DNA of 40,814 bases, from contig JAJXUE010000027.1 of the NCBI GenBank assembly GCA_021783135.1, forward strand, positions 1 to 40,814, written 5' to 3'. The notes below the pieces were generated by a model. It did not search any database and was not told the DNA's origin. It saw only the letters and a program-made list of their open reading frames with translations. This stretch comes from Bacillota bacterium (GTDB taxonomy: Bacteria > Bacillota > Desulfitobacteriia > Desulfitobacteriales > JAJXUE01). Position 1 is the stretch's first letter. Each line of letters starts with the position of its first letter. This document shows, piece by piece, positions 1-40,814 of this stretch. The position numbers and the translations under genes are program-made.

Positions 1-75
1 GGGCGAGGCGGGGAGTGGGGTGGGGGGGGACGGGGGCGGAGCCGGGGGGGCCGGGGGGGGGGTAGGTGTGGCGGG
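1..75. other. G-rich low-complexity contig end, probable artefact
   Basis: Nearly every base is G, with runs of eight or more, unlike the roughly balanced composition of the rest of the window. Translated in the frame of the downstream gene it gives a glycine-rich string unlike any 2-oxoacid oxidoreductase, whereas recognisable family sequence resumes at about position 80. The most economical reading is miscalled or poorly supported bases at a contig end, not biology. Confidence 0.7.
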
Positions 76-340
76 GGGGGAGGGTGTTCGGGGCGGGCTG
101 CTGCGGCCGATCACCCTGTATCCCTTTCCGGTGCGTGAATTAAATGCGGCTTGTCTAAACGCAACCAAAGTCCTAACGGTAGAAATGAGCATGGGCCAAA
201 TGATTGAAGACGTAAAGTTGGCGCTAAACTGCCGCTTGCCAGTGAGCTTTTTTGGTCGGGTCGGTGGCATGGTGCCCTCCACCCGCGAGGTCTACAATGC
301 CATTGTGGCCTTAAATGCAGAGGGGGCGACGCAACAATGA
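2..340 (+). CDS. 2-oxoacid:ferredoxin oxidoreductase, alpha subunit (3' end only)
   Basis: This is the C-terminal tail of the pyruvate/2-oxoglutarate/branched-chain 2-oxoacid ferredoxin oxidoreductase alpha chain (KorA/VorB type). The readable part begins near base 80. It contains LLRPITLYPFP, the conserved entry into the C-terminal domain, then the segment ending in GRVGGMVPSTREV that is typical of the family. The 5' end is outside the window and the first 75 bases are unreliable. The stop overlaps the start of the beta-subunit gene by four bases, so the subunits are translationally coupled. Substrate specificity (2-oxoglutarate or branched-chain acids) cannot be decided from this fragment. 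Confidence 0.85.
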   Translation, partial: GEAGSGVGGDGGGAGGAGGGVGVAGGEGVRGGLLRPITLYPFPVRELNAACLNATKVLTVEMSMGQMIEDVKLALNCRLPVSFFGRVGGMVPSTREVYNAIVALNAEGATQQ

Positions 341-1086
341 ACACAGTGTACGAGCGACCCAGCAGCTTGCGCGATGCAATCCTGCATTACTGTCCGGGCT
401 GTACCCATGGCATCATCCATAGAATTGTGGCCGAAGTCATTGATGAACTTGGTCTACGGGAAGAAACGATTGGTGTTGCTCCGGTTGGTTGTTCCGTTTT
501 GGCCTACAACTACTTTGCTATGGATATGCAGCAAGCTGCGCACGGTCGGGCACCTGCGGTAGCTACCGGGATCAAACGGGTGCACCCGGACAAAACTGTT
601 TTTACTTATCAAGGCGATGGTGACCTGGCCGCGATAGGTATGGCAGAGGTTGTGCATGCGGCCGCGCGCGGTGAAAAAATTACGACCATCTTTGTTAACA
701 ATGCCATTTTTGGGATGACGGGCGGCCAGATGGCACCTACCACACTGTTGGCACAGCCAACAACTACCAGCCCGCAGGGGAGAAATGAAAATCTGCAGGG
801 GTATCCTATCCGTGTGGCGGAAATGTTAGCTACACTAGATGGTGCTGCCTACATTGCCCGTGTTGCCGTGCATGACAATGTACACGTGCTCAAAGCTAAA
901 GCAGCCATTAAACTGGCCTTTGCAACCCAGTTGGCGGGTCAAGGCTTTAGTTTGGTCGAAGTTTTATCGACTTGTCCCACCAATTGGGGGCTTACACCTA
1001 TTGCAGCCACACAATGGTTAGCGGACAACATGATTCCCCACTACCCATTAGGTGTGTACAAGACTGTGGGGGAGGTGCCGAGCTGA
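337..1086 (+). CDS. 2-oxoacid:ferredoxin oxidoreductase, beta subunit (TPP-binding)
   Basis: The 249-residue cytoplasmic protein is the normal length for the thiamine-diphosphate subunit (KorB/VorA type), which decarboxylates the 2-oxoacid and passes electrons to ferredoxin while forming acyl-CoA. Visible signatures are YCPGCTHG near residue 20, the GDGD motif near residue 93 that starts the TPP/Mg fold, and NNAIFGMTGGQMAPTT, the conserved block after it. It overlaps the alpha gene by four bases, and its stop overlaps the gamma start by one base, so alpha, beta and gamma form one operon. A small ferredoxin-like delta subunit is not seen and could lie upstream. KorB is the likeliest label, but the 2-oxoacid used is not proven. 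Confidence 0.9.
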   Translation: MNTVYERPSSLRDAILHYCPGCTHGIIHRIVAEVIDELGLREETIGVAPVGCSVLAYNYFAMDMQQAAHGRAPAVATGIKRVHPDKTVFTYQGDGDLAAIGMAEVVHAAARGEKITTIFVNNAIFGMTGGQMAPTTLLAQPTTTSPQGRNENLQGYPIRVAEMLATLDGAAYIARVAVHDNVHVLKAKAAIKLAFATQLAGQGFSLVEVLSTCPTNWGLTPIAATQWLADNMIPHYPLGVYKTVGEVPS

Positions 1087-1622
1087 TGCTGGAAGAAATT
1101 ATTTTAGCGGGCTTCGGCGGGCAAGGTGTAATGTCAATGGGTCAACTTTTGGCATATGCGGGAATGCTCGAAGATAAGCACGTAGCCTGGATTCCATCGT
1201 ATGGCCCGGAAATGCGCGGCGGTACAGCTAACTGTGCGGTAACAATTTCGTCCACTCCTATTAGTTCGCCGATGATTAATGAACCGAGTACGGTCATCGT
1301 CTTGAATCAGCCCTCGTTAGAGCGTTTCGCTGTCGCTGTGCAAAAGGGTGGCAACCTCTTGTATAATTCTTCGTTAATCTCAACTGCATACAACAGGGAG
1401 GGCATAAAGGTCACTGCAATCCCGGCTAATGACCTGGCAATGCAGTTGGGCAATAACCGCGTTGCCAATATGATCTTATTAGGAGCGTTTATTCAATTAA
1501 CAGGAGCGGTCAGTATTGATTCAGTGATCGCGTCTTTGCAAAAGGTTTTACCGGAGAATCGCCATGGACTCATTCCGCTTAACCGCAAGGCGCTGGAAAC
1601 AGGCGTCGAACTTGTAAAGTAA
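1086..1622 (+). CDS. 2-oxoacid:ferredoxin oxidoreductase, gamma subunit
   Basis: The 178-residue gamma subunit begins with MLEEIILAGFGGQGVMSMG, the hallmark GFGGQG motif of the POR/KOR gamma domain. The chosen ATG overlaps the beta-subunit stop (TGATG). The frame is open further upstream, but that part would run inside the beta gene and has no family resemblance. The subunit packs with alpha and beta and completes the CoA-dependent catalytic core. A strong terminator follows directly, so this is the last gene of the operon. Confidence 0.92.
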   Translation: MLEEIILAGFGGQGVMSMGQLLAYAGMLEDKHVAWIPSYGPEMRGGTANCAVTISSTPISSPMINEPSTVIVLNQPSLERFAVAVQKGGNLLYNSSLISTAYNREGIKVTAIPANDLAMQLGNNRVANMILLGAFIQLTGAVSIDSVIASLQKVLPENRHGLIPLNRKALETGVELVK

Positions 1623-1633
1623 AAACCTAGGGT

Positions 1634-1685
1634 AAAAGCGACCCGCCACACGTACATTTAACTGTGACGGGTCGCTTTTAATTTT
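1634..1685 (+). terminator. Intrinsic terminator of the oxidoreductase operon
   Basis: A perfect 12-bp stem (AAAAGCGACCCG at 1634-1645 with its complement at 1668-1679) is extended by four more pairs after one mismatch, and is followed by a T-rich tail. It lies 12 bases after the gamma-subunit stop. The A-rich left arm could also allow termination from the other strand. Confidence 0.9.
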
Positions 1686-1753
1686 CATATTGTAGGAATT
1701 CTAAAATATTTAGCGAATAAGTCAGATAAAGTCGAGAAAGAGGGGTGAAATCT

Positions 1754-3313
1754 GTGGCAAAAGTGAACAAAAACCTCTTATTTGCGTTACTCAGATTGAG
1801 CTCATTAGTGGGGACCGTTATCTGGCTGAATATTTTGCCTCTGAATGCGCATATACTCTCGTTTAATCGCACAGCTGTGTACTATTTGCTAGTTTTTTTT
1901 GCGGTTTACAGTGTGGTATTATACGGTTGTGTAGTGGCGTTTCCCGCAAAAACAGCAATTTTTTATCGAGTTGTGCTCGTGCCTGATTTGATTTTCCTAA
2001 GCTTTTTAGTCAAATTTACCGGCATGACACAAAGTGCCTTTGAAAATGCCTTTTATCTGGTAATTGCCTTATATATTTACTATTTCCAGTCGATGCGCAT
2101 GGGCGTGTTCACGGCTGTATTGGCAGCTGCGTTTTACAGTATAATAAATTGGGGTGCGTTATCAGGTGGTGCAGGACCGCAACTGGTGTTGCAACTCGCC
2201 TTTATGCTTGTGGTCGCCTTATGCGTCGGGTTTTTAAGTGTCGAACTTAAAGCGGTTGACGCTGCGGCAGTGGCAGGCGCGGGACGTGAAAAAACCATAA
2301 ATCAAGCACTAGACAACAAATTGGCCCAAATTACCGTTTTGTATGGTGAAATTCAAAAACTTGCTGAGGCCGATAGTTCACAACAGGTGTATGAAATAGC
2401 AGTGCAGGCCACTTCGGACCTTTTGCGAGCATCTGTGGTCTACCTGCTGCGCCCGCAGGGAAAATGGCTTAAAATGGTAATAGGACAGGGCATTGACCCC
2501 AAACATTTGCCGCCTGAGGGGATTAGAACGGATGCAGGCATCAGCGGCAAAGTATTTAAAACTCAGGAGCCTATCTTGGTGCCAGACGTGCAAGGGTTAC
2601 ACGACCTGGATGTCGCCGATATTCATTGCTTCCAAGGGCTGGGAACGATCGCACTTGCCCCGGTGGTCTCTGAAAGGAAAACCTTGGGAGTGCTTTGTGC
2701 CGGACGACCGCAAGCTAATTCGTATAGTCAAGAGGATCTGGATTTGTTAGCTGTAGTCGCTGCGCGAATTGGGACATCTTTGTCCAATCTTGAACGTAAT
2801 GAAAGCACCATGCGCCTAGCCTTTACTGACAATAAGACCGACCTGTATAATTACCGCTATTTTCAGCTTTTGCTGGAAGAAATTATCATCAACAAATCAT
2901 ACGCTAAGATGGCGTTACTGATTTTAGATATTGACATGTTTAAAAAAGTCAATGAAACGTATGGCCATCAGGTTGGGGACGAAGTGCTGCATAAAGTCGC
3001 TGCCAATATTGTGACGCTTTTGCGTGATGTGGACGTGATAGCGCGGTTTGGTGGGGAAGAATTTGTCGCATTACTGCCGACATGTGCGCTGGAAGAAGCA
3101 CTCAGTGTGAGCGAGCGTATTCGTGTGCACCTGAGTGAACATCCTATCAAGACTTCGGCCGGAGAAATTTACATAACTGTCAGTATCGGTGTGGCAGAAT
3201 ATGCAGAAGGTGATAGCGCGAAGGGCCTGATTACGAAGGCTGACCGCGCCATGTTTATCGCCAAAGAAAAAGGTCGGAATCAAGTTTACAATGCCAATCC
3301 GCAGCGAGTCTGA
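1754..3313 (+). CDS. Membrane GAF-GGDEF diguanylate cyclase
   Basis: The protein is predicted to make cyclic di-GMP from two GTP. The first ~175 residues form about five or six hydrophobic membrane segments, a GAF-like sensory domain covers roughly 200-345, and the GGDEF domain occupies the rest. The active site reads RFGGEEF near residue 432, and five residues before it lies RDVD, an intact RxxD product-inhibition (I) site. No EAL or HD-GYP domain is present. GTG at 1754 is preferred because the AGAGGGG ribosome site overlaps another in-frame GTG at 1745 but is well spaced for 1754. It is likely monocistronic. The GAF ligand is unknown. Confidence 0.9.
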   Translation: MAKVNKNLLFALLRLSSLVGTVIWLNILPLNAHILSFNRTAVYYLLVFFAVYSVVLYGCVVAFPAKTAIFYRVVLVPDLIFLSFLVKFTGMTQSAFENAFYLVIALYIYYFQSMRMGVFTAVLAAAFYSIINWGALSGGAGPQLVLQLAFMLVVALCVGFLSVELKAVDAAAVAGAGREKTINQALDNKLAQITVLYGEIQKLAEADSSQQVYEIAVQATSDLLRASVVYLLRPQGKWLKMVIGQGIDPKHLPPEGIRTDAGISGKVFKTQEPILVPDVQGLHDLDVADIHCFQGLGTIALAPVVSERKTLGVLCAGRPQANSYSQEDLDLLAVVAARIGTSLSNLERNESTMRLAFTDNKTDLYNYRYFQLLLEEIIINKSYAKMALLILDIDMFKKVNETYGHQVGDEVLHKVAANIVTLLRDVDVIARFGGEEFVALLPTCALEEALSVSERIRVHLSEHPIKTSAGEIYITVSIGVAEYAEGDSAKGLITKADRAMFIAKEKGRNQVYNANPQRV

Positions 3314-3344
3314 CTGTGGTGATTAGTGATAGGAGGTTACTTTA

Positions 3345-4451
3345 ATGGTAAGTGAAACTAGATTGGTGGGAGAATTTTTTCGCCTTGTCCAGATTTCATC
3401 CCCCAGTAAACGGGAACGGCATGTGGCTGACTACCTGAAAGCAAAATTGACCGGTATGGGGCTAAAAGTAGAAGAAGACGAGGCAGGGTTTGAAATTGGC
3501 GGTGATACCGGGAATTTGATAGCACGCTTTCCCGGCAACGGGGGACCGGCAATTGTATTTTGCGCCCATATGGATACTGTGCAGCCTGGTGAGGGTATTA
3601 TCCCAGTCTTGCAAGACGGAATAATTACCTCCCAGGGTGCAACAGTGCTTGGCGGTGATGATAAAGCAGGGATTAGTGCAATTTTGGAGGCCATCCAAGT
3701 TATTAAGGAACAAAACCTTGCCCACCCGGAAATAGTAATTGTATTTACAGTTGCGGAGGAAGGCGGACTGCGTGGAGCTCAGGCGGTGGACGTAGATTCC
3801 TTTGGCGCGGAGTTTGCTTTTTGTCTCGATGCCGGCGGCCCCGTGGGTTCAGTCGTTAACCGCGGTCCGGCTCAAAACCAGCTGCGCGCTTCTATTTATG
3901 GACGCGCCGCTCATGCGGGAATCTGCCCGGAAGAGGGCGTAAGTGCCATTCAGATCGCAGCGGAAGCGATTATGCGTACGAAGTTAGGGCGTGTCGACTC
4001 GGAAACTACTGCTAATATTGGCTTGATCAGCGGCGGCAAGGCCACGAATATCATACCGGACTGTGTAGAACTAGAAGGTGAAGCAAGGAGTTTGACCGAT
4101 GCCAAACTAGCCGCGCAAACCGAACACATGATTGAAACTTTGCAGCAGGTAGCGCGCAAAAGAGGCGGTCGAGCCGAAGTTAGTGTGCAAGCGGTATATC
4201 CCGCGATTAATTTGGCCGAAGATGCACCGGTAATTGCTTTGACAATAAAAGCGGCTCAGGCAATTGGGGTTGAACCCCAGGTGATTCGTACCGGTGGAGG
4301 AAGCGACGCCAATGTGCTTAACGGACGTGGTTTACCCACGGCAAATTTAGGTATTGGAATGGAGAAGGTTCACAGCACCGATGAATTTATCCGGGTCGCG
4401 GATCTTATCAACTTAACCCGACTTCTTCTCGCTATAGTCAAACTTGCCTAG
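3345..4451 (+). CDS. M20 family metallopeptidase, tripeptidase T-like
   Basis: This 368-residue cytosolic zinc peptidase belongs to the M20 PepT-like group (B. subtilis YqjE type). The first metal-binding block is CAHMDTVQPG near residue 73. GGDDKAG near residue 105 holds the bridging aspartate, AEEGGLRG near 140 holds the general-base and metal glutamates, and HSTDEF near the C-terminus supplies the last metal histidine. A lid/dimerisation domain sits between, from about 180 to 290. The ribosome site AGGAGG is eight bases before the ATG. It ends seven bases before the end of a convergent small gene. The peptide substrate is not known. Confidence 0.9.
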   Translation: MVSETRLVGEFFRLVQISSPSKRERHVADYLKAKLTGMGLKVEEDEAGFEIGGDTGNLIARFPGNGGPAIVFCAHMDTVQPGEGIIPVLQDGIITSQGATVLGGDDKAGISAILEAIQVIKEQNLAHPEIVIVFTVAEEGGLRGAQAVDVDSFGAEFAFCLDAGGPVGSVVNRGPAQNQLRASIYGRAAHAGICPEEGVSAIQIAAEAIMRTKLGRVDSETTANIGLISGGKATNIIPDCVELEGEARSLTDAKLAAQTEHMIETLQQVARKRGGRAEVSVQAVYPAINLAEDAPVIALTIKAAQAIGVEPQVIRTGGGSDANVLNGRGLPTANLGIGMEKVHSTDEFIRVADLINLTRLLLAIVKLA

Positions 4452-4458
4452 CCTCACC

Positions 4459-4581
4459 TTAGTTAAGACGGGATTGGACAATAGTAATGATTTTGGCTTC
4501 GGGCGAACCGAGAACAGATAAACGGTTCTTGAGCTCTTTAGCCTTACAGAATATTAGAAAACCGTGGCGATGTACCAACAT
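4459..4581 (-). CDS. mciZ: MciZ-like FtsZ-inhibitor peptide (40 residues)
   Basis: The open frame encodes exactly 40 residues starting MLVHRHGFLIFCKAKELK. B. subtilis MciZ, as I recall it, is also 40 residues and starts MKVHRMPKGVVLVGKAWEI. Shared features are VHR at positions 3-5, a glycine then a hydrophobic strand, K-A-x-E, a following R/K-x-L segment and a glycine near 25. MciZ caps FtsZ filaments and blocks Z-ring assembly in the mother cell during sporulation. A strong ribosome site (GAGGGGG) lies eight bases upstream of the ATG. The gene is divergent from the PHP gene, convergent with the peptidase, and close to spoIIM. It is easily missed because of its size. The assignment rests on a short alignment made by eye. 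Confidence 0.7.
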   Translation of the reverse strand: MLVHRHGFLIFCKAKELKNRLSVLGSPEAKIITIVQSRLN

Positions 4582-4663
4582 CAAATTAACCCCCTCATGC
4601 TGAATCGTGTTACAAGCATATAACGCAGGTGGGTAATTTATGCTAATGGATGGAGGCTCAGGT

Positions 4664-5830
4664 TTGAAGGTTTTTGCTGACATGCATATCCATGTTGGGC
4701 GGGCAGGTAACGATAAACCAGTAAAAATCACTGCCGCTCGCTCCCTAACGGTGGCAAACATTTTGCAAGAAGCCGCGGAACGCAAAGGAATTCACATGGT
4801 AGGCATTGTGGATGCCGGTTCCCCTGCAGTGCAAGCTGACATAGCAGCTTTATGCCGACAAGGAGAATTACAGACATTAGCCGGAGGCGGTTTAAGTTAT
4901 CGCCGTAAGCTGACGCTAATCTTGGGTATGGAAATTGAAACTACAGAACAAAAAGGCGCCGGGCATTGTGTCGTCTACCTGCCCAGCCTGGCAATGATGC
5001 AAGGTTTCACGACATCGCTACAACCGTATATCACCAACCTTCAGCTTAGTACCCAAAAGGCACGTTTGTGCTTGGCACAAGTGTGGGATTTGGCAGCACA
5101 GTTTGCCGGGATAGTTATGCCGGCCCATATCTTCACACCCTATAAGAGTGTCTATGGGAGTTGCTGTGACTCCTTGCAGGAGTTATTACGGCCTGAGCAA
5201 CTGGCGGAGCTTAAAGCAGTGGAATTAGGCTTAAGCTCCGATACCTATTTAGCAGAGTTAATAGGGGAACTACACGGTGTGTCCTTTCTCAGCAACTCTG
5301 ATGCCCATTCCCTGCCAAAAATCGGGCGAGAATATAACTTACTGGAATTACCAACCATCGACTTTGCCAACTTTGTTAGGGCGCTTACGGGCGAAAATGG
5401 ATGCCGTATTTTGGCCAATTACGGTCTTGACCCCAAACTTGGCAAGTACCACCGGACCTTTTGTGAGGCATGTAACACCGTGACGCAAGCACCTCCGCCC
5501 GTTACAGTTTGTCCGGAGTGCGGCAGTCCACATGTGGTAAAAGGAGTCTTGGATCGGATTACAGAAATTACCGCGCCGGCTGTAGCAGTGCGACCGCCCT
5601 ATGTGCATCAGGTACCGCTGCAGTTTTTACCCGGGCTGGGCCCCAAAACCTTGGCCAAACTGCTGGACCACTTTGGCACGGAAATGCATGTTTTACACTT
5701 CGCAGCGGAGGCAGAGCTTGTCGGCGTTGTGGGTGCGACCTTGACTCGTTATATTATGGCCTCACGCTTGGGAAATATCTCCATTGCTACAGGCGGGGGA
5801 GGTATTTACGGTAAGGTTATACCGGAATGA
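4664..5830 (+). CDS. PHP-domain endonuclease Q family protein
   Basis: The ~388-residue protein has the layout of the archaeal/bacterial endonuclease Q family, which nicks DNA 5' of deaminated bases. The PHP metal site begins with DMHIH near residue 6 and continues with SNSDAHS near residue 210. A four-cysteine zinc ribbon (FCEAC... VCPECG) sits near 265-290, and a helix-hairpin-helix LPGLGPKTLAKL near 320 would contact DNA. TTG at 4664 is chosen because GGAGG lies seven bases upstream; an ATG at 4640 is in frame but has a poorer site. It is followed by a terminator, then spoIIM. Activity here is inferred from the family. Confidence 0.82.
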   Translation: MKVFADMHIHVGRAGNDKPVKITAARSLTVANILQEAAERKGIHMVGIVDAGSPAVQADIAALCRQGELQTLAGGGLSYRRKLTLILGMEIETTEQKGAGHCVVYLPSLAMMQGFTTSLQPYITNLQLSTQKARLCLAQVWDLAAQFAGIVMPAHIFTPYKSVYGSCCDSLQELLRPEQLAELKAVELGLSSDTYLAELIGELHGVSFLSNSDAHSLPKIGREYNLLELPTIDFANFVRALTGENGCRILANYGLDPKLGKYHRTFCEACNTVTQAPPPVTVCPECGSPHVVKGVLDRITEITAPAVAVRPPYVHQVPLQFLPGLGPKTLAKLLDHFGTEMHVLHFAAEAELVGVVGATLTRYIMASRLGNISIATGGGGIYGKVIPE

Positions 5831-5848
5831 GTTCTATTCGTTTGGGAC

Positions 5849-5883
5849 TAGCATACCCTTTTTTATAGGGTATGCTATTTTTT
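5849..5883 (+). terminator. Intrinsic terminator after the PHP gene
   Basis: A perfect 10-bp stem (TAGCATACCC and its complement) with a nine-base loop is followed by six T residues. It lies 18 bases after the stop and just before the ribosome site of spoIIM, so read-through into spoIIM may be limited. Confidence 0.9.
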
Positions 5884-5903
5884 ATGCGAGGAGGACGTAG
5901 TAC

Positions 5904-6530
5904 ATGCGGCTTAGAGAACGCGTCCTGCATCATGTACGGCAAAATTTGGGTTTATATGCCGTCCTAACAGGAATTTATGCCGCCGGTGTAGCTTTCGGTG
6001 CACTTGGAGTAGGTGCGTTAAAACCGGAAAATCAACTGGAACTGGCCGGCTTTCTGCAAAAATCCTTTGCCGAATTAGCGACAAATCTGCCGCCAAGTGC
6101 AATGCCGGGTTTGATTTGGGAGAATCTTAAGGTGTTGTTAGCAACCTATGTGCTTGGGATGACCGTAATCGGCATGCCGCTTATCTTTGTCCTTGTGTTT
6201 ACGCGCGGTTTCGTCCTTGGTTTCGCCGTAGGTTTTACAATTCATGTCCGTGCTTGGCAAGGGATTTTGGTAACTGCGCTCAGCATTGCGCCTCCGGCAC
6301 TGCTTAATGTGCCTGTCTTGATTATTACGGCGGTATGTGCTATCACCTTTTCCTTTACCTTGGTAAGGGGGGCTAAGGGGTGGCAGGAACGGGCGATAGG
6401 ACGACAGTTTGCAGCCTATAGTGCGTCCGTATTGCTTATGGCGGTCTTAGGTGGCTGTGCAGCATTATTGCAAGGGTATGTTTCGCCGTTCATGCTCAAG
6501 GTAATCCTGTCGTATGCCGTCGTACTGTAA
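5904..6530 (+). CDS. spoIIM: Stage II sporulation protein M
   Basis: This 208-residue polytopic membrane protein matches SpoIIM, which with SpoIID and SpoIIP drives septal peptidoglycan degradation and engulfment of the forespore. There are about five hydrophobic segments (near 18-38, 75-95, 100-120, 128-155 and 170-200). The segment TRGFVLGFAVGF in the middle is typical of the family. AGGAGG precedes the ATG. It sits upstream of ald, the yqzK-like gene and xerD, close to the B. subtilis neighbourhood. In B. subtilis the gene is SigE-dependent; no clear SigE promoter was recognised here. Confidence 0.92.
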   Translation: MRLRERVLHHVRQNLGLYAVLTGIYAAGVAFGALGVGALKPENQLELAGFLQKSFAELATNLPPSAMPGLIWENLKVLLATYVLGMTVIGMPLIFVLVFTRGFVLGFAVGFTIHVRAWQGILVTALSIAPPALLNVPVLIITAVCAITFSFTLVRGAKGWQERAIGRQFAAYSASVLLMAVLGGCAALLQGYVSPFMLKVILSYAVVL

Positions 6531-6647
6531 ACGGCATATGATTTCCGGCTCCAAGGCATAATATAGTAGAAAAGAATTTGCGCGTGGCAAAAAATGCCCG
6601 TGTTGGTGACGGGAACGTGTCACGTATGAAGTGGAGGAACCGCTTAC

Positions 6648-7766
6648 ATGATTATCGGCGTACCAAAGGAAATTAAAAATAATGAAAACAGAGTGGCGCT
6701 CATACCTGGCGGCGTAAGTGTGCTGCGCAAAGCCGGGCATCGAGTTCTGCTGGAAACCGGGGCAGGTATGGACAGCGGGTTTTCGAATGAACAATACCTC
6801 CAAGCCGGGGCTGAAATCATCGCCACGGCTGCGGAGGTATTTGGCACTGCTGATATGATTATCAAAGTTAAAGAACCGCTGCCGCAAGAATATGACCTTT
6901 TTAAGCAGGGCCAAATTCTATTTACGTATTTACACTTGGCACCGGAAGCCAAATTGACTCAAGCCCTTTTAGACCAACAAGTTACCGGCATAGCGTATGA
7001 AACGATTCAGCTGGCGGATGGTTCTTTGCCATTACTCACGCCGATGAGTGAAGTTGCAGGGCGAATGTCAGTGCAAATCGGCGCTCAACTGCTGGAAAAA
7101 CCGCATGGCGGTAAAGGAATTTTGCTGGGCGGAGTTCCCGGTGTTTTGCCGGCAGAGGTAGTAATTGTGGGCGGCGGAATTGTTGGTTTGAATGCAGCTA
7201 AAATGGCAATAGGGTTGCGGGCGTCTGTGACTATTCTGGAAACAAGCCCGGCTCGCCTCAACTATTTGGATGATTTATTCGGAGGCCGGGTCAAAACCGT
7301 GATGTCTAATGAGTTTAACGTCGCTGAAGCCGTACGCAAGGCGGACCTGCTGATTGGAGCAGTATTAATTCCCGGCGCGAAGGCACCGCATATTGTGAGT
7401 GAAGCGATGGTGCAAAGCATGAACGCCGGTTCCGCTATTGTCGACGTGGCTATTGACCAAGGGGGATGTATAGCGACAATTGATAGGGTAACTACGCACA
7501 GCAATCCAACCTATGTCAAGCACGGTGTTGTGCATTACAGCGTAGCCAATATGCCTGGAGCAGTGCCGCGAACTTCAACTATGGCCTTGACCAATGTCAC
7601 CCTCCCGTACGCGCTGGCCATTGCCAATAAAGGCTATCTTGCTGCCCTTCGTGCGGATGCTTCTCTAGCCAAGGGAGTCAATGTCTTACAAGGTAAAGTA
7701 ACCTATAAAGCGGTGGCTGACGCCTTGGGTCTAGAGTATCAAGCGTTAGCAGAGGTAATCGCTTGA
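6648..7766 (+). CDS. ald: Alanine dehydrogenase
   Basis: This is a 372-residue NAD-dependent L-alanine dehydrogenase that interconverts alanine and pyruvate plus ammonia; it is full length for the family. It opens with [18 protein letters not shown], the N-terminal signature. KVKEP near residue 72 holds the substrate lysine, LHLAPE near 95 holds the catalytic histidine, and [16 protein letters not shown] near 170 is the nucleotide-binding loop. The C-terminal block [11 protein letters not shown] near residue 300 is typical. GGAGG lies 11 bases before the ATG. In spore formers the enzyme supports sporulation and alanine metabolism. It ends with its own terminator. Confidence 0.96.
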
Positions 7767-7774
7767 GCTGAATA

Positions 7775-7802
7775 AGGTAAACTGCATCAGGTGAACTGCA
7801 TC
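7775..7802. repeat. Tandem 14-bp duplication after ald
   Basis: AGGTAAACTGCATC is followed immediately by AGGTGAACTGCATC (13 of 14 identical). It lies between the ald stop and its terminator. Probably a replication-slippage duplication; no function is evident. Confidence 0.75.
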
Positions 7803-7803
7803 G

Positions 7804-7834
7804 GCTGCGCTCTACAGCGCGGCTTTTTGTTTTT
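7804..7834 (+). terminator. Intrinsic terminator of ald
   Basis: An 8-bp stem GCTGCGCT/AGCGCGGC (one G-U pair) with a four-base loop is followed by TTTTTGTTTTT. Confidence 0.85.
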
Positions 7835-7891
7835 GCTCTGTAATATCATGCAAGACACCTTCATAGACCTAATATGAATGGGGTGCGGCCG

Positions 7892-8092
7892 ATGAAAAGT
7901 AACGCGCGACGCAGATTGTTCGTACATATTCTACGCCTCCTAATGATCGGAATCCTTGCAGTCATCTTACTGCCGCGGCTGTTTATGGCCTTTGTTGACT
8001 TGTACAATGTCATGTTACAGCACAATAAAGTCCCAAGCGGTAATCCTTTACAAGTCGAAGCCCCGTTGCTGGACAGGGATAACTTACAATAG
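7892..8092 (+). CDS. YqzK-like (DUF4227) small membrane protein
   Basis: The ~66-residue protein has a basic N-terminus (MKSNARRRLF), one hydrophobic segment at about 8-30, and a short external tail containing PSGNPLQV. This is the layout of the YqzK/DUF4227 family, whose tail carries a P-x-G-x-A-x-x-V stretch and whose gene lies next to xerD in B. subtilis. Two in-frame ATGs exist, at 7874 and 7892. The second is chosen because GGGGTG is spaced seven bases before it. The function of the family is unknown. The match rests on size, topology, a short motif and synteny. Confidence 0.6.
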   Translation: MKSNARRRLFVHILRLLMIGILAVILLPRLFMAFVDLYNVMLQHNKVPSGNPLQVEAPLLDRDNLQ

Positions 8093-8138
8093 CGGGTAGT
8101 GACTAAGCACACTGTAGTGGATGGCGCAGGGAGGAATT

Positions 8139-8168
8139 ATGCTTCGACCGTGGAATAGATTTAACTAG
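8139..8168 (+). CDS. Possible nine-codon leader ORF upstream of xerD
   Basis: GGGAGGAATT precedes an ATG that opens a nine-residue frame, MLRPWNRFN, ending in TAG 40 bases before the xerD start. The ribosome site is better than those of most genes here. It may be a leader peptide affecting xerD translation or a chance ORF. No rare-codon run or attenuator hairpin was seen. Confidence 0.2.
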   Translation: MLRPWNRFN

Positions 8169-8208
8169 GGAAGTGGACTCCGTCCAGACTGGGAAAGGGA
8201 GACAAGCT

Positions 8209-9096
8209 GTGCAGCATTTAGTCGAGGAATTTATCCGTTATATAGCAGTTGAGCGGGGCTTGGCGACCAATACGCTTGTCTCCTATCGACGTGATTTAGT
8301 CGACTTAAACAATTTCTTACTAACCCGCGGCGTTGGGCTGGAGCAAGCAGGAAAGGGAGAGCTTTTGGCTTATCTTTTGTACCTGCAGAAACAAGGCAAA
8401 GCCACTGCCACGCTCTCACGTCACCTTGCCGCTATCCGTACTTTTTACCGGTTTTTGTTGAATGAAGGGATAGTGAGCCGCGATCCTTCGGCTAATTTGG
8501 AGACGCCGAAATTGGCGCATAAGTTGCCGCAGGTTTTATCAATCAGCGAGGTGGACGTGCTCTTAAGTCAACCCAGACTCAACGAACCGGCGGGGCTGCG
8601 CGATAAGGCAATGTTGGAGGTGCTTTACGCAACAGGACTTAGGGTAAGTGAGTTAGTAGCGCTTAAAATTGAACAACTTAACCTAGACTTAGGGTTTGTC
8701 CGCTGTTTTGGCAAGGGTTCCAAGGAAAGAATTGTCCCTCTCGGGCGGATAGCTATAGGGTGTGTGCAAGAATATTTGCAAAGAGGTCGCGTCACACTAA
8801 GCAGAAGGACTTGTCCGACAGATACTTTGTTTTTAAATCATCACGGCAAAGCCATGAGCAGGCAGGGCTTTTGGAAAATAATCAAAGCCTATGCGGTTGC
8901 CGCGAAAATTGAGAAATCTATTGCACCGCACACCTTGCGCCATTCCTTTGCCACACACATGTTGGAAAATGGAGCCGACCTGCGCTATGTGCAGGAAATG
9001 TTGGGTCATACGGATATCACCACCACGCAAATCTACACTCATTTAACCCGCAGCCGACTTAAAGAAGTGTATGCCCAAGCCCATCCGCGGGCTTAA
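8209..9096 (+). CDS. xerD: Site-specific tyrosine recombinase XerD
   Basis: The ~295-residue recombinase acts with XerC-type partners at dif to resolve chromosome dimers. The N-terminal SAM-like DNA-binding domain covers about 1-100. The catalytic domain has ATGLRVSEL with the first arginine near 148, a lysine in GKGSKERIVPL near 172, HTLRHSFATHML with His-x-x-Arg near 245, LGHTDITTTQIYTH with the last histidine and the nucleophilic tyrosine near 278. GTG at 8209 is preferred over GTG at 8173, since AAAGGGAG lies eight bases before it and the product then starts at the family position (F-I-x-Y-I-A-V-E-R-G-L). XerD is likelier than XerC given deoB, a purine phosphorylase and spoIIM nearby. Confidence 0.9.
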   Translation: MQHLVEEFIRYIAVERGLATNTLVSYRRDLVDLNNFLLTRGVGLEQAGKGELLAYLLYLQKQGKATATLSRHLAAIRTFYRFLLNEGIVSRDPSANLETPKLAHKLPQVLSISEVDVLLSQPRLNEPAGLRDKAMLEVLYATGLRVSELVALKIEQLNLDLGFVRCFGKGSKERIVPLGRIAIGCVQEYLQRGRVTLSRRTCPTDTLFLNHHGKAMSRQGFWKIIKAYAVAAKIEKSIAPHTLRHSFATHMLENGADLRYVQEMLGHTDITTTQIYTHLTRSRLKEVYAQAHPRA

Positions 9097-9100
9097 TTTT
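9077..9100 (+). terminator. Weak terminator-like hairpin at the end of xerD
   Basis: A 6-bp stem AAGCCC/GGGCTT overlaps the xerD stop and is followed by AATTTT. It may terminate weakly; deoB starts 66 bases later. Confidence 0.4.
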
Positions 9101-9161
9101 GCTTGAAGTAACCGCTGGGTTAGACAAGACTTAGCAATATGACAGAATAGGAGGCAATGAT

Positions 9162-10328
9162 TTGCAAACAAATCGCGTAATCGTAGCAGTATTAGACAGT
9201 GTAGGCATCGGTGCAATGCCTGATGCTGCCCTCTATGGAGATGTCGGGAGTAATACTTTGGCTAATTTGGCCAAGGCAGTTGGTGGACTGAATCTACCAA
9301 ATTTGGGCGCAATGGGTTTGGGGAATATACATCCGATTGAAGGGGTTCCGGCTCAAACAGCTCAAGGTGGATTTGGTAAGATGAGTGAAGTTTCGCCGGG
9401 CAAAGATACCACGACAGGCCATTGGGAGATGGCTGGGATAATTCTTAAACATCCTTTTGTCACCTTCCCGCATGCATTCCCAGCCGATTTCATGCACCAG
9501 TTTGAGGCTGCTATCGGTCGGGGCACATTAGGTAATATTGTGGCATCGGGCACCGAAATTATTCAGCAATTGGGCGAAGAACATATGGCGACAGGCAAGC
9601 CCATAATCTATACGTCCGCCGATAGTGTCTTTCAAATTGCGGCGCATGAAGACATTATTCCATTGCCGGAATTGTATCGCATCTGTGAAATAGCTCGGAA
9701 AATGCTGGTCGGACCGCTTGAGGTCGACCGTGTAATTGCGCGGCCTTTTATCGGAACCCCGGGTAATTTTACGCGCACGCCGAACCGCCATGACTACGCT
9801 ATATTGCCCCCTGCGAAGATTCTCCTGCAGTATCTCGCTGAACACGGTATTGAGGTCATGGCGGTCGGTAAGATCAACGACATCTATCACGGCTTGGGTA
9901 TTTCGCAATACCGTCATGTGGTCAGTAATATGGATACGGTGGACAAGCTGCTTGAGTTTATGGACCAAGGTGAGCGCGGCTTAATCATGGCCAATTTGGT
10001 GGACTTTGATATGGTATATGGGCACCGCAATAATACCGTCGGCTATGCCCAGGCTTTAGCCGACTTTGACGCCCGTTTGCCGGAAATCTTGGCGCGAATG
10101 GGTTCGGGTGATGTCCTGATGCTAACTGCTGACCACGGGTGCGACCCCACCGCACCCGGCACAGACCACTCGCGCGAATATGTCCCGCTTTTAGTCTATG
10201 GCCCTGGCCTGAAACAAAATGTTGACCTGGGTATCCGGGGGAGTTTTGCCGATTTGGGTGCCACGATAGCTGAGTTATATGATATAAAGCTTCCGGTAGG
10301 CACTAGTTTCGTGTCCGAAATTTTATAA
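9162..10328 (+). CDS. deoB: Phosphopentomutase
   Basis: This 388-residue enzyme (B. subtilis Drm) interconverts (deoxy)ribose 1-phosphate and 5-phosphate, linking nucleoside breakdown with the pentose pathway. It belongs to the alkaline-phosphatase fold. The N-terminal metal site is VLDSVGIGAMPDA near residue 10, the phosphorylated threonine lies in GKDTTTGHWE near residue 85, and further metal ligands are in TADHGCDPT near 325 and TDHSREY near 336. TTG is the start, with AGGAGG seven bases upstream; a nearby ATG is out of frame. It is the first gene of a nucleoside-salvage operon with a purine phosphorylase and pdp. Confidence 0.96.
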   Translation: MQTNRVIVAVLDSVGIGAMPDAALYGDVGSNTLANLAKAVGGLNLPNLGAMGLGNIHPIEGVPAQTAQGGFGKMSEVSPGKDTTTGHWEMAGIILKHPFVTFPHAFPADFMHQFEAAIGRGTLGNIVASGTEIIQQLGEEHMATGKPIIYTSADSVFQIAAHEDIIPLPELYRICEIARKMLVGPLEVDRVIARPFIGTPGNFTRTPNRHDYAILPPAKILLQYLAEHGIEVMAVGKINDIYHGLGISQYRHVVSNMDTVDKLLEFMDQGERGLIMANLVDFDMVYGHRNNTVGYAQALADFDARLPEILARMGSGDVLMLTADHGCDPTAPGTDHSREYVPLLVYGPGLKQNVDLGIRGSFADLGATIAELYDIKLPVGTSFVSEIL

Positions 10329-10345
10329 CAGGGAGTGCTACATAG

Positions 10346-11167
10346 ATGGAAAACTTACACGTAAAATTGCCGGAAACGGTGCAATATATCCAAAGTAAAT
10401 TGAACTCCAAACCTAGAATCGGCTTAATTTTAGGGTCCGGCCTGGGCGGCTTAGTGGAAGAAATCAGCGATAAGGTGGAGCTGCCGTATGGTGAGATACC
10501 GCATTTTCCGGTATCTACGGTAGAAGGACACGCCGGCCAATTAGTTTTTGGTTCCATGCACGGCCAAGCCGTTGTCGCTATGCAGGGTCGCTTTCACCTT
10601 TATGAGGGATATACAGCGCAGCATGTTGTTTATCCGGTTTGGGTTATGCAACAGTTGGGTGTGGAAATTTTGCTCGTGACGAATGCCGCAGGTGGTGTTA
10701 ATGTCGGGTTTAAACCCGGTGACTTGGTGTTGATGCGGGATCATATCAATTTGCAAGGCACCAGTCCGCTTGTCGGGGTGAATTATCCGGAACTTGGCCC
10801 GCGCTTCCCGGACATGTCGGATGCGTATAGTGTGGAATTGCGTCAAGTGGCGAAGAATGTAGCTGCTGAACTGGGTATCGACCTGCGCGAGGGTGTGTAT
10901 GGCGGCTTGCTGGGGCCAAGTTATGAAACTCCGGCTGAGATCCGCTATTTGCGCACAATTGGCGCTGATCAGGTCGGGATGTCCAGTGTGCAGGAAACTA
11001 TCGCCGCTAATCACTGCGGGATCAGGGTGCTTGGGATATCTTGTATTACGAATATGGCCGCAGGTATTTTGCCGCAGAAACTAAGCCATGCAGAAGTAAT
11101 GGCAACGGCCAACCTGATTCAAACAAAATTTAAAGCGCTGGTTGCAGCCATCGTTAAGCAAGTATAG
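10346..11167 (+). CDS. punA: Purine nucleoside phosphorylase I
   Basis: This 273-residue trimeric-type purine nucleoside phosphorylase (PupG/PunA) cleaves inosine and guanosine with phosphate to give base and ribose 1-phosphate, which DeoB then isomerises. Motifs are ILGSGLGGL near residue 28 (phosphate loop), the GRFHLYEGY block near 83, VTNAAGGVN near 112, and VGMSSVQE and SCITNMAAG near 210-235. It begins 17 bases after deoB and ends 45 bases before pdp, in one apparent operon. The deoB-purine phosphorylase adjacency matches drm-pupG in Bacillus. Confidence 0.95.
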   Translation: MENLHVKLPETVQYIQSKLNSKPRIGLILGSGLGGLVEEISDKVELPYGEIPHFPVSTVEGHAGQLVFGSMHGQAVVAMQGRFHLYEGYTAQHVVYPVWVMQQLGVEILLVTNAAGGVNVGFKPGDLVLMRDHINLQGTSPLVGVNYPELGPRFPDMSDAYSVELRQVAKNVAAELGIDLREGVYGGLLGPSYETPAEIRYLRTIGADQVGMSSVQETIAANHCGIRVLGISCITNMAAGILPQKLSHAEVMATANLIQTKFKALVAAIVKQV

Positions 11168-11212
11168 CAAGCAGTCCGGATAGTTATTTAAGGCTGGACA
11201 GGGGGAAGCTGT

Positions 11213-12538
11213 TTGACGGCTTATGATATTATTGCGAAAAAACGCGACGGCGGTGCCTTGTCGCCGGCGGAAATTGATTTTTTAGTCCAAGGTTTTGTTG
11301 CCGGGAGTGTGCCGGACTATCAAATGGCAGCTTGGGCTATGGCGGTGTTTTTTCAGGGGATGAACCCGCGTGAAACGGGTGATTTAACTATGGCGATGGT
11401 CCGGAGCGGGGATCAAATTAACTTGGGGTCAATTCCAGGGCGCAAGGTAGACAAGCACAGCACCGGCGGGGTCGGGGATAAGACCACACTGGTGCTAGCA
11501 CCGCTTGTGGCTGCGGTTGGGGTGACGGTAGCCAAAATGTCGGGTCGGGGGCTGGGTCATACCGGTGGGACCTTAGACAAGCTGGAAGCAATACCCGGCT
11601 TGCGCGTGAACCTGACTGAGGACGAGTTTTTGACTAATGTCAAAAACTTAAACATTGCTGTTGTTGGGCAAACCGGTCATTTAGTTCCGGCCGACAAAAA
11701 ACTTTACGCTCTGCGTGATGTAACGGCAACGGTTAATTCAATTCCCTTAATCGCCAGCAGTGTGATGAGCAAAAAGATAGCCTCCGGTGCCGACGGTATC
11801 GTATTGGACGTAAAAACAGGCAGCGGTGCCTTCATGAAGACAACGGAGGCGGCGCAAGAACTGGCCCAAGCCATGGTCGCAATCGGTGCCCATGTGGGCA
11901 GGGAGACAGTTGCTTTGGTCACGGATATGGACCAGCCCTTGGGCTTTGCCGTTGGTAATGCACTCGAGGTCAAAGAGGCAATTCAGACGCTGCAAGGGGC
12001 AGGACCGGAAGACCTGACTGAACTTTGTCTAACCTTAGGCAGTGAGATGATGGCGTTAGCGGGGATGTGTGAAGCCGCTGCACAGGGCAAGGAAATCTTG
12101 CGGCGTGCAATTGCTGATGGGGCGGCAATAGCCAAATTTAAAGCCTTTGTGGCGGCTCAAGGTGGCGATAGCAAAGTTGTCGAGGACTTGACGTTATTGC
12201 CTCAGGCTAAATATGTTTTGCCGGTCTTGGCGGAACAATCCGGCTTTGTACATAGTATCGCGGCAGAAGAAATTGGCCGCTGTGCGATGCGGTTGGGCGC
12301 AGGCCGCGAAACCAAAGACAGCACGCTGGATTTGGCTGTGGGAGTGGTCTTGGCTAAGAAACGTGGCGACGCGGTGAGTGCAGGGGATCCTTTAGCGTAT
12401 ATGCATGTCAATGACTCAGGTAAAACTTCTGAGGTGGCGACAATGCTGAAGGGCGCCTTCGCCATAGGCAGTGATAAACCTGGTGAGCACGCACTCATTT
12501 ATAGTCGGATAACAATTCACGGAGTAGAGAACTTATAG
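11213..12538 (+). CDS. pdp: Pyrimidine-nucleoside phosphorylase
   Basis: This 441-residue enzyme phosphorolyses uridine, thymidine and deoxyuridine. The family signature [20 protein letters not shown] lies near residues 110-130, with [13 protein letters not shown] near 80 for phosphate binding and [20 protein letters not shown] near 185. The C-terminal alpha/beta domain is complete. TTG is the start, with AGGGGGAAG upstream. It is the last gene of the deoB operon and is followed by a strong terminator. In Bacillus the next genes would be dacF and the spoIIA operon, but here a cytochrome island intervenes. Confidence 0.95.
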
Positions 12539-12582
12539 GTTTGACACGAAAAATTATTAATTTTTGTCTTTAGTGGGGGTCA

Positions 12583-12626
12583 AGAGCCTGTTCTAGCTAT
12601 TTATAGCTAAAATAGGCTCTTTTTTC
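12583..12626 (+). terminator. Intrinsic terminator of the deoB-pdp operon
   Basis: The outer stem AGAGCCT/AGGCTCT continues through G-U and A-T pairs into an inner TAGCTA/TAGCTA stem with a four-base loop, followed by six T residues. Confidence 0.92.
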
Positions 12627-13100
12627 GTTGCCAATTGCTGACTGCTGCTCTGCTGACTTTTTTTGTGCACCAAATTAGGACCTGATGGAGAAAAAGGAGG
12701 ACGAGAAGAGAATCATAAAGATTTGCGCCTAGCAACTGTCGAAAACAGACAACTATGGTCGTTATAGCCATAAATGGATTATTCTTGCAGGAGAAATTCG
12801 GCGTGAAGCGAATTTGGATTAGTGAGACATTGAGAGGTAAAAAAATTGAAGTAGCAAGACACCTAAAAAGTTTGGGGATGTCGCCAATGCAGCTTGGTTC
12901 AAGGAGGAAAGACTGGTGAATGCTCGATGTACTTAGTTATTACTTAGCTATTACTTAGTTACTTGCGATTTTAATGAAATTAATTATTAAAGTAAAAACA
13001 CTTTTTTATTGTGGCCACTGGCAAAAATGGTCTAGGTGGCTGGCTGAGAACACGACAGATTGACTAGGGTTAAATACCGGGGTTTACAGAAGGTGATAGC
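12627..13100. other. 470-base intergenic region before the cytochrome cluster
   Basis: No convincing gene was found. A 54-codon frame at 12755-12919 lacks a ribosome site, and short fragments in all three plus frames look weakly protein-like, which could mean a decayed gene. An 11-bp tandem repeat lies at 12930-12962, followed by A/T-rich sequence to 13010 that may carry the promoter of the cytochrome genes. No clear -35/-10 pair or known riboswitch was recognised. Confidence 0.6.
12930..12962. repeat. Three tandem 11-bp repeats upstream of the cytochrome operon
   Basis: TACTTAGTTAT, TACTTAGCTAT and TACTTAGTTAC follow each other without gaps. An 11-bp period is close to one DNA helical turn, as in regulator-binding iterons. 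They lie about 140 bases before the first cytochrome gene. Slippage is the simpler alternative. Confidence 0.6.
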
Positions 13101-14264
13101 TTGCGGCGTTTGTTACGGAGTATACGAGCAACTGTGGCAACAACCGAAGGAAAATTAAAAGCAATAGTATTAGTCTGCGGGTTCCTGCTCTTGATTTTAG
13201 CGCTTATGGTCGGAGCCCTCCAACTTACCAGCACGCCGCTATTTTGCCAATCCTGTCACGAAATGCGGCCGGAATATGTGACTTGGAAAGCTAGTGCGCA
13301 CAATAAAATCAGCTGCGTGGACTGTCATATTGAACCAGGTGCGCAAAATTTTGTTAAACACAAGCTGAACTCCTTTAAACAAATCTATGACCATTTTACG
13401 GGCAACGTGCTCACGCCGATTTCTTTGGATATTCCGATTAAAGACGCTGTTTGTGAACGTTGTCACAGCACTAACCGCGTAGTTACTCCAACCGGTGATA
13501 TCCAAATACCCCACAGGGTGCATAAACAAAACGGGGTGACCTGTGTCACCTGCCACAGCGCCGTAGTGCATGCCAACATATCTGAGGCAGGATTTACTGC
13601 CGACGGGAATTGGACCAAGTGGCCCGATACTGTGGGCAAGGCCTACGTGCGTCACGATTTTATGAAATTTTCTATGACAGATTGCCTGAAGTGCCATAAA
13701 GAACAGGGCAAGGGTCCCGGCCCGGATGACTGCAAAGCTTGTCACACTAAACTGGTCAAGCCCGCCAGTCATCTCGTTCCGAACTTTCTTAACGGACAAC
13801 ACGGGCAAATGGCGTTACAAGATGTAGCTCAATGTGATAAGTGTCATCAAGTAACGCATAACAGCAAGACCCTGCACAACTCGTCCGACAATCCTGCAGT
13901 AGTTTACGCCAGGACCAATGATTTTTGTACTAACTGTCATATGAAAAGTAAGCCGGCGAGGCATGGGGTGGATTGGCGTAAGGCCCACGGGGCACTTGCA
14001 GCACAAAACAAGGCTGGCTGCCTGGTATGCCACGACGAAAGTAAACCAGTCGACAAGGGTGTGGCTACAATTACCTACTGTTATCAGTGTCACGTAGCGC
14101 AAATCCACAGTCAGCTTAAGTTAAACGGCCATCCTAGATATAACCTAGGCCCACAACCGGAACTAACGAGGTACCCCTGTTTGCAATGCCACACGCAAAG
14201 GGTATGTTTAAAGTGTCATTACGTACCTGGAGTTAGCCAAGTACAATCCGAAACTAGTCAATAA
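13101..14264 (+). CDS. NapC/NirT-like membrane-anchored cytochrome c with 12 heme sites
   Basis: The 387-residue protein has one N-terminal membrane anchor (about residues 20-43) and then an extracytoplasmic domain with twelve CxxCH heme-attachment motifs. The N-terminal part, with FCQSCHEMRPEY and ISCVDCHIEPG, is NapC/NirT-like, the family that oxidises membrane quinols and passes electrons outward. The family usually has four or five hemes, so this is an extended form. The start is TTG with GAAGGTGA upstream. It leads a run of TPR, NHL and hexaheme genes on the same strand. The likely role is quinol dehydrogenase for extracellular electron transfer; nitrite or sulfur-compound reduction cannot be excluded. 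Confidence 0.88.
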   Translation: MRRLLRSIRATVATTEGKLKAIVLVCGFLLLILALMVGALQLTSTPLFCQSCHEMRPEYVTWKASAHNKISCVDCHIEPGAQNFVKHKLNSFKQIYDHFTGNVLTPISLDIPIKDAVCERCHSTNRVVTPTGDIQIPHRVHKQNGVTCVTCHSAVVHANISEAGFTADGNWTKWPDTVGKAYVRHDFMKFSMTDCLKCHKEQGKGPGPDDCKACHTKLVKPASHLVPNFLNGQHGQMALQDVAQCDKCHQVTHNSKTLHNSSDNPAVVYARTNDFCTNCHMKSKPARHGVDWRKAHGALAAQNKAGCLVCHDESKPVDKGVATITYCYQCHVAQIHSQLKLNGHPRYNLGPQPELTRYPCLQCHTQRVCLKCHYVPGVSQVQSETSQ

Positions 14265-14274
14265 GAATAATAAC

Positions 14275-14300
14275 TGTCAAATTATTTTTGCCATTTGACA
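14275..14300. promoter_or_regulatory. Inverted repeat TGTCAAAT-N10-ATTTGACA
   Basis: A perfect 8-bp inverted repeat with a ten-base spacer lies between the 12-heme cytochrome gene and the TPR gene. It could be an operator or an mRNA-stabilising hairpin. There is no T-tract, so it is unlikely to be a terminator. Confidence 0.4.
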
Positions 14301-14330
14301 CCACACAATATGAAAGGAGACATTAACAAC

Positions 14331-15029
14331 ATGGAAAAGCTAAACATTTCCCCTCAACCTGAAGTTAATCTAACCGCAGCAGTTGCCAACAAACCCCCAG
14401 TGCAAACTATATCCTACACCAAAGCTTTGATTATCTTTATAGTAACGTTAATGGTTATAGGCAGCGGAGGGTATGCCCTGGGAAAGTACAAATTCTGGCG
14501 AACCTATGATACGACACCGCGTTTGGACCGAGAAGAATCCCTCTGGCTGGAACGAGCCAACGCGGATACCAACAACCCTGACAATTATGTTGAACTTGGC
14601 TGGGTCTATTTTCAAAAAAAACAGTATGACAAAGCAGAATCAGCTTACAAAAAGGCACTTGCTTTGGACGATAAAAACTATAAGGCTCATTTGAACCTGG
14701 GTATAACTTATCAGCAAGAACAGAAAGACGATCGTGCAATTACTGAACTGGAAAAGGCTATCGAAATTGCTCCCAAGGCTCAGGCGGCGCATCTCAGTCT
14801 AGGACAGCTCTACTTTGCCAAGGCTAACTGGGCCAAGGCAGATAGTGAACTCGAAGCAGCGTACAAGGCCAACCCAGGGGATGCTGAGGTTTTATATAAG
14901 TTAGGTGTGACGAAGGAAAAACTAGGTAAGAAAAGTGACGCTATAGATGTTTACAGGCAGGTGCTTTCTTTCATGCCCGAACAACAGGATGCTAAGGGTG
15001 CGCTAGCTCGTTTAACCGCAAAGAAATAA
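14331..15029 (+). CDS. Membrane-anchored TPR protein of the cytochrome cluster
   Basis: The ~232-residue protein has a short cytoplasmic N-terminus, one membrane segment at about 35-57, and then an external domain with at least three tetratricopeptide repeats between about 83 and 230, for example NYVELGWVYFQKKQYDKAES and HLNLGITYQQEQKDDRAI. TPR domains bind other proteins, so a scaffold or cytochrome-assembly role is plausible. ATG at 14331 is chosen because AAGGAG precedes it by 11 bases; an upstream in-frame start lacks a ribosome site. It lies between the 12-heme and NHL genes and is probably co-transcribed. It has no heme motif of its own. Confidence 0.8.
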   Translation: MEKLNISPQPEVNLTAAVANKPPVQTISYTKALIIFIVTLMVIGSGGYALGKYKFWRTYDTTPRLDREESLWLERANADTNNPDNYVELGWVYFQKKQYDKAESAYKKALALDDKNYKAHLNLGITYQQEQKDDRAITELEKAIEIAPKAQAAHLSLGQLYFAKANWAKADSELEAAYKANPGDAEVLYKLGVTKEKLGKKSDAIDVYRQVLSFMPEQQDAKGALARLTAKK

Positions 15030-15057
15030 CTAAATTATAGGAGGTGAATCCGGCTTT

Positions 15058-16095
15058 ATGCCGGGTGCGATGTCAACAACAACAGGTGCTTCACCAACTC
15101 CCTTGCAAAAAGGGATATCAAAAACGAAATTTAATATTGCACTTACCTTAGCGGCTTTGTTACTTATTGCCATTTTTCTCTTCACCTATTTTACCGGACG
15201 AAACGTGTTTAAGCCTGTCACTCAGGCCTTAACTTTTAACCCAGGCCCTCCTGCTTATATTTACTCTATTTATGGCGAAGGAGCTGAAGGCCAGCTGAAA
15301 AAACCTATGGGTGTAACTGTCGCCAACAGTAGAATTTATGTGGCTGACACCTCAAACCAGCGGGTACAGGTTTTTGACTATAATGGCAAAGCGCTATTTA
15401 AATTCGGCAAGGATGGCAAAGGCGCCGGGCAATTTCAGTTTCCCTACGGAATCGCCGCGGATAGTAATGATCACATCTATGTAGCTGATATGTGGGCAAA
15501 TAATATTCAGGAATTTACCTCTGACGGGAAGTTCGTCAAGTATTTTGCCCGGGATAAGCAGGGTAAAAGTGAAATTGGCAAACCCACAGGGCTGTGTATT
15601 GTAAACGGCAAGCTCTATGAAGCTGATTTAAAATCAAATTCTGTTAAAGTCTTCGATATTGCCACGGAGAAGAAGGTTCAGGAAATTGGCAAGGAAGGAA
15701 AGGGTGCCGGCCAATTTGTAGCACCGAATTCAGTTGTTGTTACGGCTGATAAAATTTATGTCGGTGACAGCCAGAATGATCGGCTTGAAGCCTTTTCCCC
15801 AGATGGCAAATTCCTTTACAGCATGAATGGTGCTGATAACAGCGCCAGTACAAACTCTAAGACAATCACTGTCCGTGGAATTGGGGTAGACAGCCGGGGT
15901 GTCGTTTATGGCGCATCCATGTTGGGCAACTATGTGTGTGGTTTTGACAGCAAGGGTAAGTATCTCTGGACCTTTGGTGGACAGGGTATGGAAGATGGAC
16001 AGTTTATTCTCCCGAATGGATTATTTGTTGATAGCCAAGGTCGGATCTACGTGACGGATGAAGGCAACAACCGAGTCAGCGTCTGGGAGAACTAG
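15058..16095 (+). CDS. Membrane-anchored NHL-repeat beta-propeller protein
   Basis: The 345-residue protein has one N-terminal membrane segment (about 28-48), then a propeller of five or six NHL repeats. Repeats are seen as GVTVANSRIYVADTSNQRV, GIAADSNDHIYVADMWANNI and GLFVDSQGRIYVTDEGNNRV. The propeller faces outside the cell and probably binds a protein partner. NHL genes commonly accompany multiheme cytochromes in Geobacter and in Gram-positive metal reducers. AGGAGGTGA precedes the ATG by about ten bases. The gene is 28 bases after the TPR gene. The exact function is unknown; no catalytic motif is seen. Confidence 0.85.
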   Translation: MPGAMSTTTGASPTPLQKGISKTKFNIALTLAALLLIAIFLFTYFTGRNVFKPVTQALTFNPGPPAYIYSIYGEGAEGQLKKPMGVTVANSRIYVADTSNQRVQVFDYNGKALFKFGKDGKGAGQFQFPYGIAADSNDHIYVADMWANNIQEFTSDGKFVKYFARDKQGKSEIGKPTGLCIVNGKLYEADLKSNSVKVFDIATEKKVQEIGKEGKGAGQFVAPNSVVVTADKIYVGDSQNDRLEAFSPDGKFLYSMNGADNSASTNSKTITVRGIGVDSRGVVYGASMLGNYVCGFDSKGKYLWTFGGQGMEDGQFILPNGLFVDSQGRIYVTDEGNNRVSVWEN

Positions 16096-16176
16096 CAAAA
16101 TTAAGGAATTGAAAAGGGTACAAGCGGGTCGCCGCTATGCCGCTCTTTATTCAGTCAGGAAAGGGGGTGATAATCA

Positions 16177-17910
16177 ATGAGACTAAAAAGAGTTATAAAA
16201 AATGTTTATGAAAAGAAGGAGAGTTCTAAAGTGAAAAAAATTATTATCGTTGCAGGTCTTGCCATGTCGCTCATCATAGCGTCTGCTGTGAGCGCGTTTG
16301 CTGCAACAAACCTGGACACAAGTGCTAAAAAATACTTGCCAACCCCAGGGGGGACAACAATTGAAAGCGGAAAATATGTTGGAACGTCTGGCCCAAGTGC
16401 TGGCTATGCTCCAAACGATGTTAAATCAAACCTGCCCAGCGGCGCACCTAGCAAAGCTCCTGATGGTGGCCCGGCTGGCAGTCTGGTAACCAAAATCCAC
16501 AGCAACTATGCGTCCAACACCAACGCCTGTGCTGCCTGCCATGCTACTCACACCGGCGTAGGTGAAAGCCTGTTGCAATGGGATGGAATGACTGAAACCT
16601 GTATGGCATGCCATGATGGTACTGCAGGTGTAGCCACTTACAACGTCTCTGGCGGAGAAATCGGTACAACGGGAGCCATCACCAATGGCGGGCTATTCCC
16701 CACAAATGATAACACGGCAAACTCTAAGTCCATGCACGATGTATTTGGCGGCGTTCAAGTAACAGCTGCCCCTGGCGGCAACTTCGCCGCTACAGGAGCA
16801 TCGACTGCTGCTGACAAAGGTAATTTTAAGGAAGACTTTAGTTGTGTAAGCTGCCACTCCCCACACGGCAACGGCGCTAACTTCCGGATTCTTGATCCTA
16901 ACGTTAACGGTTTTGCTAACCTGCACACCAATAAAACTGCTGCTACCTGGGAAGTAGTAACTGCTCCTGACGCCACAGATAATACAAAGTGGGTAGTTAA
17001 AGCTGCTTTCAACGACGTAAACTCCACTGCTCCTTTCTATGCCTACCTGTTAACAGGCCCATATCCCTTAAAAGTCGGCGTTACAGCAAATAGTGCTTAC
17101 ACCGTAGACAATAACAATGGCTACACTGAAATTACCTTGGCATCTGCTCAAACTACTGCACCAACCGTTACCGGTAATGTCGCTGCTAAGGTCAAAGGAA
17201 CAGTTGACAATTATCTGCAAGCTAGCGAAAAGGTTACTTACATCAATGGTTTCAGTGATTTCTGCGGTGCTTGTCATACTGACTACAATACCGCTAATTA
17301 TACCGTAGGATCTACAACAAATGGGTATGGTGACAGATCCTTTGCCCAGGGTACATTTACCACAGCTAACGATGGCACAACCGCTAAAAATCCTCTTTCG
17401 CAAGATGCCCAGGGCAAACTTCCCGTTTATATTCCTTCCCATGCAGTGAGCATTGAAACCGGTACATTTACCCAGGCCTATCGCCATACTGTAGGTCTCA
17501 GTGCAGGTAAAGACGGTCACGGCAACGCTGTCAATGGTATGCCGTTTGAAACTCGTAAATATTTTGTCAATGGTTCTGCTTCTTTTACCGGCTATTACCT
17601 GAGCTGCCTGTCCTGCCACGTGGCGCACGGAACCGATAACAACTACTGGAAAGCTTATGCCGATCAAAGAGGAACAATGGGCGTTCCCGTAGCTGATGGC
17701 GGTACAGCGCTGTCTAGCGATGCTAAAGCAATCTACAACACTTCCGAGGTATTTGATACCAGCAATGCCAGCACCCCTGATGCCGGTAACGGCAACTATA
17801 TCAACTCGCGTGGTTCCAACCTTAAACGTATGCCTAACATGGCTGCTTGCGAAGGTTGTCACACCAAAGGGTTGAACAATCAAGGAGTTAACGCTACTTA
17901 TAATAACTAA
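16177..17910 (+). CDS. Secreted hexaheme cytochrome c
   Basis: The 577-residue protein has a signal peptide (VKKIIIVAGLAMSLIIASA, cut near AFA-AT) and six CxxCH motifs: CAACH, CMACH, CVSCH and CGACH between about 110 and 365, CLSCH near 485 and CEGCH near the C-terminus. Several continue as CHxxHG or CHxTH, a pattern of multiheme proteins with bis-histidine hemes. The long heme-free part between hemes three and four may be a binding domain. Two in-frame starts exist: ATG 16177, with a very strong AAAGGGGGTGAT site, and GTG 16231, with AAGGAG and a textbook signal peptide. It is the last plus-strand cytochrome gene and probably carries electrons beyond the membrane. Confidence 0.88.
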   Translation: MRLKRVIKNVYEKKESSKVKKIIIVAGLAMSLIIASAVSAFAATNLDTSAKKYLPTPGGTTIESGKYVGTSGPSAGYAPNDVKSNLPSGAPSKAPDGGPAGSLVTKIHSNYASNTNACAACHATHTGVGESLLQWDGMTETCMACHDGTAGVATYNVSGGEIGTTGAITNGGLFPTNDNTANSKSMHDVFGGVQVTAAPGGNFAATGASTAADKGNFKEDFSCVSCHSPHGNGANFRILDPNVNGFANLHTNKTAATWEVVTAPDATDNTKWVVKAAFNDVNSTAPFYAYLLTGPYPLKVGVTANSAYTVDNNNGYTEITLASAQTTAPTVTGNVAAKVKGTVDNYLQASEKVTYINGFSDFCGACHTDYNTANYTVGSTTNGYGDRSFAQGTFTTANDGTTAKNPLSQDAQGKLPVYIPSHAVSIETGTFTQAYRHTVGLSAGKDGHGNAVNGMPFETRKYFVNGSASFTGYYLSCLSCHVAHGTDNNYWKAYADQRGTMGVPVADGGTALSSDAKAIYNTSEVFDTSNASTPDAGNGNYINSRGSNLKRMPNMAACEGCHTKGLNNQGVNATYNN

Positions 17911-17954
17911 TCTTTAGTTGATAAGAATACGGTTGTTATCAGAACGGTTGTTCT

Positions 17955-17995
17955 CTAATCCTAGTACCCTAAATTAAAACGGCACGGGGCCCACC
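17955..17995 (-). other. Conserved two-part element, copy A
   Basis: On the plus strand CTAATCCTAGTACCCTAA is followed after exactly 16 bases by GCCCACC. Copy B at 21800-21840 has the same two blocks with one change and the same spacing. On the minus strand a small hairpin (AGAAC/GTTCT) follows the element, as a larger hairpin follows copy B. Here it overlaps the terminator of the hexaheme gene. Function unknown. Confidence 0.6.
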
Positions 17996-18010
17996 CCCGT
18001 GCCGTTTTTT
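17976..18010 (+). terminator. Intrinsic terminator of the hexaheme cytochrome gene
   Basis: A perfect 14-bp stem (AAAACGGCACGGGG and its complement) with a five-base loop is followed by six T residues. The A-rich left flank may allow it to work on the minus strand too. Confidence 0.95.
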
Positions 18011-18042
18011 ATCAGAAATAACCTGCTCCAAAATAAATTAAT

Positions 18043-18078
18043 CCCCCTGTGGTAGTGGTTTAATACCAGCACAGGGGG
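18043..18078 (-). terminator. Terminator of the giant cytochrome gene
   Basis: A 9-bp stem CCCCCTGTG/CACAGGGGG, with an inner TGGT/ACCA pairing, lies 15 bases beyond the minus-strand stop. On that strand the stem is followed by a T-rich run. Confidence 0.85.
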
Positions 18079-18092
18079 TTGATTATTTCAGA

Positions 18093-21000
18093 TTAATTGT
18101 ACCAAATATCTACCCTGTACCCAGAAGTCTGGTCTCCGGTGTTGTCGCCAAATACTGTTTTGTAACAACGTACGGTTAATAAACGATTGTCTCTTTTGAA
18201 CTCCACGGCAAAATAAGTCGGGCTAGCGCCCGGAGCGGGCGAATTGAGCTTCCAGCCATCCTTCGCAAGTTCTGTGTTGTAGAAATCCCACACATTGCTA
18301 GGATTGACATTGCTCCTGCTCGAAAGTACTACAGACCCGGATTTATAGCTGGTAACATAATCTAAGGGCAGCCCGGGGTCGCCGGCAAAAATGTTTGCGG
18401 CTATCGGCTGGCTGAAGGTTAGTCCTTGAAATTGAGGGATGTCAGGCGGTAGGTTGCCGGTAAGTGGCACTTTATGCGCCGTAGTATGGCAATTATTACA
18501 CGTTACTTGCCCATTGCGGATGGCACTTAACACAGTATTATTGGAACTTCCATGGCAGGTATTACAGGTATACCCTTTGTTGCTGGTCGTGAAGTTATTT
18601 AAGTGCTCAGTTTCAATGTTCGCACTGTGGCAGCCGGAACCTGTGCATTTGCTGTCAAATTGGCTGTCGTGCAACGAGGCGTGGTCGGTTTGTGTGTGGC
18701 AAGCGTCACAATTTGTAGCTTTGCCGGCGATTGCAGCTTTAACTTTAGTCGCTTCATCACCGCTGACTGTGGCGAGGTAAGTTTCACCGTGGCAGGTGTC
18801 GCACGTAATGGGATTACCATTTTTATCTTTGTTTTCCGGGCGGTTGTGTTCCTCGGTCAGGATACGCGAATGGCATTGGGTACATTCAGTTGTAGTTGAC
18901 AGGTGTTCGTCATTGACAGCATGCCGGTCATTAGGCAGGTTGCTCCACACCCAAGTGCGGTCCCAAGCATGGCGGCCGTTGATATAGGCGTTGTTGTAGT
19001 GACAGCCAATACAATCCTGAAAAACTTGCGCGTTGGACGCGATGGAAGTGAAGTTAGAGGCATGACACTGGAGGCATTGGTTAGGGGCGACGTGCTGCAA
19101 TTTATATTCTTGGGTATGGCAGCTCCAACATGTGGTGTTAGTTGTAACCTGCATATTCGGATAAATTTGCCCGATGTTGGTATCTACCGAGAAAGACCAC
19201 TTGCTGGTTGTGGCGTTGCCGGCGGCATCAAGCACTGTAAGCGATACGTTATGCGAACCATCGGCCAAAGCTGAGGGCACTTTGACCGCCAGACGATTGA
19301 AATGTGTATCTAGTACAGCGTCGAGAGTTTGGCCATCCAGCGAAAATGTACCGCCGGCAAGCGCGGAATTATCGCTGGCATAAGCCTCCAGTTCAGGGGT
19401 ACTCGTTGTCACTACAGAGGTCGGGGCAGTTTGCGTAATAACCGGAGGGCAATTAACGTTAAAACTCCAACTGGTCGTGGCTGGTGGTGCACCCGCTAAG
19501 CTTGGTACACTGACATTAATCGTATGTTTCCCATCGCCTAGGGATAGGGGGGTGTAGGAAATAAGAAATTCGGTGTCTTTCCCGGTTACCGTGGGTTGGA
19601 TTGAGGCTCCGCTATCGATCGTCATACTAGCATCTGCTGTAGCGTAAGCGTGGCTGAGATCAGAAAAGTGCACTGAAAGCACAGGTTTGTCAGTGGTTAC
19701 ACTGGACTGATCGGTAGGTGTTTGCTGGATAAATCCACTTTGTTGACCAATTGCAGCGGCGAAGAATTTCCACGTAGTACTTGCCTTATTTCCCGCTGTA
19801 TCAGAGGCTGCTAGTTTTACGGTATGCGTAGTATCATTATTTAAATTATCAGCAGAGAAGGTAACTGTCACGGTGCTGTCATTGACAGCCAGTAGCTGGG
19901 GGGTCACCTGCACAGCGTCAATTAATAAAGACACACTGTTTGGATCAACGCTATCGTTATCATTTACGGTCGCCTTGATTATGGGCCTTGCACTTATGAC
20001 CGCTCCATCTGCAGGTGAGATTGCGCTAAAGGAGGGAGGTTGATTCACACTGAATTGCCAAGTAGCGGTGCTGGAGTTCCCCAGCTTGTCGTTGGCAGTC
20101 ACCGTTAGCTGATGACTTCCGTCACGCAGAACAGGCGCGTTACAACTAATGGTGCCTTGCTTGTAACTGTCAATTACATAATAATCTCCGTCTGGATCCG
20201 ATTTAGTATGTCCGAGGTAGTTAAATGTAGCGGGCGCCTGGGTGTTATCAATCAGTACAGTGACGCTGTTGCTGAGATCGACATTTGATTGCATGTCGAT
20301 CAGGAAAGTGGGCTGAGCAGTGGCAAAGGTTTGGCCATTGCCGGCAAAACTAAGCGTGGGACCGGTGGTCTGTACCGTAAAAGACCATTCCTGGGAAGCG
20401 GTGTTGCCGGCAGTATCTGCTGCCACTACCCTCGCTGTGTGCGTGCCGTCAGGAATTGTGGCTTTGTAAGCTACCAGCCCGGTAGTTACGTCAAAAGTTG
20501 TGGCTACTGAGTGGCCGTCTAATTGTGCCTCTATACTGGCGGGATTTATCGCACTATTGTCCGTAACCTTGACAGAAAAGCCAGTATTATTCCTAGTTGC
20601 GGTTCCGGCAGCCGGAGTAGAGTTGGCGAAGACCGGCTTAACAGCAACAGGAAAATTCCAGGTTTTAAGAGCTGTTGTACCGACCTTGTCGACAGCTTGC
20701 ACCTCAACGCTGTGCTCACCGTCTTGAGCCCCTGATACCGCGGCCGAAATTGTTGCCTCTTTATCTGTGTCAGTGACCCAGTAATAACTTTCGGTAGTGG
20801 GGTTATCAACCCAATGCCCAGGATAGGCCATGTTGGCTGGGATATTCACGCCATCCAGCTTTACATAATAGCCGGAATTTTTTATGCCGCTGTATTGGTC
20901 GGTAACTTTGAAGCTAAGTGTGAAGTTGGCAGTTTGTTGTGTAGTACTGTTGGTAAAACTTAGAACGGGACCAGTTGTACTAACGGTGAAAGACCATTCT

Positions 21001-21683
21001 TTGGCAGCACTGTTGCCGGCTGCATCGGAGACCGCTACTTTCGCCTTATGGTTGCCATCCGGAAGGGTGGCCTTGTAAGCTACAATCCCTGAAATAGTGT
21101 CAAAAGTTGTGACCACAGGCTTGTCGTCAAGCTGTGCTGTTATGCTATCCGGGTTTATGGCGTCGTTATCAGCAACTTTCACCGCAAAACCACTATTGTC
21201 GGCAGTTGTGGCTCCGTCCGCCGGAATTGGGTTGGCGAAGGTTGGCTTTACAGCCACCGTAAAGCTCCAGGTCTTAGTTATTTTGATCCCGGAACTATCC
21301 ATAGCCTGTACCTCCAGCGTATGAGTTCCGTCTGTGGCCCCGGTTACCCCTGCCGACACAGTTGCTTGCTTGTAAGTGTCAATCACCCAGTCATAACTTT
21401 CGGTATCGGGATTATCTTCCCAATGACCCGGATAAGATAGCTTGGAGGTAAGCACCTTTCCGTCTAATTTAATGAAGTAATTAGCGTCTTGAATGGCATA
21501 ATCTGTATCAGTTACAGTAAATGAAACCCCAAAATTTGTCGTACTAAGGACCGCACTGTCGGTGGGATAAATTGCGGTTAGGGTCAGTCCGGGACTATCA
21601 ACCGCTAACGTAACGCTAACAAATGTGACTAACAGCACTAGGATGATTAGAGTACCAATTCCATACTTATTAGGCCTTTGCAT
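18093..21683 (-). CDS. Giant secreted Ig-repeat multiheme cytochrome c (9 heme sites)
   Basis: The 1196-residue protein has a signal sequence or anchor (about 9-28), a long array of about eight Ig-like/cadherin-like beta domains (about 30-845), a cytochrome region (about 850-1070), and a C-terminal alpha/beta domain of ~100 residues. The cytochrome region has eight CxxCH motifs (CWSCH, CLQCH, CIGCH, CTQCH, CDTCH, CDACH, CNTCH, CNNCH) and one CTGSGCH, a CX4CH site. Two adjacent ~215-residue blocks in the Ig array are clearly duplicated, sharing YPGHW-x-DNP and INP-S-I-x-AQLD. AAAGGAGG precedes the ATG. No SLH or sortase signal is seen. It is likely a surface terminal electron-transfer protein, with the Ig array spanning the wall. 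Confidence 0.88.
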   Translation of the reverse strand: MQRPNKYGIGTLIILVLLVTFVSVTLAVDSPGLTLTAIYPTDSAVLSTTNFGVSFTVTDTDYAIQDANYFIKLDGKVLTSKLSYPGHWEDNPDTESYDWVIDTYKQATVSAGVTGATDGTHTLEVQAMDSSGIKITKTWSFTVAVKPTFANPIPADGATTADNSGFAVKVADNDAINPDSITAQLDDKPVVTTFDTISGIVAYKATLPDGNHKAKVAVSDAAGNSAAKEWSFTVSTTGPVLSFTNSTTQQTANFTLSFKVTDQYSGIKNSGYYVKLDGVNIPANMAYPGHWVDNPTTESYYWVTDTDKEATISAAVSGAQDGEHSVEVQAVDKVGTTALKTWNFPVAVKPVFANSTPAAGTATRNNTGFSVKVTDNSAINPASIEAQLDGHSVATTFDVTTGLVAYKATIPDGTHTARVVAADTAGNTASQEWSFTVQTTGPTLSFAGNGQTFATAQPTFLIDMQSNVDLSNSVTVLIDNTQAPATFNYLGHTKSDPDGDYYVIDSYKQGTISCNAPVLRDGSHQLTVTANDKLGNSSTATWQFSVNQPPSFSAISPADGAVISARPIIKATVNDNDSVDPNSVSLLIDAVQVTPQLLAVNDSTVTVTFSADNLNNDTTHTVKLAASDTAGNKASTTWKFFAAAIGQQSGFIQQTPTDQSSVTTDKPVLSVHFSDLSHAYATADASMTIDSGASIQPTVTGKDTEFLISYTPLSLGDGKHTINVSVPSLAGAPPATTSWSFNVNCPPVITQTAPTSVVTTSTPELEAYASDNSALAGGTFSLDGQTLDAVLDTHFNRLAVKVPSALADGSHNVSLTVLDAAGNATTSKWSFSVDTNIGQIYPNMQVTTNTTCWSCHTQEYKLQHVAPNQCLQCHASNFTSIASNAQVFQDCIGCHYNNAYINGRHAWDRTWVWSNLPNDRHAVNDEHLSTTTECTQCHSRILTEEHNRPENKDKNGNPITCDTCHGETYLATVSGDEATKVKAAIAGKATNCDACHTQTDHASLHDSQFDSKCTGSGCHSANIETEHLNNFTTSNKGYTCNTCHGSSNNTVLSAIRNGQVTCNNCHTTAHKVPLTGNLPPDIPQFQGLTFSQPIAANIFAGDPGLPLDYVTSYKSGSVVLSSRSNVNPSNVWDFYNTELAKDGWKLNSPAPGASPTYFAVEFKRDNRLLTVRCYKTVFGDNTGDQTSGYRVDIWYN

Positions 21684-21771
21684 TTTCTCGTTCCTCCTTT
21701 AATTTTCTTGTCCCCCTCCTAAACGGTATGCTTATCTCGCGCTTTGCTATGACCTTTTAAGCAGCTTGAAC

Positions 21772-21807
21772 AAAAAAAGGACTAGGGAAGACTTATTCCC
21801 TAATCCT
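21772..21807 (-). terminator. Intrinsic terminator inside the giant-cytochrome leader
   Basis: On the minus strand a 12-bp stem (AGGATTAGGGAA with TTCCCTAGTCCT, one G-U pair) with a six-base loop is followed by seven T residues. It lies about 90 bases upstream of the start codon and downstream of a good promoter, so it would stop transcription before the gene unless relieved. This is the layout of an attenuator or riboswitch expression platform. Confidence 0.75.
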
Positions 21808-21840
21808 AATACCCTAAGGCGCATGGCCTCAGCGCCCACC
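21800..21840 (-). other. Conserved two-part element, copy B (leader of giant cytochrome)
   Basis: CTAATCCTAATACCCTAA plus GCCCACC after 16 bases (plus-strand reading) matches copy A. Read on the minus strand it is GGTGGGC, 16 bases containing a possible GGCGC/GCGCC hairpin, then TTAGGGTATTAGGATTAG running into the left arm of the leader terminator. The overlap could allow alternative folds. No known riboswitch class was recognised. Confidence 0.6.
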
Positions 21841-21865
21841 GCTAGCCAAGCACCTTTTCGATATA

Positions 21866-21894
21866 ATATTACTATTTAATAGTATACACGTCAA
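21866..21894 (-). promoter_or_regulatory. Promoter of the giant cytochrome gene
   Basis: On the minus strand TTGACG, a 17-base spacer, then TAATAT fit a housekeeping sigma-A promoter. Transcription would begin near 21859, giving an untranslated leader of about 175 bases that contains copy B and the leader terminator. Confidence 0.7.
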
Positions 21895-22070
21895 TATTTT
21901 ACATTCAACCCTAATTAATCCAAGTTGGAACATCATACAACGATGAGGTCAAATATGGTTTGAATATTAGTAATATGTATTAAGCCCCTTAGTTCTAAAT
22001 ATCTCTTCAGCAGGATATTTCTTTAAAGATGATGTTAATTGAGATGGAGACGTGTTCGAGGTGGAGATAA

Positions 22071-22568
22071 TTGGCTAAGTATACAGCCTGGCGGCGTAAA
22101 CTTAAATTCAAGCAGTTTGACGCGGAGCTTTGCAGCACCATGTCCTTTGCAGTGGTTGGCAGCGCGGAGAAATTTACTCCCAGCCATCATGCCTACAGGG
22201 TATACCGTCTGCTGCGGGAACTTGGAGTGGAGGTATATCCGGTGGTCGCGGACACAGTAAAATTGGGCAAGGATAAAGTATACCCTAGTCTTATTGATTT
22301 GCCCCACCAGGTCACTACAGCCATACCTTGTCTTCCGTCAAATTTTGCTTTAAGTATTGTGCAAGACTGTCACGCGGCCGGGATACCCAATATATGGTTT
22401 CAGCCTCATACCTTGTCGGCGGAGGCCGCTGAATTTTGCCACACATATGACCTAAAAATTATCGACGGGTGTACCCTTAAATACTTTGAGTTTAATGATG
22501 TTACCCGTTTCTTTCATCCCTGTTATTGGCACGCTAAAACAATTCGGCGTAAGCAACTTAAACTGTAA
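22071..22568 (+). CDS. CoA-binding (YccU-like) domain protein
   Basis: The 165-residue protein resembles the CoA_binding_2 family, small Rossmann-fold proteins related to the succinyl-CoA synthetase alpha N-terminus. The nucleotide loop is degenerate (FAVVGSAEKFTPS near residue 26), followed by YRVYRLLRELGVEVYPV, the usual YPSLIDLP, GIPNIWFQPHTLSAEA near 110-125 and IIDGCTLKY near 140. GAGGTGGAG precedes the TTG start. It lies alone between the cytochrome island and dacF, on the strand opposite the giant cytochrome. Its role is unknown, and the CoA-loop changes leave binding uncertain. Confidence 0.75.
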   Translation: MAKYTAWRRKLKFKQFDAELCSTMSFAVVGSAEKFTPSHHAYRVYRLLRELGVEVYPVVADTVKLGKDKVYPSLIDLPHQVTTAIPCLPSNFALSIVQDCHAAGIPNIWFQPHTLSAEAAEFCHTYDLKIIDGCTLKYFEFNDVTRFFHPCYWHAKTIRRKQLKL

Positions 22569-22596
22569 ATTATCCCCTCTGTATCTGGACATACTA
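22564..22596 (+). promoter_or_regulatory. Possible forespore (SigF/SigG) promoter of dacF
   Basis: CATACTA at 22590-22596 is a perfect forespore-type -10 box. The -35 region is weak (TGTAAA at 22564-22569, about 20 bases away). Transcription would start near 22603 and leave the dacF ribosome site in the leader. B. subtilis dacF is a forespore gene, which fits. Confidence 0.35.
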
Positions 22597-22624
22597 AATT
22601 TAAAACAGACCAGGGGGGATTTTT

Positions 22625-23758
22625 ATGCGTAAAATTGCCGTGTTATTGGCAATCAGTTTCTTGCTCTCACTTGTTCCTGCCCAGGTTTTTGCAGCGGAAC
22701 TGACTACGGATGCGGCATCGGCCATTTTGCTCGATGCCGCGAGTGGCCAAATTCTGTATGAAAAAGAGGCTCACAAACAACTGCCTCCAGCTAGTGTTAC
22801 CAAGCTCATGACGCTCTTGGTTGCGGTGGAAGCAGTAGAAAATGGCCGCGTCAAACTTACCGATAAGGTCACCGCCAGTGAAAATGCCTGGAAATTAGGC
22901 GGCTCCCAAATTTATTTAGAACCGGGTGAAACGCTCACCCTTGAGGAGATGTTGATTTCCATCTCGGCCGGTTCAGCCAATGATGCCTGTGTAGCGGTGG
23001 CGGAACATATTAGCGGTACACATGAGGCATTTGTGGAGGAAATGAATAAAAAAGCCAAGGAACTAGGACTTAAGGACACTCATTTTGTCAATGCTTATGG
23101 ACTACCTGCCCCGGGCCATTATACCAGCGCCTACGATTTAGCGATGATTGGCCGCTATGCCCTGCGTTATCCCCTATTGACGAAACTTACTAGTATTAAA
23201 GAATACGACTTGCGCGGTGGTAAATTCAAGCTGTGGAATACCAATAAATTGTTGTGGTGGTATGCAGGCACAGACGGCTTTAAAACAGGTTGGACGAATG
23301 AGGCCCATTACTGCCTGGCCTCAACTGTGGAACGTGATGGTTTTCGCTTGATTAGTGTGGTCATGGGCGTGCCTAAACCCAAGGGACACTTTGCGGAATC
23401 TATGAAACTCTTTAATTGGGGTTTTGCCAAATACCAATTTAAGCAATTAGCCCCAGCCAAATCACGTCAGGGTGTCGTGAATGTAAGTAAGGGGACGTTA
23501 CCCCAGGTTGACGCGGTGACCCCGGCTCGGTTTGGCGTGGTAGTGGAAAAAGGCAAAGATAAAGATTACCGAGTGGAAGCAAAGCTGGTAGCTAATGTCA
23601 TTGCACCGGTTAAACAAGGTCAGAAGTTAGGTGAGCTGATCCTGTATAAAGGAAATCAGGAGGTTGCCCGTACAGATTTGGTCGCCAAAACCAGTATTGC
23701 TAAGGCCAATATGCTACTGGAAATGAAGCGGGTATTCTCGGGCGTTTTTGGCTACTAA
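22625..23758 (+). CDS. dacF: D-alanyl-D-alanine carboxypeptidase DacF
   Basis: This 377-residue penicillin-binding protein removes the terminal D-alanine of peptidoglycan stem peptides, in B. subtilis to tune cross-linking in the spore cortex. A signal peptide covers about 1-23. Catalytic motifs are S-x-x-K in PASVTKLMT near residue 59, S-x-N in SAGSANDAC near 118 and KTG in FKTGWTNEA near 222. The C-terminal ~110 residues form the PBP5-type domain with a final amphipathic helix for membrane attachment. The ribosome site is AGGGGGG. In Bacillus it runs into spoIIAA in the same direction; here the spoIIA operon faces it. Confidence 0.93.
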   Translation: MRKIAVLLAISFLLSLVPAQVFAAELTTDAASAILLDAASGQILYEKEAHKQLPPASVTKLMTLLVAVEAVENGRVKLTDKVTASENAWKLGGSQIYLEPGETLTLEEMLISISAGSANDACVAVAEHISGTHEAFVEEMNKKAKELGLKDTHFVNAYGLPAPGHYTSAYDLAMIGRYALRYPLLTKLTSIKEYDLRGGKFKLWNTNKLLWWYAGTDGFKTGWTNEAHYCLASTVERDGFRLISVVMGVPKPKGHFAESMKLFNWGFAKYQFKQLAPAKSRQGVVNVSKGTLPQVDAVTPARFGVVVEKGKDKDYRVEAKLVANVIAPVKQGQKLGELILYKGNQEVARTDLVAKTSIAKANMLLEMKRVFSGVFGY

Positions 23759-23764
23759 AAAATG

Positions 23765-23790
23765 ATGGGGTGGCTGATATGCCACCCCAT
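23765..23790 (-). terminator. Shared terminator between dacF and sigF
   Basis: A perfect 10-bp stem ATGGGGTGGC/GCCACCCCAT with a six-base loop lies between the convergent genes. On the minus strand it is followed by a six-T run, so it suits sigF best; on the plus strand the tail is poor. Confidence 0.85.
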
Positions 23791-23806
23791 TGCGTGCGCG
23801 AGTTTA

Positions 23807-24586
23807 TTATCTTTCATCTGCAGTAGGTTGCAGGTGCTCTCGAATTTTTTTTAAGGCTGAACGTTCAATGCGGGAAACCTGAACTTGGGACAAGCCAATT
23901 AGAGCCGCAACTTCGTTTTGCGTTTTATCCTGATAAAACCGCAATAAAATAACTTGCTTTTCCCGTTGGGGCAGTTTGGCAATTACTTCTTTGAGGTTTA
24001 GGTTATCCAGCCAATCGTCTTGGCCCACGCCGGCAAGCTGGTCCAAGATATAGATAGGATCGCTGTCATCCTGATAGAGTGTTTCATGGATCGAAGTTGG
24101 TGACTGAACAGCTTCGAGTGCAGCTACGATTTCCTCGTGTGTTACATTCAGGCGTACTGCAATTTCGCCTAAAGTGGGCTCTCTGCCTGCTTCTCGCGTC
24201 AGTGTTTCTTTCGTCCGGTTAATCTTGTACACCAGTTCTTTGTATGAGCGTGATACCTTGACGGGACTGTCGTCACGTAAAAAACGTCTAATCTCGCCGA
24301 TAATCATTGGCACAGCATAAGTAGAGAATTTTACATTGTAACTAAAGTCAAATTTGTCGATGGCCTTTATTAGGCCGATGGTGCCAATTTGAAATAAGTC
24401 TTCTAATTCATAGCCGCGATGGCCAAACCGTTGTACTAGGTTAAAAATGAGCTTCAGATTGCAGTTAACCAAAATATCGCGGGCATCGGCGTCACCTGCC
24501 TTCGCCTTGTGCAGGTAATCAACCATCTGCGCATCGCTGAGTAGGGGGAAACGCGGTAAGTTCATCTCGGTAAGCCTTTGTTTCAT
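23807..24586 (-). CDS. sigF: RNA polymerase sporulation sigma factor SigF
   Basis: This 259-residue sigma-70 family factor (SpoIIAC) is the first forespore-specific sigma. Region 2 contains NCNLKLIFNLVQRFGHRGYE, ELEDLFQIGTIGLIKAIDKF and the -10 recognition helix with KFSTYAVPMIIGEIRRFLRD near 90-110. Region 4 near 205-250 includes LPQREKQVILLRFYQDKTQ and a helix-turn-helix with LSQVQVSRIERSALKKI. It is the third gene of spoIIAA-spoIIAB-sigF, 13 bases after spoIIAB, with GGTGG upstream. SpoIIAB binds and inhibits it. SigG is excluded by the operon context. Confidence 0.96.
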   Translation of the reverse strand: MKQRLTEMNLPRFPLLSDAQMVDYLHKAKAGDADARDILVNCNLKLIFNLVQRFGHRGYELEDLFQIGTIGLIKAIDKFDFSYNVKFSTYAVPMIIGEIRRFLRDDSPVKVSRSYKELVYKINRTKETLTREAGREPTLGEIAVRLNVTHEEIVAALEAVQSPTSIHETLYQDDSDPIYILDQLAGVGQDDWLDNLNLKEVIAKLPQREKQVILLRFYQDKTQNEVAALIGLSQVQVSRIERSALKKIREHLQPTADER

Positions 24587-24599
24587 AGCAGGCCACCCA

Positions 24600-25040
24600 C
24601 TAATTATTTAGGGCTACAGCATTGGTGTCAGCAAGCAATTTTACCAGTTTAACAGCGGTGCCTTTGGCGGGCTCAGACTCGACGTGCAGGTCGTCCATAA
24701 ACGATTGCATGAACACAAAGCCAAGCCCCATCCGGTCCGGTTCAGTGCTGAAAGCCGGTTGCATAGCTAGGGCGATATCGGCGATGCCCTTACCTTGGTC
24801 GCTCACTACAATTACCAGTTTAGCGTTATCTTGCCATACTTCGAGGGTGATTAGACCGTCTGGGCAATTGCCGTACCCGTGAATAATGGAATTAGACACT
24901 GCTTCTGACACTGCTACTTTCAATTCTTCGACATCATCCAGCGTGAAATTTGTCTGACTCGCCACTGATGCAACGACTAAGCGCGCCAAGGCTAAATTTT
25001 CCGGTAGACTGTTGAACTCAAGTTTTACTCTATTGTGCAT
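24600..25040 (-). CDS. spoIIAB: Anti-sigma F factor SpoIIAB
   Basis: This 146-residue GHKL-type protein kinase and anti-sigma factor holds SigF inactive and phosphorylates SpoIIAA. The N box is EAVSNSIIHGY near residue 50, the G1 box DQGKGI near 85, and the lid/G2 segment contains RMGLGFVFMQSFMD near 105 and GTAVKL near 132. Length is normal. It starts three bases after spoIIAA and is translationally linked to it. Confidence 0.96.
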   Translation of the reverse strand: MHNRVKLEFNSLPENLALARLVVASVASQTNFTLDDVEELKVAVSEAVSNSIIHGYGNCPDGLITLEVWQDNAKLVIVVSDQGKGIADIALAMQPAFSTEPDRMGLGFVFMQSFMDDLHVESEPAKGTAVKLVKLLADTNAVALNN

Positions 25041-25043
25041 GGC

Positions 25044-25388
25044 TTAAGCCTCCCTTGCTACTTCGAGCGCATCCTTTTCACTCTCACAAAACGACATAAT
25101 CTTGGGGAAACCGGATAGTTGTAAAATTTTAAATACAGGGGGTCTTGCAGCGGCAATAACGATGTTACCGCCATTGGACTTTAGTTTTTTGTAGCGGCCA
25201 AGGATAGCTCCCAAGCCTGAGCTATCAATAAAAGAAACGCCGGCTAGGTTAAGCACGAGATGGCGCACTTGACGGCGTTCTAATTCTAAATCGACCATAC
25301 GGCGAAACTCCTCAGCCGTGACTAAATCCAGCTCCCCTGTAACTTTTACTACCAAGGTTTCATGGGTATATCTTTTTTCCAGACTCAT
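25044..25388 (-). CDS. spoIIAA: Anti-anti-sigma factor SpoIIAA
   Basis: This 114-residue STAS-domain protein releases SigF from SpoIIAB when dephosphorylated by SpoIIE. The phosphorylation loop is FIDSSGLGAILGRYK near residue 55-70, with the adjacent serines of the DSSG motif present. ATG at the 25388 end is chosen because GGAGG lies eight bases upstream; an in-frame TTG 15 bases earlier overlaps that ribosome site. It is the first gene of the operon, behind a SigH-like promoter. Confidence 0.95.
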   Translation of the reverse strand: MSLEKRYTHETLVVKVTGELDLVTAEEFRRMVDLELERRQVRHLVLNLAGVSFIDSSGLGAILGRYKKLKSNGGNIVIAAARPPVFKILQLSGFPKIMSFCESEKDALEVAREA

Positions 25389-25432
25389 TGGCAAAGCCTC
25401 CAATTGGGGGGGTTGTCCCCTGTTACCAAATT

Positions 25433-25461
25433 ACTTTCTACATGCCTCGGGCTTATCCTGC
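25433..25461 (-). promoter_or_regulatory. Putative SigH promoter of the spoIIA operon
   Basis: On the minus strand GCAGGATAA (consensus RNAGGAWWW), an 11-base spacer, and GTAGAAAGT (consensus RNNGAATWW, one mismatch) lie about 45 bases before the spoIIAA start. The B. subtilis spoIIA operon is SigH- and Spo0A-dependent. A clear Spo0A box was not located. Confidence 0.6.
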
Positions 25462-25515
25462 TAAAAATTGGCAAAAAAAATGTAATAAGCTAAGAGATTT
25501 GAGGAGGTGTCGAAC

Positions 25516-26625
25516 TTGGGTCGCGGTTTGAAACGTGGGATATTTATTTGCTTTCTGGCGACGCTAGTGCTGGAATTGCTGATAGTCCCGGCCACAGCTC
25601 CTTTATCCCAAGAGTTGGCGCCTAACCGGGCCTCAACCGAGCAGCTTAGCGCTACTATTAAGGACACGGCAAGCAAACCGACAGAAGGAACGCAGACTTT
25701 TGGCACATCAGGGGGGTCAACTCCGAGTAGTGATACCCAAGACCGGCAAGGGCGACAAGACCAACAAAGGCAGCAAGACCAACAAAGTCAGCAAGGCCAG
25801 CAAAATCAGCAAGCGGATGTCGGCATGGGAAAGGGAAGCGCCTTGCCTGTACCCGTTCCATCGCGTAGCACGGGTCGGTATAATGTGTTGTTGCTCGGCA
25901 TTGACACCAGGGCGAACGATTCTGGACGGTCGGACAGTATTATGCTGGTCAGCATTGACCCTAAGACGTCGCACGCAGATGTATTCTCGATTATGCGTGA
26001 TACGTATGTCAATATCCCTGCCGCACACCCGACCAAAAATAGAATTAATGTGGCCTATGGCATGGGCGGGCCGCAATTGGCGGTCAAGACCGTGAGTGAA
26101 TTTCTTCAGTTGCCGATAAAAAATTATATTCTCACTGATTTTCAGGGCTTCGAAGAGGCAGTTAATGCCATCGGGGGGGTGGAGTTAAATGTGGAAAAGG
26201 CGATGAATTATGTGGATGACGGTAGCAATGACATCAATCTTCAGCCCGGGTGGCAACAGCTAAATGGGCACCAGGCTTTAGGCTATGCCCGCTTCCGGCA
26301 TGATGCCCAGGGTGATTATGCTCGAGTAGAGCGTCAGCGCAAACTGCTGAAAGCAATACAAAACAAGGTGCAGGGTATCCGAGCTGTGTACTACTTGCCA
26401 CGCCTCATCAGTGCTCTGACACCTTATATCAAAACTAATTTGGATTTACCCGGTCTGGTTAATCTGGCCTATCTTGGGTGTGTGATACACACAGTTGAAA
26501 CTTATACAATACCTTTGCCTGATGCACACTCCCTAGCTAAAATCGACGGGATGTCGGTGCTGCTCCCTGATTTAGCCAAATCACGTCAAGAAGTTAAACA
26601 ACTGCTTGATGCTAAAGGACGCTAA
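25516..26625 (+). CDS. LytR-CpsA-Psr (LCP) family cell-wall ligase
   Basis: The ~369-residue membrane-anchored protein has one N-terminal membrane segment (about 7-27), a low-complexity linker with about a dozen Q/D/R-rich residues in repeats (about 75-100), and an LCP domain from about 120 onward. Signatures are LLLGIDTRANDSGRSDSIML near 128, SIMRDTYVNIP near 158, and YARFRHDAQGDYARVERQRK near 260. LCP enzymes transfer lipid-linked glycopolymers to peptidoglycan. TTG at 25516 is preferred, with GAGGAGG eight bases upstream; an in-frame GTG overlaps that site. It is divergent from the spoIIA operon. The attached polymer is unknown. Confidence 0.88.
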   Translation: MGRGLKRGIFICFLATLVLELLIVPATAPLSQELAPNRASTEQLSATIKDTASKPTEGTQTFGTSGGSTPSSDTQDRQGRQDQQRQQDQQSQQGQQNQQADVGMGKGSALPVPVPSRSTGRYNVLLLGIDTRANDSGRSDSIMLVSIDPKTSHADVFSIMRDTYVNIPAAHPTKNRINVAYGMGGPQLAVKTVSEFLQLPIKNYILTDFQGFEEAVNAIGGVELNVEKAMNYVDDGSNDINLQPGWQQLNGHQALGYARFRHDAQGDYARVERQRKLLKAIQNKVQGIRAVYYLPRLISALTPYIKTNLDLPGLVNLAYLGCVIHTVETYTIPLPDAHSLAKIDGMSVLLPDLAKSRQEVKQLLDAKGR

Positions 26626-26626
26626 G

Positions 26627-26848
26627 ATGGAGAAAAAAAGTATGCAATGGTGGCTGTTCGTGGCCGCTCTCTTATTGACTTTAGCGTTAACAGTAGTGGC
26701 TAAAATCTCCGATGAGCGCCTGCAGCAACCCGACCCATTGCCCGCTACCAGTGTGCAGCGTAACGTACCAGAAGTAGATGTATATTCATCAGCTTACTCG
26801 TCGATACTACAAAGGAAAACTCGATGGGAGGTTAAATCATGCATGTAG
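26627..26848 (+). CDS. Small single-pass membrane protein, unknown function
   Basis: The 73-residue protein starts MEKKSMQWWLFVAALLLT, with one membrane segment at about 7-26 and a polar external tail. The ATG follows the LCP stop after one base, with AAAGGA upstream; the 3' end overlaps the dodecin start by ten bases. This tight coupling supports it as a real gene. No family was recognised. An accessory of the LCP protein is possible but unproven. Confidence 0.6.
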   Translation: MEKKSMQWWLFVAALLLTLALTVVAKISDERLQQPDPLPATSVQRNVPEVDVYSSAYSSILQRKTRWEVKSCM

Positions 26849-27042
26849 TTAAAGTAACTGAATTAATCGGTGAATCAAGTCACAACTGGAATGATGCAGT
26901 ACAAAATGCGGTTAAAGAGGCTTCGACACATATTCCCAATATCACCGGCGTTGAAGTCTACAATCTTACTTGTGGTGTACGTGATGGCAGGCTGATGGAA
27001 TATAAGGCCAATGTCAAAGTTGCGTACAAAAACGAAATTTAA
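26839..27042 (+). CDS. Dodecin
   Basis: This 67-residue protein matches dodecin, a dodecameric flavin-binding (in some bacteria CoA-binding) storage protein. The family pattern is complete: KVTELIGESSHNWNDAV at the start, AVKEASTHIPNITGVEV in the helix and strand, and a C-terminal YKANVKVAYK. The flavin-stacking tryptophan is at residue 17. GGGAGGT lies before the ATG, inside the preceding small gene. A terminator follows. Flavin buffering could matter in a cell with an electron-export system, but that link is speculative. Confidence 0.92.
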   Translation: MHVVKVTELIGESSHNWNDAVQNAVKEASTHIPNITGVEVYNLTCGVRDGRLMEYKANVKVAYKNEI

Positions 27043-27074
27043 CGCTAACTCGGAGTATCTCTACATTTGACAGC

Positions 27075-27123
27075 GAGTCCGAAGTCCGAAACAGCTGGCT
27101 CACATCGGACTTCGGGCTCTTTA
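27075..27123 (+). terminator. Terminator after dodecin
   Basis: A 15-bp stem (GAGTCCGAAGTCCGA with TCGGACTTCGGGCTC, one G-U pair) has a 15-base loop and a short T-rich tail (TTTAA). Confidence 0.8.
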
Positions 27124-27216
27124 ACTGTCTGTACGCGTGCCACTCAAGACTTGCCGTTTAGTCTGAGTGCTGAATTTGCTACGAGCAATACGTTTGGTGA
27201 TTACAGGTGATTTGCA

Positions 27217-27891
27217 ATGGATGAAAAAAGGGACAGCATAGAATCAGCCGCCCGGGATGCGCAACAACTAAGCTCTTGGGCGGAAGCTGACTCCGGGGTC
27301 GGGTTAGGCCAACAAAAAGTTATGCAGCTAAGCTTACAAGACAACCAGAAACAGCAACAAAAGAAACAGGCGAAGTTGCCGGAACCCCTCCAAAGCCTGG
27401 TAGATTTGGTTGGTCCGGATCAACCTAAGGGTCAACTTATTTCCCCAGGTGAGCCGAAATTGACCCCGCAAATGTATAAACAAATCGCGGACGAGTACAA
27501 ACCAAAACCGACGCTCTTGAAAAATTGCATCTGGGCTTTTGTGGTAGGGGGGCTTATTTGTGTAATCGGGCAAATAGTGAGCAATATATTGGCCCACTAT
27601 GGTCTGGACGGTAACGACGGTGCTTCACTAACTTCGGTGGTAATGATTTTTTTAGGAGCGTTGCTTACCGGGCTGGGAGTCTATGATGAGATCGGTAAAA
27701 GAGCGGGTGCAGGTTCAATCATTCCAATTACCGGTTTTGCAAATTCCATGGTAGCTCCGGCGATGGAATTTAAACGCGAAGGGTTTGTCTTTGGGGTTGG
27801 AGCAAAGCTGTTCACTATCGCGGGCCCGGTTTTGGTTTACGGGATTACGGCATCGTTCATTATTGGTTTGATTAAGTTTATCGTGAGGTAA
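27217..27891 (+). CDS. spoVAC: Stage V sporulation protein AC with N-terminal extension
   Basis: SpoVAC is a membrane component of the channel that moves dipicolinic acid into the forespore and out at germination. The core, from about residue 80 (KLTPQMYKQIADEYKPKP, LLKNCIWAFVVGGLICVIGQ) to the end, matches the usual ~150-residue protein with four hydrophobic segments and contains GAGSIIPITGFANSMVAPAMEFKREG in two blocks. The first ~75 residues are extra, hydrophilic and glutamine-rich, predicted cytoplasmic. CAGGTGAT precedes the ATG at 27217, so the extension is likely translated; an internal start around the core is an alternative. It heads the spoVA operon. Confidence 0.92.
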   Translation: MDEKRDSIESAARDAQQLSSWAEADSGVGLGQQKVMQLSLQDNQKQQQKKQAKLPEPLQSLVDLVGPDQPKGQLISPGEPKLTPQMYKQIADEYKPKPTLLKNCIWAFVVGGLICVIGQIVSNILAHYGLDGNDGASLTSVVMIFLGALLTGLGVYDEIGKRAGAGSIIPITGFANSMVAPAMEFKREGFVFGVGAKLFTIAGPVLVYGITASFIIGLIKFIVR

Positions 27892-27897
27892 AACAGT

Positions 27898-28908
27898 ATG
27901 CAAGGTAAGAGGATCGGGAAACAAACAGTTGCTTTTGCCTCGCCGCCCACAATTATTGCTGCAGCTACAGTTGTTGGTCCGATGGAAAACAAGGGCCCGT
28001 TGAGCGGCAAATTTGACCGGGTGATGCCAGACAGCTTGGATGGTGAGCAAACCTGGGAAAAAACTGAAAGCAAGATGATTAAGGATGCGGTTAAACAAGC
28101 TATTGCGGCAGCAAAGCTCACTGAAGCAGATATCGATTTTCTCCTAGCCGGAGATTTGCTCAACCAGCTGAGCGCCTCTAACTACGCAGCGCGCGACATA
28201 CCGATACCGTTAATCGGGTTGTTCGGAGCCTGTTCCACTATGGCGTTAAGCATGGCGGTGGGCTCAATGCTAATTGATGGTGGGTTTGCCAACCGGGTGG
28301 TTGCGGCTGCTTCGAGTCATCACAATACGGCCGAGCGCCAATACCGCTATCCGACCGAACTGGGTACCCAAAGGCCAATGTCAGCACAGTGGACGGTCAC
28401 CGGTGCGGGAGCTACATTGTTGGCCCAAACAGGGTATGGAGTAAAGGTGACACACGCTACCCTGGGCAAAGTTATCGATTTAGGGGAAAGTGATGCTGCC
28501 AATATGGGCGCTGCCATGGCACCTGCTATTGCCGATACGTTAATTTGTCATTTGCGCGATTTGGGTATTGGACCTGATGCCTATGATCTAATTATTACCG
28601 GGGACTTAGGTAAAGTAGGAATGGCCATTACCAAGGATTTAATGTACCGGGCCGGATATGCTTTGGTCAACTACTCTGATTGCGGAGTGTTGATTTATGA
28701 CCCCAGTCAAGACACCCATGCCGGTGGAAGCGGGTGCGGGTGTTCAGCGGTTGTGATGAATGGACATATTTTGAAGGAGTTAATGGCGGGCCGCTTGAAC
28801 AAGGTCTTGTTTATCGGGAGTGGGGCCCTGCTAAGTCCGACCAGCAGTCAACAAGGGGAATCGATTCCTTCAGTTGGCCATGCGGTTGCACTGCAAAGGC
28901 CAAGTTGA
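27898..28908 (+). CDS. spoVAD: Stage V sporulation protein AD
   Basis: This 336-residue thiolase-fold protein binds dipicolinic acid and is essential for its uptake into spores. Family segments are QTVAFASPPTIIAAATVVGP near the N-terminus, DFLLAGDLLNQ near 80, GLFGACSTMALSM near 108, AASSHHNTAERQYRYPTE near 140 and GGSGCGCSA near 278. Length is normal. It starts six bases after spoVAC and is followed 17 bases later by spoVAE. Confidence 0.96.
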   Translation: MQGKRIGKQTVAFASPPTIIAAATVVGPMENKGPLSGKFDRVMPDSLDGEQTWEKTESKMIKDAVKQAIAAAKLTEADIDFLLAGDLLNQLSASNYAARDIPIPLIGLFGACSTMALSMAVGSMLIDGGFANRVVAAASSHHNTAERQYRYPTELGTQRPMSAQWTVTGAGATLLAQTGYGVKVTHATLGKVIDLGESDAANMGAAMAPAIADTLICHLRDLGIGPDAYDLIITGDLGKVGMAITKDLMYRAGYALVNYSDCGVLIYDPSQDTHAGGSGCGCSAVVMNGHILKELMAGRLNKVLFIGSGALLSPTSSQQGESIPSVGHAVALQRPS

Positions 28909-28925
28909 GGGAGGGATTTAAGAGT

Positions 28926-29288
28926 ATGTTTAATATGATCATTCCTGCCTTTTTAGTTGGTGGCGTTCTTTGCGTCATCGGGCAGCTGCTCATGGACTTA
29001 ACCAAACCTGCCATTACCCCGGCGCATGTGCTGGTAACCTATGTTACCGCAGGAGCAATTTTAGGCGGGCTGGGGTGGTATAAACCCTTAGTACAAATTG
29101 CCGGAGCGGGAGCAACCGTACCGCTCACCGGTTTTGGCTACGCTTTGGCCAAAGGAGTTATGGAAGGCGTGACTAAAAATGGCCTGGTCGGCGTTTTTAC
29201 CGGCGGCGTGCAAGCCGCGGCAGCCGGCATAACTGCGGCTGTAGTCTTTGGCTATTTAGCGGCAGCTCTGTTTAATCCCAAGGGGTAA
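28926..29288 (+). CDS. spoVAE: Stage V sporulation protein AE (SpoVAEb)
   Basis: This 120-residue membrane protein has three or four hydrophobic segments and is related to SpoVAC (FLVGGVLCVIGQLLMDLTK, then GAGATVPLTGFGYALAKGV). It is part of the spore dipicolinic-acid channel. The start is ATG 28926 with GGGAGG upstream; the frame is open for 64 codons further back, but that overlaps spoVAD and is not conserved-looking. The SpoVAEA remnant begins five bases after the stop. Confidence 0.95.
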   Translation: MFNMIIPAFLVGGVLCVIGQLLMDLTKPAITPAHVLVTYVTAGAILGGLGWYKPLVQIAGAGATVPLTGFGYALAKGVMEGVTKNGLVGVFTGGVQAAAAGITAAVVFGYLAAALFNPKG

Positions 29289-29292
29289 CAAC

Positions 29293-29421
29293 ATGGCACA
29301 TAGACCCAAAGTAATTCTGATTACGGATGGCGACTCCATAGCAGCGATGGGTGCAGAGATCACAACTCGGGCTGTGCAGGAAATTTTGACTAGGAGTGAA
29401 GTTGATGCTCCCAGACAGTGA
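29293..29421 (+). pseudogene. spoVAEA remnant: internally deleted 42-codon minigene
   Basis: This small frame begins MAHRPKVILITDGDSIA, the N-terminus of SpoVAEa (usually about 200 residues), then passes directly into GAEITTRAVQEILTRSEVD, which resembles the C-terminal end of the same family (GAPITTKALEEIL-like). About 150-160 middle residues seem to be missing with the frame kept. It sits exactly where spoVAEA is expected, between spoVAE and spoVAF, and its end overlaps the spoVAF start. A real deletion is likeliest; an assembly collapse is possible. The family comparison is from memory. Confidence 0.7.
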
Positions 29422-30997
29422 AAAGGATATTAAAGTAAGTAAAAAATATCAGGAAAATGTCGACTTTCTCAAAAAAGAACTAGGAGCGTCGACTAGTTTT
29501 GACGTTATCGTACGGGAAATGACAGTTGGGGGCAAAAAGGTAGCTTTATTTGGCTTAAACGGACTGCTAAATGGACAAGTGTTATCCCAAATCATGACCG
29601 CATTAGTTGAAGCAGAGCGCTCGGACCTAGTCCCTAATACCTTTGAGAAAATTTTTTCAGGTCGCATTGCCTATAACCAAGTGGTAGAAGAAGACACAAT
29701 GGATAAGGTCTTGTATTTTGTCCTATCCGGTACTATAGCCATGGTGGTTGACGGCGGCGAGCAGATCATAATCATCGACGTCCGCTCCTATCCGGGACGC
29801 AATCCGGAGGAGCCTGATATTGAGCGAGTAACCCGTGGCTCGCGCGACGGATTTGTCGAAACATTAGTATTTAACATTGCGCTGATCCGACGGCGGCTAC
29901 GGGACCCGAAACTTAGAATGGAGCTATTGCAAGTAGGGAGCAGGTCCAAAGCAGACATTTGTTTAGCCTATATTGAAGACGTAGCCAACCCTGATTTGGT
30001 AGATGTGTTACGTCAAGAAATAAAAGCCATCAAAATCGACGGTATACCTATGGCCGAAAAATCGGTCGAGGAGTTTATCTTAGGGGACAAATACTGGAAT
30101 CCCTATCCCAGAGTGCGCTACACAGAACGTCCCGATGTGGCGGCGATTCACCTTTTGGAGGGGCATGTGCTGGTTATGGTAGACACGTCTCCCAGTGTCA
30201 TGATTACACCGGCAACCTTGTTTCATCACATGCAGCATGCCGAGGAATATCGACAAAATCCCTCGGTTGGGGCCTACATTCGCTGGCTGCGCTTTTTTGC
30301 TATTTTCAGTTCGGTTTTTTTGGTACCACTGTGGCTCCTGGTTGCCACCCATCCGGAATATCTGCCTGCCGGGCTTAAGTTTATCGGGCTGGCCAAGGCC
30401 GCCAAAATTCCTTTAGGGGTGCAAATTCTCATCGGTGAATTTGGCATCGATATGATGCGTATGGCAGCTATTCACACCCCAACCCCGCTTGCTACTGCTT
30501 TAGGTTTAATTGCAGCGGTGACGATTGGCGACATGGCGGCCAAGGTCGGTTTGTTCTCGCCTGAGGTCATTGTTTACATCGCATTTGCCGCTGTCGCCAC
30601 TTTTTCCACCCCCAGTTATGAGCTCAGTATGGCCAATCGCATGGCCAGGATTGGGTTGATTGTTTTGACCTGGTTATTCGGGGTTTGGGGATTTGGCCTT
30701 GGCACGCTTGCGTTAGTGCTCTCATTGGGCTTTACAAAATCCTTCAATGTGCCGTATCTTTGGCCTTTGGTGCCCTTGAACTGGCCAGCGCTCAAGCGTA
30801 TTTTGGTACGCTCCCCTGTTCCGATTCAAAACATGCGTCCGAGTGTGCTTAAACCGCAGGATCAGGATCGTAAACCTGAGCAAGACAGCCAACAGCCTAA
30901 CAGCAATGCTGATTGGCAAGACCAAGGCCGTAGTTCGGATCGGCGACCCCAGCAACGCTATGGCGTTAAGCGGCAGAAAAGGGAGGATAAGGGCTGA
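29405..30997 (+). CDS. spoVAF: Stage V sporulation protein AF (GerA-type)
   Basis: The ~530-residue GerA-family membrane protein is associated with the SpoVA/germinant-receptor machinery. The large N-terminal soluble domain (about 1-300) includes EEDTMDKVLYFVLSGTIAMVVDG in parts, RGSRDGFVETLVFNIALIRRR near 145 and YTERPDVAAIHLLEGHVLV near 240. Five or so membrane segments follow, between about 300 and 470. The last ~55 residues form a charged, glutamine- and arginine-rich tail (QQRYGVKRQKREDKG at the end). ATG 29405 is preferred, with AGGAG eight bases upstream; an in-frame GTG at 29396 overlaps that site. Confidence 0.94.
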   Translation: MLPDSEKDIKVSKKYQENVDFLKKELGASTSFDVIVREMTVGGKKVALFGLNGLLNGQVLSQIMTALVEAERSDLVPNTFEKIFSGRIAYNQVVEEDTMDKVLYFVLSGTIAMVVDGGEQIIIIDVRSYPGRNPEEPDIERVTRGSRDGFVETLVFNIALIRRRLRDPKLRMELLQVGSRSKADICLAYIEDVANPDLVDVLRQEIKAIKIDGIPMAEKSVEEFILGDKYWNPYPRVRYTERPDVAAIHLLEGHVLVMVDTSPSVMITPATLFHHMQHAEEYRQNPSVGAYIRWLRFFAIFSSVFLVPLWLLVATHPEYLPAGLKFIGLAKAAKIPLGVQILIGEFGIDMMRMAAIHTPTPLATALGLIAAVTIGDMAAKVGLFSPEVIVYIAFAAVATFSTPSYELSMANRMARIGLIVLTWLFGVWGFGLGTLALVLSLGFTKSFNVPYLWPLVPLNWPALKRILVRSPVPIQNMRPSVLKPQDQDRKPEQDSQQPNSNADWQDQGRSSDRRPQQRYGVKRQKREDKG

Positions 30998-31031
30998 TCT
31001 TGTTAATCTATGTAATGAGACGGAGGTTCAC

Positions 31032-32021
31032 ATGGGAATTAAAGTAGGTATTCCGAGTGCTTTGCTCTACTTTTATTACTATCCTTTATGGGAGAAATTT
31101 CTCCAAGGTTTAGGCGTGGAAATAGTGCTGTCCGGACCTACCTCGCGGCCGATATTTGCCCGGGGTGTGAGGTTGGCTAACGATGAAACATGTTTACCGG
31201 TAAAGGTTTTTTTCGGACATGTAGCAACCCTGCAACAGCTCGAGGTTGACTACATTTTTTTACCGCGGATCGTGAGCATGGAGCGACAGACTTATCTTTG
31301 TCCCAAATTGTTGGGTTTTCCGGAAGTTGTGACCGCACTTATCCCTGATCTTCCGCCTGTGCTAACGGCAGATTTTAATTTGCGTAAAGATAAGCGAGAA
31401 TTGGATTATACCTTGCAAGCGGTGGGTAGGCAGCTTGGTTTTACGCTCAAGCAAATTGCGCCTGCTATCGCGGCGGCAAAATTAGCCCAACTTCGGTTTG
31501 AACACCTGATGCAGGCAGGACAAGATTTTACGCTTGCCCTCAAAGGACGCGGGGTGGAATCATCCGCCCCAGAAAGTGGGCTTACAATTGCTGTCTTAGG
31601 TCACGCTTATATGCTCTACGATGGTTTTAGCAGCTTAGATCTGCAGAGCAAGTTGAACAAATTGGGTGTCAAGGTGGTTACCCCGGAACGCGTACCGCCG
31701 TCACTAATTGACCAGCAGTTGGCAGAGCTCCCCAAAAAGATTTTTTGGAGTCACTCCAAACGAATCTTAGGCGCCGGCTACGCTTTTGGCGTCGATCCGG
31801 GGGTTCATGGACTAATTCATTTAAGTTGTTTTGGCTGTGGGCCGGACTCAATGGTGGGGGATATGGTTGAACGGATGTGCCGACGCTATGCCAAGCCGTT
31901 TATGATGTTGACCTTAGATGAACATACAGGCGAAGCCGGGTTGGTTACCCGATTGGAGGCTTATGTTGATATGCTGACAAGGAGGGCTGAGCTTGAAAGT
32001 AACGTTTCCGCACATGGGTAA
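31032..32021 (+). CDS. DUF2229-type acyl-CoA dehydratase activase-related protein (first)
   Basis: The 329-residue protein belongs to the DUF2229/CoA-protein activase-related family, which resembles the 2-hydroxyacyl-CoA dehydratase subunits. It opens MGIKVGIPSALLYFYYYPLW and has cysteines in DETCLPVKVFFGH near 54, TYLCPKL near 86 and LSCFGCGPDSM near 265, likely iron-sulfur ligands. GGAGG is five bases before the ATG. It overlaps the next gene by 29 bases. In many Clostridia these units are fused in one very long protein; here they are separate. The substrate is unknown. Confidence 0.82.
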   Translation: MGIKVGIPSALLYFYYYPLWEKFLQGLGVEIVLSGPTSRPIFARGVRLANDETCLPVKVFFGHVATLQQLEVDYIFLPRIVSMERQTYLCPKLLGFPEVVTALIPDLPPVLTADFNLRKDKRELDYTLQAVGRQLGFTLKQIAPAIAAAKLAQLRFEHLMQAGQDFTLALKGRGVESSAPESGLTIAVLGHAYMLYDGFSSLDLQSKLNKLGVKVVTPERVPPSLIDQQLAELPKKIFWSHSKRILGAGYAFGVDPGVHGLIHLSCFGCGPDSMVGDMVERMCRRYAKPFMMLTLDEHTGEAGLVTRLEAYVDMLTRRAELESNVSAHG

Positions 32022-33123
32022 TATGTGGATACCTGTGAAAGCTTTATTTGATTATCTCGAAATTGAGTTCATCGTTCCACCCCCCAATTCCAAACATACT
32101 TTAAGCGTGGGAACCCAGCACTCCCCAGAGGGGGCCTGTCTCCCGTTCAAGTTGAATGTGGGCAATTTGATTGATGCGGCTAAATTAGGTGCAGATACCT
32201 TTGTGATGACTGGGGGGGTAGGACCTTGCCGTTTTGGCTATTACGGCGAATTGGAACGGCAGATTTTGCACGATTTGGGTATTGAGATGGAGTTAATTAT
32301 TCTCGAACCGCCGGAGGGCAGTTTGCTGGGGTTAGCCAAACGCATCAAGCAAGCGGCGTCCCACAAACCTTGGATCAAGATCCTCGGTGCAGTTCGTTTT
32401 GCATACCGTAAGGCTGTAGCCATGGACCGAATTGAGGACCTCGTGCACTGGGCCAGACCTAGGGCCGAGCAACCGTTGGCAATCGAAACTATTTACCGGC
32501 GGGCGCAAACTGAATTAAATGAAGCCAATAATTCAGCCGCCATTGAACACGTGGTAAAAAGGACGCGCGAGCAGGTTTTGGCGGTGCCGCGCAAGCAAGA
32601 CTTTACGCCGGTTAAAGTGGGAATTGTAGGCGAAATCTATACATTATTGGACCCTTTTGCTAGTTTGGACATTGAGCGCCACCTGGGTCACTTAGGTGTT
32701 GAGGTGGATCGATCCATCTACTTGAGTGGTTGGATTAATGAACATATTTTTCAAGGGGTTAATCGTGCCTACAAGGAAGTCAAGCAGTATAAACAATTGG
32801 CGCATCCATTCTTGGCCCATTCTGTGGGCGGCCACGGTCAAGAGACTGTTGGCGGTACGGTGGAGTTTGGTCGCCAAGAGTTCGCCGGGGTAATTCATCT
32901 TTTGCCTTTAAGCTGTATGCCGGAAATTGTAGCGGCCTCAATTTTGCCCAACGTAGGCCGGCAATATAATTTGCCTGTAATGACTCTGTACATTGATGAA
33001 CAGTCGGGCCAAGCAGGAGTATTGACACGATTAGAAGCATTTGTTGATTTAATTAATCGCCGTCAAAGCCAACCTAGCTGTGAACGGGAGGTTAGACATG
33101 AACAAATTGTATTTGGGGGTTGA
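31993..33123 (+). CDS. DUF2229-type acyl-CoA dehydratase activase-related protein (second)
   Basis: The 376-residue protein has the same family character as its upstream neighbour. It starts MKVTFPHMGNMWIPVKALF, with EGACLPFKLNVGN near 47, GGVGPCRFGYYGE near 74 and LLPLSCMPEIVA near 306, giving the cysteines typical of an iron-sulfur protein related to HgdB. TTG is the start, with AAGGAGG upstream inside the preceding gene. It overlaps the downstream activase gene. It probably works with the other two as one complex or a relay; the reaction is unknown. Confidence 0.82.
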   Translation: MKVTFPHMGNMWIPVKALFDYLEIEFIVPPPNSKHTLSVGTQHSPEGACLPFKLNVGNLIDAAKLGADTFVMTGGVGPCRFGYYGELERQILHDLGIEMELIILEPPEGSLLGLAKRIKQAASHKPWIKILGAVRFAYRKAVAMDRIEDLVHWARPRAEQPLAIETIYRRAQTELNEANNSAAIEHVVKRTREQVLAVPRKQDFTPVKVGIVGEIYTLLDPFASLDIERHLGHLGVEVDRSIYLSGWINEHIFQGVNRAYKEVKQYKQLAHPFLAHSVGGHGQETVGGTVEFGRQEFAGVIHLLPLSCMPEIVAASILPNVGRQYNLPVMTLYIDEQSGQAGVLTRLEAFVDLINRRQSQPSCEREVRHEQIVFGG

Positions 33124-34078
33124 CGTTGGCTCTGTAAGTACGAACCTGGTATTAATGGATGACTTTGGCGCAGTTAATCAGGGACTGTACTTGCGGACGC
33201 AAGGTCGACCGTTGGAAGCGATCCAAAAAGGACTTGCCCAGCTTAAGCTGGGCGGAGGTGAAATCAGCGGAGTCGGTACGACTGGAAGTGCTCGCAACTT
33301 AGCGGCAGCAGTTTTGGGAGCGGATGTCGTCAAAAATGAGATTACAGCGCACGCTGTAGCGGCTTCCGCCCAAGTTCCTGGGGTACAAACCATCCTGGAA
33401 ATCGGGGGACAGGATTCCAAAATAATTATCCTGCGGGATGGGGTTGTCAGTGATTTTGCCATGAACACGGTCTGTGCAGCGGGAACTGGCTCGTTCCTCG
33501 ATCAGCAGGCCGGACGCTTAAATATTGCCATTGAGGATTTTGGCGAAATAGCCTTGACCGCGCAAATGCCAGTGCGCATTGCAGGACGTTGTTCAGTATT
33601 TGCGGAATCAGACATGATTCATAAGCAGCAATTGGGTCATCACATGCCGGATATTTTAGCGGGTTTATGTGAAGCTATGGTGCGCAACTATTTGAACAAC
33701 GTGGGCAAAGGCAAAGATATTCAAGGCCCGGTAGTATTTCAAGGTGGGGTAGCCGCTAATAAGGGGATTCGCAAGGCATTTGAACAGGCGTTGGGTTTGC
33801 CAATCATTGTGCCGGATAATTTTAGCGTCATGGGTGCGTTGGGCAGTGCCATTTTAGCCCGCGAAGCAGTATCGAGCGGGAAAACCTCGAAGTTTCGCGG
33901 TGTGAACGTAACCAGCGGCAACTTTGCCGCGACTAGTTTTGAGTGCTCCGGTTGCGCTAATCTGTGCGAGATAGTACAAATTGGGCTAGAAGAAAAAGTT
34001 CTAGCTCGCTGGGGCGATCGCTGCGGTAAGTGGGGGGTAGAGCAATCGACCTCGGCTGCATCTGGGGCCAGCGCTTAA
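33098..34078 (+). CDS. CoA-substrate-specific enzyme activase (BcrAD/BadFG/HgdC-like)
   Basis: This 326-residue ASKHA-fold ATPase drives low-potential electron injection into 2-hydroxyacyl-CoA dehydratase or related reductases. The phosphate-1 loop is YLGVDVGSVSTNLVL at the start, the hinge EIGGQDSKII near 98, and the subunit-bridging iron-sulfur cysteines lie in NTVCAAGTGSFLDQQ near 125 and GRCSVFAESDMIHKQQ near 163. A short C-terminal tail has SFECSGCANLCEI, extra cysteines as in the fused forms. ATG 33098 is chosen with GGGAGG seven bases upstream. It overlaps the preceding gene by 26 bases and ends the trio. Confidence 0.9.
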   Translation: MNKLYLGVDVGSVSTNLVLMDDFGAVNQGLYLRTQGRPLEAIQKGLAQLKLGGGEISGVGTTGSARNLAAAVLGADVVKNEITAHAVAASAQVPGVQTILEIGGQDSKIIILRDGVVSDFAMNTVCAAGTGSFLDQQAGRLNIAIEDFGEIALTAQMPVRIAGRCSVFAESDMIHKQQLGHHMPDILAGLCEAMVRNYLNNVGKGKDIQGPVVFQGGVAANKGIRKAFEQALGLPIIVPDNFSVMGALGSAILAREAVSSGKTSKFRGVNVTSGNFAATSFECSGCANLCEIVQIGLEEKVLARWGDRCGKWGVEQSTSAASGASA

Positions 34079-34145
34079 CTAGCACTGCCCAAGTAACGCG
34101 TTTAATGCCAACGAAAAAATTTAACCGGGAGCAAAGCTTTTAGCA

Positions 34146-34175
34146 TTGACAGGCATTAAAGAGCTGTGTTAAAAT
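34146..34175 (+). promoter_or_regulatory. Sigma-A promoter of the lysA riboswitch transcript
   Basis: TTGACA at 34146-34151, an 18-base spacer and TAAAAT at 34170-34175 form a good housekeeping promoter about 35 bases before the riboswitch aptamer. Confidence 0.75.
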
Positions 34176-34215
34176 TTTACACAAGTTAAAATTATGTTGC
34201 CTCATCTCTCTTCAG

Positions 34216-34398
34216 AGGTGGGGTAGAGGCGCGGACTATCAATAGTATCCGGAGTAGAGGGGGCTCTATGAGACCGGAGAAAGGGATATTCGCCGAAGTG
34301 TGCGGGTCACCCGGATCCGTATAGCTGGGTCTGCATCGAATAGGTGCAGGACTGTCACTTGCAGTTTTTGCCGACGGCAAGTGGAGAACTATCTCACA
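34216..34398 (+). ncRNA. Lysine riboswitch (L box)
   Basis: The leader holds the conserved lysine-aptamer blocks in order: GGGTAGAGGCGCGGACTATC, AGTATCCGGAG, GGAGAAAGGGATATTCGCCGA cut to its core AGGG-ATATTCGCCGAAG, a GTATAGCTGGGTCTGCATCG stretch, AGGACTGTCACTTG and the closing CTATCTCAC. P1 pairs 34218-34226 with 34389-34397 using G-U pairs. Bound lysine would favour the terminator at 34437 and lower lysA expression, a feedback on lysine synthesis. The position directly upstream of lysA supports the call. Confidence 0.95.
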
Positions 34399-34436
34399 TC
34401 AGGGGAAAGCAAGGGGCTGCCGTTTTATGTCTGAAT

Positions 34437-34475
34437 GGACGCTAACGGGGTTCTACCCCTGTTGTCGTCCTTTTT
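34437..34475 (+). terminator. Riboswitch-controlled terminator before lysA
   Basis: The stem GGACG...CGTCC encloses AAC/GTT and GGGGT/ACCCC with small internal loops and is followed by TTTTT. It lies 40 bases after the aptamer and ends before the lysA ribosome site, as expected of a transcription-terminating expression platform. Confidence 0.88.
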
Positions 34476-34501
34476 ATATTTTGCGAAATGGAGTGGTATG
34501 G

Positions 34502-35845
34502 ATGAAACTACAGGGAACAATGGAGATTAATGAGCAAGGGCACTTAGTGATCGGCGGGTGCGATACAGTCGAACTGGCGCAGGAATTCGGCACACCGTTA
34601 TATATTATGGACGAAGACCAAATCAGGCGGACATGCCGCGAATACTATCGTTCGTTTGTGAGTCGGCACGGCAATGCAGAAGTTATCTATGCTAGCAAAA
34701 CTTTTTCGACAGTGGCAATGTGCCATATTATTAAAGAAGAAGGCTTGGGGTTGGACGTAGTTTCCGGTGGCGAACTGTACACGGCTTTGGCCGCGCACTT
34801 CCCGGTTGAACGCATTTACTACCATGGCAATAATAAAACCCCGCAGGAACTGGAGACGGCGCTTGAAGCCAGAGTAGGGCGCATTGTGGTGGACAATTTT
34901 CGTGAATTGGAGCTACTTAACGCTCTGGCTGCACAGCATCAGAGAGTGGTAGATGTCTTAGTGCGGGTAACACCTGGAATTGAAGCCCATACGCACGAAT
35001 ATATCCAAACAGGCCAAATCGATTCCAAATTCGGCTTTACGCTCCCGAATGGTGATGCCATGCGTGCGATTAAGGGCGTTATTGACGCAGACCATCTGAA
35101 TTTCCGTGGCGTGCACTGTCACATTGGTTCGCAAATCTTTGAATTGGCATCTTATAGTTATACCGCACAAGTTATGCTCGAATTGAGTCAACAAATATAT
35201 CAAGAGACTGGGGTTTATGTGCGCGAGCTTAACCTCGGGGGTGGCTTCGGTATTTACTATGCCAGTGGGGACGACCCAGCGCAAATTTCCGATTATGCCG
35301 ATTTAGTTATGACCACCGTCAGCGAAACGGCAGATGCCCTGGGCTTGCCAGTGCCAAAAGTCATAGTTGAACCCGGTCGGAGTATAGCAGGGCCGGCCGG
35401 CACTACTCTCTACACAGTGGGCTCGCTCAAGGACATTCCGGGTGTACGCAAATACGTAGCGGTTGACGGCGGCATGGCCGATAACCCTCGCCCTGCCTTG
35501 TATCAGTCCTGTTATGAGGCCATTGTCGCTAATAAGGCATCTTTGGCCCCTGAAACAGTAGTATCAATTACCGGCAAATGCTGTGAGTCAGGCGATATGC
35601 TGATTTGGGATATTGAACTGCCGGAAGTCGTAAGCGGCGACTTGCTTGCGGTATCATGTACTGGAGCTTATAACTATTCCATGTCGTCCAACTACAATCG
35701 CTTGGCTCGGCCCGCCGTGGTTCTGGTCAAAGACGGTCAAGCGGATGTAATTGTGCAGCGTGAGACTTACGCGGACATAGTGAGAAATGACGTGGTCCCG
35801 GCAAGGCTGCTGAACGTCACCAATCTACGCGCTGCCAGTCGCTAG
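34502..35845 (+). CDS. lysA: Diaminopimelate decarboxylase
   Basis: This ~447-residue PLP enzyme makes L-lysine from meso-diaminopimelate, the last step of lysine synthesis. The PLP lysine is in YASKTFS near residue 63. FGFTLPNG near 174, GVHCHIGSQIFE near 200, NLGGGFGIYY near 245, EPGRSIAGPAGTT near 290 and CESGDML near 361 are all typical. The ATG at 34502 has GGAG about eight bases upstream. The frame is open back to 34427, but those codons lie inside the riboswitch terminator, so the upstream start is rejected. Expression is expected to fall when lysine is plentiful. Confidence 0.96.
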   Translation: MKLQGTMEINEQGHLVIGGCDTVELAQEFGTPLYIMDEDQIRRTCREYYRSFVSRHGNAEVIYASKTFSTVAMCHIIKEEGLGLDVVSGGELYTALAAHFPVERIYYHGNNKTPQELETALEARVGRIVVDNFRELELLNALAAQHQRVVDVLVRVTPGIEAHTHEYIQTGQIDSKFGFTLPNGDAMRAIKGVIDADHLNFRGVHCHIGSQIFELASYSYTAQVMLELSQQIYQETGVYVRELNLGGGFGIYYASGDDPAQISDYADLVMTTVSETADALGLPVPKVIVEPGRSIAGPAGTTLYTVGSLKDIPGVRKYVAVDGGMADNPRPALYQSCYEAIVANKASLAPETVVSITGKCCESGDMLIWDIELPEVVSGDLLAVSCTGAYNYSMSSNYNRLARPAVVLVKDGQADVIVQRETYADIVRNDVVPARLLNVTNLRAASR

Positions 35846-35870
35846 GGCTAAGTAAATAGGCTTAAGCAAT

Positions 35871-35920
35871 GGAGTTGTCCCTAAATTGAAAGGTACTTTC
35901 GATTGGGGGACAGCTCCTTT
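35871..35920 (+). terminator. Terminator-like hairpin after lysA
   Basis: GGAGTTGTCCC pairs with GGGACAGCTCC (one G-U), and inside it AATTGAAAG pairs with CTTTCGATT, making a long stem with a three-base loop. The T-tract is short (TTT). Confidence 0.7.
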
Positions 35921-36010
35921 CGTATATCCCTATGTGAGACCTACCCCTCACTTTTATCGGCGTGAGGTAAATGGTATAATTAGACGTTATACTTGGATGG
36001 GGTGGCTGGG

Positions 36011-38626
36011 TTGGAACTAATTGTATCACATAATAATACCGACTTTGACGGGCTGGCGTCCATGGTGGCGGCGAGTAAGCTCTACCCGGAAGCGACTATG
36101 GTTTTCGAGGGCAAACCGACCAGGCAGGTGCGCGAATTTTTGGCCCTGCATAAAGATGCCCTGCCGATTTCGGATCTAAAGTCCATAGATTTGTCTACGG
36201 TCAGCAAGGTTGTCATTGTGGATACACGCTCGGCAGAGAGGCTTGGTTCTTTAGCTAAGCTGATTGCGGAGCCCCAGGTCGAACTGCACATTTATGATCA
36301 CCACCCTAAGCGTGAGGGAGACCTTGTCGGAGCTTGGGAACAAGCGGAGATAATCGGTGCCACGACTACTCTCATGGTGGAAAAACTGCGTGCCGAAGGG
36401 TGTTTGCTTTCCAAGTTTGAAGCTACTTTATTGGCACTTGGCATTTATGAAGACACCGGCAACCTGCTGTTTGAAAGTACAACCGCGCGTGATGCCGCTG
36501 CCCTAAGCTTTCTTTTGGCGTGCGGGGCTAACTTAAAATTAGTCAGTGAGTTTCGGGACCGGCCCTTGTCGCGGGAACAAAAATCCCTGCTTAATATGTT
36601 GCTCACCGCAGCTCGGCACTATTTGATCCGTGGCGTGCGAGTGTTAATCTGTGCAACTTCTCTGGATGAGTTTGTGGCCGGGTTGGCTCTATTGACCCAT
36701 AAAGTGGGTGAAATTGAAAATATCGACTTGATTTTTGCTGTGGTTAAAATGGATGACCGAGTCCATATCGTTGCCAGGGGTAAAGGGAAAAACGTCGCCG
36801 TTAATGACATTTTAAGTGAGTTTGGCGGTGCAGGTCACCCTAAGGCGGCTTCCGCCACAGTTAAAGGCGGCGATGTCACTGACTTAATCAATCGCATCCT
36901 GTGCTTGTTAGAAGAACGTATTGTACCCGATGTCCGGGCCCGCGAAATTATGTCAATTGCTGTAAAAAGCATCGACAGCTTAAGTCGTATCAGGGATGCC
37001 GGTGATCTGCTACTGCGCTACGGACATACGGGCTTACCGGTAGTGGATGAGGGCAAACTCGTAGGCATAATCTCGCGCCGCGATGTAGATAAGGCCTTGA
37101 ACCACGGTCTGGGTCACGCACCTGTAAGCGGATATATGTCCCGTAAAGTAATTACTGTTGACATGGATGCACCTTTAAATGAGATTGAATCGCTAATGAT
37201 AGAACACGATATTGGCCGCCTCCCCGTTGTCAGCGGTGGTATTTTAGTGGGGATTCTATCTCGTTCTGATGTGCTGCGAACCTTGCATGGGCAAGCTATA
37301 CCGGTAAGCCGGCAAATCATGCTGCAACGCAGCGAGGCCCAGGGTCATGATGTTCTACGCCTGCTGGAAGAACAGCCGCAGGACGTCAGGGATTTATTTC
37401 GCTTGATTCACGCTTTGGGTGAAGCGCATGGTTTAGCTGTTTATGTCGTGGGGGGGTTCGTGCGTGATCTGTTGTTGGAGATCCCCAATCTTGATATAGA
37501 CCTGGTAGTAGAAGGAGACGGGCTAAAGTTTGCGGCAGCGCTGGCGACGGAGCTTCAAGTAAAAGCCCAATTTCATCCGCAGTTTGCGACAGCTAATATG
37601 CGTAGTAGTTCCGGCCTGCAGCTTGATATTGTCACGGCGAGGACTGAACACTACCCTTCTCCGGCCGCCTTGCCGCTAGTGGAGACTTCATCGCTAAAAC
37701 AGGATTTATATCGGCGCGACTTTACGATCAATGCGATGGCAATCGCGCTGACTGGGGAGAAGTACGCCAGCCTGCATGATTATTACGGCGGCTATCGGGA
37801 TTTGCAACAGGGCGTAATTCGCATTTTGCACAACTTAAGCTTCGTGGATGATCCTAAGCGTATCGTACGTGCCATTCGCTTCGAGTGCCGGTTGCGTTTT
37901 CGCTTGGAAGCGCAGACGAGCCAAATGCTGCAACAGGCCGTAGGCGATCGGTTGTTGGACTGCCTGAGTCGTGACCGATTAAGGGACGAATTAAGCTTGG
38001 TTTTGCAGGAAAAACAGGTGGGAAAGGTTATCCGGCGGCTTGTCGAGCTTGGCCTCTGGCAGCAAATAATGCCGCATAAATCGGACTTCGAGCCAATAAG
38101 TTTAAGTAATAATGCGCAGGACGCCGTAGGCAGGATGCAAGAGCTGGGTTTGTGGGGGCACGCCAAAGCCTGGCACGTCCAGTTGGCAGTCCTATTTCGC
38201 ACGGTCTCGCCTCCAGATACGGCAACAACTCTGCAAAAGCTCAATTTTGACCGACGCAGTATGCGTGTCGTGCAGGAGTTTCAGCATAGTTATCAAGTCT
38301 TAAAAGGTTTTTTATCCAACCAAGGCGAATTGAGCATGGTAAATGTGCATCGCACATTGGCAAAATTACCGACGGAAGTCGTGTGCGCGCTATTGGCGAT
38401 GCCGGAGCTGCAGGCACACGTAATTGCTTATTTACAGGCAAGGTCGACGGTCAGAGTGATGGTTACTGGTGACGACTTGCAAGCTCTGGGTGTACCTGCC
38501 GGTCCTCTGTATGCTAAAATATTGGATGCATTATGGGAGGCCAGGCTTGCAGGGGGCGTCAAGGATAAGGCAGAGGAAATGGCACTGGTGCAAAAAATTC
38601 TCGAGGAGGTACCTGATGGATCTTAG
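36011..38626 (+). CDS. DHH-CBS-CCA tRNA nucleotidyltransferase
   Basis: The ~871-residue fusion has three parts. Residues 1-310 are a DHH/DHHA1 phosphoesterase (HNNTDFDGLASM near 7, DTR near 75, DHHPK near 97, GGAGHPKAAS near 275). Two CBS domains span about 312-435. A class II nucleotidyltransferase covers about 445-871, with GGFVRDLLL and LDIDLV near 480-495 (catalytic aspartates), RRDFTINAMA near 570, and DPKRIVRAIRFECRL near 610. It adds C or A residues to tRNA 3' ends; in lineages with two such enzymes this fused form is often the A-adding one. TTG 36011 fits the family N-terminus, though the ribosome site is close. Confidence 0.93.
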   Translation: MELIVSHNNTDFDGLASMVAASKLYPEATMVFEGKPTRQVREFLALHKDALPISDLKSIDLSTVSKVVIVDTRSAERLGSLAKLIAEPQVELHIYDHHPKREGDLVGAWEQAEIIGATTTLMVEKLRAEGCLLSKFEATLLALGIYEDTGNLLFESTTARDAAALSFLLACGANLKLVSEFRDRPLSREQKSLLNMLLTAARHYLIRGVRVLICATSLDEFVAGLALLTHKVGEIENIDLIFAVVKMDDRVHIVARGKGKNVAVNDILSEFGGAGHPKAASATVKGGDVTDLINRILCLLEERIVPDVRAREIMSIAVKSIDSLSRIRDAGDLLLRYGHTGLPVVDEGKLVGIISRRDVDKALNHGLGHAPVSGYMSRKVITVDMDAPLNEIESLMIEHDIGRLPVVSGGILVGILSRSDVLRTLHGQAIPVSRQIMLQRSEAQGHDVLRLLEEQPQDVRDLFRLIHALGEAHGLAVYVVGGFVRDLLLEIPNLDIDLVVEGDGLKFAAALATELQVKAQFHPQFATANMRSSSGLQLDIVTARTEHYPSPAALPLVETSSLKQDLYRRDFTINAMAIALTGEKYASLHDYYGGYRDLQQGVIRILHNLSFVDDPKRIVRAIRFECRLRFRLEAQTSQMLQQAVGDRLLDCLSRDRLRDELSLVLQEKQVGKVIRRLVELGLWQQIMPHKSDFEPISLSNNAQDAVGRMQELGLWGHAKAWHVQLAVLFRTVSPPDTATTLQKLNFDRRSMRVVQEFQHSYQVLKGFLSNQGELSMVNVHRTLAKLPTEVVCALLAMPELQAHVIAYLQARSTVRVMVTGDDLQALGVPAGPLYAKILDALWEARLAGGVKDKAEEMALVQKILEEVPDGS

Positions 38627-39266
38627 TCTTACATCGATAATTATGCGTATCCCCGCCTTGTTGATAGCTTTTGCTTTTCACGAGTGGGGACATGCGTTTG
38701 TAGCAGATTATTTTGGTGATCCCACCCCCAGACGTCAGGGGAGATTGAGCTTAAATCCCCTTGTGCATATCGATATATTTGGTACTTTATTAGTATTGCT
38801 TACGGGTTTTGGCTGGGCCAAGCCGGTGCAGACCAATCCGCTCAATTATCGCGGCAATCCACGCCGGGCTGACTTATTAGTCTCCTTAGCAGGAGTATGC
38901 ATGAATTTTATTATTGGGTTTATCAGTATCTTTATTGTGCAACTGTTTGTTTACCTTGTTGGGATGCAAGGCAACGTATTATTTTTGGTGCAGATATTAA
39001 CGGAAGTAGTTTGGCTTAATGTCGCCTTAGGTGTGTTTAACCTCATTCCGGTGTACCCCTTGGACGGATTTCATGTGTTAACCGATCTCTTACCCGAGGA
39101 AATGGCGGCAAATCTCTACCGGTATGAGCAATACGGCATGTTTATCTTGCTGTTAATCTTGATTGTTCCGGGTGTGAGCAACGCACTCCTCGTGCCGATT
39201 AATTCTATTGTTAACTTAATGCAAACAGTTTCTGGTGCTGTGCTGCACGTATTTGGGGTTGGCTGA
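38616..39266 (+). CDS. M50 family site-2 protease-like membrane protease
   Basis: The 216-residue polytopic protein is an M50-family intramembrane zinc metalloprotease of the short Rip3/YwhC type. The zinc motif HEWGH lies near residue 20, within a membrane helix, and the second ligand motif NLIPVYPLDGFHVL lies near 138-150. About five hydrophobic segments are present. ATG 38616 has GAGGAGGT upstream and overlaps the CCA gene by 11 bases; the earlier open frame lies inside that gene. It runs directly into scpA. Its substrate is unknown. Confidence 0.93.
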   Translation: MDLSLTSIIMRIPALLIAFAFHEWGHAFVADYFGDPTPRRQGRLSLNPLVHIDIFGTLLVLLTGFGWAKPVQTNPLNYRGNPRRADLLVSLAGVCMNFIIGFISIFIVQLFVYLVGMQGNVLFLVQILTEVVWLNVALGVFNLIPVYPLDGFHVLTDLLPEEMAANLYRYEQYGMFILLLILIVPGVSNALLVPINSIVNLMQTVSGAVLHVFGVG

Positions 39267-40039
39267 TGACTTACCAGATTAAGCTGGCAAGTTTTGAAGG
39301 TCCTTTTGATCTGCTATTTCACTTAATTGACAAAGCAGAAATTGATATTTATGACATTCCGGTAGCCAAGATAACGGACCAATATCTGTCCTATATCACT
39401 GCCATGCAGTCTCTTGATCTGGAGGTGGCAAGTGAGTTTTTGGTGATGGCGGCCACTTTGGTGCAAATCAAGTCTCGGATGCTGCTGCCGAAACCACCTA
39501 AAGCTGAACTCGTGGAAGAAGAGGGGCTTGACCCGCGGGACGAATTGGTAGCACGTTTGTTGGAATATAGGCAGTATAAGGCCATCGCAGATCAGCTTAA
39601 AACTAAGGAACAAAAACAAGGCTTAACATATATTCATCCTGTGGATGTGGATGCCTATATCACGGCTTTTGCGGAACAAAATCCCTTAAAGGGGCTGCAA
39701 CTAAGCGATTTGCTTAATGCCTTGCAGGCAGTTTTGGCACGGGTGGATTTGGCAGACCCAGTGACCGAGATTCCGCGTGAGGAAGTAACCGTACGCGAAA
39801 AAATGCGTGAGATCAATCGCAAGTTGCTCTTGACTACGGGCGGAGTGTCGTTTACCGACTTAATGCGACGGGCACGTACGCGGGCTATGGTCGTAATTAC
39901 TTTTTTGGCTTTACTGGAGTTGATTCGTCTCGGTAAAGTTTTGGTGCATCAAAGCGAAAACTTTGCTGAAATGTTGATATATCGCAGTACAGCAGAGGTG
40001 GCTGAATTAGAGACGGCTGAATTAGAGGTGGCTGATTAG
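39266..40039 (+). CDS. scpA: Segregation and condensation protein A
   Basis: This 257-residue kleisin bridges the heads of SMC in the SMC-ScpAB condensin complex used in chromosome segregation. The N-terminal signature is YQIKLASFEGPFDLLFHLID, followed by SEFLVMAATLVQIKSRMLLP near 57-80. The C-terminal winged-helix domain includes FLALLELIRLGKV near 213. Its start overlaps the stop of the protease gene by one base (TGATG). scpB follows two bases after the stop. Confidence 0.96.
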   Translation: MTYQIKLASFEGPFDLLFHLIDKAEIDIYDIPVAKITDQYLSYITAMQSLDLEVASEFLVMAATLVQIKSRMLLPKPPKAELVEEEGLDPRDELVARLLEYRQYKAIADQLKTKEQKQGLTYIHPVDVDAYITAFAEQNPLKGLQLSDLLNALQAVLARVDLADPVTEIPREEVTVREKMREINRKLLLTTGGVSFTDLMRRARTRAMVVITFLALLELIRLGKVLVHQSENFAEMLIYRSTAEVAELETAELEVAD

Positions 40040-40040
40040 T

Positions 40041-40583
40041 TTGTTATTTCAAGACGAAGTTTTAGCGGCAATAGAATGTATATTGTTTGTCGCGGGAGAG
40101 CCGTTAACGCTGGAGAGAATTGCCCAGATTGTGGATATTAGCTGCGAGGATGCAGCCGAATTAATTGCAACTCTAGCCCAACAGTATGAGACAGAAAGGC
40201 GTGGAGTCCAATTGGTTGAAGTTGCCGGTGGGTACCAGTTGTGTACTAAGCCGCATCTGTCAATTTATATTGAACGTCTGTACAAGCCGCAGTTTCAAAG
40301 CTTGTCCCAAGCAGCTTTGGAAACTCTGGCCATTATTTCTTATAAACAGCCCGTGACGCGCGGTGAGATTGAACTAATTCGAGGGGTGCAGTCAGATCGC
40401 GCTGTTGCTACCTTGTTGGAAAAGAATCTAATTAAGGAATTAGGCCGCAAAGACTCTCCCGGCAGGCCGGTTTTGTTCGGCACTACCGATCAATTTCTGC
40501 AACACTTTGGCTTGAAAAACCTGGAGGATTTGCCTGCGGCCGAGGAAGTTATCCTGGATAGATCTGACGAACCTGAGCTTTAA
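40041..40583 (+). CDS. scpB: Segregation and condensation protein B
   Basis: This 180-residue protein has two winged-helix domains and binds ScpA as a dimer in the SMC complex. Visible family blocks are AAIECILFVAGEPLTLERIA at the N-terminus, the middle LVEVAGGYQLCTKP, and QAALETLAIISYKQPVTRGEI near 90-115, then RGVQSDRAVATLLEKNLI. TTG is the start, closely coupled to scpA. The stop lies in the loop of the following terminator. Confidence 0.96.
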   Translation: MLFQDEVLAAIECILFVAGEPLTLERIAQIVDISCEDAAELIATLAQQYETERRGVQLVEVAGGYQLCTKPHLSIYIERLYKPQFQSLSQAALETLAIISYKQPVTRGEIELIRGVQSDRAVATLLEKNLIKELGRKDSPGRPVLFGTTDQFLQHFGLKNLEDLPAAEEVILDRSDEPEL

Positions 40584-40605
40584 AAGCCTGGTTCGTATTT
40601 TTTTT
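40567..40605 (+). terminator. Intrinsic terminator of the scpAB operon
   Basis: ACGAACC at 40567-40573 pairs with GGTTCGT at 40590-40596, with further pairing inside, and is followed by a run of eight T residues. It overlaps the last codons and stop of scpB. Confidence 0.88.
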
Positions 40606-40630
40606 GGCTTGTGACACACACTATTACGTA

Positions 40631-40656
40631 GACCAATTAGGAAGACCAATTAGGAA
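40631..40656. repeat. Tandem 13-bp duplication upstream of the DUF2953 gene
   Basis: GACCAATTAGGAA occurs twice in direct succession with no mismatch. It lies between the scpB terminator and the next gene, and may be slippage or an operator pair. Confidence 0.75.
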
Positions 40657-40680
40657 GAGTTCCGTATAGGTGGGATGCTC

Positions 40681-40814
40681 ATGTCGTGGTTAGCTTTCTC
40701 TTGCGCGCTTACTCTTTTTATCTGCCTATTGCTGACTATTCCTTTGCAGTGTAGGATGCGCTATCGACGGGTAAATCAAGATGATGCAATGACAATTGAT
40801 TTAACCGGTTTGTT
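40681..40814 (+). CDS. DUF2953 family protein (5' end only)
   Basis: The frame starts MSWLAFSCALTLFICLLLT, a single N-terminal membrane segment, then continues with IPLQCRMRYRR and DDAMTIDLTGL up to the window edge. A short membrane segment followed by a basic, beta-rich start fits DUF2953, whose gene follows scpB in many Clostridia, often with ytfJ after it. TAGGTGGG precedes the ATG. An ATG six bases earlier is too close to the ribosome site. The identification rests on the first 44 residues and on synteny. Confidence 0.65.
   Translation, partial: MSWLAFSCALTLFICLLLTIPLQCRMRYRRVNQDDAMTIDLTGL

Follow-up and report, generated by a model that had tools for sequence, protein, structure and literature searches.

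A two-part direct repeat around a multihaem cytochrome gene of the Desulfitobacteriales is a family-restricted RNA feature and most likely forms an antisense pair controlling a terminator

The window analyzed here, a stretch of 40,814 nucleotides from a bacterium of the Desulfitobacteriales (genome G000, 2.7 Mb), contains two multihaem cytochrome genes that face each other on opposite strands (Table 1), P0002 coding for a 577-aa and P0001 for a 1196-aa protein. The former closes a plus-strand cluster (13101-17910) made up of a NapC/NirT-type multihaem cytochrome, a TPR protein, an NHL-repeat propeller and P0002 itself, and the same cluster is present in two family-mates, here termed G001 (JAJZPO010000008.1) and G002 (JAJYNB010000009.1); in G001, extra copies of it lie beside the locus, including a 60% identical cytochrome pair. 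Elsewhere in the window, an ordinary lysine riboswitch (Rfam RF00168, 101.9 bits; 34216-34399, plus strand) stands directly upstream of the diaminopimelate decarboxylase gene lysA (34427-35845), and the plus-strand region 35993-38626 encodes an 877-aa protein with a full-length match to A-adding tRNA nucleotidyltransferase that falls below the model cut-off (680 versus 1440 bits).

Table 1. Features of the convergent cytochrome locus, in window coordinates.
Feature	Position	Strand	Remark
P0002, multihaem (CxxCH) cytochrome, final gene of the NapC/NirT cytochrome - TPR - NHL-propeller - cytochrome cluster; copy A lies in the 3'UTR	16177..17910	+	
Copy A antisense stretch UGUUCUCUAAUCCUAGUACCCUAA in the P0002 3'UTR; complements copy B linker and terminator 5' half (24 bp, 3 G-U)	17949..17972	+	
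14-bp hairpin of copy A with CCCAC (part of GCCCACC) as loop, then T-run: P0002 intrinsic terminator; loop complements copy B loop	17976..18010	+	
Second strong inverted repeat between the convergent genes, immediately behind the P0001 stop; the U-rich tract after it is broken	18043..18078	-	Possible P0001 transcript end before copy A
P0001, secreted protein of 1196 aa; repeats of the bacterial Ig-like kind, multihaem (CxxCH) domain at the C terminus	18093..21683	-	
Intrinsic terminator in the P0001 leader: 12-bp stem AGGATTAGGGAA/TTCCCTAGTCCT and T-run	21771..21807	-	Kept in both relatives
Linker and terminator 5' half of copy B, UUAGGGUAUUAGGAUUAGGGAAUA	21794..21817	-	Predicted target of copy A RNA
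Hairpin of copy B with loop GGUGGGC; three helices (outer, middle, inner) and, on the 3' side, a 2-nt bulge	21816..21856	-	Arms covary with relatives
Copy B promoter TTGACG-17-TAATAT	21866..21894	-	TTGACG-17-TAAGAT at the same place in G001 and G002

A sequence-only reading of this DNA had reported a two-block repeat flanking P0001, and both copies lie where it placed them, in the same orientation: copy A at 17955-17995 (CTAATCCTAGTACCCTAA-16-GCCCACC, plus strand) and copy B at 21800-21840 (CTAATCCTAATACCCTAA-16-GCCCACC, plus strand), identical at 17 of 18 and 7 of 7 positions and with spacers of 16 bases. At up to three mismatches the 18-mer is found twice in the window, against 0.07 occurrences expected from shuffled windows, an estimate that refers to a pattern picked after the fact. 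That the repeat is real follows from G001 and G002, each of which carries the same two-block element twice at the same locus, with flanking orthologous proteins that share only 34-75% amino-acid identity among the three genomes.

Copy B had been assigned to the leader of the minus-strand cytochrome gene, and the assignment holds. A promoter (consensus TTGACG-17-TAAKAT) occupies the same position in all three genomes, the hairpin starts near the expected transcript start and an intrinsic terminator comes next. Since P0001 lies directly behind copy B in two genomes, and no comparable promoter was found between the copy B terminator and the P0001 start codon, copy B can be taken as the P0001 leader. 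The terminator is perfect (AGGATTAGGGAA-loop-TTCCCTAGTCCT-TTTTTT), its 5' half is provided by the last part of the fixed strand of the repeat, and its location between promoter and P0001 is conserved in G001. The same structure accounts for one half of the earlier remark that a minus-strand hairpin follows both copies: at copy B this hairpin is strong and is the terminator (21778-21807 and T-run), but at copy A it is only weak.

Copy A does lie beyond the 3' end of P0001, as had been noted, starting about 100 nt past this gene, but it also starts 44 nt after the P0002 stop codon. In the three genomes, the distance from the convergent cytochrome gene's stop codon to copy A is 8 to 44 nt, and a T-rich tract (CCGTTTTTTAT, CCGTTCTTATTTTA and CCGTCTATTTTTTAT) comes after the copy A hairpin in the direction of this gene. 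Hence, copy A constitutes the 3'UTR and terminator of P0002.

In minus-strand orientation, both copies form a hairpin whose loop, GGUGGGC, is fixed and whose self-complementary arms are changeable, and the fixed strand UUAGGGUAYUAGGAUUAG comes 3' of it. The 16 spacer bases, which had been described as mostly different, do vary, but they are not free, for they make up the 3' arm of this hairpin, the loop of which is the GCCCACC/GGTGGGC block. The arms are straight in copy A (AAAACGGCACGGG / CCCGUGCCGUUUU, minus strand) and broken into three helices in copy B (AAGGUGC-U-UGGC-UAGC / GCUG-AG-GCCA-U-GCGCCUU, with AG as the bulge). Compared with shuffled sequences, the minus-strand folds reach z-scores of -4.9 (copy B) and -5.1 (copy A), and the plus-strand fold of copy A reaches -4.3. 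Between the copy B hairpins of G000 and G001, both partners differ in 5 of 14 pairs and a single partner in 2 more, and all are still paired; between those of G002 and G001, two C-to-U changes in the inner arm turn G-C into G-U pairs. Such G-U pairs are allowed in minus-strand RNA but would be mismatches on the plus strand, and the copy B arms therefore point to minus-strand RNA only. The suggestion of a structured RNA is thus supported, together with the covarying pairs that had been put forward as a check on it. A DNA-binding protein site was considered as well and rejected, because the arms are self-complementary and yet differ in sequence, a property that a double-stranded site does not need. 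No Rfam family matched at the gathering score, in agreement with the earlier failure to recognize a known family, and a relaxed search returned only sub-threshold chance matches. A first covariance model (R1), built on two sequences with a straight 12-bp stem that misfits copy B, served only to confirm the six copies.

Pattern searches covered 61 relatives and, more widely, 74 genomes from the order, 398 from the phylum and a collection of 84,980 species. The complete element was found only in G000, G001 and G002, with two copies in each, at a single locus and beside homologous convergent cytochrome genes. Further copies thus exist as one pair in each family-mate, but none was found at other loci, nor upstream of other cytochrome genes, where the sequence-only reading had proposed to look. 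The remaining matches in G000, at two or three mismatches, have no hairpin, and a reversed-pattern control gave about as many; where read, they resemble coding sequence. Other genera of the order yielded only weaker matches, without loop and hairpin, and the order search gave one loop-plus-linker match in genome G053. Across all six copies, loop and core linker are unchanged save for a few edge transitions and one at the Y position. The feature is a real, family-restricted RNA feature.

Both copies being terminator-associated hairpins at one locus, copy B could in principle be a duplicate of the copy A terminator, and the similarity a functionless remnant of its evolution. This explanation is very improbable: loop and linker have been kept in both copies in three genomes the flanking proteins of which differ by 25-66%, and the copy B arms have changed with compensation, a pattern of conservation that refutes it unless the locus was recently exchanged among the three lineages.

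The locus of G002 bears on another proposal, namely that the copies are the ends of an exchangeable 3.9-kb gene cassette. In this genome, copy B, complete with promoter and terminator, is directly followed by copy A, with no gene in between, on a contig where this pair is flanked by the convergent cytochrome gene and, at the opposite end, by a gene of the mannose-1-phosphate guanylyltransferase type; the coverage of this contig is low (1.2 in its name), which bears on the B-A junction. Two copies without a gene between them are in keeping with a mobile cassette, but an empty site with a single copy, as had been predicted, was not found: the relative that lacks the gene retains both copies, side by side. 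Moreover, the repeat was found at no other locus or genome searched, and neither a second site nor a single-copy one was seen; no transposase lies between the copies; the contents in G000 and G001 are homologous (51% identity over 769 residues) and occupy the same site; and copy B displays the anatomy of a promoter followed by a terminator. We consider the cassette barely credible. The G002 arrangement is not what recombination between the repeats would leave, and looks like the outcome of a deletion at the T-run. On another contig of G002 (contig 48, L043, 3-743, minus strand) there is part of a different Ig-domain gene, which matches P0001 at 37% in the Ig-like region; the RNA element is absent upstream of it and a response regulator gene adjoins it.

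Gene directions, promoter and terminators predict convergent transcription across the direct repeats, with copy A in the 3'UTR of P0002 on the plus strand and copy B in the leader of P0001 on the minus strand. A direct repeat located in two convergent, opposite transcripts yields complementary RNAs, and what the sequence-only reading had missed is that the copies lie on opposite transcripts and hence, as predicted from the sequence, are an antisense pair. In G000, the B RNA UUAGGGUAUUAGGAUUAGGGAAUA is complementary to the A(+) RNA UGUUCUCUAAUCCUAGUACCCUAA over 24 nt with three G-U pairs, and the reported repeat block, confirmed as far as it goes, was accordingly drawn too short. In G001 the complementarity likewise extends over about 24 nt; in G002 it covers about 23 nt and contains one A-C mismatch. 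The nearly unbroken complementary stretch spans the single-stranded linker of copy B and the 5' half of its terminator, and the loops are complementary as well. Copy A lacks the 3' half of the terminator, which the A(+) RNA itself resembles instead (GUUCUCUAAUCC versus CUUCCCUAGUCC). Given that copy A repeats the copy B linker and the 5' half of the terminator, and not the 3' half, the A(+) RNA mimics the terminator's own 3' half.

Cofolding of the two RNAs has the same predicted outcome in all three genomes: the copy B hairpin and the copy A terminator are kept, while the 5' half of the copy B terminator enters the intermolecular duplex and this terminator is lost. The net energy after terminator loss is -17.7 kcal/mol in G000, -20.1 in G001 and -13.9 in G002, and in each genome none of 200 shuffled A strands matched the native cofold energy. 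In the nascent B leader, transcribed to the end of the terminator 5' half, the loop is predicted to be open at 0.99-1.0 and the linker at 0.89-0.98; on the other side, the A loop is predicted to be fully open (1.0), and the A(+) stretch to be open at 0.54 in G000 (in isolation), 0.86 in G001 and 0.98 in G002. A search for copied terminator 5' halves over about 79 kb of sequence showed that, among 15 terminator-like sites in the window, only copy B has a long copy (20 of 23) of its linear region and 5' half; the other match was 15 of 17.

On these grounds we favor, with moderate confidence, the hypothesis that each copy supplies one half of an antisense RNA pair, in which the P0002 3'UTR would pair with the P0001 leader and prevent its termination. 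By default, the B leader RNA would terminate at the intrinsic terminator, some 80 nt after its start. In the presence of P0002 mRNA, or of a fragment from its 3' end, the CCCAC loop of this RNA would kiss the GUGGG loop of the nascent B leader, the copy B hairpin acting as a docking hairpin that exposes the GGUGGGC loop and has a single-stranded linker behind it. After loop contact the linker would zip, and the 5' half of the terminator would be occupied before the 3' half is made. With the terminator blocked, RNA polymerase would enter P0001, and both cytochromes would be made together. Conversely, terminated B RNA might influence the P0002 mRNA. We infer, in other words, that both RNAs are made, that they meet and that antitermination is the effect.

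Within the 20-nt core, 5 of the 6 differences between copies A and B are G-U compatible in the A(+):B(-) duplex, which is no more than a hint in favor of an antisense duplex, and the genomes are not independent. In cofolds across the three genomes, cognate A/B pairs are not consistently stronger than non-cognate ones, and the core, nearly identical across genomes, shows no covariation between A and B. Sequence comparison therefore cannot yet separate the antisense pair from a single minus-strand RNA motif used twice, that is, an aptamer or protein site consisting of the GGUGGGC-loop hairpin and the fixed strand behind it, which would compete with the terminator in copy B and belong, in copy A, to the 3'UTR of a P0001 read-through transcript. 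Such a motif would explain the invariant core equally well: loop and linker hardly differ between genomes or between copies, their spacing is nearly fixed at 15-16 nt, copy B overlaps a terminator in the manner of a riboswitch, and a two-tier quadruplex is conceivable from the G-rich blocks. However, copy A would then have to be transcribed on the minus strand, past the hairpin behind P0001 and with no evident promoter, and it would have neither terminator nor gene to control there, whereas plus-strand copy A is plainly the terminator of P0002. The lack of an Rfam family also speaks against this motif, as does the lack of any further copy in G000 or in some 85,000 other genomes, which would be unusual for a riboswitch, and we deem it unlikely.

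The persistence of the pair in G002 implies that regulation of P0001 is not its sole role, unless the gene loss is recent, and hints at a possible function of the RNA pair independent of P0001, for instance through B RNA acting on P0002 mRNA. Taken further, copy B might be mainly a small antisense RNA of about 80-90 nt, composed of promoter, hairpin, linker and terminator, that alters the stability of the P0002 mRNA through its 3'UTR, with P0001 being incidental. G002 does retain all four of these parts with no gene following them, and the complementarity is the same as for antitermination; but P0001 lies directly behind copy B in two genomes with no comparable promoter between them, and copy A contains the terminator 5' half as well, although a target serving only mRNA stability could do without it. 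A role confined to mRNA stability seems to us rather improbable.

The favored antisense pair, with antitermination as its putative effect, resembles several known systems in part. In pT181-type attenuators, formation of an intrinsic terminator is governed by an antisense RNA that docks on a leader hairpin containing interior loops; copy B has such loops too, a known requirement for the docking hairpins of antisense-responsive attenuators (PMC4878617). The pT181 antisense RNA, however, causes termination (PMC4878617), and the effect predicted here is the opposite; no anti-terminator strand, i.e. no complement of GGATTAGGG, was seen before the terminator in the B leader, and the terminator forms in the minimum-energy fold. 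The par locus of pAD1 (Fst toxin, RNA I and RNA II) likewise has convergent transcripts across direct repeats that yield complementary RNAs, and uses a terminator loop as kissing site (PMC7472228). There, a small toxin is silenced through masking of the translation start, and the RNAs share a terminator (PMC7472228), whereas the present locus involves large cytochromes, a transcription terminator as predicted target and a separate terminator for each RNA; no Fst-like small hydrophobic toxin was found at the locus. In the parts of the literature considered, 3'UTR-derived sRNAs show that mRNA 3' ends can act on other transcripts (PMC9438474), and convergent overlapping transcripts that opposite neighboring genes can regulate each other through RNA (PMC7154746). 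Those passages of the former work on transcription termination that came up in a keyword search describe Rho-dependent cases, with no antitermination at an intrinsic terminator among them. A survey of the open literature found natural RNA-mediated antitermination only against Rho, in the rpoS and rho leaders (PMC6582626), and no natural counterpart of the synthetic activators known as STARs (small transcription activating RNAs).

RNA activation by blocking an intrinsic terminator, the mode of action of these STARs, is so far known mainly from synthetic biology. If the mechanism proposed here is true, an activator residing in the 3'UTR of a neighbor would show how RNA alone can bring about the joint expression of opposite genes, two parts of an electron-transfer system would be coupled without a protein regulator, and a simple search rule would follow, namely to scan convergent 3'UTRs for copies of terminator 5' halves. 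The question bears on the regulation of multihaem cytochromes in Gram-positive bacteria, about which little is known. Synthetic STARs bind the linear region and the terminator 5' half of their target (PMC5648800), and copy A(+) has both complementary parts, located on the opposite transcript. We advance, more tentatively than the antisense pair, the notion of a natural STAR, in which the P0002 3'UTR would activate convergent P0001 by kissing its leader hairpin and occupying the terminator 5' half, without a protein regulator. STARs are engineered (PMC5648800), whereas the putative activator would here be natural, reside in the 3'UTR of a neighboring mRNA and add a kissing hairpin to the contact.
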